Shown here one piece after another: positions 1 to 64,000 of a stretch of 64,000 nt of DNA. The position numbers and the translations under genes are program-made. The notes under the pieces are model-generated. The model worked only from the letters and a program-made list of their open reading frames with translations. It had not been told where the DNA came from and did no database searches. Position 1 is the first letter of the stretch. Each line of letters opens with the position of its first letter. The stretch is from Arenimonas fontis (GTDB taxonomy: Bacteria > Pseudomonadota > Gammaproteobacteria > Xanthomonadales > Xanthomonadaceae): NCBI RefSeq assembly GCF_008386465.1, contig NZ_VUOD01000002.1, positions 1 to 64,000 of the forward strand, read 5' to 3'.

Positions 1-122
1 CTTCCAGCCACCCAGCTGGGACATACAATCCACTTCGGCCACGGCCGGCCCCGTTTTGTTGCCTCGAGAACAACAATTCTGCCGGGTCGGCCGTGCGCCT
101 CTCTCCCCTCAGTTGGGAGAAG
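1..122. other. Window edge, no gene recognised
   Basis: I see no convincing coding sequence, RNA gene or repeat in this stretch before the dksA terminator. A frame that reads through it on the plus strand is the antisense of the repetitive dksA tail and has no sign of being a gene. It may hold the edge of a neighbouring gene whose body lies outside the window. Confidence 0.4.
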
Positions 123-126
123 AACC

Positions 127-165
127 AAAAAAGATCCCCCAAAGTCAGGATCGACTTTGGGGGAT
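127..165 (-). terminator. Rho-independent terminator of dksA
   Basis: A perfect 13-bp inverted repeat (134-146 against 153-165) encloses a 6-base loop. Read on the minus strand, the stem is followed after one base by six T residues (127-132). It lies about 90 bases past the dksA stop codon, with no gene between, so it is a textbook intrinsic terminator for dksA. Confidence 0.9.
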
Positions 166-254
166 TTGTCGGCACCGCAATACGGCCAGCGTTTCAACAC
201 GTTAACTTAACGGCTGGGGTATCCCGGGGCCTTGCGGTGAGCGGTCCGGGCAGG

Positions 255-1172
255 TTACTCGCCCATCTGCCGCTGGCGGTGTTCCCAGCGCTCCTGGGCA
301 TCGATGGTGCGTTCCGCGGTCAGGCGGGCTTCCAGGCGCTCCAGGCCGATTTCCTCGCCGGTGTCCACGCAGTAACCGTAGGTACCGTCCTCGATGCGCT
401 TGAGCGTGCTGTCAATCTTGTTGATCAGCTTGCGGTAGCGATCGCGGGTACGCAGCTCCAGGCTGTTCTCCGACTCGCGGCTGGCGCGCTCGGCCTCGTC
501 ACCGACGTCGCGCACTTCCTCCTTGAGGTTCTCGATCGTCTGCTTGGACTCTTCCACCAGCTCCTCCTTCCACTGCAGGAGACGGCGGCGGAAATACTCC
601 AGCTGCATCGGGTTCATGTACTCCTCGTCCGGGCTGGGCCGATAACCCGGCGGCAACTCGACCGGAGCCCGCAGCGGCACCGTCTTGATGCGTTCCAGGC
701 GCGGCTCGGCCGGCTTGACGTAACCGGCCCGCACGCCGTCGCCACGGCGCGCTGCCGGCTTGGCGGCGGGCGCCGGCTTCGGCGCGGGCACCGCCTGGGC
801 CGGTGTCGGCCTGGCCGCCGGCGCGGTCTGGACAGGGGCCGGCCGGGCGGCCTTGGCGGCCTTCTTCGCCGCGGGCGTGGCGGCCTTCGCGAGCTTCTTT
901 GCCGCCGACGTGGCGGCCTTGGCGGGCTTGGCGGCCTTCTTCACCGCTGGCTTGGCGGGCCTGGCGACCTTCTTCGCCGCCGGCTTGGCCGCCCTGGCGG
1001 GCTTGGCAGCCTTCTTGGGCGCCGGCCTGGCAACCTTCTTCGGCGCTGGCTTTGCGAGTTTCGCCGGCCTGGTCTTGGACACCGGCTTCTTCGCCACCGG
1101 CCTGGTGGCCTTGGCGGTCTTTCTGGCGGCCGCCGGCTTGGCGGCCTTCTTTGCGGTTTTCTTGGCGGCCAC
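255..1172 (-). CDS. dksA: DksA-family RNA polymerase-binding transcription factor with a histone-like N-terminal tail
   Basis: Residues about 185-305 are a DksA/TraR domain: a coiled-coil segment followed by the zinc-finger fold. DksA binds the RNA polymerase secondary channel and adjusts rRNA and stress promoters together with ppGpp. The first 170 or so residues are a low-complexity Lys/Ala/Pro tail (AAKKAAKPA-type units), like histone H1 or AlgP, making the protein about twice the length of E. coli DksA (151 residues). The four zinc-ligand positions read C268, T271, T289 and A292, so only one Cys remains and zinc binding is unlikely. The start is GTG with an AGAGGA ribosome site 10 bases upstream; an in-frame stop lies just beyond it. 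A promoter and a terminator flank it, so it is probably monocistronic. Confidence 0.92.
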   Translation of the reverse strand: MAAKKTAKKAAKPAAARKTAKATRPVAKKPVSKTRPAKLAKPAPKKVARPAPKKAAKPARAAKPAAKKVARPAKPAVKKAAKPAKAATSAAKKLAKAATPAAKKAAKAARPAPVQTAPAARPTPAQAVPAPKPAPAAKPAARRGDGVRAGYVKPAEPRLERIKTVPLRAPVELPPGYRPSPDEEYMNPMQLEYFRRRLLQWKEELVEESKQTIENLKEEVRDVGDEAERASRESENSLELRTRDRYRKLINKIDSTLKRIEDGTYGYCVDTGEEIGLERLEARLTAERTIDAQERWEHRQRQMGE

Positions 1173-1214
1173 TACGGCTTTTCCTCTCTATTCCTTGAGG
1201 CAGGAAGGCGGCGT

Positions 1215-1243
1215 GTTATAGCCTAGTCCCCCCCGAGCGGCAA
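1215..1243 (-). promoter_or_regulatory. Sigma-70-type promoter of dksA
   Basis: On the minus strand TTGCCG (1238-1243) is followed after exactly 17 bases by TATAAC (1215-1220), a good match to -35 and -10 boxes. Transcription would start near 1208, about 36 bases before the GTG of dksA. Confidence 0.7.
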
Positions 1244-1282
1244 CCTTATGCCGGTGGCCTTGCCGGCGCAATCGGCACTTTC

Positions 1283-1519
1283 GTGAAAGCCCTCGTCCTC
1301 ACCCTGCTGCGCGCATACAAGCGCTTCATCAGCCCTTTGCTGGGCCAGCGCTGCCGCTTCCATCCCAGCTGCTCCGAGTACACCATGCAGGCCGTGGACC
1401 GTTTCGGCGTCTTGCGCGGTGGCTGGTTGGGCCTGCGCCGCGTCGGCCGCTGCCATCCCCTCAATGAAGGCGGCCTGGATCCGGTTCCCGAGGTCTGGCC
1501 CCCGGAAAGGAAACCATGA
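1283..1519 (+). CDS. yidD: Membrane protein insertion efficiency factor YidD
   Basis: This 78-residue protein has the DUF37/YidD signature: an amphipathic N-terminus ([10 protein letters not shown]), the Cys-containing core [11 protein letters not shown], then the GCHP-like segment (here RCHPLNEGG). YidD works on the inner face of the membrane with YidC during protein insertion and is usually 70-90 residues. The start is GTG. Its stop codon overlaps the ATG of pyrC (ATGA), so the two are translationally coupled; that is unusual, as yidD normally sits between rnpA and yidC. Confidence 0.93.
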
Positions 1520-2850
1520 ACTCTTTCCTGATCAAGAACGCCACCCTGGTCAACGAAGGCCGGATGTTCGAGGCCGACCTGCGGGTCCGTGGCGACCGCA
1601 TCGACGAGATCGGCCCCGGCCTGACCGCCCTGCCCGGCGAACCGGTCCATGACGCCGGCGGCCACTGGCTGCTGCCCGGCGTGATCGACGCGCAGGTGCA
1701 TTTCCGCGAGCCTGGCATGGAGCACAAGGGCAACCTGGATACCGAACCGGCGGCGGCGGTGGCCGGCGGTGTCACCAGCTTCCTGGAAATGCCCAACACC
1801 CGCCCTCCGACGCTCGACAACGAGGCGCTGGAGGACAAGTACCGGCGTGCCGCCGGCCGGGCCAGGGCCAATTTCGGCTTCTACTTCGGCGCCAGCAACG
1901 ACAACCTCGAAAACGTCAAGCGCATCGACCCGAAAAGCACGCCCGGCCTGAAGATCTTCATGGGCGCATCCACTGGCAACATGCTGGTGGACGATCCAGC
2001 CATCCTGGACGCGATGTTCCGCGAATGCCCGGTTCCGATCATCACGCACTGCGAGGACACGCCGATGATCGACGCCGAGATGGCCAAGGCCCGGCAGAAG
2101 TACGGCGACGACGTCCCGGTGGACCTGCACGCCGAGATCCGCTCGCGCGAGGCCTGCATCAAGTCCACCAAGCTCGCCCTGGAACTGGCGCGCCGGCACG
2201 GTAGCCGCCTGCACGTACTGCACATCAGCACCGCCGAGGAACTGCAGCTGTTCGAACCCGGCCCGGTCGAGGACAAGCTGATCACGGCCGAGACTTGCGT
2301 GCATTTCCTGCATTTCGCCAGGCCCGACTACGCCCGCCTCGGCAACTTCATCAAGTGCAATCCCTCGATCAAGGAGGTCTCGGACCGCGCGGCGATCATC
2401 AAGGCCCTGGCCGAGGACCGGGTGGACGTGCTGGCCACCGACCACGCGCCGCACACCCTGGAAGAGAAGCAGCAGCCCTATCTGGGCGCGCCTTCCGGTC
2501 TGCCACTGGTCCAGGACTTCCTGGTGGCGGCGCTGGAGAAGGTGCACGAGGGCCATTTCGACCTGCCGCACCTGGTGAAGAAGATCTGCCACGCCCCGGC
2601 GCTGCGATTCTCGATCGCCGAGCGCGGCTTTCTGCGCGAAGGCTGGTACGCCGACCTGACCCTGGTGCAGCCGGATGCGCCCTGGACGCGCGAACGCGAC
2701 CAGGTGCTGTCGCGCTGCGGCTGGTCGCCGTTCGAGGGCCGGCAGTTCCGCTCGCGGGTGGCGGCCACCTGGGTGAACGGCCGGCTGGCCTGGGACGGCC
2801 GGCAGCTGGTCGGCGCGCCGAACGGACAGCGCCTCGCCTTCGCCCGATGA
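1516..2850 (+). CDS. pyrC: Dihydroorotase, long class I-like type
   Basis: The 444-residue amidohydrolase carries the family landmarks in order: [10 protein letters not shown], the GG(V)TSFLEMPNT segment, KIFMGASTG, a metal-binding [12 protein letters not shown], and [11 protein letters not shown] with the catalytic Asp. Dihydroorotase closes carbamoyl aspartate to dihydroorotate in pyrimidine synthesis. The first His of the usual DxHxH metal motif is Gln (DAQVH); this occurs in a known subgroup of bacterial dihydroorotases but is atypical of the textbook enzyme. ATG overlaps the yidD stop, and its own TGA overlaps the next ATG, giving a three-gene operon. pyrD, another gene of the same pathway, lies at 20.7 kb. 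Confidence 0.9.
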
Positions 2851-3707
2851 AGGCCACGGCGGAACGCCGCCTGCCGATGCTGGCTGGCGTATTGGCCCTG
2901 CTGGCGGCCCTGCTGGCGACGCCGGCGCCGGCATCGGACCGGCGCACCGACCTGCCCCGGCAGGTGCGCCAGGGCGACCTGGTGATCGGCACTACGGCGC
3001 CGGGGGCGCGCGTGCACTACGCCGGCCGCGAGCTGCGCGTGGACGGCCACGGCCGTTTCGTGTTCGGGGTCGGCCGCGACGAAAGCGGCCCGCTGCGCCT
3101 GGACATCACCTGGCCGGACGGTGCCGTCGAGACAGTGAGCCTGCGGGTGCTGGCGCGCGAATGGAAGATCGAGCGCGTGGACGGCGTGCCCCAGCAGACC
3201 GTGACGCCGGATCCGGAGATCGCCGCCCGCATCGCCCGCGAGCAGGCCGACGTGGCCGCTGCGCGCGAACGCGACGACCCACGCAGCGACTTCGCCACCG
3301 GCTTCCGCTGGCCGGTGACCGGCCGTGTCAGCGGCGTCTACGGCAGCCAGCGCATCTACAACGGCACGCCGCGCTCGCCGCACTCCGGACTGGACGTGGC
3401 CGCGCCGGCCGGCACCCCGGTCCGGGCGCCGGCGCCGGGCATCGTCACCTTCGCCAGGCCCGATCTCTACCTGACCGGCGGCACCGTGCTGATAGACCAC
3501 GGCCATGGCGTCAGCTCGAACTTCCTGCACCTCAGCCGCCTCGACGTGAAGGTCGGCGACCGGGTCGAGGCCGGCCAGGTGATCGGCGCGGTTGGTGCCA
3601 CCGGCCGGGCCACCGGCCCGCACATGCACTGGGGCGTGAACTGGTTCGACGTGCGGGTGGACCCGCAGACCCTGGTGGACCCGGGCGAGAACCGGCCGGC
3701 GAGGTGA
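2847..3707 (+). CDS. Exported M23-family (LytM-type) peptidoglycan endopeptidase
   Basis: The 286-residue protein starts at an ATG overlapping the pyrC stop and opens with a signal peptide of about 28 residues (LALLAALLATPAPAS). A beta-rich region follows, then a C-terminal M23 domain with the zinc-binding HSGLD and HMHW motifs and the LIDHGHGVSSNFLHL segment. Both metal sites are intact, so it is probably an active endopeptidase that cuts peptidoglycan cross-links, not a degenerate EnvC/NlpD activator. The partner yidD suggests an envelope link, pyrC does not. It ends 13 bases before the convergent folE2 stop. Confidence 0.9.
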   Translation: MKATAERRLPMLAGVLALLAALLATPAPASDRRTDLPRQVRQGDLVIGTTAPGARVHYAGRELRVDGHGRFVFGVGRDESGPLRLDITWPDGAVETVSLRVLAREWKIERVDGVPQQTVTPDPEIAARIAREQADVAAARERDDPRSDFATGFRWPVTGRVSGVYGSQRIYNGTPRSPHSGLDVAAPAGTPVRAPAPGIVTFARPDLYLTGGTVLIDHGHGVSSNFLHLSRLDVKVGDRVEAGQVIGAVGATGRATGPHMHWGVNWFDVRVDPQTLVDPGENRPAR

Positions 3708-3720
3708 AGGCCCGCCGCGC

Positions 3721-4695
3721 TCAGCGCGGCAACAGTCCCTCCGGCACCGCGCTGTAGCCGCCGGGCAGACCCTTGCTGGTGACGGCAACGGCGTCGTGCG
3801 GATGCAGGCTCTCCTGGTGGACCACCCGGGCCCAGAAATCGCTGATCCGCTCGTCCTGCGCCAGGGCGGCCTGGATGCGCCGGGCAGCGTCCTCGCAAAA
3901 CATCAGGTTCTGGCCATTGAGCAGGGCGAAGGCCTGCTCGTCGGCCCGCTTCACCGCAGTCTGCACTGGCGTACGCAAGGCCTGCTCGACCCGGTCGATC
4001 AGGGCCACGATCGGGAAATCCCGGAAGGACGGCACCAGCCGTACCTTCACTTCGGCCAGGCTGCGCTGGCTGTGCGGCGTGGCGCGGATACCGCGTTCAC
4101 TGCCCAGCCAGGCCAACACGGCTTCGCGATCCAGGGGCGCGCCATCGGCAAAATCGGCCTGGAACTGCTCCTGGATCAGCTGCCGGGCCAAGGCCGCCGA
4201 ACAGGGACAGGTACTGGAATAGGTGACTTCCACGGCCAGCTCCAGGGCGAAATGGCCTCGCTCCATGACGCCGGTCAGGCGCACGGGGTAGGCGCGCCAG
4301 CCACTGTTCTCGCTGGCCAGGGCTGGCCGGCGCACCAGGTGCTCGAAACGGATCGACACCATGGCACGGTCGCTGAGCTCGGCATGGGAATCCAGGAAGT
4401 CGCGCAGCAGCCTGCGCAGCGAACAGGGTGTCAGCGGCTCGGCCGACAGCGCCCTGTCCACATGCAGGTACAGCCGCGACATGTGGATGCCGCGGACCTC
4501 GGGCCGGGTCAGGTTGACGAAGGCATTGACCCGGGCGCCGCTGCCCACCGGACGGCCATCGTCTCCATTCAGGACGACGGGCATCTCGATCTCGCCCATG
4601 CCCACCCAATCCAGCAGCCCGGCCTGAGCCGGACGCGCGTCGGCGGCAACGTCGGGCATCACCCGGGCGGCATTGTCTTGATTGGTCGGGGCCAC
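3721..4695 (-). CDS. folE2: GTP cyclohydrolase FolE2 (type IB)
   Basis: The 324-residue protein matches the FolE2/COG1469 family: a central VNLTRPEVRGIHMSRL segment, then the zinc/catalytic Cys region (STCPCSAALA) and the Glu/His-rich C-terminus with the PHSQRS motif. It makes dihydroneopterin triphosphate from GTP, the first step of folate and of queuosine synthesis, and can replace the zinc-dependent FolE under zinc limitation. The GTG start is preceded by AGGAG with 6-base spacing. It is convergent with the peptidase; a 7-bp stem (3714-3720 with 3724-3730) lies across the stop codon. Confidence 0.93.
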   Translation of the reverse strand: MAPTNQDNAARVMPDVAADARPAQAGLLDWVGMGEIEMPVVLNGDDGRPVGSGARVNAFVNLTRPEVRGIHMSRLYLHVDRALSAEPLTPCSLRRLLRDFLDSHAELSDRAMVSIRFEHLVRRPALASENSGWRAYPVRLTGVMERGHFALELAVEVTYSSTCPCSAALARQLIQEQFQADFADGAPLDREAVLAWLGSERGIRATPHSQRSLAEVKVRLVPSFRDFPIVALIDRVEQALRTPVQTAVKRADEQAFALLNGQNLMFCEDAARRIQAALAQDERISDFWARVVHQESLHPHDAVAVTSKGLPGGYSAVPEGLLPR

Positions 4696-4796
4696 GGCGA
4701 CTCTCCTGTGAAAGAACGGTCTCAGGCTAGGTGTTGGCGGGTGCAGGCTACGTCAAGTCGCGGCGTCGGGCACGGAACGGGACGCAACGGTCCGTC

Positions 4797-5567
4797 TCAG
4801 CGTGCCCGTGCCAGGCGCCAGGCCCGAAGTACGGTGGGCAGGGCTGCCGGAGCATCGAAACGCGGCCCACGCGCCAGGCGTCCCAGCCTGGCCCGATCGA
4901 AGCCGGTGCGCAGGCGCCGGAACAGGGCCTGGCCGGGCTTCGGGGACGGCAGTACCGCCTGCAGCTCCCGGCCCCAATCGCGCAACAGGGCGCCACCACG
5001 CCCTGCCGCCACCGCACTGGCGTCCAGGCCATGCCGCGCGAGCAGATGCAGCGGCAACCGCGCCTGGTCCTCGGCCCCGAGCCCTTCGGGCAAGCGATGC
5101 AGCAGCAAGTGCACTGCAACGGCCCCGGCGTCGCCGACCTCGGCACCGAACAGGGCGGCCTCGGCGTTCGCCAGGGCTTCGGCCAGGGGCCTGAGCTGGG
5201 CCAGGGCTGCTGCGGTGTCGCCGGGCCGGCCGGCTTCCGCGGTGGCGGTGGCAAGCACGGCCGAGGCCAGGGCCGGCCATGGCACCGCCGCCTCCTGCAG
5301 TGCCGCCGCCAGCGGGTGCCTGCCCTGCCCGTCGGCCAAGGCCAGCAGCTCCTCGGCCCACCAGCGACTCTTGGCGGCGGTCACCGCGGGATCGCTGAGC
5401 TCGAAAACGGCCTCACGCAACTCGTGCACCAGGGCTCCCCAGGCACGGAAGCGCAGGCGCTCGGCCGATGGACAGAACGGTTCGGCCAGTGCCATCTCCG
5501 GTTCGCGCCGCTGCCATTTGGCCACGAAATGGTCCAAGGCACCGTGGTCGGGCGTGCGCGCGCTCAT
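4797..5567 (-). CDS. Squalene/phytoene synthase-like protein, probably non-catalytic
   Basis: The 256-residue product resembles the trans-isoprenyl diphosphate synthase head-to-head family, notably the segment SDPAVTAAKSRWWAEEL near residue 45-60. Neither of the two Asp-rich motifs that bind the diphosphate magnesium ions can be seen, so it is closer to the NDUFAF6-like members than to a true squalene synthase. The ATG at 5567 overlaps the gph stop by 4 bases; a longer frame upstream is inside gph. It is the last gene of the operon mtaD-like/ubiG/gph. Its role is unknown; neighbours suggest quinone or membrane metabolism. Confidence 0.75.
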   Translation of the reverse strand: MSARTPDHGALDHFVAKWQRREPEMALAEPFCPSAERLRFRAWGALVHELREAVFELSDPAVTAAKSRWWAEELLALADGQGRHPLAAALQEAAVPWPALASAVLATATAEAGRPGDTAAALAQLRPLAEALANAEAALFGAEVGDAGAVAVHLLLHRLPEGLGAEDQARLPLHLLARHGLDASAVAAGRGGALLRDWGRELQAVLPSPKPGQALFRRLRTGFDRARLGRLARGPRFDAPAALPTVLRAWRLARAR

Positions 5568-6232
5568 GCCGGCAGGTGTCCGATCAGCTCGCGGGCGGTT
5601 TCGCAATCGAGGTCGGCGCCCCAGGCGCGCGGATCCTCGCCGTCCTCGCGGTATCCCCACAAGGCCGTCGCCACCGGCATGCCGGCCGCCCGCGCCGCCT
5701 GCACATCGCGCAGGTCGTCGCCGACATACAGGGCCTGGTCCGGAGCGATGGCCAGACGTTCGCAAGCGAATAACAGGGTGGCCGGATCCGGCTTGCGGCT
5801 CGGCAAGGTATCGCCGGCCACTAGCACGGCGCAGCGCCTGCCCCAGCCGAAGCCCTCGACCACGCCCTCGGCCAGCCAGCCGGGCTTGTTGGTGACGATG
5901 CCCCAGCGCAGCCCCCGTCCCTCGATCGCGGCCAGCAGGTCGGTGATGCCGTCGAACAGGGTGCTGCGTTCGGCAAGGGCCTTGGAGTATTCCTGCAGGA
6001 ATTCCGGCAGCAGGGCTTCGCGCTCGGCCTCGGTCAGGTCGGGCGCCGCCACCGCCAGCATGGCCCGGCCGCCCTTGGAGACCACCTGGCGCAGGCGCGA
6101 TTCCGCCACTTCCGCGCGCCCCAGGCGGCGCATCACCCGGTTCATCGCGTCGCAGAGGTCGGGCGCGCTGTCCACCAGGGTGCCGTCGAGGTCGAACAGC
6201 ACGGCCTGCAGCCGGCCATTGCCGCCAGTCAT
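5564..6232 (-). CDS. gph: Phosphoglycolate phosphatase-type HAD hydrolase
   Basis: The 222-residue protein shows the HAD motifs in order: [11 protein letters not shown] with the nucleophile Asp near residue 17, VTNKPG with the motif II Thr, KPDP with the motif III Lys, and VGDDLRD with the acidic pair. It matches Gph of Xanthomonadales, which removes phosphate from 2-phosphoglycolate formed in DNA repair. Start and stop both overlap neighbouring genes (ubiG before, squalene-synthase-like after), so it is co-translated with them. In many gammaproteobacteria gph also follows ubiG. Confidence 0.93.
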
Positions 6233-6939
6233 GCCGGCCTCACCGCGCAGGCCAGGTAGTTCACCGCGGTATGGCCGCCAACCGAGGCGCGCCGGCGCAG
6301 CGGGTCGTAGTGCAGGCCGCTGACGTCCTCCAGCTGCAGGCCGGCCGCCCGCAACCAGGCCGCCAGCTCCGAAGGACGGATGAACTGCTTGTAGTGGTGG
6401 GTGCCTCGCGGCAACAGCCGGGCCAGATATTCGGCGCCGACGATGGCCAGGGCGAAGGCCGCCGGCGTGCGGTTGAGCGTGGACAGGACCAGGCGGCCGC
6501 CGGGCTTTAGCAGGGCCGCGCAGGCGCGCAGCACCGAGCCAGGGTCGGGTACGTGCTCGAGCATCTCCATGCAGGCGATGGCGTCAAAGCTCGCGGGCTC
6601 CGCCGCCGCAAGATCTTCCGCTGAGGCCAGCCGGTAGTCCACTTCCAGACCCGATTCCAGCAGGTGCAGCTTCGCCACATCCACCAGGTCGGGCGACAGG
6701 TCGGCGCCGACCACGCGCGCGCCTTCGCGGGCCATCGCCTCACTGAGCAGTCCACCGCCGCAGCCCAGATCGAGCACGCGAGCACCGGCCAGATCCACAT
6801 GCCGGCGCACATAAGCCAGGCGGGCCGGGTTGAGTTCGTGCAACGGCCGCTGCGGGCCCTGTGGGTCCCACCAGCGGGCGGCCAGGGCGCCGAACTTCTG
6901 CAGCTCGGCCGGACTGGCATTGGCCTGGACGCGCCTCAC
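6229..6939 (-). CDS. ubiG: Ubiquinone biosynthesis O-methyltransferase UbiG
   Basis: The 236-residue protein has the class I methyltransferase fold with SAM motif [16 protein letters not shown], then VGADLS, and the UbiG-specific [19 protein letters not shown] near the N-terminus and [13 protein letters not shown] near the end. It catalyses both O-methylation steps of ubiquinone synthesis. I chose the GTG at 6939, which overlaps the stop of the upstream hydrolase (GTGA) and gives the usual length; the frame extends further only by reading through that gene. It is co-translated with gph. Confidence 0.95.
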
Positions 6940-8282
6940 GCGCCCCCCGGAATCGCCGCGATGCGCTCGCGCCAGCGGCGCGCCTTGGCGCGCAGGGTTT
7001 CGACGTCGATGTCCAGCAGGCGGCCTTCGCGCAGGCGCAGGCGGCCGGCGGTCCAGACCTCGCTGACCTGGTGCCTGCCGGTGGCGTAAACCAGCTGCGA
7101 CACCACGTGGTGCAGCGGCTGGGTTTCCAGCGGGCTCAGGTCCACCATGGTCAGGTCGGCCCACTTTCCGGGCTCGATCGATCCGATCTGCTCGCCCAGG
7201 CCCATGGCGCGGGCGCCGCCGAGGGTGGCGGCACGCAGGGCGCTGGCGGCGTCCATGGCCGAGGCGTCGCCGCTGACCCCCTTGGCCAGCAGGGCCGCAG
7301 TTCGCATTTCGCCGAACATGTCCAGATCGTTGTTGCTGGCGCAACCGTCGGTGCCGATCGCCAGGTTGACGCCGGCGGCCAGCAGCTTCGCGCTGGGGCA
7401 GAAGCCCGAGGCCAGCTTGAGATTGGATTCCGGACAATGCACCACCGAGACGCCGCGGTTGGCGCACAGGGCAATCTCCTGCTCGTTGAGATCGGTCATG
7501 TGCACGGCCATCAGCCGGTCGTTGACCAGACCCAGGCGCTCCAGCCGGGCCAGCTGGCGCATGCCGTGCTTCTGCAGCGCCTCGATGTTCTCGTGTGCGG
7601 TCTCATGGATATGGCAATGCACCACCAGGTCGAGCTGGTCGGCCAACATGCGGATGCGCTCGAAACCCGCGTCACTGACCGTGTAGGGCGCGTGCGGCAC
7701 GAAACACAGGGAAACGGTCGCATCGCGCCGCCAGTTGTCGTGCACTTCCAGGGCCTTGTCGAAGTACTCGTCCTGGGTGCGGGCCCAGGCGGTCGGGAAA
7801 TCGATCACCGGCAAGCCGACCAGTGCGCGGAAGCCCAGGCGCGAATAGGTGCTGGCCTGGGCGTCCGGGAAAAAGTAGTTCTCGGCGCAGGCGGTGATGC
7901 CGCCGCGCAGCATTTCCGCCACCGCCAGCTCGATACCGTCGGCGACGAAGTCCGGGCCTATCACCTGGCCCTCGATCGGCCAGATGTGTTCCTGCAGCCA
8001 GGTCATCAGCGGCAGGTCGTCGGCGACCCCGCGCAGCAGGGTCATGGGATTGTGGCAGTGGGCATTGACCAGGCCCGGAATCAGCACCCCGTCCGGGTGG
8101 ACAACCCGCTCGACCGGCTGGAAACGTTCGCGGGCCTGCCCGCTCGGCATCAAGGCCAGGATGCGCCCCCCACGCACGGCCACGGCGTGGTCGGTCAGGA
8201 CCAGGCCATGCGGTTCGACCGGGACGACCCAGCCGGCCTCGATCAGCAGGTCGCAGCTTTCCTGCGCGGGCGCCCCGGCCAT
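6936..8282 (-). CDS. mtaD: TRZ/ATZ-type amidohydrolase, probable 5'-methylthioadenosine deaminase
   Basis: The 448-residue enzyme carries all the metal-dependent deaminase landmarks: NAHCHNPM (HxH), the HCHIHE region, AVHMTDL, and the C-terminal [13 protein letters not shown] with the catalytic Asp. It belongs to the group that deaminates 5'-methylthioadenosine or S-adenosylhomocysteine. A Pseudomonas-type methylthioinosine phosphorylase at 39.9 kb in this window would use the product of methylthioadenosine deamination, which supports that substrate. It lies 4 bases after efp and overlaps the start of ubiG. The exact substrate is inference. Confidence 0.85.
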
Positions 8283-8286
8283 GCCC

Positions 8287-8853
8287 TCACTTCACCCTCG
8301 AGACGTATTCGCCGGAGCGGGTGTCCACCTTGATCACCTCGTCCTGGTTTACGAACAGGGGAACCCGCACCACGGCACCGGTTTCCAGGGTGGCCGGCTT
8401 GCCGCCGCCACCGGAGGTGTCGCCGCGCAGGCCGGGGTCGGTCTCGACCACCTTGAGCTCGACGAAGTTGGGCGGGGTGACCGCGATCGGCGTGCCGTTC
8501 CACAGGGTGACCACGCAGGGCTCCTCGCCCTTGAGCCACTTGGCGGCATCGCCGACGCCGTTCTTGTCGGCCTGCACCTGCTCGAAGGTCTCCTGCTGCA
8601 TGAAATGCCAGAACTCGCCGTCGGAATAGAGGAACTGCATGTCGGTATCCACCACGTCGGCCGCTTCGACCGAATCGGTGGATTTGAGGGTGATTTCCTG
8701 CACCCGACCGGACTTGATGTAGCGGTACTGCACGCGAGTGAAGGCCTGGCCCTTGCCCGGCTTGACGTACTCGGTGTCGGTGATCACGCACGGCTCGCCG
8801 TTAACGATGATCTTCATGCCCTTCTTGACGTCGTTCATGCCATAGCTGGCCAT
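8287..8853 (-). CDS. efp: Translation elongation factor P
   Basis: The 188-residue protein is a complete three-domain EF-P. It binds between the P and E sites and relieves stalling at consecutive prolines. Lysine 34, in the PGKGQA loop, is the residue that receives beta-lysine in the EpmA/EpmB system. I chose the ATG at 8853, which has AGGAG upstream; the frame runs on into the intergenic region without support. epmB, which makes the beta-lysine, is transcribed divergently 94 bases away, so modification enzyme and target share a control region. Confidence 0.97.
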
Positions 8854-8947
8854 GCGTAGCTCCTGCGGTATCGTGGCCGCCGCGGCGGACGGCCAGGCTT
8901 TAGAATGTGGGGCCCAGACGGCCCGCCGGGCCGTTCCGGAGCCCGAC

Positions 8948-9973
8948 ATGATACCCGCCCCGCCCCTCGCTCCGCAGCTCACGACGTCCGAGGCCGGCGC
9001 CAGCGACTGGCGCCTGGCCTGGCGTCAGGCCGTACGTGAGCCGGCCGAACTGCTGCGCACTCTCGAACTGCCCGGTCTGGCCGCGCGGGTGTCGGCCGCC
9101 GCCGCCGGGCAGTTCCCGCTGCGGGTGCCGCGCGGTTTCGTGGCCCGGATGCGCAAGGGCGACCCGGACGACCCGCTGCTGCGCCAGGTGCTGCCCCTGG
9201 ACGAGGAAGACCGGCCGGTGCCGGGTTTCGTGCACGATGCCGTTGGCGACCTGGCGGCCGGCGGCGCCACCGGCGTACTGCACAAGTACCGGGGTCGCGC
9301 CCTCCTGGTGGCCACCGGCAGTTGCGCCATCCACTGCCGCTACTGCTTCCGCCGGCATTTCCCCTACGCCGACCAGACCGCCGCCGCCGGCCGCTGGCGC
9401 GAGGCCCTGGACTACCTGGCCGCGCATCCGGAGGTGGACGAAGTGCTGCTTTCCGGCGGCGACCCGCTGTCCCTGGCCACCGGCAAACTGGCCGAGTTCA
9501 CCCGCGGCCTGGCCGCCCTGCCCCATGTCCGACGCCTGCGCCTGCATACCCGCTTGCCGGTGGTGCTGCCCGAACGCGTCGACACGGAGCTGCTGGACTG
9601 GCTGGCCGGCCAGCCCCGGCAGGTGGTGGTGGTGATCCACGCCAACCACGCCAACGAACTGGATGCCGGCGTTGACCGCGCTCTGGCCGGACTGCGCGAG
9701 GCCGGAGCCACCCTGCTCAACCAGGCGGTGTTGCTGCGTGGGGTCAACGACAGCGTCGAAGCCCTGGCGGCCTTGTCCGAACGCCTGTTCCAGGCCGGAG
9801 TGCTGCCTTACTACCTGCACCAGCTGGACCGGGTGGCCGGCACCGCCCATTTCGAGGTGCCCGACGACGAGGCCCGGGCCCTGCATGCCGGCCTGGCGGC
9901 CCGTTTGCCCGGCTACCTCGTGCCGAGGCTGGTCCGGGAGGTCGCCGGCGCCCCGGCCAAAGTCCCGCTCTGA
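8948..9973 (+). CDS. epmB: EF-P beta-lysylation protein EpmB (lysine 2,3-aminomutase-like radical SAM enzyme)
   Basis: The 341-residue protein has the radical SAM cluster motif [13 protein letters not shown] near residue 120, the SGGDPL motif, and a conserved C-terminal lysine-containing PLP region (the AHF and [12 protein letters not shown] segment). It converts (S)-alpha-lysine to (R)-beta-lysine, which EpmA attaches to EF-P. The ATG at 8948 is preferred to an upstream in-frame ATG that lies inside the efp coding region. No epmA is in the window. It faces efp head to head. Confidence 0.95.
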
Positions 9974-10055
9974 GGGACGCTGGCGCCGCCCCGACATTCT
10001 GGTATTGTCTCAATCCCCCCGCGCAAGCCCTTGATAGCAAAAGGAGTGCCCCTGG

Positions 10056-12131
10056 ATGCCGCAGCAGGACGCCGTGATCCGTCTGCTCCTGGTCGAGGAC
10101 CGTCTCGAAGACGCGGAGCAGCTCATCAGCCACCTGCGCAATGGCGGCATGGCCGTGCGCCCGCAGCGGCCGGAATCCGATGAGGAACTGGTGGAACTGC
10201 TCGCCAACCAGAGCATCGACCTGGTGCTGGCCTCGTTCGAGGCCAAGTACCTGCCCCTGGCCACCGTGGTGGAGCGGGTCACCGCCACCGGCAAGGACAT
10301 ACCGGTGCTGGCCTCGGTCACCACCCTGGACGACAAGACCGTGCTGGCCGCGCTGAAGGCCGGCACCCGCGACATCTGCCTGCGCAACCACGCCGAACAC
10401 GTGCAGGCGGTGGTGCGCAGCGAGTTCAACGCCCTGCTGGCCCGGCGCAGCCTGCGCCAGCTGGAAGCTTCCCTGCGCGAGACCGAACGCCGCTGCGACG
10501 CCCTGATCGCCTCGTCGCGCGACCCGATCGCCTACGTGCACGAGGGCATGCACATCCGCGCCAACGACGCCTACCTGGAGATGTTCGGCTTCGAGGACTT
10601 CGAAGAGATCGAAGGGCTGACCGTGCTGGACCTGGTGGCGCCGCAACATGCCGACCAGTTCCGGCAGCTGCTCAAGCGGCTGAGCAAGGGCGAGGCGCCG
10701 CCGCGCCAGCTCGAGCTGCAGGCACAGCGCGCCGACGGCAGCACCTTCGACGCGGTGATGGAGTTCACGCCAGCCACCTACGAGGGCGAACCCTGCCTGC
10801 AGATCGTGTTCCGGCAACAGACCGTGGACCCGAACCTGGCCAAGGAACTGGACACGCTGCGCCAGCGTGATGCCCTGACCGGCCTGTTCAACCGCCAGCA
10901 CTTCATGACCGAGCTCGAGGCCGCGGTCGCCCGCGCCGCCGAGGGCAAGGGCCAGCAGGCGCTACTGCTGATCGAACCCGACCATTACGAGAACCTGATC
11001 GGCGAAATCGGCCTGGCCGCCGCCGACGACCTGGTCAAGGGCTGTGCCGAGCGCCTGGCCTCGGCCCTGGACGAACAGACCCTGGCGGCGCGCATGGGCG
11101 ACCACAGCTTCGCCGTGCTCTGCCTGCAACACGACCACAAGCACAGCCAGGCCCAGGCCGAACGCATCCGCGACGCCTTCAACAGCCATATCCTCGAGCT
11201 GGGCGAGCGTTCGGTGAACCTGAGCGTCAGCATCGGCGGCGTCCAGATCGGCGAGAAGATCGCCTCGGTCTCGCAGGTGATGGGCAAGGCCGGACAATGC
11301 CTGAACTCCAGCGCCGGCATGGGCGGCAACCGCATCGAGATCTTCGATCCGGCCGCGCGCGACCGCGCCGAGGAGGAGCGCATCCAGGCCTGGGTGCAGC
11401 GGATCCGCGAAGCCCTCGCCACCGACCAGTTCGTCCTGCACTACCAGCCGATCATCAGCCTGGCGGGTGGCGAGGAAGAGAACTACGACGTCTACCTGCG
11501 CATGAAAGGGCCTGGCGGCGAAGTGATTCCGCCGATGACCTACCTGAGCATCGCCGAGGAACACGGCCTGCTGGACGACATCGACCGCTGGGTGATCGCC
11601 CATGCCGTGCAGGTGATCGCCGAACGCGGCAAGGCCGGCAAGACCACCAACCTGTTCGTCAAGATCACCCCGGCTTCGCTGGTCGAAGGCGGGCTGGAGA
11701 AGCATATCGCCGAGCAGCTCAAGGCCCATGGCGTGGCCGGGCAACGCCTGGTGCTGCAGATCCCCGAGTCCAAGGTATTCACCCACCTCAAGGCGCTGCA
11801 GTCCTTCCAGAAGTCGGTCTCGGCCCTGGGCTGCCGGGTGGCGCTGGAACAGTTCGGCACCGGCCTGAACTCGTTCCAGATGCTCAGCCACATAGATGCC
11901 GCCATCCTGAAAATCGACCGCAGTTTCATCACCGAGCTGGGCAAGAACGCCGAGATCCAGAAACAGGTGCGCGGCATCGTCGAGAAGGCTCACGCGGCCG
12001 GCAAGCTGGCGTTGGCCGAGTTCGTCTCCGACGCGGCCACCATGAGCGTACTGTTCGGCATGGGCGTGGACTTCGTCGAAGGAAACTTCCTCGCCCCCGC
12101 CGGCCCGCAGATGAACTACGACTTCGGCTGA
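10056..12131 (+). CDS. fimX: FimX-like c-di-GMP effector, degenerate REC-PAS-GGDEF-EAL protein
   Basis: The 691 residues match the length and architecture of Pseudomonas FimX: receiver-like domain (1-125), PAS (about 136-255), GGDEF (about 275-420) and EAL (about 435-690). Every catalytic signature is broken: Ser60 replaces the phospho-accepting Asp, GDHSF (348-352) stands where GGDEF should be, and DVY (478-480) stands for EAL. Such proteins bind c-di-GMP through the EAL domain instead of making or cutting it, and control type IV pilus assembly at the pole through PilZ and PilB. AGGAG lies upstream of the ATG. It has no operon partner. Confidence 0.9.
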   Translation: MPQQDAVIRLLLVEDRLEDAEQLISHLRNGGMAVRPQRPESDEELVELLANQSIDLVLASFEAKYLPLATVVERVTATGKDIPVLASVTTLDDKTVLAALKAGTRDICLRNHAEHVQAVVRSEFNALLARRSLRQLEASLRETERRCDALIASSRDPIAYVHEGMHIRANDAYLEMFGFEDFEEIEGLTVLDLVAPQHADQFRQLLKRLSKGEAPPRQLELQAQRADGSTFDAVMEFTPATYEGEPCLQIVFRQQTVDPNLAKELDTLRQRDALTGLFNRQHFMTELEAAVARAAEGKGQQALLLIEPDHYENLIGEIGLAAADDLVKGCAERLASALDEQTLAARMGDHSFAVLCLQHDHKHSQAQAERIRDAFNSHILELGERSVNLSVSIGGVQIGEKIASVSQVMGKAGQCLNSSAGMGGNRIEIFDPAARDRAEEERIQAWVQRIREALATDQFVLHYQPIISLAGGEEENYDVYLRMKGPGGEVIPPMTYLSIAEEHGLLDDIDRWVIAHAVQVIAERGKAGKTTNLFVKITPASLVEGGLEKHIAEQLKAHGVAGQRLVLQIPESKVFTHLKALQSFQKSVSALGCRVALEQFGTGLNSFQMLSHIDAAILKIDRSFITELGKNAEIQKQVRGIVEKAHAAGKLALAEFVSDAATMSVLFGMGVDFVEGNFLAPAGPQMNYDFG

Positions 12132-12168
12132 TTTTCGTCCGCGCAAACCCGCGCCGGGAGCCTCTCCG

Positions 12169-13050
12169 TCAGACTTCCGCGGACTCGCGCAGGGCCTGGA
12201 TGCGTTCGGCCAGGGGCGGGTGGCTCATGAACAGGCGGCGCAGGCCGCCGGCGACGCCACCGGAGATGCCGAAGGCACGCACCTCGTTGGGCAGGGTGCT
12301 CTGCCCGTAGTTCTGGGCCAGCCGCTGCAAGGCGGCGATCATCTTGTCGCGCCCGGCCAGACGGGCGCCGCCGGCATCGGCGCGGAACTCGCGCCAGCGG
12401 CTGAACCACATGGCGATCACCGAGGCGATCAGCCCGAACACCATCTCCAGCACGAACACGATCAGGTAATAGGCCAGGCCCGGGCCCTCGTTGCGACCGC
12501 CGCTTAGCCAGGCGTCCACGACCCGGCCGACCACCCGGGCCAGCAGGATCACGAAAGTGTTGAGCACGCCCTGGATCAGGGCCATGGTCACCATGTCGCC
12601 GTTGGCGACGTGGCTGACCTCGTGCGCCAGCACCGCCTCGGCCTCGTCCCGGTTCATCGCCCGCAGCAGGCCGGTGGACACCGCCACCAGGGAGTTGTTG
12701 CGGCTGGGGCCGGTGGCGAAGGCGTTGATCTCCGGAGCATCGTAGATGCCGACCTCGGGCATGGCGATACCGGCTGCCTCGGCCTGCCGGCGCACCGTCG
12801 CCAGCAGCCAGGCCTCGGCTTCGTTGCGCGGCTGGCCGATCACGTACATGCCCGTCATGCGCTTGGCCACCCACTTGGAGATGGCCAGGGAGAACAAGGC
12901 ACCGCCGAAGCCGAACAGGGCGGCGAACAGCAGCAGGGTGCCGTTGTCGCCCAGGTTCACGCCGGCCGCACTCAGCACGCTCAACACGATGCTGACCAGC
13001 GCCAGCACGGCGAGGTTGGTGGCAAGGAACAGGGCGATACGCTTGAACAT
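12169..13050 (-). CDS. htpX: Membrane-bound zinc protease HtpX
   Basis: The 293-residue protein has two N-terminal membrane helices (residues about 5-25 and 38-58), the zinc-protease motif HEVSH near residue 140, two further hydrophobic segments (about 160-215) and the downstream EFRAD glutamate ligand. HtpX is an M48 peptidase that clears misfolded inner-membrane proteins in heat and envelope stress. The ATG at 13050 has GGAG six bases upstream; a longer frame is not supported. It is divergent from gluQ and convergent with fimX. The sigma-E/MucD block at 60 kb serves the same quality-control task. Confidence 0.96.
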
Positions 13051-13117
13051 GGTCTGCTCCATTCGGGTCACTATGCAGGCGATTCCGCCGCCGGGGCCTT
13101 CACTGTAGGCTTCCGGC

Positions 13118-14065
13118 GTGAATTTCAAGTCGCCGGATACCCAGGTCCGCCCGGTCGGGCGTTTCGCGCCCTCGCCCACGGGGCCGCTGCATTTCGGCTC
13201 GCTGGTGGCGGCCCTGGGCAGCTGGCTGATGGCGCGTTGGCGCGGCGGTGCGTGGAAGGTCCGGATCGAAGACCTCGATCCGCCCAGGGAAGTTCCCGGT
13301 GCCGCCGAGCGGCAGTTGGCGACGCTGCGCGCCTTCGGCCTGGAACCCGACGGCGAGGTCTGGCGGCAAAGCCGGCGTCACGAGGCCTACTCCGAGGCGC
13401 TGGCCCGCCTGCTCGCGGCTGGTGATGCCTTCGAGTGCCACTGCAGCCGGGCCGATCTGGCGTCCGCGGGCGGCATTCACCGCCGGTGCCTGCGCGGGCC
13501 GGTGCCGGGGCGGCGGCCAGCCGTGCGCCTGCGGGTGACCGAAGGCAGGCTCGGCTTCAATGACGGCCTGCAAGGCCGGTTCGAGCAGGACCTGGCGCGG
13601 GAAGTCGGCGACGTCGTGTTGCGCCGTGCCGACGGCTACTGGGCCTACCAGTTGGCGGTCGTCGTGGACGATGCCGCCCAGGGAGTCACGGAGGTGGTGC
13701 GCGGCGCCGACCTGCTCGACTCCACCCCCCGGCAGATCCTGCTGCAGCGCAAGTTGGGCCTGCCGACACCCGCCTATCTGCACCTGCCGCTGGTGCTCGA
13801 CGAGCGCGGGCGCAAGCTGGGCAAGTCGCTGGGAGCCCTGGCAGTGGATGCGGACGAGCCTTGGCCGGCGCTACGCGCCGCCTGGACCTTCCTCGGCCAG
13901 GATCCGGCCGCCCTGCCCCGTAGCGGCGACCCGGCGAAGGCCCTGGAGCGCGCCCTGCCATGGTTCCAGCCGGCGCGCCTGCCAAGCAGCAGTCGCCCCG
14001 TCAGCAGGATTGACGCGGCGAAAACGCGAAAGGGTCAGGAACCCGGACACGAACCGCTTGCATGA
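13118..14065 (+). CDS. gluQ: Glutamyl-Q tRNA(Asp) synthetase
   Basis: The 315-residue protein is a shortened glutamyl-tRNA synthetase without the anticodon-binding domain. It has [14 protein letters not shown] (HIGH-type motif), KLGKS (KMSKS-type motif) and a Cys-rich zinc site (CHC and a downstream HRRC). It loads glutamate onto the queuosine base of tRNA-Asp. The start is GTG; shorter starts would remove the HIGH motif. The last 20 or so residues after the conserved end are polar and unconserved-looking. In many bacteria gluQ follows dksA; here dksA is 12 kb away. Confidence 0.93.
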
Positions 14066-14131
14066 CCCTCCAGCCTGGGCGATGCTCCGGTGCCCGTGCC
14101 GTCCGCCAACACGGGATCATCGGGGAGGAAA

Positions 14132-14503
14132 ATGGCGCAGGTCCGCATCATCAAGAAGTATCCGAACCGTCGGCTCTACGACACCGGGATCTCCAGCTAC
14201 ATCACGCTGGAGGACGTGCGCCAGCTGATCGTCGAGGGCGAGGAGGTATCGGTGCGCGACGCCCGCACCGGCTCCGACCTGACCCGGGTGGTGCTGATGC
14301 AGATCATCGCCGAGCAGGAACCACAGGAGCAGCCAGTGTTCACCAACGAACTGCTGACCCTGGCGATACGTTTCCACGGTGGCAGCCAGCAGGCCCTGCT
14401 GTGCGATTGTCTCGAGCGCAGCCTGCGGAACTTCCTGGAACAGCATCGGCAAGCGTCCGGCCCGGGCGAGCCCGGGGCCGTCGCGCCGTTCCGTCGCCGC
14501 TGA
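14132..14503 (+). CDS. phaR: Polyhydroxyalkanoate synthesis regulator PhaR-like protein
   Basis: The 123-residue protein has the PHB/PHA accumulation regulator DNA-binding domain at its N-terminus: KKYPNRRLYDT, then ISSYITLEDV. PhaR proteins bind DNA and polyhydroxyalkanoate granules and repress phasin genes. At 123 residues it is shorter than many homologues (about 180), keeping one copy of the accumulation domain. A GGGGAGGAA ribosome site precedes the ATG. No polymer synthase is in the window, so the target genes lie elsewhere; it may have another role in this genome. Confidence 0.88.
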   Translation: MAQVRIIKKYPNRRLYDTGISSYITLEDVRQLIVEGEEVSVRDARTGSDLTRVVLMQIIAEQEPQEQPVFTNELLTLAIRFHGGSQQALLCDCLERSLRNFLEQHRQASGPGEPGAVAPFRRR

Positions 14504-14646
14504 GCGTCCAGGGCCGGACGCCTCCCGCCCGCACCGCTTTGCCGGACCCGGCGCACCGATTCGAGAAACCGGGTCCGGCGCGACTGTACCGGCACGGACC
14601 CAGGCGCCCCCGCTCCGCCGCCGGCGTGTCGCCCGAGCGCAAGCCG
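14504..14646. other. Intergenic stretch after phaR, nothing recognised
   Basis: This spacer follows phaR and leads into the structured element at 14651. I see no open frame with coding character and no clear terminator with a T run. Confidence 0.5.
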
Positions 14647-14806
14647 CTAGGGCAACGCTGATCAAGTCAGCGTTGCCCGCGCGCCATGGATGGCGCGCCC
14701 GCTGACCAAGCACGCAAGTGCTTGATCCGCGGGAGCAAGTCCGGACATGTGCCGGACTTGCGATCACTGAACACGTCCAGGATGGACGTGTTCAGTGTTG
14801 CCCTAG
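14647..14806. mobile_element. MITE-like element of five hairpins with IS5-type ends (element 14651-14802)
   Basis: The 152-bp body is flanked on both sides by CTAG (14647-14650 and 14803-14806), a YTAR-type target duplication. Its ends read GGCAACGCTGATCAAG and, on the other strand, GGCAACACTGAACACG. These resemble the ends of the IS5-family element at 47791-48948 (GGAAACTCTGAACAAA and GGAAGGTCTGATCAAC). Inside are five inverted repeats in a row: 14650-14661/14667-14678, 14679-14685/14692-14698, 14707-14713/14718-14724, 14735-14744/14752-14761 and 14765-14778/14784-14797. It has no coding capacity. It sits between phaR and the convergent SUMF1 gene, whose TAG stop lies inside the right duplication, and may act as a transcription barrier. 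Confidence 0.75.
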
Positions 14807-16740
14807 ATCTCGCGCACCACCCGGAAGCCGACCCGCGGATTGGTACTGGCCGCCGGCGCCGCCTGCCGCGCCGCCGAGCGCGCCCGCTCCAGGGTGCTGG
14901 CCCAGGACGCGCCGCGCACCACCCGATCCTCGCAACCCGGGTTGACCCACGCGCTGCCGTCACCGGGCGCGCGCCGGTAACTGTCATGCCAGCAGTCCAG
15001 CACCCATTCCGACACATTGCCGATCAGGTCGTAGGTGCCGTAGGGCTCGGCCGGATAACTGCGCACCGGCGCCGGCCCCCAGTGGCCGTCCGAATAGCCG
15101 GTGATGGCGTTGGCCCAACGCCGGCCGATGCCCGACTGGTCGCCGTCGCCGGTCAGATTGCCGACCGTGCGCGCCGGCGCGCCCGTGCCCCAGGGCCAGG
15201 GGTCGGTGCTTCCGGCCCGCAAGGCATATTCGAACTCCGCCTCGGTGGGCAGCCGGTAGCGTTGCCCGGTCTGCGCCGACAGCCAGGCGGCGTAGGCCTC
15301 CGCATCCTCGAAGGAGACATGCACCACCGGCAGCTCCGGCGCAGCCGGCCGGCCAGTGTAGTCGTGCCGCCAGTCCACGCCCTCGCGTTCCGCCATCACG
15401 CCTCCGCGCTCGTCGTAGACCAGCGAACGGCCACGCCGGGTTGCCGTCGATCGGTAGCCGCTTGCCTCGACGAAGCGGCGGAACTCGGCCACTGTCACTT
15501 CGTTGCGGCCGATGGCGAAACCGCGCGCGAAGCGGATGGTGTGCGCTGGCGCCTCGGCGGGCTGGTGATGCGGCTCGTCCTGATTCGAGCCCATGCGGAA
15601 CCGGCCATGCGGCAGCACCACCATCTCCGGCCCCTCGCCACCACTGGCCAGTGGTTCCCGGAACACCTCGCCCGGCCGGAAACGACCGTAGTGCCTGGCC
15701 AGGGCGATGCGTTGCGACAAGCCCTCCAGACCCTGGGCCTGGACGCTGGCCCGCCCGGCCTCGGCAAGGCGGCGTTCGGCCAGGTCCAGATCGAGCGCGT
15801 CCACCGCCGCGTGCCCCTGCGCCAACAGTTGTTCGGCGCGCTGCTGGCGCAGTTCGACGATGCGCGCGGACAGGTCCTGCAAGACGGCCGAATCCGGCAG
15901 GATGCGCGCCGCCTCCGCCAGGTAGCGCTCCGACGCCGGGTAGTCGCCCGCCTGGGCGGCCTCCAGGGCCAGGTTCAGGCGGTCTGACTGCAGCCGGTTC
16001 AGGCCGTCCAAAGCCGGCAGGTATTCCGGAAACGCCGTCAGGGCCTGGCGGTAGGCCGCCACCGCGCCCGCCCCCTCCGGCCGGAGGATACGCCCTGCCT
16101 TGGCCCGGGCTTCGGCCAGGCGGACTGCCGCCTGGGCCCGACGGGCGGCCTCCAGGGCTTCCCGAAAACCAACCAGGGCCGGATCCTGCGGCGTCGCCCG
16201 GGCAAGCACCCGCTCCACGCCTTCGGCTTCCCGCAAGCGGCCGGCCAGCAGGGCAGCGCGGCCGCGCGCCTGCAGCAGGGCGGCGACCCTCTCCAGCCCT
16301 TGCCGGGCCGCCGGATGCTCTGGTTCGACCGCCAGTACGGCCAGGTAGATTTCCAAGGCGCCCGGCGACCGCTCGGATAAAGCCGTGTCGGGAAGCATCA
16401 CCGCCGGTTCCGGCTCTCCCGGAAGGCGACCGCCGGCCACCAGCATGCCCGCCTGTTCCAGGCTCTCCGCCTCGCGCAGGGCCGTGCGCAGGTCCCCGCG
16501 CGTCAGCGCCGGCAGCTGCGGCTGCCAGTCGGGCACGGGCGGCTGTTCGGCTTCCGGTTCGGGGACGACGTCCTGCTCGAGCCCGGCCGGGTCCACCGCC
16601 GGCAGGGGTTCGACCACCGCCGCCTCGCCGGCATCCCCGTTCGGGCTCGGCGCGTCGCCGCCTTCGCCGGAGCCGCCGCAGGCGGCCAGCGTCATGGCCA
16701 GCAGCAGCAAGGCCGGCAGGTTTCTCGGCAGTGCATTCAT
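14803..16740 (-). CDS. Lipoprotein with coil/TPR-like region and C-terminal SUMF1 (formylglycine-generating-like) domain
   Basis: The 645-residue protein begins with a lipoprotein signal peptide (LAMTLAAC, modified Cys21). The middle, about 60-400, is Ala/Arg/Leu-rich and helical, with repeat-like segments. Residues about 410-645 form an FGE-sulfatase/SUMF1 domain: GRFRMGS, NEVTVAEFRRF, HVSFEDAEAYAAWLS, RLPTEAEFEYA, GNVSEWVLDC and VRGASW. Such domains outside sulfatase maturation are common beside bacterial kinases and often have no known substrate. I chose the ATG at 16740, which starts the lipoprotein signal; an ATG ten codons upstream is possible. The stop TAG falls in a MITE target duplication. 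Confidence 0.85.
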   Translation of the reverse strand: MNALPRNLPALLLLAMTLAACGGSGEGGDAPSPNGDAGEAAVVEPLPAVDPAGLEQDVVPEPEAEQPPVPDWQPQLPALTRGDLRTALREAESLEQAGMLVAGGRLPGEPEPAVMLPDTALSERSPGALEIYLAVLAVEPEHPAARQGLERVAALLQARGRAALLAGRLREAEGVERVLARATPQDPALVGFREALEAARRAQAAVRLAEARAKAGRILRPEGAGAVAAYRQALTAFPEYLPALDGLNRLQSDRLNLALEAAQAGDYPASERYLAEAARILPDSAVLQDLSARIVELRQQRAEQLLAQGHAAVDALDLDLAERRLAEAGRASVQAQGLEGLSQRIALARHYGRFRPGEVFREPLASGGEGPEMVVLPHGRFRMGSNQDEPHHQPAEAPAHTIRFARGFAIGRNEVTVAEFRRFVEASGYRSTATRRGRSLVYDERGGVMAEREGVDWRHDYTGRPAAPELPVVHVSFEDAEAYAAWLSAQTGQRYRLPTEAEFEYALRAGSTDPWPWGTGAPARTVGNLTGDGDQSGIGRRWANAITGYSDGHWGPAPVRSYPAEPYGTYDLIGNVSEWVLDCWHDSYRRAPGDGSAWVNPGCEDRVVRGASWASTLERARSAARQAAPAASTNPRVGFRVVREI

Positions 16741-16830
16741 CGGCGGCGGCCGGGCCGACAGCCCGGACATGGACGGGGCGGCCCGAACTTAGGCTAAGGT
16801 GCCGCCTCCTGTAAACCGCGGTCTCACACC

Positions 16831-17922
16831 TTGAAGCACTGGATAGACACCCCCGAAGCGCTGTCGGCGCGGCTGCGCGGCTGGCGTGGCCAGGCCCGGG
16901 TCGGCCTGGACACCGAGTTCGTACGCGAGCGCAGCTACTACCCGCAGTTGGCCCTGGTCCAGCTGGCCATTCCGGGAGAAGTACTGCTGGCGGACCCTCT
17001 GGTTCCGGGCATGGCTGAAGCCCTGCGGCCGCTGCTGACCGATCCGGCGACCGTCAAGCTGATGCACAGCCCCAGCGAGGATCTGCAGGCCTTGCGGCGC
17101 GGCTGCGGCGTCCTGCCGGCGCCCCTGTTCGACACCCAGCTGGCAGCGGCGCTGTGCGGGCTGGGCGCCGGCCTGGGCTACCAGAAGCTGGTCGGGCAGG
17201 TCACCGGCCAGACCCTGGCCAAGGGCGAGACCCGTTCCGACTGGCTGCGCCGGCCGCTGAGCGAATCGCAGTTGCGCTATGCCGCCGAGGACGTGCTGCA
17301 TCTGCATGCCCTGCACGACTGGCTGGCCCCCCGCCTCGCCGGCAGCGGCCGGGACGCCTGGCTGGCCGCGGACATGGAGCGGGCCTTGCGCGCCGCCGCC
17401 GACGATGCCGAAGATCCCTGGCCGCACCTGGGCCTGCGCAGCGCCGCCGGCCTGGACTCGGCCGGCCAGGCTCGGCTGTGCCTGCTGTTGCGCTGGCGCG
17501 ATCGCGAGGCCAGACGCGCCGACCGTCCCAGGGGCTGGATTCTCGACAACGAACTGGCGGTGTCGCTGGCGCGGCGGCCGCCGCGCTCGCTAGCGGAATT
17601 CCATGCCACCCTCGACCGCCACCCGAGAGCGCCGCGGCGCGGTCGCACCGAGCTGTGGGCGCTGCTGGAGCGTGGACCGGATCCGGCCGAGTTCGCCGAC
17701 ATGCCCCTGCTCAGCGCAGAGCCGGTGGACAAGCAGGCCTTGAAAGCGCTGCAGTCGGCCGTGGCCGGCATCGCCGAACGCGAAGGCCTGCCGGAAGGCC
17801 TGCTGTGCGCGCGAAGGCATCTGGAAGCACTGCTGGACGGGCGCGGCTGGCCGGAGGCGCTGGACGGCTGGCGACGCGAACTGCTGGAACCGGTGCTGAA
17901 GCCGCTCTTGCCCGCGGGCTAG
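16831..17922 (+). CDS. rnd: Ribonuclease D
   Basis: The 363-residue protein has the DEDD exonuclease domain at residues 1-170: GLDTEFVRE (first Asp/Glu pair), [10 protein letters not shown], and YAAEDVLHL with the final Tyr and Asp. An HRDC nucleic-acid binding domain follows (about 205-285, [10 protein letters not shown]). RNase D trims the 3' ends of tRNAs and small RNAs; a tRNA-Ala gene starts 42 bases downstream. The start is TTG. It diverges from the SUMF1 lipoprotein across a 90-base region. Confidence 0.95.
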
Positions 17923-17938
17923 CCATGGCGGGCACCGC

Positions 17939-17947
17939 TGGTATAAT
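17939..17947 (+). promoter_or_regulatory. Extended -10 promoter of tRNA-Ala
   Basis: TGGTATAAT (perfect -10 box TATAAT at 17942-17947 with an upstream TG) lies 16 bases before the tRNA 5' end. No good -35 box is visible at the right distance, which an extended -10 can tolerate. Confidence 0.7.
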
Positions 17948-17963
17948 CGCCGCCACCTTCCGT

Positions 17964-18039
<76 letters not shown>

Positions 18040-18111
18040 CATCCCGAGGGCCGGCTCCGTTCCGGCCCTTATTCTTTTCCGGATTCTTTTCCGGCGCGCC
18101 TGGAGTCCGAC

Positions 18112-18675
18112 ATGCGCATGCCTCCGCTGCCATCACTCCTCTTGCCGGTACTGCCTGCCATCGGCCTGGCGGGCCCGGGCGACGGCCTGCGCTCGCCGGT
18201 CCCGCTGGCGCCGCGTGAATCGGTGGCGGAGGCGCTGACCTGCGGTGGGCCGGATCCGCTATACGCCATGCGCGTGCTGGCCGCGGAACCGGAGCTCTCT
18301 GCCGGCGACGGCGTGCAGGTACAAGCGGACGGGCTGGAGGGCCCGAGCGAACGCATCCAGGTCCGCTTCGATCCGCCTGCCTGGCTGGAGGTCGGCGGAC
18401 TGCGATTGCCGATCCACGAAGCAAGGCAGTCGTCCGAGCCCGCCTCGCCGGACTTCCGGGCCTTCGTCCACGCCGAGTTCCGGGGCGACCCGGCCACCGT
18501 GATCCGGGCCCTGGGCCTGGAGCCCGGCGACGGCCATCCGGGCGCCATCGCCGACTGGATCCGGGTCGCGGAACGCGAGGGCGAGGCCGGCGGCGGTCGC
18601 TGTCCGGACATGGTCGGCCTGACGGTGCTGGATGACGGCCGTTTCCTGCTCGGCTGCGGTTGGTGCCGGGACTGA
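18112..18675 (+). CDS. Hypothetical exported protein
   Basis: I do not recognise this 187-residue protein. It opens with a probable signal peptide (PLPSLLLPVLPAIGLAGPGDG), so it should be exported. The rest is acidic and rich in Pro and Gly, with two Cys pairs, one near residue 54 and one at the end (GCGWC). The start is chosen because GGAG lies 7 bases upstream; the frame continues upstream into the tRNA gene. It sits alone between two tRNA genes. Confidence 0.65.
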   Translation: MRMPPLPSLLLPVLPAIGLAGPGDGLRSPVPLAPRESVAEALTCGGPDPLYAMRVLAAEPELSAGDGVQVQADGLEGPSERIQVRFDPPAWLEVGGLRLPIHEARQSSEPASPDFRAFVHAEFRGDPATVIRALGLEPGDGHPGAIADWIRVAEREGEAGGGRCPDMVGLTVLDDGRFLLGCGWCRD

Positions 18676-18738
18676 GGTGCCAGCCCGGCGACTGGCCGGC
18701 CGCCGCCCCCCATGCGAGAATTCGCGCATTGCACCACC

Positions 18739-18815
18739 GGCCCCGTAGCTCAGCTGGATAGAGCATCCCCCTCCTAAGGGGAAGGTCACACGTTCGAATC
18801 GTGTCGGGGTCGCCA
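18739..18815 (+). tRNA. tRNA-Arg (anticodon CCT)
   Basis: The 77-base cloverleaf has acceptor strands GGCCCCG and CGGGGTC, D arm GCTC/GAGC, anticodon stem TCCCC/GGGGA around CTCCTAA, and T arm ACACG/CGTGT around TTCGAAT. The anticodon CCT reads AGG. Discriminator G and CCA are encoded. The codon is rare in a GC-rich genome. Confidence 0.96.
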
Positions 18816-18883
18816 CATTCCCGCGACCTGCCCGGGCCCCGGCCCGGCGTCGGTGTTCGCCCCGCAAGCTGCAAGGAGACCGC

Positions 18884-20416
18884 ATGACCCACCCCGTCCT
18901 CACCGCGCTCGGCCTGGGCGCCCAGGAATCCGGCACCTACCTCGGCAATGGCGAGTGGTCCGGAACCACTGATGCCGGCGTGCTCGAGCCGGTCAACCCG
19001 GACAAGGGCGAGGTGCTGGGCAAGGTCTTCGCCGCTTCGAAGGCCGACTACGAGCTGATCGTCGAGCGTGCCCAGGCCGCCTTCCGCACCTGGCGCACCA
19101 CCCCGGCGCCACGCCGCGGCGAGGCCGTCCGCCTCTGCGCCGAGGCCCTGCGCAAGCACAAGGACGCGCTGGGGTCGCTGGTCGCCCTGGAGATGGGCAA
19201 GTCCAAGCCCGAGGGCGACGGCGAAGTGCAGGAGATGATCGACATCGGCGAGTTCGCCGTCGGCCTGTCGCGCCAGCTCTACGGCCTGACCATGCACTCC
19301 GAGCGTCCGGGCCACCGCATGTACGAGCAGTGGCACCCGCTGGGCCTGGTCGGCATCATCTCGGCCTTCAATTTTCCGGTCGCGGTCTGGTCCTGGAACG
19401 CCTTCATCGCCGCGGTTTGCGGCGACGTCTGCATCTGGAAGCCTTCCCCCAAGACCCCGCTGTCGGCGATCGCGGCGATGAAGATCTGCAACGAGGCGCT
19501 GCGCGCCGGCGGCTTCCCCGACATCTTCTACCTGTTCAACGACGCCGGCACCGGCCTGGCCGAGCGCTTCGTGGACGACAAGCGCATTGCGCTGATCAGC
19601 TTCACCGGCTCGACCCGGGTCGGCCGCATCGTCGGCGAGCGCGTTGCCCGGCGCATGGGCCGCTCGCTGCTGGAGCTGGGCGGCAACAACGCCGTCATCG
19701 TCGACCCCAGCGCCGATCTGAAGCTGGCCATCCCGGCCATCGTCTTCGGCGCGGTCGGCACCGCCGGCCAGCGCTGCACCACCACCCGCCGCCTGTTCGT
19801 GCACGAGTCCATCTACGACACCGTGCTGGAGAAGCTGGTCGCCGCCTACAAGCAGGTCGAGCAGAAGATCGGCGACCCGACCGACCCGAAGAACCTGATG
19901 GGCCCGCTCAACAGCCGCGAGGCCGTGCAGGCCTACCTGGCGGCGATCGAACAGGCCCGGGCCGCCGGCGGCAAGGTCGAGACCGGTGGCGCCGCCCTGG
20001 ACCGCCCGGGCTTCTACGTGCTGCCGACCATCGTCACCGGCCTGAACAACAGCGACCCGATAGTCCAGCACGAGACCTTCGCGCCGATCCTGTACGTGAT
20101 GAAGTACTCGAGCCTGGAGCAGGCCATCGAGATGCAGAACGACGTGCCGCAGGGGCTTAGCTCGGCCATCTTCACCCAGAACCTGAAGGCCGCCGAGGCC
20201 TTCCTGTCGGCTGCCGGCAGCGACTGCGGCATCGCCAACGTCAACATCGGCACCTCCGGCGCCGAGATCGGTGGCGCCTTCGGCGGCGAGAAGGAAACCG
20301 GCGGTGGCCGCGAATCGGGCTCGGATGCGTGGAAGGCCTACATGCGACGCCAGACCAACACCATCAACTACTCTGACGCGCTGCCGCTGGCCCAGGGCAT
20401 CAGGTTCGACCTCTGA
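18884..20416 (+). CDS. ALDH7-family aldehyde dehydrogenase (probable piperideine-6-carboxylate/alpha-aminoadipic semialdehyde dehydrogenase)
   Basis: The 510-residue enzyme has the ALDH core: [12 protein letters not shown] (active-site Asn), [10 protein letters not shown] (NAD-binding Lys), [16 protein letters not shown] (general base Glu) and the nucleophile Cys in GQRCTTTRR. Length and motifs match the ALDH7/antiquitin group, which oxidises the six-carbon semialdehyde of lysine breakdown. No other lysine-catabolism gene is nearby, so the substrate is inferred from family alone. A GCAAGGAGA ribosome site precedes the ATG. A small membrane protein follows 10 bases later. Confidence 0.9.
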
Positions 20417-20426
20417 GGACATCGCC

Positions 20427-20726
20427 ATGAACATGCCCGTTCGCCCCACCAGCGGCCTGGCCGTCACCAGCCTGGTGGCGGGCATCCTGGGCTGGATCAT
20501 GCTGCCGGTGCTGGCCAGCCTGGTGGCCGTGGTCACCGGCCACATGGCCCGCAGCGAGATCCGCCGCGCCAACGGCGCGATCGAGGGCGACGGCATGGCC
20601 CTGGCCGGCCTGATCCTGGGCTGGATCAACCTGGGCCTGGTGGTCGCGGTGATCCTGTTCTTCGTGCTGTTCCTGGGCGGACTGGCGGCGCTGGCCGCCT
20701 TCCTCGGCGTGGCCGGTTCCGCCTGA
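20427..20726 (+). CDS. Small membrane protein, DUF4190-like
   Basis: The 99-residue protein is two long hydrophobic stretches (about 12-40 and 58-95) joined by a polar loop [13 protein letters not shown]. This pattern, including the GHxAxxxIRR segment and the second [13 protein letters not shown], is typical of DUF4190 proteins, whose role is unknown. It begins 10 bases after the aldehyde dehydrogenase and ends 13 bases before pyrD, so it may be co-transcribed with both. Confidence 0.8.
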
Positions 20727-20739
20727 GGGCGACGCCCGC

Positions 20740-21777
20740 ATGTACGGACTGGCCCGTCCCTTCCTCTTCCACATGGATGCCGAGCGGGCCCACGACCTGG
20801 GCCTGAGGGGGCTGGAAACCGCCTGGCGGCTCGGTCTGAATCCGCTGCTGTCCGGCCGGCCCAAACCCCTGCCCACCCGGGTGCTGGGCCTGGAGTTCCC
20901 CAATCCGGTCGGTTGCGCCGCCGGCCTGGACAAGGACGGCGCCCACGTGGATGCCCTGCTGGGCCTGGGTTTCGGCTTCGTCGAGGTCGGCACCACCACG
21001 CCACGGCCACAGGCCGGCAATCCGCGGCCACGCATGTTCCGTTTGCCCGAGCACCAGGCGGTGATCAATCGCCTGGGCTTCAACAACCGGGGCGTGGACA
21101 CCCTGGTGCGCAACGTCGAACGGGCCCGGCGCCGGCACGGCCTGCTGGGTATCAACATCGGCAAGAACCGTGACACGCCCAACGAGCGTGCGCACGAGGA
21201 CTACCTGTTCTGTCTTGAGCGGGTCTATCCCCTGGCCGACTACGTTACGGTCAACATCAGCTCGCCCAACACCGCCGGCTTGCGCGAACTTCAGGAAGAG
21301 AACGCACTGCGCCGGCTGGTCGGCACCCTGCGCGAGGCGCAGGAGACCCTGGCCGGCAAACACGGCAAGCGGGTGCCGATGCTGGTGAAGATCGCCCCGG
21401 ACCTCAGCGACGAGGACGTGGACGCCTGTGGCCGGGTGCTCACGGACCTGCAGGTGGACGGGGTGATCGCCACCAACACCACCACCGACCGGTTGCCGGT
21501 GGAGGGCCACCCGCTGGCCGGCGAGGCCGGCGGCCTGTCCGGCGCGCCGCTGTACGGCAAGTCCACCGCCGTGCTGCGCCGGCTGCGCTCGCGTCTGGAT
21601 CCGGCCGTTCCGATGATCGGCGTCGGCGGCATCCTGCGCGGCGCCGACGCCGCCGGCAAGATCACCGCCGGCGCACGACTGGTGCAGTTCTACACCGGCC
21701 TGGTCTACCGCGGGCCGGACCTGATCGGCGAATGCGTGGACGCCATCCGCCGCCTGCGCGAGGGCGCGCCGGCATGA
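20740..21777 (+). CDS. pyrD: Dihydroorotate dehydrogenase (quinone), class 2
   Basis: The 345-residue flavoprotein has the class 2 features: an N-terminal membrane-associating helix ([17 protein letters not shown]), [28 protein letters not shown], the [11 protein letters not shown] segment and the GGI and [12 protein letters not shown] phosphate-binding region. It oxidises dihydroorotate and passes electrons to ubiquinone at the inner membrane. Its stop codon overlaps the murB start (ATGA), so the two are co-translated. It supplies the step after dihydroorotase (pyrC at 1.5 kb). Confidence 0.97.
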
Positions 21778-22814
21778 GCGGCTACCAGCTGGCCGAGAAC
21801 GTCTCCCTGGCCGGCCGCAACACCTTCCGCGTCCCGGCCAGGACCGCGATGATGGCCGACGTGCAGCGCGCCGACGCGCTCGGCGAGCTGTTCGAGTTCG
21901 CCATGCTGCGCGAAGGGCCGGTAATGGTGCTTGGCGAAGGCAGCAACCTGCTGTTCGCCGACGACTACCCCGGCGTGGCGATTTGCCTGGCCATGGCCGG
22001 CAGCCGCATCGTCCGCGACGACGGCGACAGCGCCGTGGTCCGGGCCGAGGCCGGCATGAACTGGAACGACCTGGTGGCCTGGACGCTCGGTCGCGGCCTT
22101 TGCGGGCTGGAGAACCTGGCGCTGATTCCGGGCACGGTCGGTGCGGCGCCGATACAGAACATCGGCGCCTACGGTGTCGAGGTCGGCGAGTTCGTCGAGG
22201 CCGTCGAGGCCTTTTCGCGGGACACGGGCCAAGTCAAACGCATCGCCGCCGCCGACTGTGGCTTCGGCTATCGCGACAGCCTGTTCAAGCGCGAGGCCGA
22301 CCGCTGGGTGGTGACGGCGCTTGAGCTGCGTCTGCCGCGCCGGCGCGAACTGCGCCTGGACTACGCCGGCGTCAAGGAAGAGCTGGCAGCCATGGGCGTG
22401 ACGGAACCGCGGGCCGTGCACGTGGCCGAGGCGATCAGCCGCCTGCGCACCCGCAAGCTGCCCAACCCTGCCCTGCTCGGCAATGCCGGCAGCTTCTTCA
22501 AGAATCCGGTACTGCCGGACGCCGAGGCCGAAGCGCTGGCGGCCGAACATCCGGGTCTGCCGCATTTCCGCGGCGGCGACGGCCGGCGCAAGCTTTCCGC
22601 CGCCTGGATGATCGAGGCCTGCGGCTGGAAGGGCTACCGTGAGGGCGACGCCGGCGTGTCCGCCCAGCACGCCCTGGTGCTGGTCAATCACGGCAAGGCC
22701 ACAGGCCGGCAGCTGCTGGACCTGGCCAGGCGCATCGCCGACTCGGTGCGCGAACGCTTCGGCGTGCAACTGGAGCCGGAGCCGCGCATCGTCGGCGCGG
22801 ACTTCCGGCCTTGA
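21774..22814 (+). CDS. murB: UDP-N-acetylenolpyruvoylglucosamine reductase
   Basis: The 346-residue FAD enzyme matches the E. coli-type Mur[13 protein letters not shown] at the start, the FAD-binding [32 protein letters not shown] with the conserved Gly/Tyr, and [12 protein letters not shown] with the proton-donor Ser. It makes UDP-MurNAc for peptidoglycan. The ATG overlaps the pyrD stop by 4 bases; the stop overlaps a TTG start of the following transporter. Confidence 0.97.
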
Positions 22815-23722
22815 ACGCGGCAGGCCAGTTGCGCCGGGCCGTGCTGTTGATGGCGGCCAGCACGGTCGCCTTCGGCCTGATGGCGGTGTGCATACGCCTG
22901 GCCTCCTCGCAGCTGCACCCGTTCGAAATCGCCTTCTTCCGCAACTTCTTCGGCCTGGTGTTCGTGCTGCCGCTGCTATTCCGGCACGGACCGGGCATCC
23001 TGCGCACCAGCAAGCTGCCGCTGTACTTCATGCGCTGCCTGATCGGCATCGCCTCGATGCTGGCCGGCTTCTGGGCGATTGTGCACCTGCCGCTGGCGCA
23101 GGCAGTGGCGCTGTCCTATTCGACGCCGCTGTTCGTCACCATCGGCGCCGTGCTGGTGCTGGGCGAGGTGGTTCGTGCCCGGCGCTGGTCGGCGGTGGCC
23201 TTCGGCTTCCTGGGCATGCTGCTGATCGTGCGGCCCGGCACCGACGCCTTCACCGCCGCCAGCCTGGTGGCGGTGGGCGCGGCAGTGGCCAGTGCCAGCG
23301 TCGCGATCAGCATCAAGTTCCTCTCGCGCACCGAGCATCCGGACGCGATCGTGCTGTACACCACGTTGTTGTGGGTGCCGATGTCGCTGCTGCCCGCCCT
23401 GGCGGTCTGGGAAACGCCGGTCGGCATCACCTGGCTGTGGATTGCCCTGGCCGGAGCCCTGGGCAGTACCGGGCACATGTTCTGGACCCGCGCCCTGAAA
23501 CTGGGCGACGCCTCGCTGCTGACACCGATCAGTTTTCTCCAGATCGTGGTGGTGGCGCTGGCCGGCTGGGCCCTGTTCGGCGAGGTGCTGGACCGCTGGA
23601 CGCTGCTGGGCGCGGCGGTGATCTTCGGCTCCAACGTCTACATCGCCCGTCGCGAGGCCAAACTGGCCCGGCAGGCCGTCACCGATCCGGAGATCAATCC
23701 CGAGACACCGACGCCGCGTTGA
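22811..23722 (+). CDS. EamA/DMT-family transporter
   Basis: The 303-residue protein has ten predicted membrane helices as two five-helix EamA halves (about 10-150 and 160-290), with the family landmarks FEIAFFRN and LPLAQAVAL. Substrate cannot be told from sequence. The TTG start overlaps the murB stop (TTGA), so it is the last gene of pyrD-murB-eamA. Its 3' end overlaps the convergent kinase gene by 29 bases. Confidence 0.9.
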   Translation: MNAAGQLRRAVLLMAASTVAFGLMAVCIRLASSQLHPFEIAFFRNFFGLVFVLPLLFRHGPGILRTSKLPLYFMRCLIGIASMLAGFWAIVHLPLAQAVALSYSTPLFVTIGAVLVLGEVVRARRWSAVAFGFLGMLLIVRPGTDAFTAASLVAVGAAVASASVAISIKFLSRTEHPDAIVLYTTLLWVPMSLLPALAVWETPVGITWLWIALAGALGSTGHMFWTRALKLGDASLLTPISFLQIVVVALAGWALFGEVLDRWTLLGAAVIFGSNVYIARREAKLARQAVTDPEINPETPTPR

Positions 23723-26456
23723 GCAGGGCCTGTTCTTCGGCCAGCAGCTCGCGGGCGCCGCGCTGTTCGGGTCTCAATTCCGCATCCGGGATGTCGTACA
23801 GCCACTGGACGTCGGCGGCGTGAATCCGCCGCGCCTCTTCGCTCCGGCCCAACCTGCGCAGCGCTTCGGCATGCGCCCAGCCCAGCAGCACGTCCGGTTC
23901 GTCGCCCTCCTCCCGGCGTGCCGCCGCCTCGGCGCGCTGCGCCGCCAGCAGGCTTTCCGCCAGATCCGCACGTCCCGCGCGCAGGAAGGTGAGCGCCTGG
24001 ATGCGCTCGGCGGCGCCGGTCTGCGGGTGCCTGGCGCCCAGCACCTCGCGCGCCAGCGGCAGGGCCCGGTCCAACTGGGCCTGCACCTCGGCCGGCGGCC
24101 GGCCAGCCCGATGCAGGGTGGTGGCGTGGTTGACCTCGACGAATACCGTGTCGGGATGCCTGGGGCCGAGCAGGCGCCGGCGTGCCTCCAGCACCTGGAG
24201 CTCCAGCGGCAGGGCGTCGCCGGCACGACCGCGCCGGGCGATCAGGGCGGCCAGGTTGAGCTGGGCGCGAAGCGTGCCGGCGGCTTCAGGGCCATAGAGC
24301 CGGGCCCGCGCCTCCAGCACTGCCCGCATCAGCGCTTCCGCCTCGTCCATGGCGCGCATCTCCAACAACATGTTCGCCAGGTTGCCGCGCTCGGACAGTG
24401 TGGCCGGATGTTCGGCGCCCAGTTTGCGCAGGCTGATTTCCACCCGTTCGCGCTGCAGTGCCACTGCCGCCTCGGTATCGCCATCCAGGACCCGCATGAC
24501 CGCCAGCCGCCCCATGGCCATGAGCGTGTCGTCATGCTCGGGCCCAAGGGCGTCGCGCAGGCGCGGGTAGATGTCCTCGAAGGTGGCGCGCGCCTGGCCG
24601 ACGTCGCCCATGCGCCCCATGGCCAGGCCCAGGTCGGCTCGCAGGTTCAGCAGCAGCGGATCGTCTGGCGGACGCCGGCCGCTTTCCTCGGCAACCAGCG
24701 ATTCAAGCAGTTCGCGGGCTCGTGCCCGCTCGCCCAGGGCAAACAGCGCAAGGGCACGGGTGCGCTCCGCGTCCAGGCGCAACCCGTTCGCGTCCTGCCC
24801 GGACGGCGCGGCCGCCAGCAACTCGAGGTTGCGTTCGGCCATCGCCAGCGCCTCCTGGTTGCGGCCGGCCGCCACCAGCGCGTCCGCCCACAGCTTCCTG
24901 GCGCGCAGGGTCCTGATCGCTCCGGGCCCTTCACTGGATTCCCGCCAGGCGGCGACGCCAGCCAGCACGTCCACCGCCTTGTGCGGCAAGCCCAGAGCCA
25001 ACTGCACCTCGGCCACCGCCTGCCGCAGGTCGGCCGCCAGCGCCGGCTGGTCGGCGAAATCCCGCTCGATCGCCGCCAGGGCATTGGCCAGGATCTGCCG
25101 ATCTATCTGGTGCCGGGCCAGGTCGGCCGGACTGGCCGATGACAGTATCTGGTCGAGCAGGGGCAGCTTGTCCGGCGCAGTGTTACGGAGTTGCTCGCGC
25201 AAACCGACAGAGAGACCGGTGCCCATGGCCTCGATGTCCACGCCCTCGAGCATGGATTGCTGGAACGCGGCGACCTTTTCCAGCTCGGCGCTGCGCCGCT
25301 CGGCCAACTGCCGCTGCGCCGTGGCCTGGCGCAGGCCGTACAGGGACAGGGCCAGGCCGGCCAGTACCGCCAACGCGACTGCCGCCGCCGCCACGCCCAG
25401 CCTGTGCCGGGCCAGGTACTTGCTCCACACGTAACGGCGCGTCGGCGGCACCGCCGACAGCGGCCGGCCGTCCAGGAACCGGCGCAGTTCCTCGGCCAGG
25501 GCCGAGGCCGAGGGATAGCGCTCATTGCGGTCGCGCCGCATGGCCTTGAGTACCACCCAGTCCAGCTCGTTGCGCAGCAACCTGCGCAGCTGCCGGCGGC
25601 GCAGATGCAGTTGCCGGGCCCGGGCCTCGGCATTGCCCGGGGCCAGGGTATCTATCTGCTGCGAAGGCGGTGCCGGCGTGGTCGCCGCCGTACGCACGGC
25701 TTCGCCGGTGACGGCACCCGCCGACGGACGCCGGCCGGCGATCAGCTCGTACAGCAGCACGCCCAGGGAATAAACGTCGCTGCGGGTGTCTACTTCGACC
25801 CCGTCCTCCAGACCGGCCTGTTCGGGGCTCATGTAGTCCGGCGTGCCGGCACGCTCGAGCCGCGTGTCGCCGGCGGCGCCGCGGCCGGCGGCAGTGGCGA
25901 TGCCGAAATCGATGATTTTCGGCAAGGGCCGTCCGTCCACCTCGCCGACCAGGATGTTGCCTGGCTTCAGATCGCGGTGGACCACGCCTTTCTGGTGCGC
26001 GTGCTGCACGCCTTCGCAAACCCTGATGAACAGCTCCAGGCGCTGGCGAAGAGGCAGTTCCCGCTGCTCGCAGTAACTGGTCAGCGGGCTGCCCTCGATC
26101 AACTCCATCGCGAAATAGGGATGGCCTTCGGGCGTGGTGCCGGCGTCGTAGACCTGGGCAATGGCCGGATGGCGCATCTGCGCCAGCATCTGCCGCTCGA
26201 TTTCGAAGTGGGCCAGGTGCCGGGCGTCCAGCTGCTTCAGGTGCAGGCGCTTGAGCGCCACGGTGCGCCGCACCGGCTCCAGTTGCTCGGCCCGGTAGAC
26301 CTCGCCCATGCCGCCCCGGCCCAGCAGCGCCTCGATCCGGTAGCGGCCGATGCGGGTACCGGGCGGCAGCGTGCCCTCGGGCATTTCCGCGGACTGGCCG
26401 GCGCGGGTGCGCAGGCCCTCGGTCGGCGCCAGGTCGTCGGATTCGTGACCGCTCAT
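23694..26456 (-). CDS. Membrane Ser/Thr protein kinase with C-terminal TPR region
   Basis: The 920-residue protein has an N-terminal Hanks-type kinase domain (about 38-310): Gly loop LGRGGMGEVY, VALKRL, the catalytic HRDLKPGNI near residue 160 and DFG in IIDFGIA, followed by GTPDYMSPEQ. All key residues are intact. One membrane helix (about 345-370) follows, then some 500 residues of TPR-type repeats, which would lie in the periplasm. I chose the ATG at 26456, which follows a GGGAGGGGAGGGG ribosome site; the frame runs on through the opposite-strand gene. It is divergent from an FHA-GGDEF gene, a possible phospho-threonine reader. Confidence 0.92.
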   Translation of the reverse strand: MSGHESDDLAPTEGLRTRAGQSAEMPEGTLPPGTRIGRYRIEALLGRGGMGEVYRAEQLEPVRRTVALKRLHLKQLDARHLAHFEIERQMLAQMRHPAIAQVYDAGTTPEGHPYFAMELIEGSPLTSYCEQRELPLRQRLELFIRVCEGVQHAHQKGVVHRDLKPGNILVGEVDGRPLPKIIDFGIATAAGRGAAGDTRLERAGTPDYMSPEQAGLEDGVEVDTRSDVYSLGVLLYELIAGRRPSAGAVTGEAVRTAATTPAPPSQQIDTLAPGNAEARARQLHLRRRQLRRLLRNELDWVVLKAMRRDRNERYPSASALAEELRRFLDGRPLSAVPPTRRYVWSKYLARHRLGVAAAAVALAVLAGLALSLYGLRQATAQRQLAERRSAELEKVAAFQQSMLEGVDIEAMGTGLSVGLREQLRNTAPDKLPLLDQILSSASPADLARHQIDRQILANALAAIERDFADQPALAADLRQAVAEVQLALGLPHKAVDVLAGVAAWRESSEGPGAIRTLRARKLWADALVAAGRNQEALAMAERNLELLAAAPSGQDANGLRLDAERTRALALFALGERARARELLESLVAEESGRRPPDDPLLLNLRADLGLAMGRMGDVGQARATFEDIYPRLRDALGPEHDDTLMAMGRLAVMRVLDGDTEAAVALQRERVEISLRKLGAEHPATLSERGNLANMLLEMRAMDEAEALMRAVLEARARLYGPEAAGTLRAQLNLAALIARRGRAGDALPLELQVLEARRRLLGPRHPDTVFVEVNHATTLHRAGRPPAEVQAQLDRALPLAREVLGARHPQTGAAERIQALTFLRAGRADLAESLLAAQRAEAAARREEGDEPDVLLGWAHAEALRRLGRSEEARRIHAADVQWLYDIPDAELRPEQRGARELLAEEQALLNAASVSRD

Positions 26457-26543
26457 CCCCCTCCCCTCCCGTTGCCGATGGTACCCGAAGCTCCCGTCGC
26501 CGGCTTCGGCTACACTCGACCCGCGCCCACGGCCCCCGCCCGC

Positions 26544-27440
26544 ATGAGCAACCAGGACGCCGACCCCACCACCACTCAGCTGACCCTGCTCAGTTCCGGA
26601 CCCCGACGCGGGGCGCCACGCTCTGCCTGCGTGGTGGTCATCCATGGCGACGGCTTGGGCAAGCGCGCCGACATCCACGATCATCCGGTCGTGATCGGCC
26701 GCTCGCAGGAGGCCGACCTGCACATTCCCCACAAGTCGGTATCGCGTCGCCACTGCGAGATACGACGCGTGGGCGATGAGTACAGGCTGCGCGACCTGGG
26801 CGCCACCAATCCGACCCGGTTGAACGACCAGGTCGTGGTCGAGGCGGTACTGGGCGACGGCGACCACATCACGGTCGGCGAGACCATCCTCAAGTTCATC
26901 AGCCACTCCAGCGTGGAGGCGCTGTACCACGAAGAGGTCTACCAGCTGGCCACGCACGATCCGTTGACCGAGCTGTGCAACCGCCGTCACTTTGCCGAAC
27001 TGGCCGACAAGGAAATCGCCCGCGCCTTGCGCCACGGTCGGCCGCTGGTGCTGTGCATCGTGGACGTGGACCTGTTCAAGCCGGTAAACGACCGTTTCGG
27101 CCACATCGCTGGCGACGGCGTGCTGAGGCAGATCGCCGCGATCCTGCGCGGCCTGGTCCGCGGCGAGGACATCGCCGCCCGCATCGGTGGCGAGGAATTC
27201 GCCGTGCTGCTGCCGGAAACCGGCCTGGAGGCGGCCCGCCGCTTCGCCGAGCGGCTGCGCAAGGCCGTGGAGGCGGAAACCTTCCTGCTCGGCAACGAGC
27301 CGCACCGGCTCACCGTCAGCGTCGGCATCGCCCGGCTCTCGCCCGAGCGCGGCGATCGCAGCCGCCTGATGCAGGCAGCCGACGCCGCCCTGTACCGGGC
27401 CAAGGACGAAGGCCGCAACCGGGTCCGGGTCGAACCCTAG
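26544..27440 (+). CDS. FHA domain-containing diguanylate cyclase
   Basis: The 298-residue protein has an N-terminal FHA domain (about 45-125: VVIGRSQEADLHIPHKSVSRRHCEI, that is GRS, SRRH and a following N) and a C-terminal GGDEF domain (about 135-298). The active site reads GGEEF and the inhibitory RxxD site (RGED) lies five residues before it, so it should make c-di-GMP with product feedback. FHA domains bind phosphothreonine, which suggests control by the Ser/Thr kinase encoded 87 bases away on the other strand. No membrane segment is seen. Confidence 0.93.
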   Translation: MSNQDADPTTTQLTLLSSGPRRGAPRSACVVVIHGDGLGKRADIHDHPVVIGRSQEADLHIPHKSVSRRHCEIRRVGDEYRLRDLGATNPTRLNDQVVVEAVLGDGDHITVGETILKFISHSSVEALYHEEVYQLATHDPLTELCNRRHFAELADKEIARALRHGRPLVLCIVDVDLFKPVNDRFGHIAGDGVLRQIAAILRGLVRGEDIAARIGGEEFAVLLPETGLEAARRFAERLRKAVEAETFLLGNEPHRLTVSVGIARLSPERGDRSRLMQAADAALYRAKDEGRNRVRVEP

Positions 27441-27483
27441 CCGGCCGTTTTCCGGCAGCCAGGCAACCGCGCCCGGTCCCTGC

Positions 27484-28719
27484 TCAGGCCGCGCTCCTGC
27501 CCCAGCGCCTGGCCACGTAATCGTCTATCACCGCCATGAACTCCTCGGCGATGCCTTCACCGCGCAGGGTCATGGCTTTCTGTCCGTCGATGAACACCGG
27601 GGCCGCCGGCGCCTCGCCGGTGCCGGGCAGGGAGATGCCGATGTCGGCATGGCGCGATTCGCCCGGACCGTTCACCACGCAGCCCATGACCGCCAGCGAC
27701 AGGTTCTCGACGCCCGGGTACTTGAGCTTCCACACCGGCATCTGTGCCCGCACGTGTTCCTGCACCTTCTTGGCCAGGACCTGGAAGAACTCGCTGGTGG
27801 TGCGTCCGCACCCGGGACAGGCGGTGACCAGCGGCGTGAACGCGCGCAAGCCCATGGTCTGCAGCAGTTCCTGGGCGACGACGACCTCGAGCGTGCGCGG
27901 CGCGCCCGGCTCCGGCGTCAGCGAAATGCGGATGGTGTCGCCTATGCCCTCCTGCAGCAGCACCGCCAGCGCGGCGCTGGAGGCGACGATGCCCTTGCTG
28001 CCCATGCCGGCTTCGGTCAGGCCCAGGTGCAGGGGCCAGTCGCAACGCGCGGCCAGGTCGCGGTAGACGGCGATCAGCTCCTGCACGCCGCTGACCTTGG
28101 CCGACAGCACGATGCGGTCGCGGGGCAGGCCGATCTCCACGGCCCGCCCGGCCGATTCGATCGCCGAGACGACCAGGGCTTCGCGCAGCACCCGGGCGGC
28201 GTCCCAGGGTTCGGCGCGGGCGGCGTTCTCGTCCATCAGCCGGGCTGCCAGCGCCTGGTCCAGCGAACCCCAGTTCACGCCGATGCGCACCGGCTTGCCG
28301 TATTCGATGGCCTTTTCGACGATCGCAGCGAACTGGCTGTCCTTCTTCTTGCCGAAGCCGACATTGCCGGGGTTGATGCGGTACTTGGCCAGGGCTTCGG
28401 CGCAGGCCGGCTCGGCCGCCAGCAGGCGGTCGCCGTTGTAGTGGAAGTCGCCGACCAGCGGCACCGGCACGTTCATCATGTCCAGGCGCTCGCGGATGCG
28501 CGGCACGGCCGCCGCCGATTCAGGGTTGTTCACCGTGATCCGGACGATCTCCGAGCCGGCCCGCCACAGCTCGGCCACCTGGCGGCTCGTGGCCTCCACG
28601 TCGGCAGTGTCGGTATTGGTCATGGACTGCACGACGATCGGCGCGCCGCCGCCGACCTGGACCTTGCCCACCGCCACCGCCAGGCTTCGGCGGCGGGGCC
28701 TCGCACCGACATCGCTCAT
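27484..28719 (-). CDS. ispG: 4-hydroxy-3-methylbut-2-enyl-diphosphate synthase (flavodoxin)
   Basis: The 411-residue enzyme has GcpE/IspG features: [15 protein letters not shown] at the start, the iron-sulfur Cys residues in [14 protein letters not shown] and GCVVNGPGE, and [10 protein letters not shown]. It performs the penultimate step of the MEP isoprenoid pathway with a [4Fe-4S] cluster. Its ATG overlaps the stop of the upstream 555-residue gene by 4 bases, so the two are co-translated. Confidence 0.97.
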
Positions 28720-30383
28720 GCGGTCGCGCCCTCCGCCTCCGCCGCTGCGGCGGCCGGCTGCTCCAGCCGTTCGCCCAGCAACACGTAATCGCCGGCGTTC
28801 AGCAGCACCTCCACATCGGCCAGCAGGTCCGGCCCGCGCGGACCGGCCTCCGGCACCAGGCTGTTGGCGTCATGGATGACCTCGATGCGGCTGCCGGCAT
28901 CCACCGAGACGTTGGAAACGAAACGCCGGCCAGGGGAGCCGTCGAGCGGGAAGATTTCCACGGCCCGGTTCACCTGCCGGCTGCCGCCGTCGGCGCTGAC
29001 CACCCGCAGCGCCACCGGCGTGGCGCGTCGGGCCAGCAGCTCGACCCCGGCCGACAGGCTGCCGTCGGTCTCGTAACGCAACCAGCGCATCACGCCCACC
29101 ATCCATTCGCTATCGTCGTCGCCCTCGCCGAAGTTCAGCCCGACCAGCTCGCCGACCTTGGCCCGGGCCTGCTCGGCGCTGTCCCAGGCCATGCGGTAGC
29201 CGCCCAGGCTCTGGTCCAGCACTCGGGCCGGGAAACGCGGCACCCGGGTCATGGCCGCCGCGCCGTGGGTCCAGGCGGCGCCGGTGATGACGTGCACGGC
29301 ACCGGCCGCCGACTGCCGCATGAAGGTATCGAAGTCGCGCTGCCCGGCCAGGAAGTAGTGCAGGCCGCTCAGGCCCAGCACCGTGTCCAGATGATGGCCG
29401 GCCGGCAGGCGCCTGAGGCCGCGCGCGGACATCTGGCCGAAGGCGCGGCGCAGGCGCAGCAGCAGGTCGTTGCCGACCCGTTCGCCCGGCCCCGGGCCGG
29501 CGCCGAGCTCGGACTGGCCGTCCCGCACGCGCTCCAGGGCGCGCTCGACATCGTCGGCGAAGGCCCGCAGGTCCAGCCAGTACGAATGCGGCTCGTCCCC
29601 GGCACCGCCCGGCCCGCGATCGGCATCGTCGGGAACGACCGGTGCCAGATCGCCCGGCGGCGAGGTGCTCAGCCCGCAACGGCGGGCATAGCCGCGGGCG
29701 ATGGGCCACAGGCTGTCCTGCTCGGCCTGGGCAAAGGCGTAAGGGTTGAGCGCGGCCATCAGCAAGGTCTGAACGTAAAGGCCGAGCAGGTCGGGCGGCC
29801 CGCCGCCCGCCTTGTCCTCGACCGTCTTGGTTTCGAGCTTGAGTGCGCTGGCGAAACGGTGCAGACGGTGCAGGCCCTGCCACGCTCCCGGCGTCGCCGG
29901 ACGATACACGCGCCAGGCCAGGGCAAGGGCGCGGCTGTAATGCCAGGCCGCCCGATGCAGTGCCGTCTGTACGCTGCCGCCCTTGAGGAAAGGAATGTTG
30001 CCGGAAGGCGCACACAGTTCCGCCACCGCCAGCCGATAGCCATGGCCCAAGCCCAGGTGGAAGCCTTCCGCCAGCGCCGCGGCGCGCGCCTTGTCCGGCG
30101 GCAGCGGCAACGGGCTGGCGGCGAACTGCCGCTCCAGCAGGCTCACCGCCTCGAGCACCGCCCCGCGCAGTTCCTCCAGCGCGCCGAAACGGGCGCCGCC
30201 GTCCAGCCGCTGACCGGCCAACGCTTCCAGTGCCTGCGCCAGCGCCTGTTCGGTCGCCTGGGGATTGGCGCGCGGCAGGGCCGCCACCCAGGCCCTGACC
30301 TTGCGCGGCTCGGCGGCGAATCGCGGCGCGCCCCCCACCGGCGGCGGCAGATCCTGGCTCAGGCGCTGGTAGCTCTCGCTCAT
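28716..30383 (-). CDS. Uncharacterised 555-residue protein upstream of ispG
   Basis: I do not recognise a named function. The protein is soluble, with no signal peptide or membrane segment. Its N-terminal 300 residues are helical ([17 protein letters not shown], then [10 protein letters not shown]). The C-terminal third (about 385-540) is beta-rich with [19 protein letters not shown], and could be a divergent PilZ-type barrel, though the canonical RxxxR and DxSxxG residues are not clear. AGGAG precedes the ATG. It overlaps ispG by 4 bases and diverges from xseA. Confidence 0.8.
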
Positions 30384-30482
30384 CACGGCTCCTTCTGGCC
30401 GGCACAGTGTAGACCGGGTCGCCCCAAGGCCCCAGCCCCACCCGGCATGGGGGTATGCTGTCCGGCCCCGAAGGCGCGCCCG

Positions 30483-31829
30483 ATGTCCAGCCCCGTTCGC
30501 GATCGCCAGGTCCTGCGACCGTCCCAGCTCAACGCGCTTGCCCGCGATCTTCTCGAGGGCAGCTTTCCCCAGGTCTGGGTGGAGGGCGAGGTCAGCAACT
30601 TCTCCCGCCCCGCCTCCGGCCACTGCTATTTCACCCTGAAGGACGAACGTGCCCAGGTACGTTGCGCCCTTTTCCGCGTCAACGCCTCGCGCCTGCGCTT
30701 CCTGCCGCGCGACGGCATGCAAGTGCTTGCCCGCGGCCGGCTGACCCTGTACGAGGCCCGTGGAGACTGCCAGCTGGTGCTGGACCACCTGGAAGAAGCC
30801 GGCGAAGGCGCCCTGCGCCGCGCGTTCGAGCAGCTGAAGGCCAGACTCGCCGCGGAAGGCCTGTTCGACGGCGCGCGCAAGCGGCCCCTGCCGACGATGC
30901 CGCATCGCCTTGGCGTGCTGACCTCGCCGCATGGCGCCGCCGTGCACGACGTCCTGACCGTGTTGGGCCGGCGCTTCCCGCTGCTGGAAGTGGAGGTGCT
31001 GCCGGTGCCCGTCCAGGGCGAAGGGGCGGCCGCGCAGATCCTTGCCATGCTGGCAAAGGCCGGCCACAGCGGGCGCTACGACATCCTGCTGCTGACCCGC
31101 GGCGGCGGTTCGCTGGAAGACCTGTGGGCCTTCAACGACGAAGCCCTCGTCCGCGCCATCGCCGCCTGTCCGGTGCCGGTGGTCAGCGCGGTGGGCCACG
31201 AAGTGGACGTCAGCCTGGCCGACTTCGCCGCCGACTTGCGGGCGCCCACGCCATCGGCGGCAGCAGAGATGCTGGCGCCCGACGCCGGCGATCTGGCCAC
31301 CCGCCTGCGCCGCGCCGGCGACCGTCTGCACGAGCGACTGGCGCAGCGTCTGGCCACCGCCGCCCAGCGCAGCGACCAGGCCTGGTTGCGCCTGCGCGCA
31401 ACCAGGCCGCAGCTGCGGCTGGAACGCGGCCGGCATCGGCTGGAGGATCTCCGCCATCGGCTGGCCGCGGCCGGCCGCCAGGCGCTGCAACCTCGCCGGG
31501 ATCGGCTTGCCCACCTGCTGCGCCGGCTAGACCAGGGCCACCCACAACGTCGGCTGGAGCTGTTGCGGCAACGCCTGCTGCGTGCCGCCGGCCGCCTGGA
31601 CGCCCTGCCCGCGCGCCTGTTGCCGCCGCGACGCCTGCGCCTGGAGGGACTGGGGCGCGCCCTCGCCGGCGTCAGCCCGCTGGCCACCCTCCAACGCGGT
31701 TACGCGATCCTGCAGCGACCCGACGGCCGCGTGCTCACCGACAGCGCCGACGCGCAGCTCGACGACCGCCTCACCGCCCGCCTCGCCCGCGGCTCGTTGC
31801 AGCTTCGCGTCGAAAGGAAGGATCGCTGA
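30483..31829 (+). CDS. xseA: Exodeoxyribonuclease VII large subunit
   Basis: The 448-residue protein has an N-terminal OB fold ([25 protein letters not shown]), the catalytic core with [35 protein letters not shown] and [14 protein letters not shown], then a long Arg/Leu-rich coiled coil, ending in GYAIL. With XseB it degrades single-stranded DNA. The ATG is three bases into the clear region after an upstream shadow frame; the family length (about 450) agrees. xseB is not in the window. It diverges from the 555-residue gene. Confidence 0.96.
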
Positions 31830-31919
31830 CCCGGACCACGCGATGCCCCAAGGGGAACGCGTCGTGACGGCAGGGCACAGGCGGGATGGCCTGCGGAGAA
31901 GCCGGGGCGGTTCAGCCCG
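31830..31919. other. Spacer between xseA and an RHS relic, nothing recognised
   Basis: The bases between the xseA stop and the RHS relic hold no recognisable gene, terminator or repeat. Confidence 0.4.
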
Positions 31920-32129
31920 CTGCTTGACCACCCGCTGGCCCGGGCCATTGTAGGCGTAGCGCCAGCTGCCCGCCGCCAGACTGAAGCTCCCCCCGCCCGG
32001 CTGCGGCAGCGTCTGCCCCGTCGGCCGCCGCAGCTCCACCACCCGCCCCTGGCCGTCGTAGCGGCGCGTCACCACGACACCGCCGCGCGTCTCTTCGACC
32101 AGGTTGCCGGCGGCATCGTGCACCCGCGT
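31920..32129 (-). pseudogene. RHS/YD-repeat remnant
   Basis: The minus strand encodes a fragment with YD-repeat character: HDAAGNLVEETRGG, TRRYDGQGRVVEL and then SWRYAYNGPGQRVVKQ. It has no start, no ends of its own and is flanked by unrelated sequence, so it is a leftover of a longer RHS gene. The second part is separated from the first by a short unlike stretch, suggesting an internal deletion. The intact YD-repeat gene is at 49.5-54.4 kb in the same orientation. Confidence 0.7.
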
Positions 32130-32199
32130 CCGCCGGCGCGCCGCGGCCGGCGCCGACACGCCAACCAGTGGGCGCGCCAAGGGGCACCCCTGCCGGCAT

Positions 32200-33672
32200 T
32201 CAGCGCGGGTCCGTCTGACCCGTGTCCTGCGCACGGCGGCCCAGCGGCAGCGGCGTGGCGAATTCGACGCCCTGCGAGCCGCCCGACTTGGCCCGGTACA
32301 TGGCCTCGTCGGCCTTGCGCAGCAGGGTCTCGACGTCGTCGCCGTCCTCCGGGAAACGGGCAATACCGATGCTGGCGCCGACCACCACCCATTCCTCGTC
32401 CACCGCCACGGGCCGCCCCACCGCGGCCTGCAGGCGGCGCGCCATCGCCCGCAACCAGTCGTCGTCGGTCCCCGGCTCCAGCGGCACGAGCACCACGAAT
32501 TCGTCGCCACCCATCCGCGCCACCAGGTCGCCCGGCCGCACCGAATCGCCCAGGCGCTGGGCGATCTCCGTCAGCAGCCGATCGCCGGCCGCATGACCGT
32601 GGGTGTCGTTGACCGGCTTGAAACCGTCCAGGTCGAACGAGAACAGCGCGAAACGCTCGCCACCACGGCGGCCGCGGACGATCAGTCGCGACAGGCGCCG
32701 CAAGGCATGCCGCCGGTTCGGCAGGTCGGTGAGCGCGTCGCGCTCGGCGAGGCGGCGGATGCGTTGCCGGTCACGCAGGATGCGGGTGATGGCCAGGGCG
32801 GCCAACAGGGAAACCAGCAGACGGAAACCGAGCCTGGCGTTCAGCCAGGCGCCGCGTGGCAACCATCCCTCGCGCGGCACCGCCGTGATCAGCCAGCTGC
32901 CGCCGGGCAGGAAGACCGGCATCCGTACCGCATCCACCGAGGCGTCATGCCGGCGGCCGCGGAACAACTCGCCGCCCGGACCGGCGGCGTCGCGGCCGAC
33001 GATGGCGATGTCCAGTTCCTTCTCCAGCCGGCGCAGACCCGCCCGTTCCAGCATGGCGTCGTAGTCCAGCACCATGCTGACCGCACCCCACAGCCTTGGA
33101 ACGCCCTCCCGGTCCAGCCATAGCGGAATGCGCACCGCCAGGGCCCGGCCGCCCTGCACCAGTTCGAAGGGGCCGGCCAGCACGGCATCGTCCTGGCTGA
33201 TGGCCCTGCGCATGGCGGCGCTCTGCACCGGGTCCTGCAGCAAGTCCAGCCCCAGCGCCGCCTCGTTACCTTCCAACGGATGGATACGACGGATCACGAA
33301 GCCGGGCGCAAGGCTCAGGTTGAGGATCTGCGGCTGCTGGCGCAGCAGTTCGGCGGCGATGGCGTCGAAGTCGTGATCGGAGATGCCCTCGGCCAGCATC
33401 AGTTGTACTGCCAGCCCGCGCACCAGCGCGGTCGAGGCATAGACGTCGGTCTCCAGCCGGGCCCGGAAGTCCGACAGCTCCCGTTGCACCAGGGACTTGC
33501 GCTCGGACAGCTCGCGCCGCCGGTCCAGGCTGGCCGATTCCAGGCTGAGGTAGATGCCCGATACCAGCACCAGCAGGCCCACCAGCACGGGCCGCCCTTG
33601 CCGCCACCCTCCCCTGCCCGACGTCGAGGCCGGGTCCGCGGCGGCCTGCACGAACGGGTCGGAACCGGACAT
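32200..33672 (-). CDS. CHASE domain membrane diguanylate cyclase
   Basis: The 490-residue protein has a first membrane helix (about 27-46), a periplasmic CHASE-type sensor (about 60-260) containing HPLEGNEAALGLDLL, a second helix (about 283-305) and a cytoplasmic GGDEF domain (about 320-480). The active site GGDEF is intact and an RxxD inhibitory site (RPGD) precedes it by five residues, so it should make c-di-GMP with feedback control. CHASE domains sense small ligands. It stands alone, divergent from the ECF sigma gene. Confidence 0.93.
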   Translation of the reverse strand: MSGSDPFVQAAADPASTSGRGGWRQGRPVLVGLLVLVSGIYLSLESASLDRRRELSERKSLVQRELSDFRARLETDVYASTALVRGLAVQLMLAEGISDHDFDAIAAELLRQQPQILNLSLAPGFVIRRIHPLEGNEAALGLDLLQDPVQSAAMRRAISQDDAVLAGPFELVQGGRALAVRIPLWLDREGVPRLWGAVSMVLDYDAMLERAGLRRLEKELDIAIVGRDAAGPGGELFRGRRHDASVDAVRMPVFLPGGSWLITAVPREGWLPRGAWLNARLGFRLLVSLLAALAITRILRDRQRIRRLAERDALTDLPNRRHALRRLSRLIVRGRRGGERFALFSFDLDGFKPVNDTHGHAAGDRLLTEIAQRLGDSVRPGDLVARMGGDEFVVLVPLEPGTDDDWLRAMARRLQAAVGRPVAVDEEWVVVGASIGIARFPEDGDDVETLLRKADEAMYRAKSGGSQGVEFATPLPLGRRAQDTGQTDPR

Positions 33673-33741
33673 GCCGCCAATCTACACCAGCGGCGGACAG
33701 GCGGCCTTCCCGGCCGGCGCGCTTGGCCTTAGGCTGCCCGG

Positions 33742-34290
33742 ATGCACCCGGAGCCGACCGACGAAGCGCTGATGCTGGCCTACGGCGCCGGCGACGTCGG
33801 CGCCTTCCAGACCCTGTACGCCCGGCATCGCAATGCCCTGTTCCGGTATCTGCTGCGGCAGTTGCGCGATCCCTCCCTGGCCGAGGAGCTCTTCCAGGAT
33901 GTCTGGCAGCGGGTGATTGCCGCCAGGGAGCGCTGGCGGCCCGAAGCCAGGTTCGCCACCTGGCTGTACCAGGTGGCGCACAACCGCCTGGCCGACCACT
34001 GGCGGGCCCGCCAGCACCGCCCGGACGCGCCGGAAGAGGCCCGGGCCATGGTCGAAGCGATACCCGACCCGGATGGCCCGGACCGGCAGCTGTCGGCCTT
34101 CGAGGAACGGCGCCGCCTGCAACGCGCCCTCGAGGAACTGCCGGATGAGCAGCGGGAAGTGGTCCTGCTCCGCCTGGAACAGGAGCTGAGCCTGGAGGAG
34201 ATCGGTGAAATCACCGGGGTCGGCCGGGAAACGGTCAAGTCCCGCCTGCGTTACGCCATGGACAAGCTGCGGGCGAGACTGCGGTCATGA
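33742..34290 (+). CDS. ECF-type RNA polymerase sigma factor
   Basis: The 182-residue protein has sigma region 2 (about 22-90: YARHRNALFRYLLRQL, EELFQDVWQ, FATWLYQVAHNRLADHWR) and region 4 (about 125-178: LEELPDEQREVVLLRLEQELSLEEIG, then GRETVKSRLRYAMDKLR). It will direct RNA polymerase to its own promoter set. The next two genes, a VWA lipoprotein and a membrane protein with a sigma-gene-linked look, follow on the same strand, as in many Xanthomonadales; one may control it. Confidence 0.92.
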   Translation: MHPEPTDEALMLAYGAGDVGAFQTLYARHRNALFRYLLRQLRDPSLAEELFQDVWQRVIAARERWRPEARFATWLYQVAHNRLADHWRARQHRPDAPEEARAMVEAIPDPDGPDRQLSAFEERRRLQRALEELPDEQREVVLLRLEQELSLEEIGEITGVGRETVKSRLRYAMDKLRARLRS

Positions 34291-34364
34291 GCATCGCCTG
34301 CCCGCAACCCCGTCGCGCCCGGTCGGACGTTGACATTGGTGCCCACCCCGACAGGAGTTCCGCC

Positions 34365-36086
34365 ATGTCTCGTATCCGTCCGACCCTGCTGGCCGCCGCC
34401 CTCGCCTTCGCCCTTGGCGCCGGCTGCACGCGTCCGTCCGAAACCCGCATGGAGGCGGAAGCCGATGCCCCGGTCAAGGCCAAGGCCGAACATCATCGGC
34501 GCGCCGAAGCCGCTGCCGAGAGCGAACGTCTCGCCGTCGCCGCTGACGGCCTTCCTTCCTCCCAGCCTCTGTACGCGCCGTCTGCCCCGCCTCCGACCGG
34601 CGCCGCCCCGGCTGCGCCGGTCCTGCGGACGCCGGTGCCCGAGGTGAACACCGAGAACTACGCCAGGTTCGAGGACAACGGCATCGTCCGTACCGCCGAG
34701 AACCCGGTTTCCACCTTTTCCATCGACGTGGACACCGGCAGCTACAGCAATGTCCGGCGCATGCTCAATGCCGGCCGATTGCCGCCGAAGGACGCGGTGC
34801 GGGTCGAGGAGATGCTGAACTACTTCGACTACGCCTATCCCGCTCCGGACAGCCGCGAGCAGCCCTTCGCCAGCCGCGTCGAGCTGGCGCCCGCGCCCTG
34901 GAACCCGCGCCGCCTGCTGATGCAGGTCGGACTGAAGGGCTACAGCGTGCCGGCCGCGGAGATTCCGGCCGCCAACCTGGTGTTCCTGGTGGACACCTCG
35001 GGCTCGATGTATTCGGACGACAAGCTGCCCCTGCTCAAGCAGGCCTTTGCCCAGCTGGTGCCGCGGCTGCGCGCCCAGGACCGGGTTTCCATCGTCGCCT
35101 ACGCCGGCAGTGCCGGCCTGGTGCTGCCGCCGACCCCGGGCGACCGGCATGGCGAAATCCTGGATGCGCTCAACCGCCTGGAAGCCGGCGGCTCGACCAA
35201 TGGCGGCGAAGGCATCGAGCTGGCCTACGCCGTGGCGAAGCAGGCCTTCATCGAGAACGGCGTCAACCGCATCCTGCTGGCCAGCGATGGCGACTTCAAC
35301 GTCGGCATCCGCGATCCGCGCGCGCTGGAAACCAGGATCGAGGCCGGTCGCGAATCCGGCGTGGCCTTCAGCGTGCTGGGCTTCGGCGGCGGCAACTACA
35401 ACGACGCCCTCGCCGAGCGGCTGGCCGACGCCGGCAACGGCAACTACGCCTACACCGACAACCTGATGGAGGCGCGCAAGGTCCTGGTCGAGGAAATGGG
35501 TTCGACCCTGCTGACCATCGCCGGCGACGTCAAGGTGCAGGTCGAGTTCAACCCGTCCACGGTGGCCGAATACCGGCTGATCGGCTACGAGAACCGGACC
35601 TTGGCGCGCGAGGACTTCAACAACGACCGGGTGGACGCCGGCGAAATCGGCGCCGGCCACGACGTCACCGCCCTCTACGAGATCTGCCTGCTTGGCATGG
35701 GTTGCGATTCCTCCGACCCGCTGCGCTATGGCAAGGTACCGGCCACCGCGCCGCATGCCGACGAACTGGCCTACCTGAAGCTGCGCTACAAGCTGCCGGG
35801 CGACGAGCACAGTGTGCTCATGGAGCAGCCCGTCAGGCGCAGCCAGGTACGGGACACCGCCAGCGGGGACTTGCGCTTTGCAGCTGCGGTGGTCGCCTTC
35901 GCCGACCTGTTGCGCGGCGGCGGCAACACCGGGGATTTCGACTGGGCGCGGGTCGAGGCCCTGGCCCGTGACGCCCGCGGCGACGACCCCTGGGGTCATC
36001 GCGGCGAGTTCTTGCAACTGGTCGGCATGGCGCGCAGCCTGAGCGAGGCACGCCAGCCTGGCATCGCCGCCATCCACGAGGAGTGA
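34365..36086 (+). CDS. VWA-domain lipoprotein of the YfbK type
   Basis: The 573-residue protein starts with a lipoprotein signal (FALGAGC, modified Cys21) and a low-complexity linker. It continues with the VWA-associated N-terminal region (NPVSTFSIDVDTGSYSNVRR), a von Willebrand A domain with an intact metal site (FLVDTSGSMYSDD near residue 210 and TNGGEG), and a C-terminal DUF3520 domain. Such lipoproteins are often next to ECF sigma genes and probably make protein contacts at the envelope. AGGAG precedes the ATG. The stop lies 10 bases before the next GTG. Confidence 0.92.
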   Translation: MSRIRPTLLAAALAFALGAGCTRPSETRMEAEADAPVKAKAEHHRRAEAAAESERLAVAADGLPSSQPLYAPSAPPPTGAAPAAPVLRTPVPEVNTENYARFEDNGIVRTAENPVSTFSIDVDTGSYSNVRRMLNAGRLPPKDAVRVEEMLNYFDYAYPAPDSREQPFASRVELAPAPWNPRRLLMQVGLKGYSVPAAEIPAANLVFLVDTSGSMYSDDKLPLLKQAFAQLVPRLRAQDRVSIVAYAGSAGLVLPPTPGDRHGEILDALNRLEAGGSTNGGEGIELAYAVAKQAFIENGVNRILLASDGDFNVGIRDPRALETRIEAGRESGVAFSVLGFGGGNYNDALAERLADAGNGNYAYTDNLMEARKVLVEEMGSTLLTIAGDVKVQVEFNPSTVAEYRLIGYENRTLAREDFNNDRVDAGEIGAGHDVTALYEICLLGMGCDSSDPLRYGKVPATAPHADELAYLKLRYKLPGDEHSVLMEQPVRRSQVRDTASGDLRFAAAVVAFADLLRGGGNTGDFDWARVEALARDARGDDPWGHRGEFLQLVGMARSLSEARQPGIAAIHEE

Positions 36087-36096
36087 AAGCAGCGCC

Positions 36097-37080
36097 GTGA
36101 ACACACCGCAGGACCCGCGTACGCAGCCCCTGGCCGGCGAGGAAGCCGAGCTGGCCCGGGTGCTGCGCGCGCTGCCGGCCGGCGAACCGCCAGCCCGGGT
36201 GGACGCCGCCATCCTGCGCGCGGCCACCGACGCCGCCGCCGGCCGGGACGGCGGTCGGCCGGTCCCGTCGCGGCGGCGCCTGCCGGCCTGGGCACTGGGC
36301 ACGGCCGCCGCCGCCGTGCTCGCGGTTTTCGTCGGCGGTCAGCTGCGCCCCGCCCTGTCGCCGGCGCCGCGCGAACTCATCGCCGAGGCCAGGCACGAGC
36401 CCCTGCCCCCGGTCGGGGCGGCCGGGCAGGCACCGGTGGCGGACGATCCGGGCGCGGATCTGCCCGATCTGCCGGTTCCACCCCCGCCGCCGCCCGCGCC
36501 CCGGGCACCTTCCCCCGGAACGGCAGCCACCCCGGAGGCCGTCGCCACCGGCGACCGGATCGCGCCGGCGGCTGCGCAGGACGATGTGACGGCCGCGGCC
36601 GACCCGGCTGACGTCCATCGCGGCGGCGCCGAACGGCAGGCGGCGCGGACCGAGGAACGCCGGCACGCGGCAGCGGCAGCATCGACCGCGGACACCGCCG
36701 CCAAGGCGGAACTCGAGGCAGCGGCGAAAGCGGCAGCGGAAACGGTGGAACTTCGCAAGGCCTCGGCTTTCCGGCAAGCCGAGGCGGTCGCCGTACCGAC
36801 GCCCCTGGCGGACGAGGGCGCGCCCACCGATGCCGGTGCGGCGCCACCGACCGAGCCTCCGGCACCGGCGCCTGAACGCGCTCGGGCAGCGGTCGCCGCG
36901 CCCTCGCCGCTGCCGCCGGTGGCGGACGACCGGCTACTGCCGCCCGAAGCCTGGCTGGAACGCATCCGCGAGCGCCTGCACGCCGGCGACGAGGCCGGCG
37001 CCCGCGCCAGCCTGGTCCTGCTGCGACGCGCCCACCCGGACCTGGTCATTCCCCCCGACCTGGCCGGATTGGAGCGGTGA
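36097..37080 (+). CDS. Ala/Pro-rich single-pass membrane protein, candidate anti-sigma factor
   Basis: The 327-residue protein has a short cytoplasmic N-terminus (LARVLRALPAGEPPARVDAAIL), one membrane helix (about 67-85), a long low-complexity Ala/Pro/Glu region, and a C-terminal segment RIRERLHAGDEAGARASLVLLRRAHPDL. The topology, one helix with a cytoplasmic start, and the position after an ECF sigma gene fit an anti-sigma factor, but no anti-sigma domain is recognisable. The GTG start follows GAGGAG; its stop overlaps the next GTG. Confidence 0.75.
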   Translation: MNTPQDPRTQPLAGEEAELARVLRALPAGEPPARVDAAILRAATDAAAGRDGGRPVPSRRRLPAWALGTAAAAVLAVFVGGQLRPALSPAPRELIAEARHEPLPPVGAAGQAPVADDPGADLPDLPVPPPPPPAPRAPSPGTAATPEAVATGDRIAPAAAQDDVTAAADPADVHRGGAERQAARTEERRHAAAAASTADTAAKAELEAAAKAAAETVELRKASAFRQAEAVAVPTPLADEGAPTDAGAAPPTEPPAPAPERARAAVAAPSPLPPVADDRLLPPEAWLERIRERLHAGDEAGARASLVLLRRAHPDLVIPPDLAGLER

Positions 37081-37679
37081 GTCGCGCCCAGACCCTGGCG
37101 GGTCCGGCCGAGCACCTGCTCGAGGTCCGCAAGAGCCGCTTCCTGGCCCGCGCCAGCCCGGCAACGACACCGGAGCAGGCCCTGACCTTTCTGGCCGGGG
37201 TCGCAGATCCCCAGGCCAGCCACAACTGCTGGGCTTACCGGGTCGGCCCGCACTACCGTTTCTCCGACGACGGCGAGCCCGGCGGTAGCGCCGGCCGGCC
37301 GATCCTGGCCGCCATCGAGGGCCAGGGGCTGGACCAGGTGGTGGTGGTGGTGACGCGCTGGTTCGGCGGCGTGAAGCTGGGCGTGGGCGGCCTTGCGCGC
37401 GCCTATGGCGCCGCCGCCGCGGAATGCCTGCGCACGGCGCCGCGCCGCGATCTGGTGGACTGGGCCGAAGCCGAGCTGGCCTGCGACTTCGCCCACGCCG
37501 GGGCCGTGTACGGGCTGCTGGCGCAGCTGCAGGCCGACAAGCTCGGCGAAGGCTTCGATGAAGACGGCTTGCGCCTGCGGTTGCGCCTGCCGGTCGCGCG
37601 CCTGGATGAGCTGGCGGCTAAACTGCGCGACCTGAGCCGCGGCAGCGCCCGGCTGCATCGCACCGACAAGGAAACATGA
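37077..37679 (+). CDS. YigZ/IMPACT-family protein
   Basis: The 200-residue protein has the UPF0029/Impact N-terminal fold with the hallmark SDDGEPGGSAGRPIL and VVVVTRWFGGVKLGVGGLARAY, followed by a ferredoxin-like C-terminal domain. Homologues are linked to translation, but the reaction is unknown. The GTG start overlaps the previous stop, and its TGA overlaps the ATG of the ABC transporter (ATGA). Confidence 0.92.
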   Translation: MSRAQTLAGPAEHLLEVRKSRFLARASPATTPEQALTFLAGVADPQASHNCWAYRVGPHYRFSDDGEPGGSAGRPILAAIEGQGLDQVVVVVTRWFGGVKLGVGGLARAYGAAAAECLRTAPRRDLVDWAEAELACDFAHAGAVYGLLAQLQADKLGEGFDEDGLRLRLRLPVARLDELAAKLRDLSRGSARLHRTDKET

Positions 37680-39433
37680 GCTCCTCCGAACGCGTCCGCG
37701 TGCCCGTGAACTCGCTGCGCGGGCTGCTGCCCTTCCTGCGCCCGCACCGGGGACTGGTGGCCCTGTGGCTGGGCGCGCTGGCGCTGTCGTCCACCGCCAC
37801 CCTGCTGTTGCCGGTGGCGGTGCGGCACATGATCGACCAGGGCTTTTCCTCGGAAGGCTCGGTGGACCGCTGGTTCGCCCTGCTGTTCGCGGTGGCGGTG
37901 CTGCTGGCGCTGGCGACGGCGGCGCGCTTCTACTTCGTCACCCTGCTGGGCGAACGCATGGTCGCCGACCTGCGCCGGACGCTGTACCAGCACCTGCTGT
38001 CGCTGGACATGAGCTTCTTCGAGCGCAACCGTTCCAGCGAACTGCTTTCCCGCCTCTCGGCCGACACCGAACTGTTGCGCAGCGTGGTCGGCTCCAGCAT
38101 GTCGGTGGCCCTGCGCAGCCTCGTCACCGTGCTGGGCAGCGCGGTGATGCTGGCGGTGACCAGCCCGCGCCTGGCCCTGCTGGCCCTGTTGGGCATTCCG
38201 TTGGTGGTGGCGCCGCTGGTGCTGTCGGGCCGGCGCGTGCGCGCCGTGGCCAAGGCGGCCCAGGATCGCGTCGCCGAGGCCAACGCCCGCGCCGGCGAGA
38301 CCCTGGGCGCCATGCACACCGTCCAGAGCTATGCCCGCGAAGCCTACGAGGCAGGCCGTTTCGGCGAAGCGGTGGCCGTGGCGCTGCGGGCGGCGCGCCG
38401 GCGTATCCGCCTGCAGGCGGCGCTGACCGCGGTCGTGATCGTGCTGGTGTTCGGTTCGATCACCGCCGTGCTGTGGATCGGCGCCCAGGACGTGGTGGCC
38501 GGGCGCATGAGCCCCGGCACCCTGGGCCAGTTCGTGCTGTATGCACTGATCGGCGCCGGCTCGGTCGGCGCCCTGGCCGAGGTCTGGGCGGAGGTGCAGC
38601 GCGCCGCCGGTGGCATGGCCCGTATCGAGGAGCTGCTGAACGAGCGCCCTGGCCTGCCGGTGCCGGCGCAGGCGACCGCGCTGCCGGACCCGGTGCGCGG
38701 ACACCTCGTCTTCGAGCACGTGCGCTTCCACTACCCCAGCCGCCCGGACGCGCCGGCGCTGGAGGATTTCTCCCTGGACGTGCGCCCGGGAGAGACAGTG
38801 GCGCTGGTCGGGCCCTCGGGCGCCGGCAAGAGCACGGTGTTCCAGCTGCTGCTGCGTTTCCACGATCCAGAGACCGGCACGATCACCGTGGATGGTGTGG
38901 ACCTGCGGGCGCTGGACCCGGTGCAGTGGCGCCGGCACATCGCCCTGGTGCCGCAGGCCCCGGTGATCTTCGCCGCCAGCGCCCGTGACAACATCGCTTA
39001 CGGCCGGCTGGACGCCCGCCAGGCCGACATCGAGGCCGCGGCCCGCGCCGCCGAGGCACACGAGTTCCTGAGCGCCCTGCCCGAGGGCTACGACAGCCAG
39101 CTGGGCGAGCGCGGCGCCCGCTTGTCCGGCGGCCAGCAACAGCGCCTGGCGATCGCCCGGGCCCTGCTCAAGGACGCGCCGATCCTGCTGCTGGACGAGG
39201 CCACCAGTGCCCTGGACGCGCAAAGCGAACGTGCGGTGCAGCAGGCCCTGGAGCGGCTGATGCGCGGCCGCACCACCCTGGTGATCGCCCACCGCCTGGC
39301 CACCGTGCTCAAGGCCGACCGCATCGTGGTGATGGACCGCGGCCGCGTGGTGGACCAGGGCCGCCACGCCGAGCTGATAGCCAAGGGCGGCCTCTACGCC
39401 GAACTGGCGCGGCTGCAGTTCGGCCAGCACTGA
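37676..39433 (+). CDS. ABC exporter, fused permease and ATPase (ABCB type)
   Basis: The 585-residue half-transporter has six membrane helices (about 20-310) followed by an ATP-binding domain: Walker A GPSGAGKST, Q-loop VPQAPVIF, signature LSGGQQQR, Walker B ILLLDEATSALD and the H-loop IAHRL. It would work as a homodimer. The type resembles MsbA/multidrug exporters; the substrate cannot be told. It is co-translated with yigZ and ends before a bidirectional terminator. Confidence 0.93.
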   Translation: MSSSERVRVPVNSLRGLLPFLRPHRGLVALWLGALALSSTATLLLPVAVRHMIDQGFSSEGSVDRWFALLFAVAVLLALATAARFYFVTLLGERMVADLRRTLYQHLLSLDMSFFERNRSSELLSRLSADTELLRSVVGSSMSVALRSLVTVLGSAVMLAVTSPRLALLALLGIPLVVAPLVLSGRRVRAVAKAAQDRVAEANARAGETLGAMHTVQSYAREAYEAGRFGEAVAVALRAARRRIRLQAALTAVVIVLVFGSITAVLWIGAQDVVAGRMSPGTLGQFVLYALIGAGSVGALAEVWAEVQRAAGGMARIEELLNERPGLPVPAQATALPDPVRGHLVFEHVRFHYPSRPDAPALEDFSLDVRPGETVALVGPSGAGKSTVFQLLLRFHDPETGTITVDGVDLRALDPVQWRRHIALVPQAPVIFAASARDNIAYGRLDARQADIEAAARAAEAHEFLSALPEGYDSQLGERGARLSGGQQQRLAIARALLKDAPILLLDEATSALDAQSERAVQQALERLMRGRTTLVIAHRLATVLKADRIVVMDRGRVVDQGRHAELIAKGGLYAELARLQFGQH

Positions 39434-39522
39434 GCCCGGACCCTGCGGCGGCCGGCCAGAACCCGCTGCCCCGCCCGCGGAGCCCGGAGGCCCGGCCCCT
39501 GCCAGGGCCGGATGCGTACGGA

Positions 39523-39557
39523 AACAGGAAGCCCCGCACTGGGCGGGGCTTCCTGTT
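39523..39557. terminator. Bidirectional terminator between ABC exporter and cold-shock gene
   Basis: A perfect 15-bp inverted repeat (39523-39537 against 39543-39557) with a 5-base loop lies 90 bases after the exporter stop and 32 bases after the cold-shock protein stop on the other strand. The T runs are short on both sides, but position and stem strength make it a shared terminator. Confidence 0.8.
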
Positions 39558-39588
39558 CAAGGCGTTCGATCTGCAATCTGGCCGGGGT

Positions 39589-39792
39589 TCAGGCCGGCAC
39601 GACGTTGGCCGCCTGCGAGCCCTTCGGGCCCTGCACGACGTCGAAGCTGACGCGCTGGCCTTCCTGCAGCGTGCGGAAGCCCTTGGCGTTGATGGCGGAA
39701 TAATGCACGAACACGTCCGCGCTGCCGTCCTCGGGCGCGATGAAACCGAAACCCTTGGCGTCGTTGAACCACTTCACGGTGCCGAAACTCAT
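39589..39792 (-). CDS. cspA: CspA-family cold-shock protein
   Basis: The 67-residue protein is a single cold-shock domain with RNA-binding motifs KGFGFI and VFVHY. It binds single-stranded RNA and DNA and unwinds mRNA structure. The ATG at 39792 gives the standard family length; GAGG lies 9 bases upstream. The 5' leader is about 67 bases, shorter than in E. coli cspA, so cold regulation through the leader is uncertain; the gene may be constitutive. Confidence 0.95.
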
Positions 39793-39865
39793 AAAACGTG
39801 ACCTCAATGCGGTAGGTAGCGAGCGTGCGCCGTGTTCCGGTTCACCGGGCCGCGTGCACGGCCCG

Positions 39866-39894
39866 AGTATGAACAAGGGCAAAACGCTTGACAA
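39866..39894 (-). promoter_or_regulatory. Promoter of the cold-shock gene
   Basis: On the minus strand TTGTCA (39889-39894) and CATACT (39866-39871) are spaced by 17 bases, matching sigma-70 boxes. The -35 box lies directly against the stop codon of the phosphorylase gene upstream, so the cold-shock gene has its own promoter. Start would be near 39859. Confidence 0.7.
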
Positions 39895-40638
39895 TCACCC
39901 CAGCAAGGCCTCGACCACGGCCGGCAAACCGGCCGACGCCGCCTCGACGTTGGCCAGCACATCGGCCAGGGTGATCTCGGTGGCGTCGCCGCAGCCGGCC
40001 GCCCAGTTGGCCACCACGGCCAGGCAGGCGTATTCCAGACCCGCCTCGCGGGCCAGGCCGGCTTCGGGCATGCCGGTCATGCCGACCAGATCGCAGCCGT
40101 CGCGGCGCAGTCGGGCGATCTCGGCCTTCGTCTCCAGACGCGGCCCCTGGGTGGCGCCGTAGCAGCCGCCGTCCAGCACCGCCACGCCGGCCCGCGCCGC
40201 CGCCGCCAGCAGCTCGGCCCGGAATGCCGGGCTGTAGGGATCGCCGAAGTCCACGTGCAGCACCTCGCCGCCCTCGCCGTCCCAGTAGCTGCCGGCACGG
40301 CCCCAGGTGTAGTCGATCAGCTGGTCGGGGCAGGCCAGCACCCGCGGAGCGAAACGTTCGGTGATGCCGCCGACGGTGTTGATGGCCAGCACGCGCCGCG
40401 CACCCAGCTCTTTCAGCCGCCAGAGATTGGCCCGGTAGTTCACCCGATGCGGCGGCAACGCATGGCCTTCGCCATGCCGTGCCAGAAAGCCGACCCGCTT
40501 GCCGGCCACCGTGCCCACCCGCACCGGTCCCGAGGGCTTGCCCCAGGGCGTGTCGCCGCCCACCGCCTCGGCGCCTTCCAGGCTGGCCAGGCGGTAGACG
40601 CCGGTGCCGCCGATCACCGCGAGGTCCAAACCGGCCAT
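39895..40638 (-). CDS. S-methyl-5'-thioinosine phosphorylase
   Basis: The 247-residue protein is a purine nucleoside phosphorylase of the MTAP class: VIGGTGV, ARHGEGHALPPHRVNYRANLWRL, NTVGGI, TQGPRLET and the purine-pocket VGMTGMPEA. It is very close in motif and length to Pseudomonas aeruginosa PA3004, which cleaves methylthioinosine to hypoxanthine and methylthioribose-1-phosphate. The neighbour hpt reuses hypoxanthine, and nagZ is also beside PA3004, so the context agrees. A methylthioadenosine phosphorylase activity (MtnP) cannot be fully ruled out. One base separates it from hpt. Confidence 0.88.
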   Translation of the reverse strand: MAGLDLAVIGGTGVYRLASLEGAEAVGGDTPWGKPSGPVRVGTVAGKRVGFLARHGEGHALPPHRVNYRANLWRLKELGARRVLAINTVGGITERFAPRVLACPDQLIDYTWGRAGSYWDGEGGEVLHVDFGDPYSPAFRAELLAAAARAGVAVLDGGCYGATQGPRLETKAEIARLRRDGCDLVGMTGMPEAGLAREAGLEYACLAVVANWAAGCGDATEITLADVLANVEAASAGLPAVVEALLG

Positions 40639-40639
40639 T

Positions 40640-41185
40640 TCAGTCCTCCAGGGCGTAGATGGCCGGCAGGTTGCGGCCCTGGCCGTAAACGTCCATGCCG
40701 TAGCCGTAGACGTAGCGGTCCGGCACCTTCACGCCGACATGCTCGGCGGCGATTCCGGGCACCCGCCGGTCGTGTTCCTTTTCCGCCAGCACCGCCACCC
40801 GCACTTCGCTGGCGCCCTCGTCCAGGCACCACTGGCGGATCGCGCGCAGGGTATTGCCTTCGTCGAGGATATCGTCGGCCAGAAGCACCTTGCGCCCGCG
40901 CAGCGGCGTGGCCGGACGATGCAGCCAGGCCAGGCCGGCACCGGTGGTCTGGCCACGGTAGCGGCTGGCATGCACATAATCGAACTCGATGTCGGTATGC
41001 ATGGCCAGTGCCAGCTGGCCCGCGAAGGGCAGGCCGCCGTGCATCACGGTCAGCAGCAGCGGCCGCTCGCCGCCGGCATAGTGTGCGTCCAGTTCGGCGG
41101 CCAGGCGGCGGATCTCGTGGTCCAGGCGCTCGCGGTCGTACAGCACCGTCGAGCGTTGCAGGGCGGTGGCCAGGTCCAGGCTCAT
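40640..41185 (-). CDS. hpt: Hypoxanthine-guanine phosphoribosyltransferase
   Basis: The 181-residue protein has the type I phosphoribosyltransferase PRPP loop VLLADDILDEGNTL and the VMHGGLPFAGQL substrate loop. It turns hypoxanthine or guanine into IMP or GMP. It sits between nagZ and the methylthioinosine phosphorylase, which makes hypoxanthine. Its ATG overlaps the nagZ stop by one base (TGATG). Confidence 0.93.
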   Translation of the reverse strand: MSLDLATALQRSTVLYDRERLDHEIRRLAAELDAHYAGGERPLLLTVMHGGLPFAGQLALAMHTDIEFDYVHASRYRGQTTGAGLAWLHRPATPLRGRKVLLADDILDEGNTLRAIRQWCLDEGASEVRVAVLAEKEHDRRVPGIAAEHVGVKVPDRYVYGYGMDVYGQGRNLPAIYALED

Positions 41186-42192
41186 CAGGCAACTCCTTCC
41201 GGCCCGGCCAGGCGAGCCCGGGCCTGATCGTAACGCGGCTGCGCCAGCAGGCTGTCCCAGCCGGCGGCGCCGCGGCCCAGCAAGGCGGTCAAGGCCGCGG
41301 CATTGGTCGGCGGCGCGTCGTCCATGGTCGCCAGCGAGGCCGGCACCAGGGCCGGCGGGCAGACCAGCACCACGTCGCAACCCGCCCGCAGGTGGGCCAG
41401 GATGCGGGCGCGCACGCCGCCGGCCGATTCGGCCGCGGCCATGCCGATGTCGTCGGAGAAGACCACGCCGCGGAAACCCATCCGCGCGCGCAGGATCTCG
41501 CTGATCCAGCGCGGCGAATAGCCGGCCGGCTCCGGCGCGACCTCGGGATAGCGTACGTGCGCCATCATCACCGCGTCGGCGCCGGCAGCGATGCCGGCCC
41601 GGAAAGGCAACAGGTCCTCGACTTCCAGCACCGCCAGCGGCCGCGGATCCACCGCCTCGTCGAAGTGCGTGTCCTCCAGCACCGAACCGTGGCCGGGGAA
41701 ATGCTTGAGGGTGGCGGCCATGCCGGCTTCGTGCATGCCGGCGACATAGGCACGGGTGAGCTCGGCCACCACCGCCGGCTCGGCGTGGAAGGCGCGGTCG
41801 CCGATGGCGCGGTTTCCGCGGCCCAGGTCCACCACCGGGGCGAAGCTCAGGTCCAGGCCGGTGGCGCGGATCTCGCTGGCCATCAGCCAGGCGTGCTCGC
41901 GAGCCAGCGCCAGGGCACCGGCGGGGTCGCGCTCGTACATCGCGCCGAGGCCCGCCAACGCCGGCAGCGGCAGGTAGCCGTCGCGGAAGCGCTGCACGCG
42001 GCCCCCTTCCTGGTCCACGCAGACCAGTATGGGCCGCGGCGCGGCCTCGCGGATGCCGGCGGTCAGTTCCGCCACCTGTTCGCGCGAGGCGAAGTTGCGC
42101 GAGAACAGGATCACGCCGGCCACCGCCGGGTGCTGCAGCCATTCCCGCTCTTCCGCGGCCAGGCTGTGGCCCGCGATTCCGATCACCAGCAT
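41185..42192 (-). CDS. nagZ: Beta-N-acetylglucosaminidase NagZ
   Basis: The 335-residue protein is a family 3 glycoside hydrolase of the short cytoplasmic kind: LFSRNFAS, CVDQEGGRVQRF, the acid/base loop KHFPGHGSVLEDTH and the nucleophile Asp in VFSDDIGM. NagZ removes GlcNAc from 1,6-anhydro-muropeptides during cell-wall recycling, which in other bacteria signals beta-lactamase induction. Both ends overlap neighbours by one base (TGATG), so it is co-translated with the CYTH gene and hpt. Confidence 0.95.
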   Translation of the reverse strand: MLVIGIAGHSLAAEEREWLQHPAVAGVILFSRNFASREQVAELTAGIREAAPRPILVCVDQEGGRVQRFRDGYLPLPALAGLGAMYERDPAGALALAREHAWLMASEIRATGLDLSFAPVVDLGRGNRAIGDRAFHAEPAVVAELTRAYVAGMHEAGMAATLKHFPGHGSVLEDTHFDEAVDPRPLAVLEVEDLLPFRAGIAAGADAVMMAHVRYPEVAPEPAGYSPRWISEILRARMGFRGVVFSDDIGMAAAESAGGVRARILAHLRAGCDVVLVCPPALVPASLATMDDAPPTNAAALTALLGRGAAGWDSLLAQPRYDQARARLAGPEGVA

Positions 42193-42695
42193 CAGGCTTG
42201 CTCCTGCGCGCTCCAGCGCGCGTACGGGCGCTCGGCGAGCGCCAGGTTGTAGTACCGCGGCTGGCCGGTCACTTCCGCGCCCAGCCAGTCGGGTCGTTCG
42301 AAGGCGGCATCGGCCGAGTCCAGCTCCAGTTCGGCCACCACCAGGCCGGCATTCTCGCCGAGGAACTCGTCCACCTCGAAGACGTGGCCACCGTGGTGCA
42401 CGTAATGCCGCAGTTTCTCCACCCGGCCGCCTACGCAGAGATTCAGCAGCGCTTCGGCATCGGCGAGCGGAATCTCGTAGTCGAATTCCTGGCGGGTGCT
42501 GCCGATCTCGCGTGATTTGAGATTGATCCAGGCGCGGTCGCCGGCGACGCGCACGCGCACCGAGGCCTGCTGCCGGCCCTCGCGCAGGCTGGCGGCGTCG
42601 TTGAGATAGCCCTGGACCATGCGCTGCGAGCGCGTGACCCGGCGCCGCCAGCCCTCGCCGATCACCCGGAACTTCCTTTCGATCTCGATTCCCAT
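42192..42695 (-). CDS. CYTH-domain protein, probable triphosphatase
   Basis: The 167-residue protein is a stand-alone CYTH domain with the ExExK motif (MGIEIERKF) at the N-terminus, several conserved basic and acidic strand residues (RVRVAGDRAWINLKSR, EFDYEIPLADAEALL, HVFEVDEFLGENAGL, VAELEL) and the usual length. Such proteins bind triphosphates in a beta-barrel tunnel; most bacterial ones hydrolyse inorganic triphosphate. It begins the CYTH-nagZ-hpt-phosphorylase operon; its role in that setting is unclear. Confidence 0.9.
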   Translation of the reverse strand: MGIEIERKFRVIGEGWRRRVTRSQRMVQGYLNDAASLREGRQQASVRVRVAGDRAWINLKSREIGSTRQEFDYEIPLADAEALLNLCVGGRVEKLRHYVHHGGHVFEVDEFLGENAGLVVAELELDSADAAFERPDWLGAEVTGQPRYYNLALAERPYARWSAQEQA

Positions 42696-42703
42696 CCCTT
42701 GCC

Positions 42704-44026
42704 TCAGCATTCGAACAGGGCGATGGATTCGACGTGCGCCGTCTGCGGGAACATGTCCATGGCGCCGGCGGCAACCAGCCGGTAGCCGCGCTCGCGCACC
42801 AGGAAGCCGGCGTCGCGGGCCAGCGAGCCCGGATGGCAGGACACATAGACGATGCGGCCGATGCCCCTGAGCGGCAATTGCGCCAGCGCTTCGGCAGCGC
42901 CAGCCCGGGGCGGGTCCAGCAGCAGCTTGTCGAAGCCTGCGCGCATCCAGGGCTCGCCGGCCAGGTCCTTCGCCAGGTCGGCGGCATGGAACTCGGCATT
43001 GGTCAGGCCGTTGGCGGCGGCGTTTTCGCGCGCCCGCTGCACCAGCCCGGCCTCGCCTTCCACGCCCACTACCCGGCCCGCCCTGCGCGCCAGCGGCAGG
43101 GTGAAATTGCCCAGGCCGCAGAACAGGTCGAGCACCCGATCCTCGGGCCGCGGATCGAGCAGGTCCAGCGCCAGGCGGATCATCCGGTGGTTGAGGCCGG
43201 CATTGACCTGGATGAAGTCCAGGGGCCGGAACGCCAGGCGCAGGTTCCATTCCGGCAGCAAGAACGACAGCGGGAACCGTTCTGGCCACAGCGGATGCAC
43301 GGAGTCGACGCCTCCTGGCTGCAGGAACACGGCGTGGCCACTGCGGCGGGCGTAGTCGCGCAGCTTCTCCAGGTCACCCTCGGACAGCGACTCCAGGTGC
43401 CGGAACACGAAGGCCAGGCCCTCGTCGCCGGCGATGAACTCGATCTGAGGAATGATGCGGCGACCGTCCATACCATCCACCAGCGCCGCCAGTTCGGGAA
43501 TGGCGGCCGAGATTTCCGGCAGCACGGTGTGGCATTGCGTAAGGTCGGCGACGAAGCGCGGGTTGGCCTCGCGAAAACCGACCACGGTCCTACCCTTCTT
43601 CTCGACGTAGCGCACCGAAAAGCGGCCCTTGCGCCGGTAGCTCCAGGCGGCGTCGGTCAGTGGCGGCAGCACCCGTTCCGGTTCGACGTGACCGATGCGG
43701 CGCAGGTTGTCCAGCAGGGTTCGCTGCTTGGCCTCGATCTGCTTCTCCTCGCGCATATGCTGCAGCACGCAGCCGGCACAGTCGCGAAAATGCGGACAGC
43801 GCGGCTCAGTCCGGTCCGGCGAGGCCCTCACCACCTCCAGGGTGCGGGCCTCGTCGAAGTGACGATTGCGGCCGGTACGCTCTGCCCTTACCAGTTCACC
43901 CGGCAGCGCGCCCTCGACGAAGACCGTCTTGCCCTCGGCGTTGCGGCTGACGCCGCGGCCATCGTGGCTGAGATCATGGATGTCGAGTTCGAGGCGCTGG
44001 TGAAGCTTGCTGCGGGAACGGGACAC
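42704..44026 (-). CDS. rlmD: 23S rRNA (uracil-1939-C5)-methyltransferase RlmD
   Basis: The 440-residue protein has an N-terminal TRAM domain (HDLSHDGRGVSRNAEGKTVFVEGALPGE), an iron-sulfur Cys set (CPHFRDCAGC and a later QCH), and a C-terminal methyltransferase domain with DLFCGLGNFTLPLA, DPPRAG and the catalytic Cys in YVSCHPGSLARD. It methylates U1939 of 23S rRNA. The GTG at 44026 gives the normal length (about 433-450); an upstream extension is low-complexity. It precedes the CYTH operon by 8 bases and may be co-transcribed with it. Confidence 0.93.
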   Translation of the reverse strand: MSRSRSKLHQRLELDIHDLSHDGRGVSRNAEGKTVFVEGALPGELVRAERTGRNRHFDEARTLEVVRASPDRTEPRCPHFRDCAGCVLQHMREEKQIEAKQRTLLDNLRRIGHVEPERVLPPLTDAAWSYRRKGRFSVRYVEKKGRTVVGFREANPRFVADLTQCHTVLPEISAAIPELAALVDGMDGRRIIPQIEFIAGDEGLAFVFRHLESLSEGDLEKLRDYARRSGHAVFLQPGGVDSVHPLWPERFPLSFLLPEWNLRLAFRPLDFIQVNAGLNHRMIRLALDLLDPRPEDRVLDLFCGLGNFTLPLARRAGRVVGVEGEAGLVQRARENAAANGLTNAEFHAADLAKDLAGEPWMRAGFDKLLLDPPRAGAAEALAQLPLRGIGRIVYVSCHPGSLARDAGFLVRERGYRLVAAGAMDMFPQTAHVESIALFEC

Positions 44027-44145
44027 GGGACGGCCTGGTGGAGCGGGCCGCGGATTGTCGCACACCCATGCCCTGCCGGCGGAAAGCAGGGCCCACAGCG
44101 CGGCGGGCCGGAGCTGCGCCCGGCTCGCCGCGTTCTGCGTGGACC

Positions 44146-44760
44146 TTACTTCTGCTTCCAGCTGCCGTCGGCGGCCTGGTACCACCAGCCCTTGCGGGCG
44201 CTGGCCACCCACTGCCGGGCGAAGGTCTCACGGATCTGCGCTTCCCACTCCGGGTGGTTGTTGGCCACGGCAATCTCTCGGTACAGGGCCTTGCGGTCGC
44301 GGTTGTCGTCAGCCACGGCGGCGTTCACGGCCACCCGGTCCTTGAGCGGCAACAAACCAGCGTCGCGCACCACCACCAAGCCATCTTTGCCGAAACCGAG
44401 CGCCCCGCTGTCGAAGTGCGGCTGCAGGGTGCCCTGGAAGCGCTGCGCCATGCGGTCGCGGATCGCCTGGATGGCCGGGGTACGGATGTTGAGCTGCTCC
44501 TGTGATTGCGCCTGCGCGCTCGGTATCAACAGGGACAGCGGATCGAAGCCTCGGCGAGCTGCCGGCAACTGCAGCGCCTGCGGCTGCTCGCTGGCCGGGC
44601 TGGCCTCGTCCTCGCCGATAACCTTTTCGACGAACTCCTCGGCCGCCTGCTGGGCCTCGGCCGCAGGGAAATAGACGTTGATGGTGACGCATGCTCCCAG
44701 CGCCAGCACGGCCGCCGCCACCGTGAACACCTGCAGGAATCTAGAACTGGCCTTGCGCAT
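44146..44760 (-). CDS. ydbL: YdbL-like DUF1318 lipoprotein, possibly fused to a YnbE-like segment
   Basis: The 204-residue protein begins with a lipoprotein signal (LALGAC, Cys24) followed by TINVYFPAAEAQQAAEEF, which resembles the start of YnbE. From about residue 95 on it matches DUF1318/YdbL, ending in ARKGWWYQAADGSW. In E. coli YdbL is periplasmic and not a lipoprotein; YdbH, YnbE and YdbL together form an envelope-spanning lipid-transfer bridge. Here the protein follows the YdbH-like gene by 10 bases and could combine YnbE and YdbL in one chain. The fusion idea is inference. Confidence 0.8.
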   Translation of the reverse strand: MRKASSRFLQVFTVAAAVLALGACVTINVYFPAAEAQQAAEEFVEKVIGEDEASPASEQPQALQLPAARRGFDPLSLLIPSAQAQSQEQLNIRTPAIQAIRDRMAQRFQGTLQPHFDSGALGFGKDGLVVVRDAGLLPLKDRVAVNAAVADDNRDRKALYREIAVANNHPEWEAQIRETFARQWVASARKGWWYQAADGSWKQK

Positions 44761-44770
44761 CGCTCTCTCC

Positions 44771-46807
44771 TTACTGGATGACCGGGGCCTGGCCCTCGGT
44801 GGCCGCCTTCAGGCGGGCCACCAGGGTCGGCCAATCCACCCGGCGGCGGAAGCCCACCACCTGGATGCGCGGCAGCCCCGCGCCCTGGACGATGGTATAG
44901 CCATCGCCGGCTGAATCCACGCCCGACATCCGGCAGACGTTGTCGCGCAGCTGGCAGCCCAGGGCCAGGCGGGCGTAGCCGAAGTCGTCGAACAGGCGCA
45001 AGGCCTGGGCCTGCAGGCTGCCCATCAGGCCGGCACCGCCGACCCGGGAAATGTCCTCGACCGCGCGCTGGCTGATCCGCCGCTTGCCCTTCCAGCCATC
45101 GTCGCTGCGCAGGTAGGCGTCGAAGGTCACCGGCGACCAGTCCACCATGCGCAGGTCGCGAATGTAGCCGTCGAGGCGGCCGGTGATGGAACCGAAACCG
45201 AAGGCAGCGGTCATCGGCTCCATGTCCACATCCTCGATCTCGACGTTGGCCGAGAGCGTCGGCGCGACACCAAAGGGCCGCTCCATCACCAGGTCCGAGA
45301 GCTCCAAGGTGCCGCCGAAGACCTGCATCGCCAGACCGCCGTCCAGGGTAAGAACGCCATCGGCATAACGCGCCGAGGGAATGCGCCCGCCGAGGCTGCC
45401 GCTGAACGGTGGCCAGCCCAGGCGCTGCGACAGGCTGCCCAGGTCGAGTCCGTTCAGGCGGACGCCAAGCTGGAATCGGGCGCCTCGCCCCTTTGCGGGT
45501 GGCTGCCAGCGCAAGTGTTCGAGCGTAATACGACCGCCCAGGGTTTCGGCGGCCGTGGGGCGGACCAGGCGCAGCTCGCGGTCGAGGCTGCTCAATTCGA
45601 ACTCCGCCGCGCCCAGGCCGATGCCGTACAAGGCGGCGCTACGCCAGGCCAGGCGGCTGGCAAGCGGATCAGTGCCGGCATGCCAGCGAAGGCTGCCGTC
45701 CAGGCCGGAAAGGACAAAACGTTGGCGTGGGTCCACCGCGTTGAGCATCTCCGCCTCGAGGTCCAGGCGGGTCAGGCGGGCGTCCTGGATGGAGATCTCG
45801 GCGCCCAGCACGCCGGTCAGCACCAGGTCGGGAAAGCCGGCCGGCGCCAGGAAACCGCTGAGGTAACGGTCGCGGGCCGTCGTCAGATCGGCGATGCGCA
45901 GCTGCAGTTGCAGGTCGTCCAGGCCGGCCTCGGCATCCAGCATCGCCCGTCCACTCACCTCCAGCACACCCGGGTCGAACCAGCGCAAGCGCGGCAAACG
46001 CCAAGGGCTGCTGCCGCGCTGCTCCATCTGCAGCTCGGCTTCGGCGCCGCCCACAGGCAGCGGGACGTAGAGGCTGCCGGCGAGGAATTCGCCGCCGCGG
46101 ACTTTCAGCCTTGCCTGCAGGCTTGTGTCGGAACCCTGCCGATCCAGGTCCAGCGCCAGGTCGCCGCCCACGCCGGCCGCCGCCAGTATACCGCCGGGCG
46201 TGTCCAGGCCGATGTCGTCCAGGCGTAGGTCCGCTGTCACCGTAGTCGCCGCGCCCAGGCCGAGATCGAGCCGGCCGTCGACGCGGCCGGAACTCCAGCG
46301 CCCGTCGGCCCAGAGCCCGGACAGGAAGCCTTGCAGCCAGGCGACGGGCAATTTCTCCAGCTGAACGCGCACCTGCCCCGGTGCGCCGGCGACGGTGTGC
46401 ACGCCGATGCGGGTGGCGCCACGGCCCAGCACCGCCTCCAGGGCGGCCGGCGACAGGGCGACCCGCAGGCCGGCCCGCTCGCGGCCACCCAGGCTGACCG
46501 GGCCGGCGCAGCTCCACCCGTCCGGCCCCTCGCGCTGGAGCGGGCAGCGCCAGGCCAGATCCCGCCCCTCGAAGGCCAGCAAGGGCGCGATCGCACGTTC
46601 GGCCACCAGCTCCAGCTCGCCGCTTTCTCCGTCGTCGGGCCAACGCAGACGGGCCTGCACGCCGGCCAGCTGTGCCGCCTCGCTGCGTACCGTCTCCACC
46701 CGCAGGCGCAGCTCGCGCGCCTGCGCGGGCAAGGCCGCCGGCAGCGTCGCCAACAGCGCCAGCAGGGACAGCCCCCAGGTCTTGCCGCGGATCGCGGGTC
46801 TGCGCAT
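44771..46807 (-). CDS. ydbH: YdbH-like AsmA-related periplasmic protein
   Basis: The 678-residue protein opens with a signal or anchor (LSLLALLATLPAALPAQA) and is then almost all beta strand, with the YdbH/PF11739 features: DIGLDTPGG, QLEKLPVAWLQGFL, and a C-terminal SITGRLDGYIRDLRMVDWSPVTFDAYL and DDFGYARLALGC segment. E. coli YdbH (879 residues) is an inner-membrane AsmA-type bridge that, with YnbE and YdbL, moves phospholipids to the outer membrane; this version is shorter. ATG 46807 is preferred to one four codons upstream. It is 10 bases before the YdbL-like gene and divergent from the REC-HPt gene. Confidence 0.82.
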   Translation of the reverse strand: MRRPAIRGKTWGLSLLALLATLPAALPAQARELRLRVETVRSEAAQLAGVQARLRWPDDGESGELELVAERAIAPLLAFEGRDLAWRCPLQREGPDGWSCAGPVSLGGRERAGLRVALSPAALEAVLGRGATRIGVHTVAGAPGQVRVQLEKLPVAWLQGFLSGLWADGRWSSGRVDGRLDLGLGAATTVTADLRLDDIGLDTPGGILAAAGVGGDLALDLDRQGSDTSLQARLKVRGGEFLAGSLYVPLPVGGAEAELQMEQRGSSPWRLPRLRWFDPGVLEVSGRAMLDAEAGLDDLQLQLRIADLTTARDRYLSGFLAPAGFPDLVLTGVLGAEISIQDARLTRLDLEAEMLNAVDPRQRFVLSGLDGSLRWHAGTDPLASRLAWRSAALYGIGLGAAEFELSSLDRELRLVRPTAAETLGGRITLEHLRWQPPAKGRGARFQLGVRLNGLDLGSLSQRLGWPPFSGSLGGRIPSARYADGVLTLDGGLAMQVFGGTLELSDLVMERPFGVAPTLSANVEIEDVDMEPMTAAFGFGSITGRLDGYIRDLRMVDWSPVTFDAYLRSDDGWKGKRRISQRAVEDISRVGGAGLMGSLQAQALRLFDDFGYARLALGCQLRDNVCRMSGVDSAGDGYTIVQGAGLPRIQVVGFRRRVDWPTLVARLKAATEGQAPVIQ

Positions 46808-46853
46808 GCTCGCAAGCATAGTGCCGGGGAACGGCCATGACACGTGCGCACCG

Positions 46854-47522
46854 ATGAATCCAGGTCTGCTCCTGCTCGAAGACGATCCGGTCAGTCGCGG
46901 CTTCCTGTCCCAGGCACTGGCCCCCCTGGGCTTGCCGGTGGACTGCGCCGGCGGCATCGCCGAAGCCGAGACGCTGGCACGCGAACGCCGGCATGCCGTC
47001 TGGCTGTTCGACCTGTGCTTGCCCGACGGCGACGGCCGGGACCTGCTGGCCCGGCTTCGCCGCGAGGGCCGGGATACCCCTGCCCTGGCCCTGACCGCCG
47101 ACGACGTCGCGGCCACCGACGGCATGCTGCGGACCATGGGCTTCCGGGCCGCGCTGAGCAAACCCGTCAGCGGTGAAGCCCTGCGCCGCACCGTTAGCGA
47201 CTGCCTGGCCTTGCCCGCCTGGGATGACCGCGCGGCGCTGGCCGCCCTGGCGGACAACGCCGAAGCCATGCGGCACCTGCGCAAGCTTTTCCTCGACGAG
47301 TTGCCCGAACAGTTGCGCCAGGTGCTCGCCTGCCTGGATGCCGGCGATGTCACGGCCGCCCGCGCTCTCCTGCACCGGCTCAAGGGCAGCTGCGGATTCG
47401 TCGGCGCAGCCGCGCTGGGACAGGCCGCGCGGGCCTTGCACGACGAGCCATGGGACAGCGCGTGCCGGCGGACCTTCGAGTTTCGGGCGCGGGAACTGCT
47501 TCGGCCCGGGGATGGGATCTGA
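46854..47522 (+). CDS. Response regulator receiver fused to an HPt domain
   Basis: The 222-residue protein has a receiver domain (1-120: LLLEDDPVSRGFL, the phospho-acceptor Asp in LFDLCLPDGDG, conserved Thr/Ser in LALTADD, and the KP pair in ALSKPV) and an HPt domain (about 130-215) with the phosphorylatable His in LLHRLKGSCGFVGA. There is no DNA-binding output, so it relays phosphate from a hybrid kinase to another regulator. No kinase is next to it. The ATG is the only start that keeps the receiver complete and does not overlap the divergent gene. Confidence 0.9.
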   Translation: MNPGLLLLEDDPVSRGFLSQALAPLGLPVDCAGGIAEAETLARERRHAVWLFDLCLPDGDGRDLLARLRREGRDTPALALTADDVAATDGMLRTMGFRAALSKPVSGEALRRTVSDCLALPAWDDRAALAALADNAEAMRHLRKLFLDELPEQLRQVLACLDAGDVTAARALLHRLKGSCGFVGAAALGQAARALHDEPWDSACRRTFEFRARELLRPGDGI

Positions 47523-47786
47523 TAGGTCGGGCCGCGCCGGATTCATCCGCGACTGAACGCCCCTTGTTCCGGAACCGCATGACGCGGCTACGGGCTCATG
47601 GGGTCGATCGGTGAACATCGAGCCGTCCACGGCGTCGGACATCTGGCCCTGCTTCGACCTGGAGTCTCTGGAATCACCGGGGCGATTCGAAGTTCTACTT
47701 TCGCGTTGTGTGCTTGACGGGGAAGCTTACGGCCTGACCGCCGCTACCGGTGGCCCAGTGTCGGGTAATTACCCAACTTGTACATG
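47523..47786. other. Spacer before the IS5-family element
   Basis: Between the REC-HPt stop and the target duplication I see no gene with convincing coding character. The sequence becomes more AT-rich toward the insertion site, as expected for an accessory boundary. It may hold remains of an older insertion, but I cannot identify any. Confidence 0.4.
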
Positions 47787-48952
47787 CTAAGGAAACTCTG
47801 AACAAATCAGCCTGACTGGGCGACAATAGCGCACCGTATCTGGAAAGACGATCGATGCAGCTGACGTTCGGTGACGCCGAGGACCTGGGCCAGCGCAAGC
47901 AGACGCGCCGGGAGCTGTTTCTGGCCGAGATGGAGCAGGTGGTGCCGTGGCAGGCGCTACTGGGTCTGATCGAGCCGCACTACCCGAAGATGGGCCGCCC
48001 GGGCCGGCCGCCGTATCCGTTGGCGACGATGCTGCGCATCCACTTTTTGCAGCAGTGGTACGCGCTTTCCGACCCGGCGATGGAAGAGGCGCTGGTCGAC
48101 ACCTCGGTGATGCGCCGGTTTGCCGGGATCGGCGGGCTGCACGCCATCCCGGACGAGACGACGATTCTGAACTTCCGGCGTTTGCTGGAGCAGCACGGCC
48201 TGGCCGGGAAGCTCTTTGCGCAGGTCAATGCGCACCTGCAGCGCAAGGGGCTGAGCCTGCGGTCGGGGACGATCGTGGATGCGACGATCATTGCGGCGCC
48301 GAGTTCGACCAAGAACCGGGAGGGTCAGCGCGACCCGGGGATGCACCAGACGAAGAAGGGCAACCAGTGGCATTTCGGGATGAAGGCGCACATTGGGGTC
48401 GATGACGAATCCGGCCTTGTTCACCATGTGCAATGCACGGCGGCGAACGTGGCGGATGTGACCCAGATGCACAAGCTGCTGCATGGGCACGAGGAGACAG
48501 TGTGTGGCGACAGCGGCTACACCGGGGCGGACAAGCGCGCCGAGTTGCAGCATGTTGATGCGGGCTTCCTGATCGCGGAGAAGCCGTCGAAGCTGCGGGC
48601 GATGAAGAACAAGCGCGACCGCCACTACGCCGCGCGGTGGGAGCACTACAAGGCCAGCGTGCGCGCGAAAGTCGAGCATCCGTTCCGGGTGATCAAGCGG
48701 CAGTTCGGCTACACCAAGGTGCGTTACCGCGGGCTGGCGAAGAATGCGGCGCAGGTGTTGACGCTGTTCGCGTTGTCGAACCTGTGGATGGCGAGGCGAC
48801 GGGTGTTGCAACCGACGGGATAGATCCGTCCGATGGACGGGAAACCCGGTCGAAAACGGCTCGAAATGGCGTAGATTTGGTCAAACCGAGCCTGGTCGGG
48901 CGCTCGACGCTGAAATCAAGCGGTCAAGGCGCGTTGATCAGACCTTCCCTAA
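47787..48952 (+). mobile_element. Complete IS5-family insertion sequence (47791-48948) with CTAA duplications
   Basis: The 1,158-bp element carries one transposase gene and has imperfect terminal inverted repeats of about 28 bases (19 matches); ends read GGAAACTCTGAACAAATC and, on the other strand, GGAAGGTCTGATCAACGC. It is bordered by CTAA at 47787-47790 and 48949-48952, a YTAR target duplication typical of the IS5 group. The duplicated stretch covers the TAG stop of the small gene downstream, so the insertion did not damage that gene. The structured element at 14651 has similar ends. Confidence 0.92.
47855..48823 (+). CDS. IS5-family transposase
   Basis: The 322-residue protein has an N-terminal DUF772-type domain (MGRPGRPPYPLATMLRIHFLQQWYALSD) and a DDE domain: IVDATIIAAPSSTKN (first Asp), GDSGYTGADKRAEL (second Asp) and VEHPFRVIKRQFGYTKVRYRGLAKN (Glu). 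All three acidic residues are present, so it should be active. It cuts and pastes the element and possibly the small element at 14651. Confidence 0.95.
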   Translation: MQLTFGDAEDLGQRKQTRRELFLAEMEQVVPWQALLGLIEPHYPKMGRPGRPPYPLATMLRIHFLQQWYALSDPAMEEALVDTSVMRRFAGIGGLHAIPDETTILNFRRLLEQHGLAGKLFAQVNAHLQRKGLSLRSGTIVDATIIAAPSSTKNREGQRDPGMHQTKKGNQWHFGMKAHIGVDDESGLVHHVQCTAANVADVTQMHKLLHGHEETVCGDSGYTGADKRAELQHVDAGFLIAEKPSKLRAMKNKRDRHYAARWEHYKASVRAKVEHPFRVIKRQFGYTKVRYRGLAKNAAQVLTLFALSNLWMARRRVLQPTG

Positions 48953-49551
48953 TGCGTTAACAATTTCAAGAATGGCATCGCGAAGCATTCAAAATAGCCG
49001 CGGTGATCCTTTAGGAAGTCTTCGACAAAAGCGCGCGCCTCGTCCTTGCGGCCCATCAGGTACAAACAGGCGGCGACCCGTTCAGGGTATCCACCCAGCA
49101 CGGGCACACGTTCTTGGAGTAATGGCAACAAGTGCTGGTAGCTTGCGATCGACTCGCCGTAAGGCAGCCCAATGCTCACATACAGATGCGCTAGGCGCGC
49201 TGCTTCGGCTTCAAGGTTCGTCTGACGCGTAAAACGAAACATCTTTTCATTTGGTGCCAGTTCGCCCATGTGCACAGCGTATGTCGCAATACTACGGTTG
49301 TACTTCCGTCCCTCAAGAGCGGTACAAAGCTTCATGATTGGCACAGCGTGCACACCAACAAATGGATTGACTTCCACATACTCCTGCTTCAAAGCATGAT
49401 TGAGTCCGACCCAACAATGAAAGTCATTTCTGAGCGGCCAATCAACATTCTCTTTCCGGTAACGCGTGAAACCTGCCGCCTCCAGTGCTCTATAGCACTC
49501 CTCCAGAACCCTCTGCTTGTAGGCCGCATCGCAACGTTCGACGGCACTCAT
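48949..49551 (-). CDS. Hypothetical protein, candidate immunity protein of the RHS toxin
   Basis: I do not recognise a family for this 200-residue protein. It is soluble, without signal peptide or membrane helix, and has helical repeats with conserved-looking aromatic positions (YRKENVDWPLRNDFHCWVG near residue 31 and GYPERVAACLYLMGRKDEARAF near the end). Its ATG overlaps the stop of the giant YD-repeat gene (TGATG), the arrangement of polymorphic toxin and immunity pairs. Its GC content is clearly lower than the rest of the window. The IS5-family element is inserted at its stop codon. Immunity function is inference from position. Confidence 0.75.
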   Translation of the reverse strand: MSAVERCDAAYKQRVLEECYRALEAAGFTRYRKENVDWPLRNDFHCWVGLNHALKQEYVEVNPFVGVHAVPIMKLCTALEGRKYNRSIATYAVHMGELAPNEKMFRFTRQTNLEAEAARLAHLYVSIGLPYGESIASYQHLLPLLQERVPVLGGYPERVAACLYLMGRKDEARAFVEDFLKDHRGYFECFAMPFLKLLTH

Positions 49552-52500
49552 CAGCAGCGCTTCACGTCATAGCATTTCATTTGGGTTGGCTTGCCCGGCT
49601 CAAGACCTGCATTCGCAGCGTTCTGACCACGAGGCGTGACTGGGCGGCCAGCATCGATGTCCGCTTGCACCGCCCTCTGCCCAGGAGAAAGTCTCCCACC
49701 GCCACTCTTCACTTCTACTACTCCACGATCTGTCGTTACGATGTCCGCAACACTTCTTTGTCCAGTTGAAGCTTCAAGCGTCACACGTCGCCCAGCCACC
49801 GAATCGCCCAAACTTGTCGCCACAGCATCCTCTGCTCTGGCACCTTTGGCGGCGTTCTCGGCGATGTTACTTCCTGCCTTGATGGCCTTGCCAGCAGCAT
49901 CACCAAAGACGGGAACAAGCCCAACGCCCGCCGCAGCAATATTGACTGCACTTGGATCCTGAATGGCTTCGAAAACAGCCTTAGCATCACCAACAACAGG
50001 GATAAAGTCGACAACAAGCCCTGCTGCCGCACGAGCAGCGGCAGGGTCGCTTGTCGACTGACCCGACGCTGACATACCGCACCCGCTACCGCTAAGGCTG
50101 TCGCAGGCCCGCCCATCAGGGTCGCGGTTCGCATACGGATTATTGGCGGCGTAGTTGTACCGGTTGGAGTTCCATCCGGTCGTCATGTCGGCCGCCACTG
50201 GATCCACGCTCAGGAACCGCCCGATCACCGGATCGTAATAGCGCTGCTGCATGTACACCAGCCGGGTGGCCGCGTCCATCCGGTGCCCCGTGAAGCCCGG
50301 GCCATTGCGCCAGGTGCCGTCCGCCGGCTCGCCCCAGGCCGTCAGCCGCTCGCGGCCCACCCCCTGGCCGGCCTCGTCCGTCTCCGCCACCGGGCTGCCC
50401 AGGGCGTCGGTGTGCTGGTAACGGACATAGCGAACGGCGCCGTCGAACGACACCGTCCGCGTCGCCACCAGCGTCCCGCCCAGGTAGATGTGGTTGTGCC
50501 TGAACTGGGTCTTGAGGTCGTTCGTGTACAGCAGCCGGCCATCCTGGCCGTACTGGAAGTAGGTCGAGGCACCCTGCACCTCCCGGACCCGGCGGCCCAG
50601 GCCGTCATACACATAGGTGCTGGACAGGCCCCCCACCGTGCTGGCGGTCAGCCGGTGGGCCAGGTCAAAGCTGAACGTGTCGGTCGGACCGCCCACCCAC
50701 TGCCGCTGCACCAGGCGGCCGCGGGCGTCGTAGCTCTGGCTGAACACCCCGGCCCCGGCGGCGTCCTTGACCTGATGGTTGCGGTTGGCCGCGTCGTACG
50801 CCAGCCGGTAGTCCCGGCTGCCCTGGGCCAGGCGGCGGAGGTTGTCCAGGGCATCGTAGGCGAAGCTTCCGTTGCCCCCTTGAGCACTGCCTGCGGTCAC
50901 CCCAAGCAGCCGGTCCAGAGCGTCATAGCGCATGTCCCGGTTGCCGGGCTGGCCGGGCAAGCCATCCGAAATGGCCGCCACGTTGCCGTTGTGGTCGTAG
51001 TCGTAGCTGTCGTCCAGGATCACCGTGCTGCCCAGGGCGTCCCGGCTGCGTTCCGGCAGGCCACGGATGTTCTGGCTCAGGGTGTGGACGAGGCCATTGC
51101 CGTAGGTGAACTGCTTGATCGCCCCGTTCGGGTGGTAGGTGACGCCGGTGGCGTAGGTACCAGCCTGGGTCGGCTGGCCCAAGGCATTGGGCGCGTAGTT
51201 CACCTGGTGGCCGTCCCGGTAGGTCAACGTGGCCAGGTGGCCCAGGGCGGTGTAGCCGTACTGGGTCAGCCAGTCGAGGCTGCCGTACTGCAGGCGCTCG
51301 CTGGTCAGTCGCCCCAGGCGGTTGTAGCCATAGGTCAGGGTGACCTGGCCGGACACCACCTGGTGCACGGCGCCGTCCGGGTGGTAAGTGGTGCTCACGT
51401 CCGGGGTGTCGTCCGGGTAGTCCACCAGGATCAGGCGGTTGCGGGCGTCATAGCGGCGCAGCACCTTGTCGGCCGCCGCCACGCTGCCGCGGTCGCAGCT
51501 CAGCGTGCTCAGGCCCGTCCCCTCGGCGCTCCAGGCCAGGTTGCCGGCGGCGTCGTAGGCGAACAGGGTGGCGCCCGTCTCCGGCTCGATCCGCTTGCAC
51601 AGCCGCTGCTGGGCGTCATACACGTACTGCCGCACCACCGACTGCGCACTGCCGTCGTACATGCCCGAGCGGGTCAGGCGGGTCGGGTGGCCGAAAGCGT
51701 TGCGGGCGATCTGGGTGCTCTGCTGTTCCGGCTGTCCTTCGGCCTGGACGATCTTCACCGGCCAGGCCGTGCTGGGCTGGTCCCAGGCCAGGTACTCGGT
51801 CAAGGTGCTGTAACCGCGGGGGTTGGTGACGCGGGTCTTGTAGCCGCTCAGGTAGGCCGTGGTGGTGACGAGCGGGCCAAGTTCGCTGTCCTGGCTGACC
51901 CGGGTGACCCGGCCCAGGGCGTCATAGGCGGTGCCCACGCCCTGGCCGAACGAGGCGATGCCGCTGGCACTGGCCCGCGGGTAGCCCTCGAACACCACCC
52001 GCCCGTAGGCGTCGTGGCGCCAGCCACGGAAGCGCTGCGTGCCCCCCGGGTCGGCCGCGTCGTACTCCCGCTCGATCACCGGCCGCCACAGGCCGTCGTA
52101 ATAGGTCGCCTTGCGGTAGCTTCCCCGGCTCTCCACCACCCGCCAGTGCCCGGCCGGAAGGCCGTACTCGCTGCTGGCCACCTGCACGTAGGCGTAGCCG
52201 GTCGGCGCCCAGGCGCTGGCATCGCACACCCCGGCCTGGCTCCCCGACGGCCAGGTCACCCCGCTCACCCGGCCCATCCCATCGTAACCGTAACAGGTTC
52301 GCGATCCCCGCTCGTCCTCCCGCCAGACGATCCAGCCCTGATCGTTCACCCCCGCCTTCACCACCGTCCCGTCCGCCTGGCCGATCGTCTGCGGAATGCC
52401 CCGCTTCCAGTCCGTCAGCGTCGTCGCCTGGCCCCGCCCGTCCGTCACCGTCCACACCGTGCCGTCGGCGTGGTAGGACAGCGATTGCTCGAGCGGACCA

Positions 52501-54395
52501 CGCGTCGTGGTCGTGCCCGGCGCGTAGAACCGTAGCGGCAGTGCCGTCGTAGGGTCGTACTCGACTTCAGCAAGCACGACATCGGGCTCCGTGTCGGTTA
52601 CCGTCACCCGCGCCACCTGCCCCAGCACCCATGCGCCCAGATGGTGGAAGTATTCGGTGCGTTCCGTGCGGCTGGTACCGAGCGAACTGGCACGGATCAC
52701 CGACACCGGCCTGCCAAAAGCATCGTACTGAGTCACCAAATAAGAAAAGTCGGTGCCCTGTCGTCTGGTCACGCTGCTCTTCAGTGGCCTCAAGGCCTCG
52801 GCCGTAAAGCTGTCGCCGCGCGGCTGCGGGCTCTGGCCCAACATCGGCGGAAACGGCTGGCCGCTTCCGCTGATCTGATACTCGTCATCCCGGCTCTCCA
52901 GGATCCCCGTCGGCCCAGTTCCCCGCTCGACCCTCAGCAGCAGGCCCTCGTTGTCCCGGTAACGGTTGCCGAACGTGTACCGCACATAGGTTCCTTCCGG
53001 TCCCCTCACTTCGGTGAAGGAATGACCCTGAACCGGCGCGAAGCCAAATACCCCGCCATAATCGTAATTCCACTCGGCCGCAGCCAGGCCGGGACCGGTT
53101 ACCCGCTTGCGCAACAGCGCCAGCGCATAGAACTGCACCGGATACGCCGGCAGGTCGTCATTGGGGTCGTTATATGGCCCGGTCACGTTTTCGCAGACGT
53201 ACGGCACGTTCGAGCGGCCAAACCGCCGCGGCGCAACCGTGAACTCCGCAGTCGCACCAGACGGGTGGGTGATGCGACCAACCGCCTCGCCGCTAAGGAC
53301 GTCCGGCGGATTGAAACAGTCGCGCCACGGTTCCCCGGGCTCCTGGGTCACGTAGCGAATACCCGCGGACGACAACGCGGCAAAGTCGATCGTCCAGCGG
53401 CTGCCGTCCGGCAGACCTACCTGCGTCAGACTGCCCCCGGGCCCGTACTGGTATGACCAGCTTCGGCCGTGTGCCGTCACCGAGGCCACCCGCCCCTGGC
53501 CGTCATAACCCAACGTGATCCGGCGACCATCGCTGGCTTCCACCGCAGTCAGACGGACCGGCTGGTCGGCCGCATTGGCATAGCTGTACGTGACCCAGTT
53601 CCCGAACCGGTCCTCGACCCGGGTGGCGTACAGCGACACCCGGTCACGATAAAGGATGACATCGCCGCTTCTGGCCTCGACCTGGTTGACCTTCGCCCGT
53701 AACCCCTCTACCCCGTTGCTCGCCATCCAATCGAACCAGTACCGGGTGCCGTCGGCGGTAATCGCAAGGAACCCCTGGCCGCTGCCATTGCGCACGCTTG
53801 CCAGGCAGCCGAAATAAGTCCAGTCATTCGTCACCCAGTACCACGGGCCGCCAGCAGGCCGCTGCGACCCCGCCGCCGTCAGCAACAGTTCCTGACTGCC
53901 CCTGCCCGGCAGGTCCACCTGATGACCCTGCCAGTACTGCTCCGGCAGGAAGAAGTTGCTACCCAGGGTGACCGCCGGGGGCTGCGCTGCCGCGACACTG
54001 CCCACCGCACACCGGCTTGGGCTACCGCTGGCATTGACCCAGCCCGTCTGCCGGGCAAATACGCCATGTACGCGCGGCAGCTCGATATCCCAGTCGCCGA
54101 AGGCCAAGGCCTGGGTCCGATGCTCGCTTACGGCAAAACTGCGCCGGATCGCCACCGTCAGCGCGGCATTGCCCGGCAGCTCCACATCGGTCGCCGAAAA
54201 GCGCAGGCTGCCGTTGTACAGGCCAACATCATCACCGGCAAAGTCCGGACCCAGCGCGCCCACCACCTGCCGCGCTTTGACCAGCGCGCTGTGTTCCTCC
54301 CACTTGAACTTGGCTTGCGCCGCCACCGGTCCGGCGATCAAGGCAGCAAGCAACGCCAGCGCCGGCATCGCCACAAACAAACGACCATCCCGCAT
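49551..54395 (-). CDS. RHS/YD-repeat toxin with Sec signal and predicted PD-(D/E)XK nuclease tip
   Basis: The 1,614-residue protein begins with a signal peptide (AMPALALLAALIAGPVAAQA). A beta-rich section follows, then dozens of YD repeats, then the RHS core boundary (YYDPVIGRFLSVDPV and NRYNYAANNPYANRDPDGR, near residue 1470). The variable tip of about 145 residues starts with a hydrophobic IPVVGDA linker and ends with a candidate nuclease: D1551, E1561 and K1563 in an ADIVTT...VEVKSG arrangement, preceded by an acidic helix. The tip is AT-richer than the repeat part. A GAGGAA ribosome site precedes the ATG at 54395. It is probably exported and encased, releasing a DNA-cutting tip; no T6SS gene is nearby. 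Confidence 0.85.
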   Translation of the reverse strand: MRDGRLFVAMPALALLAALIAGPVAAQAKFKWEEHSALVKARQVVGALGPDFAGDDVGLYNGSLRFSATDVELPGNAALTVAIRRSFAVSEHRTQALAFGDWDIELPRVHGVFARQTGWVNASGSPSRCAVGSVAAAQPPAVTLGSNFFLPEQYWQGHQVDLPGRGSQELLLTAAGSQRPAGGPWYWVTNDWTYFGCLASVRNGSGQGFLAITADGTRYWFDWMASNGVEGLRAKVNQVEARSGDVILYRDRVSLYATRVEDRFGNWVTYSYANAADQPVRLTAVEASDGRRITLGYDGQGRVASVTAHGRSWSYQYGPGGSLTQVGLPDGSRWTIDFAALSSAGIRYVTQEPGEPWRDCFNPPDVLSGEAVGRITHPSGATAEFTVAPRRFGRSNVPYVCENVTGPYNDPNDDLPAYPVQFYALALLRKRVTGPGLAAAEWNYDYGGVFGFAPVQGHSFTEVRGPEGTYVRYTFGNRYRDNEGLLLRVERGTGPTGILESRDDEYQISGSGQPFPPMLGQSPQPRGDSFTAEALRPLKSSVTRRQGTDFSYLVTQYDAFGRPVSVIRASSLGTSRTERTEYFHHLGAWVLGQVARVTVTDTEPDVVLAEVEYDPTTALPLRFYAPGTTTTRGPLEQSLSYHADGTVWTVTDGRGQATTLTDWKRGIPQTIGQADGTVVKAGVNDQGWIVWREDERGSRTCYGYDGMGRVSGVTWPSGSQAGVCDASAWAPTGYAYVQVASSEYGLPAGHWRVVESRGSYRKATYYDGLWRPVIEREYDAADPGGTQRFRGWRHDAYGRVVFEGYPRASASGIASFGQGVGTAYDALGRVTRVSQDSELGPLVTTTAYLSGYKTRVTNPRGYSTLTEYLAWDQPSTAWPVKIVQAEGQPEQQSTQIARNAFGHPTRLTRSGMYDGSAQSVVRQYVYDAQQRLCKRIEPETGATLFAYDAAGNLAWSAEGTGLSTLSCDRGSVAAADKVLRRYDARNRLILVDYPDDTPDVSTTYHPDGAVHQVVSGQVTLTYGYNRLGRLTSERLQYGSLDWLTQYGYTALGHLATLTYRDGHQVNYAPNALGQPTQAGTYATGVTYHPNGAIKQFTYGNGLVHTLSQNIRGLPERSRDALGSTVILDDSYDYDHNGNVAAISDGLPGQPGNRDMRYDALDRLLGVTAGSAQGGNGSFAYDALDNLRRLAQGSRDYRLAYDAANRNHQVKDAAGAGVFSQSYDARGRLVQRQWVGGPTDTFSFDLAHRLTASTVGGLSSTYVYDGLGRRVREVQGASTYFQYGQDGRLLYTNDLKTQFRHNHIYLGGTLVATRTVSFDGAVRYVRYQHTDALGSPVAETDEAGQGVGRERLTAWGEPADGTWRNGPGFTGHRMDAATRLVYMQQRYYDPVIGRFLSVDPVAADMTTGWNSNRYNYAANNPYANRDPDGRACDSLSGSGCGMSASGQSTSDPAAARAAAGLVVDFIPVVGDAKAVFEAIQDPSAVNIAAAGVGLVPVFGDAAGKAIKAGSNIAENAAKGARAEDAVATSLGDSVAGRRVTLEASTGQRSVADIVTTDRGVVEVKSGGGRLSPGQRAVQADIDAGRPVTPRGQNAANAGLEPGKPTQMKCYDVKRC

Positions 54396-54483
54396 GGGCT
54401 TCCTCCCCGCACCCGACCGCGCACCCCAAGCACGCACGCACTCGAAGGTTACGAGGGACGAACCGCCGACAGGACAGGAAAAA
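54396..54483 (-). promoter_or_regulatory. Leader and putative promoter of the RHS gene
   Basis: The region between the CRP-like site and the ATG has a TAACCT (minus strand, 54446-54451) that could be a -10 box, about 46 bases from the palindrome centre. No clear -35 box is present, as expected if an activator is needed. Exact start is not determined. Confidence 0.35.
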
Positions 54484-54499
54484 TGTGACGGACATCACA
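54484..54499. promoter_or_regulatory. Perfect CRP/Clp-type palindrome upstream of the RHS gene
   Basis: TGTGA, six bases, TCACA: an exact match to the CRP consensus half-sites (54484-54488 and 54495-54499). It lies 89 bases before the RHS start codon and is not inside another gene. Xanthomonadales carry the CRP homologue Clp, which binds similar sites and reacts to c-di-GMP. Confidence 0.6.
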
Positions 54500-54685
54500 A
54501 ATCAGACCTTCGGCAGGTATCGCCCACCCCTACCCCGCCCGCCGCCAACCGGCCCGCACCGCCGGCGACAGCCACCCGGGGCTCCACCATCTGGTCATGC
54601 GCCCGACCAGCCCCGGTCTGATGCGGCGGGATCACGGCGCCTCGTCGCTCGACAATCCTCGACGATCCGCGGGTGCTACGGTCGC
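54500..54685. other. Spacer between RHS control region and recO, nothing recognised
   Basis: This GC-rich stretch holds no convincing coding frame, hairpin terminator or repeat. It separates the accessory RHS region from the recO end of the housekeeping block, which is read on the same strand and ends at 54686. Confidence 0.45.
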
Positions 54686-55399
54686 CTACTCCCGCCCCAG
54701 CCTGGCCAGGTCCGAGAGCAGGCCCCAGGACTTCAGCGGCGTCGGTCCCAGATGGGCCAGCAGCACCGAACGCAGCGCGACCCGCAATTCCGCCAGCTGG
54801 GCCGGTGGCGGCTGCCGGTCTTCGGCCAGGGCCAGCAAGGCGGCGCCGCTGGGCGAATCGGGCTGGTGGCGCGTGTCGCGGACCGGGCCACGTTCCGGAT
54901 CGAGGCGGTAGCGGGCGGCCGGGTCAAGGCGCTGGCCGGCCTCGTCCTGATCCCAGGGCAGGCCATAGCCGAGTTCGTCCAGCAGGTCGCGTTCGAAGCG
55001 ACGCAAGGTCCACGCCAATGAGCCCTCACCGCCCATCTCGGCGCGCAGGCAGCCGTAACGTTCGAACAACCCCGGTGCCGGGTCCTGGCGCGGCAGCAGG
55101 CGCAGCACCAGCTCGTTGACATAGAAGGCGGCCATCAGCGCTTCGCCCTGCAGCACCGGCGCAGCATCCACCGCCTCCGCCTGCAGCAGCCGGCCCAGCT
55201 CGCCTTGCGGCAGGTAGTCCACGCGAAGGTGCTGCAGCGGCTGCAGGGCGGCGCGCAGCGGATGCCGCTTCGGGCCCTGCACGCCGCGGGCGACTACGCC
55301 GACGCGACCGTGGTCGCGGGTCAGCAGCTCGACGATCAGGCTGGTTTCCCGCCAGGGCCGCGCGTGCAGGACGAAAGCGGGCTGGGCCAGCACCCGCAT
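54686..55399 (-). CDS. recO: DNA repair protein RecO
   Basis: The 237-residue protein has an N-terminal OB fold (AFVLHARPWRETSLIVELLTRDHGRVGVVARGV) and a helical C-terminal domain (AFYVNELVLRLLPRQDPAPGLF). RecO helps load RecA on SSB-coated DNA in the RecFOR pathway. It starts 4 bases after era, and the rnc-era-recO order is common in proteobacteria. It is the last gene of the block. Confidence 0.95.
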   Translation of the reverse strand: MRVLAQPAFVLHARPWRETSLIVELLTRDHGRVGVVARGVQGPKRHPLRAALQPLQHLRVDYLPQGELGRLLQAEAVDAAPVLQGEALMAAFYVNELVLRLLPRQDPAPGLFERYGCLRAEMGGEGSLAWTLRRFERDLLDELGYGLPWDQDEAGQRLDPAARYRLDPERGPVRDTRHQPDSPSGAALLALAEDRQPPPAQLAELRVALRSVLLAHLGPTPLKSWGLLSDLARLGRE

Positions 55400-55403
55400 G
55401 GCA

Positions 55404-56306
55404 TCAGTCCGAATAGCCGAACCGGCGCAGCGCCGCCTCGTCGTCCGACCAGCCCTCGCGCACGCGGCACCAGGTCTCCAGGAAGACCTTGCGCCCGAAC
55501 AGCGCCTGCATGGACTGGCGGGCGGCGGTGGCGATCGCCTTCATGCGCTCGCCACCCTTGCCTATGACGATGGGCTTCTGGCCCTCGCGCTCGACCCAGA
55601 TCACGGCAGCGATGCGCAGCAGATCGCCGTCCTCCTCGAAGCGTTCGATCTCGACCGTGGTGGAATACGGCAGCTCCTCGCCCAGGCGCAGCATCAGCTG
55701 TTCGCGCACCAGCTCGCCGGCGAGAAAACGCTGGCTGCGGTCGGTGATTTCGTCCTCGCCGTACAGCGGTCCGGATACCGGCATCAAGCACACCAGATCC
55801 TTGACCAGCGCCTCCAGACCCTTGGCCTTGAGCGCGGAGATCGGGTGCACGGAGGCGAACTCGCGCTCGCGGGTGATCTGGGCGATGAAGGGCAGCAGCT
55901 GCGCCTTCTCGGCCAGCTTGTCCACCTTGTTGATCACCAGCACCACCGGCACGCCCGCCTGGCGCAGGGCCGAATAGGCCAGCCCATCCTCGTCGGTCCA
56001 ACGACCGGCCTCGACCACAAGGGCGGCGGCGTCCACGCCCTCGACGGCGCCGCGGGCGGCGCGGTTCATCATCCGGTTCATGGCCCGCTTTTGCTCACGG
56101 TGGATGCCCGGGGTATCCACCAGCAACAGCTGCCCCTCGGGGAAGGTGGCGATGCCCAGCAGGCGGTGCCGGGTGGTCTGCGGCTTGGGCGAAACGATAC
56201 TGACCTTGGCGCCGACCAAGGCGTTGACCAGGGTGGACTTTCCCACGTTCGGACGGCCGAGCACGGCGACGGTGCCGGTGCGGTAAGGCGTGGCGGACTC
56301 GCTCAC
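55404..56306 (-). CDS. era: GTPase Era
   Basis: The 300-residue protein has the G domain ([10 protein letters not shown], the T in KPQTTRH, DTPG, NKVD) and the C-terminal KH domain ([11 protein letters not shown]). Era binds the 3' end of 16S rRNA during small-subunit assembly. The GTG start overlaps the rnc stop (GTGA), so it is co-translated with rnc. Confidence 0.97.
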
Positions 56307-56959
56307 CGGGCCTCCAGTCTCGCCAGGATCCGCTCCGCGGCGGCCTGCTCGGCGGCGCGCAGCGAGCTGCCTTCCGCCTGCTCTTCCAGGCTGGGTTCGC
56401 TGGTACGGCAGCTGACCAGGAAGATCCGGGCATGGTCGTCGCCGCGGGTCTCCAGCAGGATGTATTCGGGCCGCGGCAACTGCCGACCCTGCAGCCACTC
56501 CTGCAAACGGGTCTTGGGATCCTTCTCGACCTTGCCGGCTGGCAGCCGCTCCAACTCGACATCGAACCAGGGAAGCACCGTCGCCCGGCAGGCCTCGAAC
56601 CCGGCATCCAGGTAGATGGCGGCGATTACCGCCTCGAGGGCGTCGGCCAGAATGGAATCGCGGCGTTCGCCGCCGCTCTTCATCTCGCCGGGCCCGAGCT
56701 CGAGCCGGGGGCCGAGCTCCAGCCGCCTGGCCAGCTCGGCCAGGGCGGATTCGCGCACCAGGGCGGCGCGGGCCCGGGTCAGGGCGCCTTCGTCGGCCTT
56801 GGGCCAGCGGGCATAAAGCGCCTCGGCGACCACCAGGTTGAGCATGGCGTCGCCGAGGAATTCCAGGCGTTCATTGTGCGGCGCCCCGGCGCTGCGGTGC
56901 CGGAGGGCCTGCTGCAGCAGTTCGGGGTTCCGGAACGGGTGGCCGATCCTGTCGATCAC
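56303..56959 (-). CDS. rnc: Ribonuclease III
   Basis: The 218-residue protein has the RNase III domain with the signature [16 protein letters not shown] and the acidic [13 protein letters not shown], and a C-terminal double-stranded-RNA binding domain ([26 protein letters not shown]). It processes rRNA and structured mRNAs. GTG start overlaps the DUF4845 stop; stop overlaps era. Confidence 0.97.
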
Positions 56960-57333
56960 TCCGCGGGGGTGCCGGAAAGGTCTACGGTGTAGTCGAACTT
57001 GCCGACCGCGTCGAGGTTGCCGATCAGTGGGGTACGGACCTCATAGGCGATGTTCAGCTGGGCCGTGCGGCCGGTGCGGATTACCTTGATGTTTTCCTTC
57101 TTCACCGATTCCACGTAGGCGATGTTGAAGCGGCGGAACAGGTCGGTCTGGATCTGGGCCGGGGTCAGGCTGGCCGAGTTCGGCTGGGCGGCAAAGTCCT
57201 TCATCACGCCCTTGAGGTTGTAGTACTCGCTGTACATCGGAAACAGCTTCATCCCGATCAGGGCGAAGAAGCCCACCAGGACCAGGACCATCAGGAAACT
57301 CATCAGGGTGATGCCGTGCTGCTCGCGCTTCAT
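56956..57333 (-). CDS. DUF4845 membrane protein
   Basis: The 125-residue protein has an N-terminal pilin-like stretch ([31 protein letters not shown]) with one membrane helix, then a soluble domain. The short basic start and GIT-type motif resemble type IV pilin-like anchors. DUF4845 proteins are regularly found between lepB and rnc in this group, but the function is unknown. It follows lepB by 30 bases and overlaps rnc. Confidence 0.9.
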
Positions 57334-57363
57334 GTCCGTTTCCCCTTTCCCCAGGCTTTCCGC

Positions 57364-58185
57364 TCAGCGGATGGTATCGCCAATCCGGGTGTAGTCAAAC
57401 GCGCCTGTGCAGAACCAGCCCTCGCAGTTGAGCCAGATCACGAAGGCCTTGCCGACCAGGGCCGATTCCGGCACCTGGCCCCAGTAGCGGCTGTCCAGGC
57501 TGTGGTCCCGGTTGTCGCCCATGACGAAATAGTGACCCGGTTCCACCACCCAGCTGCCCTCCCCCCGGGGGTCGCCGAAACGGGCCGCCTCCAGGCTGGC
57601 ATGGCTGCGGCCGCCCGGCAGTTCGACCTGATACAACGTGGCGCCGGTCATCTCCCGGCCGCGGCCGCTGCCCACGTACACGCCGGCCGCCGTCTTGGCC
57701 ACGGGCCGATCGTTGATGAACAGGGTCTGGTCGCGGAAGGCGACCCGGTCGCCGGGCAGTCCCACCACCCGCTTGATGTAATCCATGCCGGCGTTCTCGT
57801 CGTCCGGTCCCATGCCGGGGTAGCGGAACACCACCACGTCCCCGCGCTCCGGCTCGCCCAGCGCTAGCACCTTGCTGTTGAGCACCGGCAGGCGCAGGCC
57901 GTAGGCGAACTTGTTGACCAGGATGAAGTCACCCACCAGCAGGGTCGGCATCATCGAAGACGAGGGAATCCGGAACGGCTCGGCGACGAAACTGCGCAAC
58001 AGCAGCACGGCGAAGATCACCGGAAACAGCGAGCGCGAGTATTCGACGACGGTCGGCTCGGCCACCTCTTCGCCCTCGTCCCGCATGAGCCGGCGTTGCC
58101 TGGCGAAGAACAGGTGGTCCAGCAGCCAGATCAGGCCGGTGACGGCGGCCAGCACGGTCAGGATCAGGGCGAGGTCGATCTTCAC
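57364..58185 (-). CDS. lepB: Signal peptidase I
   Basis: The 273-residue protein has two N-terminal membrane helices (about 5-24 and 52-70) and the catalytic Ser in IPSSSMMPTL and Lys in YIKRVVGLPGD, then the GDNRDHSLDSRYWG box. It removes Sec signal peptides at the outer face of the inner membrane. It lies 28 bases after lepA, the usual order. Confidence 0.97.
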   Translation of the reverse strand: MKIDLALILTVLAAVTGLIWLLDHLFFARQRRLMRDEGEEVAEPTVVEYSRSLFPVIFAVLLLRSFVAEPFRIPSSSMMPTLLVGDFILVNKFAYGLRLPVLNSKVLALGEPERGDVVVFRYPGMGPDDENAGMDYIKRVVGLPGDRVAFRDQTLFINDRPVAKTAAGVYVGSGRGREMTGATLYQVELPGGRSHASLEAARFGDPRGEGSWVVEPGHYFVMGDNRDHSLDSRYWGQVPESALVGKAFVIWLNCEGWFCTGAFDYTRIGDTIR

Positions 58186-58213
58186 GCTTGGCTATCTCCC
58201 GCGGCGGCGCCGC

Positions 58214-60007
<1,794 letters not shown>

Positions 60008-60053
60008 GCTGGGCCGGGCGCCGGACGGGGGCGAAAACACGGCATTATCGCAC

Positions 60054-60095
60054 GGGCCCGGGGGTTCCCGGGACGGGTCGTCCCGCCCCGGGCCC
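60054..60095. terminator. GC-rich hairpin between mucD and lepA
   Basis: A 10-bp stem (60054-60063 with 60086-60095) encloses a second stem (60070-60074 with 60080-60084). There is no T run, so a Rho-independent role is not proven; it could reduce read-through from the mucD end (stop at 60106) or stabilise its mRNA. It lies between mucD and the -10 box of lepA. Confidence 0.5.
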
Positions 60096-60105
60096 CTGCC
60101 CGCGC

Positions 60106-61530
60106 TCAGCGCAGTATGAAGCTGACGAAGCCGGTGCTGCGGGCGTTGCGGACCAGCAGGCGCACCTCGTCGCCGGGCTTGTAGGCCTCGGCAGCCCGTC
60201 GGAATTCGGCCACCGAGCCGACCTGCTCGCGTCCCACCTGCAGGATGACATCGCCGGGATTCAGGCCGGCCTGGCGCGCCGCCAGCCCGGTCACCCGGGC
60301 GATGCGCACGCCCTCGCCAGCGCCCAGGCCCAGCTCGGCGCGACGGGCGGCGCTCAGCTCCTCGACCGCCAGACCCAGCAGGTCGGGTGCCGGCGCCTGG
60401 GCCGGACCGGTGGCAGCCGTCAGCGCCTCGGTCGCCTGCAGGGCCTCGAGCACCACCACGACATCGCGCCGCTTGCCCTCGCGCAGCACCTCCAGGCTGG
60501 CCCGGCTGCCCGGCGCCATGGCGCCCACCAGGGGCGGCAACTGGGCCGATCGGGCAATCTGCTGGCCGTTGAAGGCCAGGATCACGTCGCCGGGGCGAAT
60601 GCCGGCCCTGGCGGCGGCACTGTCGTTTTCCACCGATACCACGAAGGCGCCGACCGGACGGTCCAGGCCCAGCTCGCCGGCCATGTCCCGATCCACGTCC
60701 TGGATGCGTACGCCGAGCTGGCCGCGTACCACCTTGCCGGTCTCGCGCAGCTGCCGCACCGCGTTCATCGCCACCTCGATCGGGATGGCGAAGCTGACCC
60801 CCATGTACCCGCCGGAGTTGGAGAAGATCTGCGAGTTGATTCCCACCACTTCACCACGGGTGTTCAGCAACGGACCGCCGGAATTGCCGCGGTTGATCGC
60901 CACGTCGGTCTGGATGAAGGGCACGTACTGCTGGCTCGGGTCGAGCGAACGGCGGCCGACGCCGCTGACGATGCCGGCGGTGACCGAATGGTCGAAGCCG
61001 AAAGGCGAACCGATCGCCAGCACCCACTGGCCCGGCTTGAGGTTGCGCGAATCGCCCATCGCCAGGGTCGGCAGGCCCTTGGCCTCGACCTTCAGCAGGG
61101 CCACGTCCGAAAGCGGATCGCTGCCGACCAGTTCGGCCTTGAGCTCGCGCCGGTCGGCCATGCGCACCAGGATTTCGTCGGCGCCGTCTATGACGTGATG
61201 GTTGGTCAGCACGTAGCCGTCGGCCGAGATGATGAAGCCGGTGCCCTGGGACACGCCGCGCGGGCCGCGCTCCGGCGGCACCGGGATACCCGGCTGGCCG
61301 AAGAAGCGGCGGAAGAATTCCGGCATCTCCTCCAGCTCCGGCGCCCGGGCCGAACGCTCGCCGCGCTCGCCGAGGGTGGCTTCGATGTTGACCACGGCCG
61401 GCCCGGCCCGCTCCACCAGGCGGGTGAAGTCGGGCAGGTTCACCAGCGGCGCGGCCGACTCGGCCTGGCCGAATGCCGGCGAAGCCAGCAGGGCCAGCAG
61501 CAGCATCAGGCTGGGGGGAAGCAATTTCAT
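60106..61530 (-). CDS. mucD: Periplasmic serine protease MucD/DegP
   Basis: The 474-residue protein has a signal peptide ([15 protein letters not shown]), a trypsin-like domain with His (LTNHHVID), Asp ([10 protein letters not shown]) and Ser ([10 protein letters not shown]), and two PDZ domains. It degrades or refolds envelope proteins and in Pseudomonas limits the sigma-E response. Among two in-frame starts I prefer ATG 61530: AGGAG then lies 11 bases away, while the earlier GTG directly follows it. It closes the rpoE operon. Confidence 0.96.
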
Positions 61531-61545
61531 GGGATGGCTCACTCC

Positions 61546-61989
61546 TTAGCGATTCGATTCCTGTGAACCGGATGCCGATGCGGCCACCGGCCGCAGGACG
61601 GGATCCGGCAGACGCCGTTTGGTGGCGCGCACGGCAAGAAAAGTTCCCGCCGACAGGCCGACCGCGGTAGCGATGTCCGGCGGGGCCTGCAGCCACCAAG
61701 CCAGGCCACGCCCGAGCATCGCGCCGGCCACCAGGCCCAGCAGCGCCAGACCGTAGCCGCGCCAGGCCAGGCGACGCAGGCCGGCATCATCCAGCGAAAG
61801 CACCACCTCCTGGCCGGGCGCCGCCGCGAACTGCGCCGGCGCCGGCACCTCCAGCTCGCCTCCGGCGTCGGCGGCAAACAGGTGACAGCGCCCGCCGCAG
61901 CCGCCGCAACCGCTGCAGGCCTCGCCGAGCAGGCGCAGTCGCAACCGGCCACCTTCGTTCGCCAGCAATCTGGCCCGTCGCTCAGCCAT
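61546..61989 (-). CDS. rseC: RseC/MucC-family sigma-E regulator
   Basis: The 147-residue protein has an N-terminal cytoplasmic part with the Cys-rich motif CSGCGGCGGRC near residue 24-34, followed by two membrane helices (about 70-95 and 100-120). RseC/MucC proteins have a redox or regulator role at the membrane; the precise job is not settled. The ATG overlaps the end of mucB by 8 bases, and the stop is 15 bases before the mucD start. Confidence 0.93.
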   Translation of the reverse strand: MAERRARLLANEGGRLRLRLLGEACSGCGGCGGRCHLFAADAGGELEVPAPAQFAAAPGQEVVLSLDDAGLRRLAWRGYGLALLGLVAGAMLGRGLAWWLQAPPDIATAVGLSAGTFLAVRATKRRLPDPVLRPVAASASGSQESNR

Positions 61990-62908
61990 CGTCGCGGGCA
62001 CGCAGGTTGCGGGCGAAACGGTCCACCGTCTCCGCCGGCACTTTGCCGATGGCCAGCACCTGCCAGCCATCGCTCCAGAAAGCGCGGGAATGCACGGCGC
62101 CGCGTCGCCGGGCGTCGCTGCCGTGCAGCCCGGCCGGCACCGGCTCGACGTACACCGACACGCTGGCCAGACCGTCGCTGTAGAGCAGATGCGCGCCGCC
62201 GCCGTGTGCCCGGGCGGCACGGAGGGCAAAACCGGGCGGCGGCGACCGGACCCGCCAGGCGAGGGCGTTCTCCGCCGGCGATGTCGGCTGCCGCGCCGGC
62301 GCCGGCACCGGGGTCGCCGGCGCGCTGGCGGTCAGCTCCCGATCGTCCGGGCGCACGCCGAGCTCCAGTTCGGTAAAGGCCACCCGCTCGACGGCCCTGC
62401 CCTCGGCATCCAGCAGATCCACCCGCAGGGGCAGCCCGCTGTCCTGCTCCAGCCACAGCCGGTAGCCGTAGCGCCAGCGGTCGGTCGCGCGCACGTCGAC
62501 GATCCGGGCGGCATGGCCGGCCACGCGACCCTGACCCCCGAGGGAAATATCGTATCCCCTGGGCAGTTCGCCCTCGCCCAGCGCGATCGCGGCCCGCAGG
62601 TGGCCATTGCCGTCCAGCGCGTAGGCAGCATCACCCCCGCCGGTACCGACGCAGACTACCCGGTCGCCGTCGCGCACCAGCTCCCGCGGCGGTCCGCTCA
62701 GCGCCACCAGCCGCTCGCGTTCGCGGCCGTCGTCGTTGCGATGGAACACACGCAGGGTTTCCATGCGGCCCTCGGCCACCACCACCAGGGTTCCGCGATA
62801 GTCCAGGCCGCGCAGGGCCGGCCCGATCCTGGCCAGCCACGCCCCGGCCGCCAGCGCCTGCAGGGGCAGCGCCAGCAGCGCAGCCAGCAGGAAAAGCCTG
62901 CGCCTCAC
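61982..62908 (-). CDS. mucB: Periplasmic sigma-E sensor MucB/RseB
   Basis: The 308-residue protein has a signal peptide (LFLLAALLALPLQALA) and the two-domain MucB/RseB fold: an N-terminal lipoprotein-like domain (DYRGTLVVVAEGRMETLRVFHR, ERLVALSGPPREL) and a smaller C-terminal domain. RseB binds the periplasmic part of RseA and shields it from DegS. The GTG start overlaps the rseA stop (GTGA). Confidence 0.94.
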   Translation of the reverse strand: MRRRLFLLAALLALPLQALAAGAWLARIGPALRGLDYRGTLVVVAEGRMETLRVFHRNDDGRERERLVALSGPPRELVRDGDRVVCVGTGGGDAAYALDGNGHLRAAIALGEGELPRGYDISLGGQGRVAGHAARIVDVRATDRWRYGYRLWLEQDSGLPLRVDLLDAEGRAVERVAFTELELGVRPDDRELTASAPATPVPAPARQPTSPAENALAWRVRSPPPGFALRAARAHGGGAHLLYSDGLASVSVYVEPVPAGLHGSDARRRGAVHSRAFWSDGWQVLAIGKVPAETVDRFARNLRARDDG

Positions 62909-63570
62909 CTGCCGTCGCCCTCCGCGACCGTCGCCGCGGTCGCTTCCCCGACCACCGGGTCGCCTGCGTCGTGCGCCACCACGTCCACGTAAGGCATGAA
63001 GCCGCCCAGGCCCTGGTCGCCGACCAGGGCATTGTGGCGGACCAGGTAGGCCTCCATTTCACGGGCGCCCGGCGCCAGCGGCGAACGCGGCCAGGGTTTG
63101 GCCTGCGGTCCCCCGGCGACCGCCAGGGTCGCCGGACGCGGATCCGGCGACACCGGCCCCAACGCCGGCGCGACCAGGGGCGCCGCCTCTCCGGCCAGGG
63201 CCGGGGCGTCCGGCAGGCCGGGTCCCGGCTCCCGCCCGGCCATTCGCGGCAGCAGTGCCGCCAGGACCACCGCAGCCGCCAGGCCCAGCGCCCACGGCCA
63301 GGACCGTCGGCGGTCCGGAATCGCGGTCGACGCCGCCAGCCGCTCGCCCAGGCGGGCCGGCCACCCCGCCGGCATCAGGCGCAGCGGTTGGCCGCGCAGG
63401 CAGGCCGAGGCCAGCTGCCACCGCTCCCACAAGGCCCGCAGATCGGGGTCATGGGCCAGACGCCGCTGCAGGAAGGCAGCCTGATCAGGCGGCAGTTCGC
63501 CGTCCATCCAGGCACACAGCTGCTCGCGCAGGTCGGCGGGAAGCTCTTCATGGCGCTGATCGCGGTTCAT
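62905..63570 (-). CDS. rseA: Anti-sigma-E factor RseA/MucA
   Basis: The 221-residue protein has the RseA/MucA N-terminal sigma-binding domain (LCAWMDGELPPDQAAFLQRRLAHDPDLRALWERW, WQLASACLRG), one membrane helix (about 88-108) and a periplasmic tail. It holds sigma-E at the membrane until DegS-type cleavage. It overlaps rpoE at its start (ATGA) and mucB at its end. Confidence 0.95.
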   Translation of the reverse strand: MNRDQRHEELPADLREQLCAWMDGELPPDQAAFLQRRLAHDPDLRALWERWQLASACLRGQPLRLMPAGWPARLGERLAASTAIPDRRRSWPWALGLAAAVVLAALLPRMAGREPGPGLPDAPALAGEAAPLVAPALGPVSPDPRPATLAVAGGPQAKPWPRSPLAPGAREMEAYLVRHNALVGDQGLGGFMPYVDVVAHDAGDPVVGEATAATVAEGDGR

Positions 63571-64000
63571 GGGCGCACTCGCTCGTGTTCCAGCAGGGGG
63601 CGCAGGCGGGCGTCGATCGCCTCGCGGGCGCGGAAGATGCGCGAACGGACGGTGCCGATCGGGCATTGCATCAGTTGCGCGATCTCTTCGTAGCTCAGGC
63701 CATCCACCTCGCGCAGGGTGATGGCCTGGCGCAGCTCCTCGGGCAGCTGCGCCACGGTGTCGGCGACCGCCTGTTCGATCTCCTGGCGCAGCAGCTGGTG
63801 CTCGGGCGTGTCGTGATCGTGCAGGCGGGCGGCCACCTCCAGGTGCTCGGCCTGGTCGGCGGCCAGATCGCTGGCCGGCGGACGCCGCTTCCGGGCGACC
63901 AGGTGGTTCTTGGCGGTGTTCACGGCGATCCGGTACAGCCAGGTGTAGAACCGGGCGTCGCCGCGGAAATTGGGCAAGGCCCGGTAGGCGCGGATGAAGG
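63567..64000 (-). CDS. rpoE: RNA polymerase sigma-E factor, 5' end beyond the window
   Basis: The window holds about 144 C-terminal residues: end of region 2 (FIRAYRALPNFRGDARFYTWLYRIAVNTAKNHLV) and all of region 4 (LPEELRQAITLREVDGLSYEEIA, PIGTVRSRIFRAREAI). The match to RpoE/AlgU of Pseudomonas and Xanthomonas is clear. It heads the rpoE-rseA-mucB-rseC-mucD operon that controls envelope stress. The frame runs off the window without a start codon. Confidence 0.96.
   Translation of the reverse strand, partial: FIRAYRALPNFRGDARFYTWLYRIAVNTAKNHLVARKRRPPASDLAADQAEHLEVAARLHDHDTPEHQLLRQEIEQAVADTVAQLPEELRQAITLREVDGLSYEEIAQLMQCPIGTVRSRIFRAREAIDARLRPLLEHERVRP

What the first reader, a model, noticed from the sequence alone, without database searches (positions are those of the whole stretch)
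14647..14806. Miniature element built of hairpins, with ends matching the resident IS5-family element
Seen in sequence: a 152-bp body (14651-14802) flanked by CTAG repeats, five consecutive inverted repeats inside, and ends (GGCAACGCTGATCAAG; GGCAACACTGAACACG) that differ at few positions from the ends of the IS at 47791 (GGAAACTCTGAACAAA; GGAAGGTCTGATCAAC). The target duplication CTAG fits the YTAR rule of the IS5 group. Inference: a MITE mobilised in trans by the IS5-family transposase; the folded interior may also act as a transcription terminator or structured RNA.
Basis: partly seen in the sequence, partly recalled or inferred. Interest (0 to 1): 0.8.

Follow-up and report, generated by a model that had tools for sequence, protein, structure and literature searches.

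The report
Jumping DNA carrying CsrA-type RNA hairpins
A tiny transposon seen in many Proteobacteria folds into five hairpins, two of whose loops keep the letters recognised by the global regulator CsrA/RsmA while the stems are rewritten, which suggests a mobile element that spreads binding sites for a master regulator.

Summary
In detail: 14651-14802 is a 152-bp, five-hairpin element with terminal repeats and CTAG on both sides. It is an IS5-type MITE: four full dispersed copies in the genome, no match in 26 congeners, identical flanking 4-mers in 20 of 28 relatives with recognisable type-A ends. The resident IS5-family IS is the best candidate for its transposase, though the ends agree at only 12 of 16 positions.

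The main finding is inside. A covariance model finds the same architecture in 49 of 250 genomes of the order, 20 of 274 of the class and 36 of 299 of the phylum (own genome included). Stems are rewritten with compensatory changes (26 of 35 pairs), but two loops on one strand keep GGA: in the class and phylum sets 41 of 44 (hairpin 1) and 43 of 44 (hairpin 4), against 2 of 44 in each control hairpin. The context is mostly ANGGAN, the published CsrA/RsmA loop. 34 of 36 carriers have csrA.

I propose a transposon carrying paired CsrA-binding hairpins. Transcription and CsrA binding are inferred; no promoter and no orientation bias were found.

The parts
14647..14650 (.). left copy of the 4-bp target duplication, CTAG
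   Evidence: sequence; fits YTAR; identical flanks in 20 of 28 relatives with recognisable type-A ends
14651..14666 (+). left terminal inverted repeat GGCAACGCTGATCAAG
   Evidence: same pattern GGNNNNNCTGA in relatives
14650..14678 (+). HP0: left terminal repeat folded back on itself
14679..14698 (+). HP1: hairpin with apical loop AUGGAU (14686-14691), proposed CsrA/RsmA site 1
   Evidence: fold; GGA kept in 76/80, 24/26, 17/18 relatives (order, class, phylum sets)
14699..14732 (+). HP2: hairpin with GNRA-like loop GCAA
   Evidence: fold; covarying stem
14735..14761 (+). HP3: hairpin GCAAGTCCGG-ACATGTG-CCGGACTTGC
   Evidence: fold; stem covaries outside the order
14765..14797 (+). HP4: hairpin with apical loop AGGAU (14779-14783), proposed CsrA/RsmA site 2; its outer stem overlaps the right terminal repeat
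   Evidence: fold; GGA kept in 74/80, 25/26, 18/18 relatives
14787..14802 (-). right terminal inverted repeat GGCAACACTGAACACG
14803..14806 (.). right copy of CTAG; holds the stop codon (TAG) of the minus-strand gene
14090..14503 (+). phaR (PHA synthesis repressor) as the listed ORF, upstream gene whose transcript would give the GGA strand by read-through (inferred)
   Evidence: PF07879, TIGR01848
14803..16770 (-). gene with FGE-sulfatase (SUMF1-like) domain, convergent to phaR
   Evidence: PF03781
47791..48948 (+). IS5-family insertion sequence, candidate source of transposase; CTAA on both sides

Best explanation
The element is a non-autonomous IS5-type transposon (MITE), moved in trans by an IS5-family transposase, most likely that of the resident IS or a close relative. 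Its cargo is no gene but a folded RNA. When its + (GGA) strand is transcribed, probably by read-through from a neighbouring gene (here phaR), the transcript shows two hairpin loops of the CsrA/RsmA recognition type, (A)NGGAN, held apart by two rigid hairpins. I propose that CsrA/RsmA binds this pair, so that each copy is a mobile CsrA docking site: in cis it could change stability, Rho access or translation of the host transcript; in trans, with many or tandem copies, it could titrate CsrA as CsrB/RsmZ do. Shown: mobility signature, shared architecture, covariation, conserved loops, csrA in most carriers. Inferred: transcription, CsrA binding, any regulatory effect.
For: Mobility: 4 full dispersed copies, 0 of 26 congeners, identical flanking 4-mers in 20 of 28 type-A and 4 of 5 type-B elements with recognisable ends. 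RNA-like constraint: 26 of 35 pairs with changes on both sides in A1 and 34 of 35 in the model-fitted A3. Loops: GGA in HP1 of 76/80, 24/26, 17/18 and in HP4 of 74/80, 25/26, 18/18 distinct cores (order, class, phylum), in both at once 71/80, 24/26, 17/18; stricter A(N)GGA in HP1 72/80, 22/26, 16/18 and HP4 66/80, 21/26, 16/18; controls HP2 0/80, 1/26, 1/18 and HP3 18/80, 2/26, 0/18; complement TCC in at most 1 per set and hairpin. All four bases occur at the N before GGA in HP1. Outside the order the symmetry-centred HP1 columns are C97 A95 N G100 G100 A95 U76 G100 per cent, n 42 of 44. Published CsrA consensus RUACARGGAUGU and ANGGAN hexaloop (PMC7652899, passages). Host csrA present. csrA in 34 of 36 carriers against 180 of 299 genomes of the same draw. 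Tandem arrays of 3-5 units multiply the GGA loops.
Against: No promoter-like site around the element or two arrays examined. No preference of the GGA strand for the sense of flanking genes: 36 co-directional, 30 antisense, 33 convergent, 20 divergent of 119 classified (rough ORF calling). The stems are long, and the CsrA review says very stable hairpins may bind less well. Two sites per unit are few compared with CsrB. The model used to find relatives contains the GGA letters; checks less exposed to this gave 29 of 37 (HP4 beyond the end of BLAST alignments) and 28 of 30 with two or more GGA loops (ends plus duplication only, in loci already fetched for such elements). The units of the G448 array that I looked at lack GGA in HP1. 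The csrA association is confounded by kinship: 27 of the 36 carriers are in one family.
Confidence: 0.6

Rival explanations
1. An ordinary IS5-type MITE whose hairpins and loop letters are kept by DNA-level needs, such as cruciform or single-strand hairpin recognition by the transposase or another DNA-binding factor; RNA and CsrA are irrelevant.
For: Terminal repeats and duplications show a DNA transposon; HP0 and HP4 include the terminal repeats; no promoter found and no orientation bias to genes.
Against: Only HP1 and HP4 keep GGA, on one strand, while their stems and the terminal repeats change; the free positions are just those that are free in ANGGAN; transposase binding would be expected to fix stem or end letters rather than loop letters (inference).
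Confidence: 0.25
2. A conserved structured RNA that binds another protein, or serves RNA processing or stability; the GGA loops resemble CsrA sites by convergence.
For: HP2 has GNRA-like loops and HP3 a conserved loop of its own, so more than CsrA may be involved; weak matches of HP3-HP4 in three relatives to gyrA RNA RF01740 below its gathering score.
Against: The loop pattern matches the CsrA/RsmA consensus closely at both sites; 34 of 36 carriers have csrA.
Confidence: 0.12
3. A transcription terminator or insulator delivered by a MITE, as the first reader suggested as an option.
For: Very stable folding on both strands; here it lies between convergent genes; convergent placements outnumber divergent ones 33 to 20.
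Against: No terminator-like site found around the element; in one array the scan found T-tract sites on the strand opposite to GGA, in another none. Termination would not keep loop letters.
Confidence: 0.03

Closest known systems
MITEPsy1 and its presumed parent ISPsy2 (IS5?), Pseudomonas syringae pv. phaseolicola (PMC3189936, passages seen)
   Same: Terminal repeats GGAAGGTCTGAAAAAGCC / GTATCCTCTGAAAAAGCC and duplication CTAG or YTAA are of the same kind as the type-A ends here (GGNNNNNCTGA, mostly YTAR). It is shown to transpose in vivo.
   Different: 100 nt instead of about 152-161; the passages seen do not describe interior hairpins or GGA loops, and I did not test its interior.
CsrB/CsrC, RsmX/Y/Z-type CsrA-sequestering RNAs (PMC7652899, passages)
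   Same: GGA in apical hairpin loops, several sites on one RNA, arrays with up to five units.
   Different: Those are fixed sRNA genes; here the module lies between transposon ends, with two conserved sites per unit and no promoter or terminator found.
RsmU of Xanthomonas campestris (PMC7694677, passages)
   Same: RsmA-binding RNA with predicted GGA loops from an mRNA 3' UTR, in the same order of bacteria.
   Different: No transposon is mentioned (term 'transpos' 0 times in the text). There, changing all four GGA motifs did not abolish RsmA binding, a caution for the test proposed here.
5'tnpA RNA of IS200 in Salmonella (PMC12594629, passages)
   Same: A transposon-derived RNA acting in the host; its authors name CsrA titration among possibilities and count three GGA motifs.
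   Different: Derived from a transposase mRNA of IS200, not a MITE; CsrA binding untested there.
gyrA RNA motif RF01740 (Pseudomonas; table line in PMC2864571)
   Same: Its model matches HP3-HP4 of L011, L020 and L028 (37.2, 37.1, 27.2 bits).
   Different: Below the gathering score of 45; the window element and its three sister copies gave no match.
TwoAYGGAY motif (table line in PMC2864571)
   Same: By its name, ANGGAN-like strings (AYGGAY); that they sit in two loops is recalled, not read.
   Different: No match among the loci scanned.

Membership tests
Bacterial MITE | short, too small to encode a transposase | tested here: met
   152 bp
Bacterial MITE | terminal inverted repeats | tested here: met
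   22-nt arms 86% complementary, CTAG included
Bacterial MITE | target-site duplication | tested here: met
   CTAG/CTAG here, TTAA/TTAA at C31; the C27 and C28 copies have imperfect flanks; 20 of 28 in type-A relatives
Bacterial MITE | dispersed copies, absent from homologous places | tested here: met
   4 full copies; 0 of 26 congeners; no base-exact empty site
Bacterial MITE | autonomous partner with matching ends | tested here: inconclusive
   resident IS agrees at 12 of 16 end positions
IS5-family derivative | YTAR target duplication | tested here: met
   17 of the 20 identical type-A duplications are YTAR; others GTAG, CTTG, TTGA. That YTAR marks the IS5 group is recalled and given in the finding
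IS5-family derivative | mobilised by an IS5-family transposase | not testable with these tools
   resident transposase is IS5 family; no transposition assay
CsrA/RsmA-sequestering RNA | GGA in apical loops, ANGGAN context | tested here: met
   consensus in PMC7652899
CsrA/RsmA-sequestering RNA | binds CsrA/RsmA | not testable with these tools
   needs binding assay
CsrA/RsmA-sequestering RNA | made as an RNA from its own promoter or by processing | tested here: inconclusive
   no sigma-70-like promoter in 14400-14900 or in two arrays; no expression data
gyrA RNA (RF01740) | score at or above the gathering score | tested here: not met
   best 37.2 against 45, in relatives only

The most novel reading that the evidence does not exclude
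A superfamily of proteobacterial transposons carries as its only cargo an RNA ligand for the global regulator CsrA/RsmA: single copies dock CsrA on host transcripts, tandem arrays work as CsrB-like sponges, and a selfish element thereby buffers or rewires the host's central post-transcriptional switch and seeds new CsrA-controlled genes.
Probability: 0.4. Interest if true: 0.92.

Novelty: new variant of a known kind. Interest (0 to 1): 0.8.

Why it matters
Transposons are known to spread promoters, terminators and DNA-binding sites. One that spreads a conserved RNA-protein recognition module for a global regulator would be a new route by which regulons grow, and a possible source of sequestering RNAs. 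It can be tested directly with a gel shift on one 152-nt transcript. The family is deep, so its loops also form a natural data set of CsrA-type sites under very different stems.

Tried and rejected
Single conserved locus or domesticated RNA gene: rejected by dispersed copies and absence in congeners. Spread by phages or plasmids: nothing found with the queries used in viral contigs, plasmids, phages or E. coli genomes (77); each query was one element or one pattern, so distant relatives may be missed. Known Rfam family: none at gathering score inside the element and none for the four own copies at E up to 5. Selection for sense orientation to genes: not supported, 36 against 30 (of 182 places given, 119 classified, 18 incomplete, the rest dropped as duplicates or for short flanks). 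MITEPsy1-like 100-nt elements: an ends-only pattern in 16 genomes, 11 of them guessed to be pseudomonads from size and csrA number, gave 0 of 16; a like pattern in viral contigs gave 0. First reading of target duplications used end patterns of loose length and gave 5 of 25 identical; I judged it misframed by one base and replaced it by fixed-length ends (28 type-A and 5 type-B of 124 elements; the others were not recognised or shared flanks). An autonomous element with the hairpins inside was not found, but not searched for systematically.

Limits: one search uses distinct sense-strand cores that I listed (94, 29, 18; antisense shadows and repeats left out); 14, 3 and 0 of them did not fold into exactly four hairpins and were dropped. 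The model was built from 34 sequences, 17 of them from the scan, whose pattern demanded CAGGA after HP3. Places are those I held of the list with alignments ending by position 118. Tree-aware statistics were not made. Papers: the listings (0 papers) showed no report of a CsrA-binding MITE; the library holds open-licence papers only.

Full report
What is there. Positions 14651-14802 hold a 152-bp element with imperfect terminal repeats, flanked by CTAG on both sides. It folds into five successive hairpins on either strand, about 13 standard deviations below shuffles. It lies between phaR (+; TIGR01848) and a convergent gene with an FGE-sulfatase domain, whose stop codon falls in the right CTAG.

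It is a mobile element. The genome (2.63 Mb, 32 contigs) holds four full copies, the other three 95-97% identical to that of the window, in four different places. The window copy has CTAG on both sides and the C31 copy TTAA; C27 and C28 have imperfect flanks (CCAG/CTAG, TTAA/TTTA). Two more places match the family model weakly (C12:184428, E 1.1e-9; C1:398260, E 1.1e-7) and may be old copies. None of 26 congeners has a match, although gluQ is beside phaR in 19 of 19 congener loci and the FGE gene within reach in 16 of 19. The intergenic DNA differs too much for a base-exact empty site. In relatives, 20 of 28 type-A elements have identical flanking 4-mers (17 of the 20 YTAR), and 4 of 5 type-B elements do. 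The resident IS (47791-48948, CTAA on both sides) is IS5 family and has two full copies. Of 14 places in the genome with such ends (up to two mismatches), 8 are MITE ends, 4 IS ends and 2 single sites.

The family is large. BLAST with the element matched 17 of 100 genomes, the own included, often only in the inner part; some relatives have like inner hairpins between differently written ends. A covariance model of HP1-HP4 (34 sequences, 35 pairs) matched 49 of 250 genomes of the order, 20 of 274 of the class and 36 of 299 of the phylum, the own genome counted in each. Some genomes hold tandem arrays of three to five units with periods of about 117-133 bp.

Stems change, loops stay. In the 34-sequence alignment 26 of 35 pairs have changes on both sides, with 92.8% of cells paired against 77.2% in shuffles and 29.6-42.6% when slid. 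In the class alignment, fitted to the model and including two antisense rows, it is 34 of 35 and 95.3% against 65.6% and 30.0-46.5%. The stems are rewritten, up to AT-rich versions in AT-richer genomes. Yet GGA stays in the loop or its two closing pairs: HP1 76 of 80, 24 of 26, 17 of 18; HP4 74 of 80, 25 of 26, 18 of 18 (order, class, phylum). The stricter A(N)GGA gives 72, 22, 16 and 66, 21, 16. Both hairpins carry GGA in 71 of 80, 24 of 26 and 17 of 18. Controls: HP2 0, 1, 1; HP3 18, 2, 0; complement TCC at most 1. All four bases occur at the N before GGA in HP1. Outside the order the symmetry-centred columns of HP1 are C97 A95 N G100 G100 A95 U76 G100 per cent (42 of 44 hairpins), while outer stem columns lie at 45-83%.

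Bias. The model contains these letters, and 17 of its 34 sequences come from a scan that demanded CAGGA after HP3. Two weaker but more independent checks: 30 places found in the held loci by ends and identical duplication alone, of which 28 have two or more GGA loops, all on one strand, and 2 have one (the loci had been fetched for such elements, and two of the places share a locus). And 37 places where the BLAST alignment ended before HP4, of which 29 have GGA in the next hairpin; several misses look truncated.

Why CsrA. The reviewed consensus for CsrA is RUACARGGAUGU, with GGA mostly in hairpin loops of six bases; RsmE contacts an ANGGAN hexaloop (PMC7652899, passages). HP1 and HP4 show CANGGAUG and CAGGANG. 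The host has csrA. In the phylum draw 180 of 299 genomes have csrA, and 34 of the 36 carriers do; the two others are 74% and 69% complete (Fisher p 2e-6). As 27 carriers are in one family, this is consistent with dependence but does not prove it.

Against it. No promoter-like site in the element or in two arrays, and no preferred orientation to neighbouring genes (36 co-directional, 30 antisense of 119). How the GGA strand is made is therefore open, and selection seems to act on the element rather than on host 3' ends. Very stable hairpins may bind CsrA less well. The G448 array units that I looked at lack GGA in HP1.

Known relatives. The published element with the closest ends is MITEPsy1 (100 nt, duplication CTAG or YTAA, transposes in vivo; PMC3189936, passages); its interior was not tested. 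RsmU (PMC7694677, passages) is an RsmA-binding RNA from a 3' UTR in the same order. The IS200 5'tnpA RNA (PMC12594629, passages) is a transposon-derived regulator for which CsrA titration is only mooted. gyrA RNA matches HP3-HP4 of three relatives below its gathering score. No report of a CsrA-binding MITE appeared in the listings.

Verdict. IS5-type MITE: about 0.97. + strand RNA a CsrA-type ligand: about 0.6. Working as a docking or decoy element in vivo: about 0.4.

Noticed in passing
window 47791-48948 and G000:C29:93980-95143 (L038, L039): The two copies of the IS5-family IS are a mosaic: nearly identical in the first 120 and the last 500 bases, but 73-92% alike in between (bases 120-660), as if by recombination or gene conversion.
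   Followed up: partly
G000:C12:184428-184544 (L201) and G000:C1:398260-398378 (L202): Two weak family matches in the own genome, perhaps decayed copies; the first is about 10 kb from csrA (C12:194560).
   Followed up: partly
L245 (G448:C36): GC-rich tandem array whose HP1 loops read GATAA instead of ANGGAN in two of the three units folded: a natural comparator without CsrA-type loops.
   Followed up: no
L041-L044 (G061), L048 (G071): Tandem arrays of the HP1-HP4 unit without the left terminal hairpin between units; up to five units, so about ten GGA loops, in a row.
   Followed up: partly
HP2 and HP3 loops across loci: HP2 keeps GNRA-like loops and HP3 a loop such as ACAUGYG, UCACAC or CCACGC; neither is explained by CsrA.
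   Followed up: no
G673 (unnamed, same class): Nine csrA-type genes and nine element matches in one genome.
   Followed up: no
L003 219-333 (+), G000:C31: Match to Xanthomonadaceae sRNA asX1 (RF02235), 71.7 bits, gathering score 70.
   Followed up: no
L013 1968-2103 (G061): Y RNA-like YrlA match below the gathering score, 50.4 against 69.
   Followed up: no
window 17964-18036 and 18739-18812: Two tRNA genes, the only Rfam matches at gathering score in the window.
   Followed up: no
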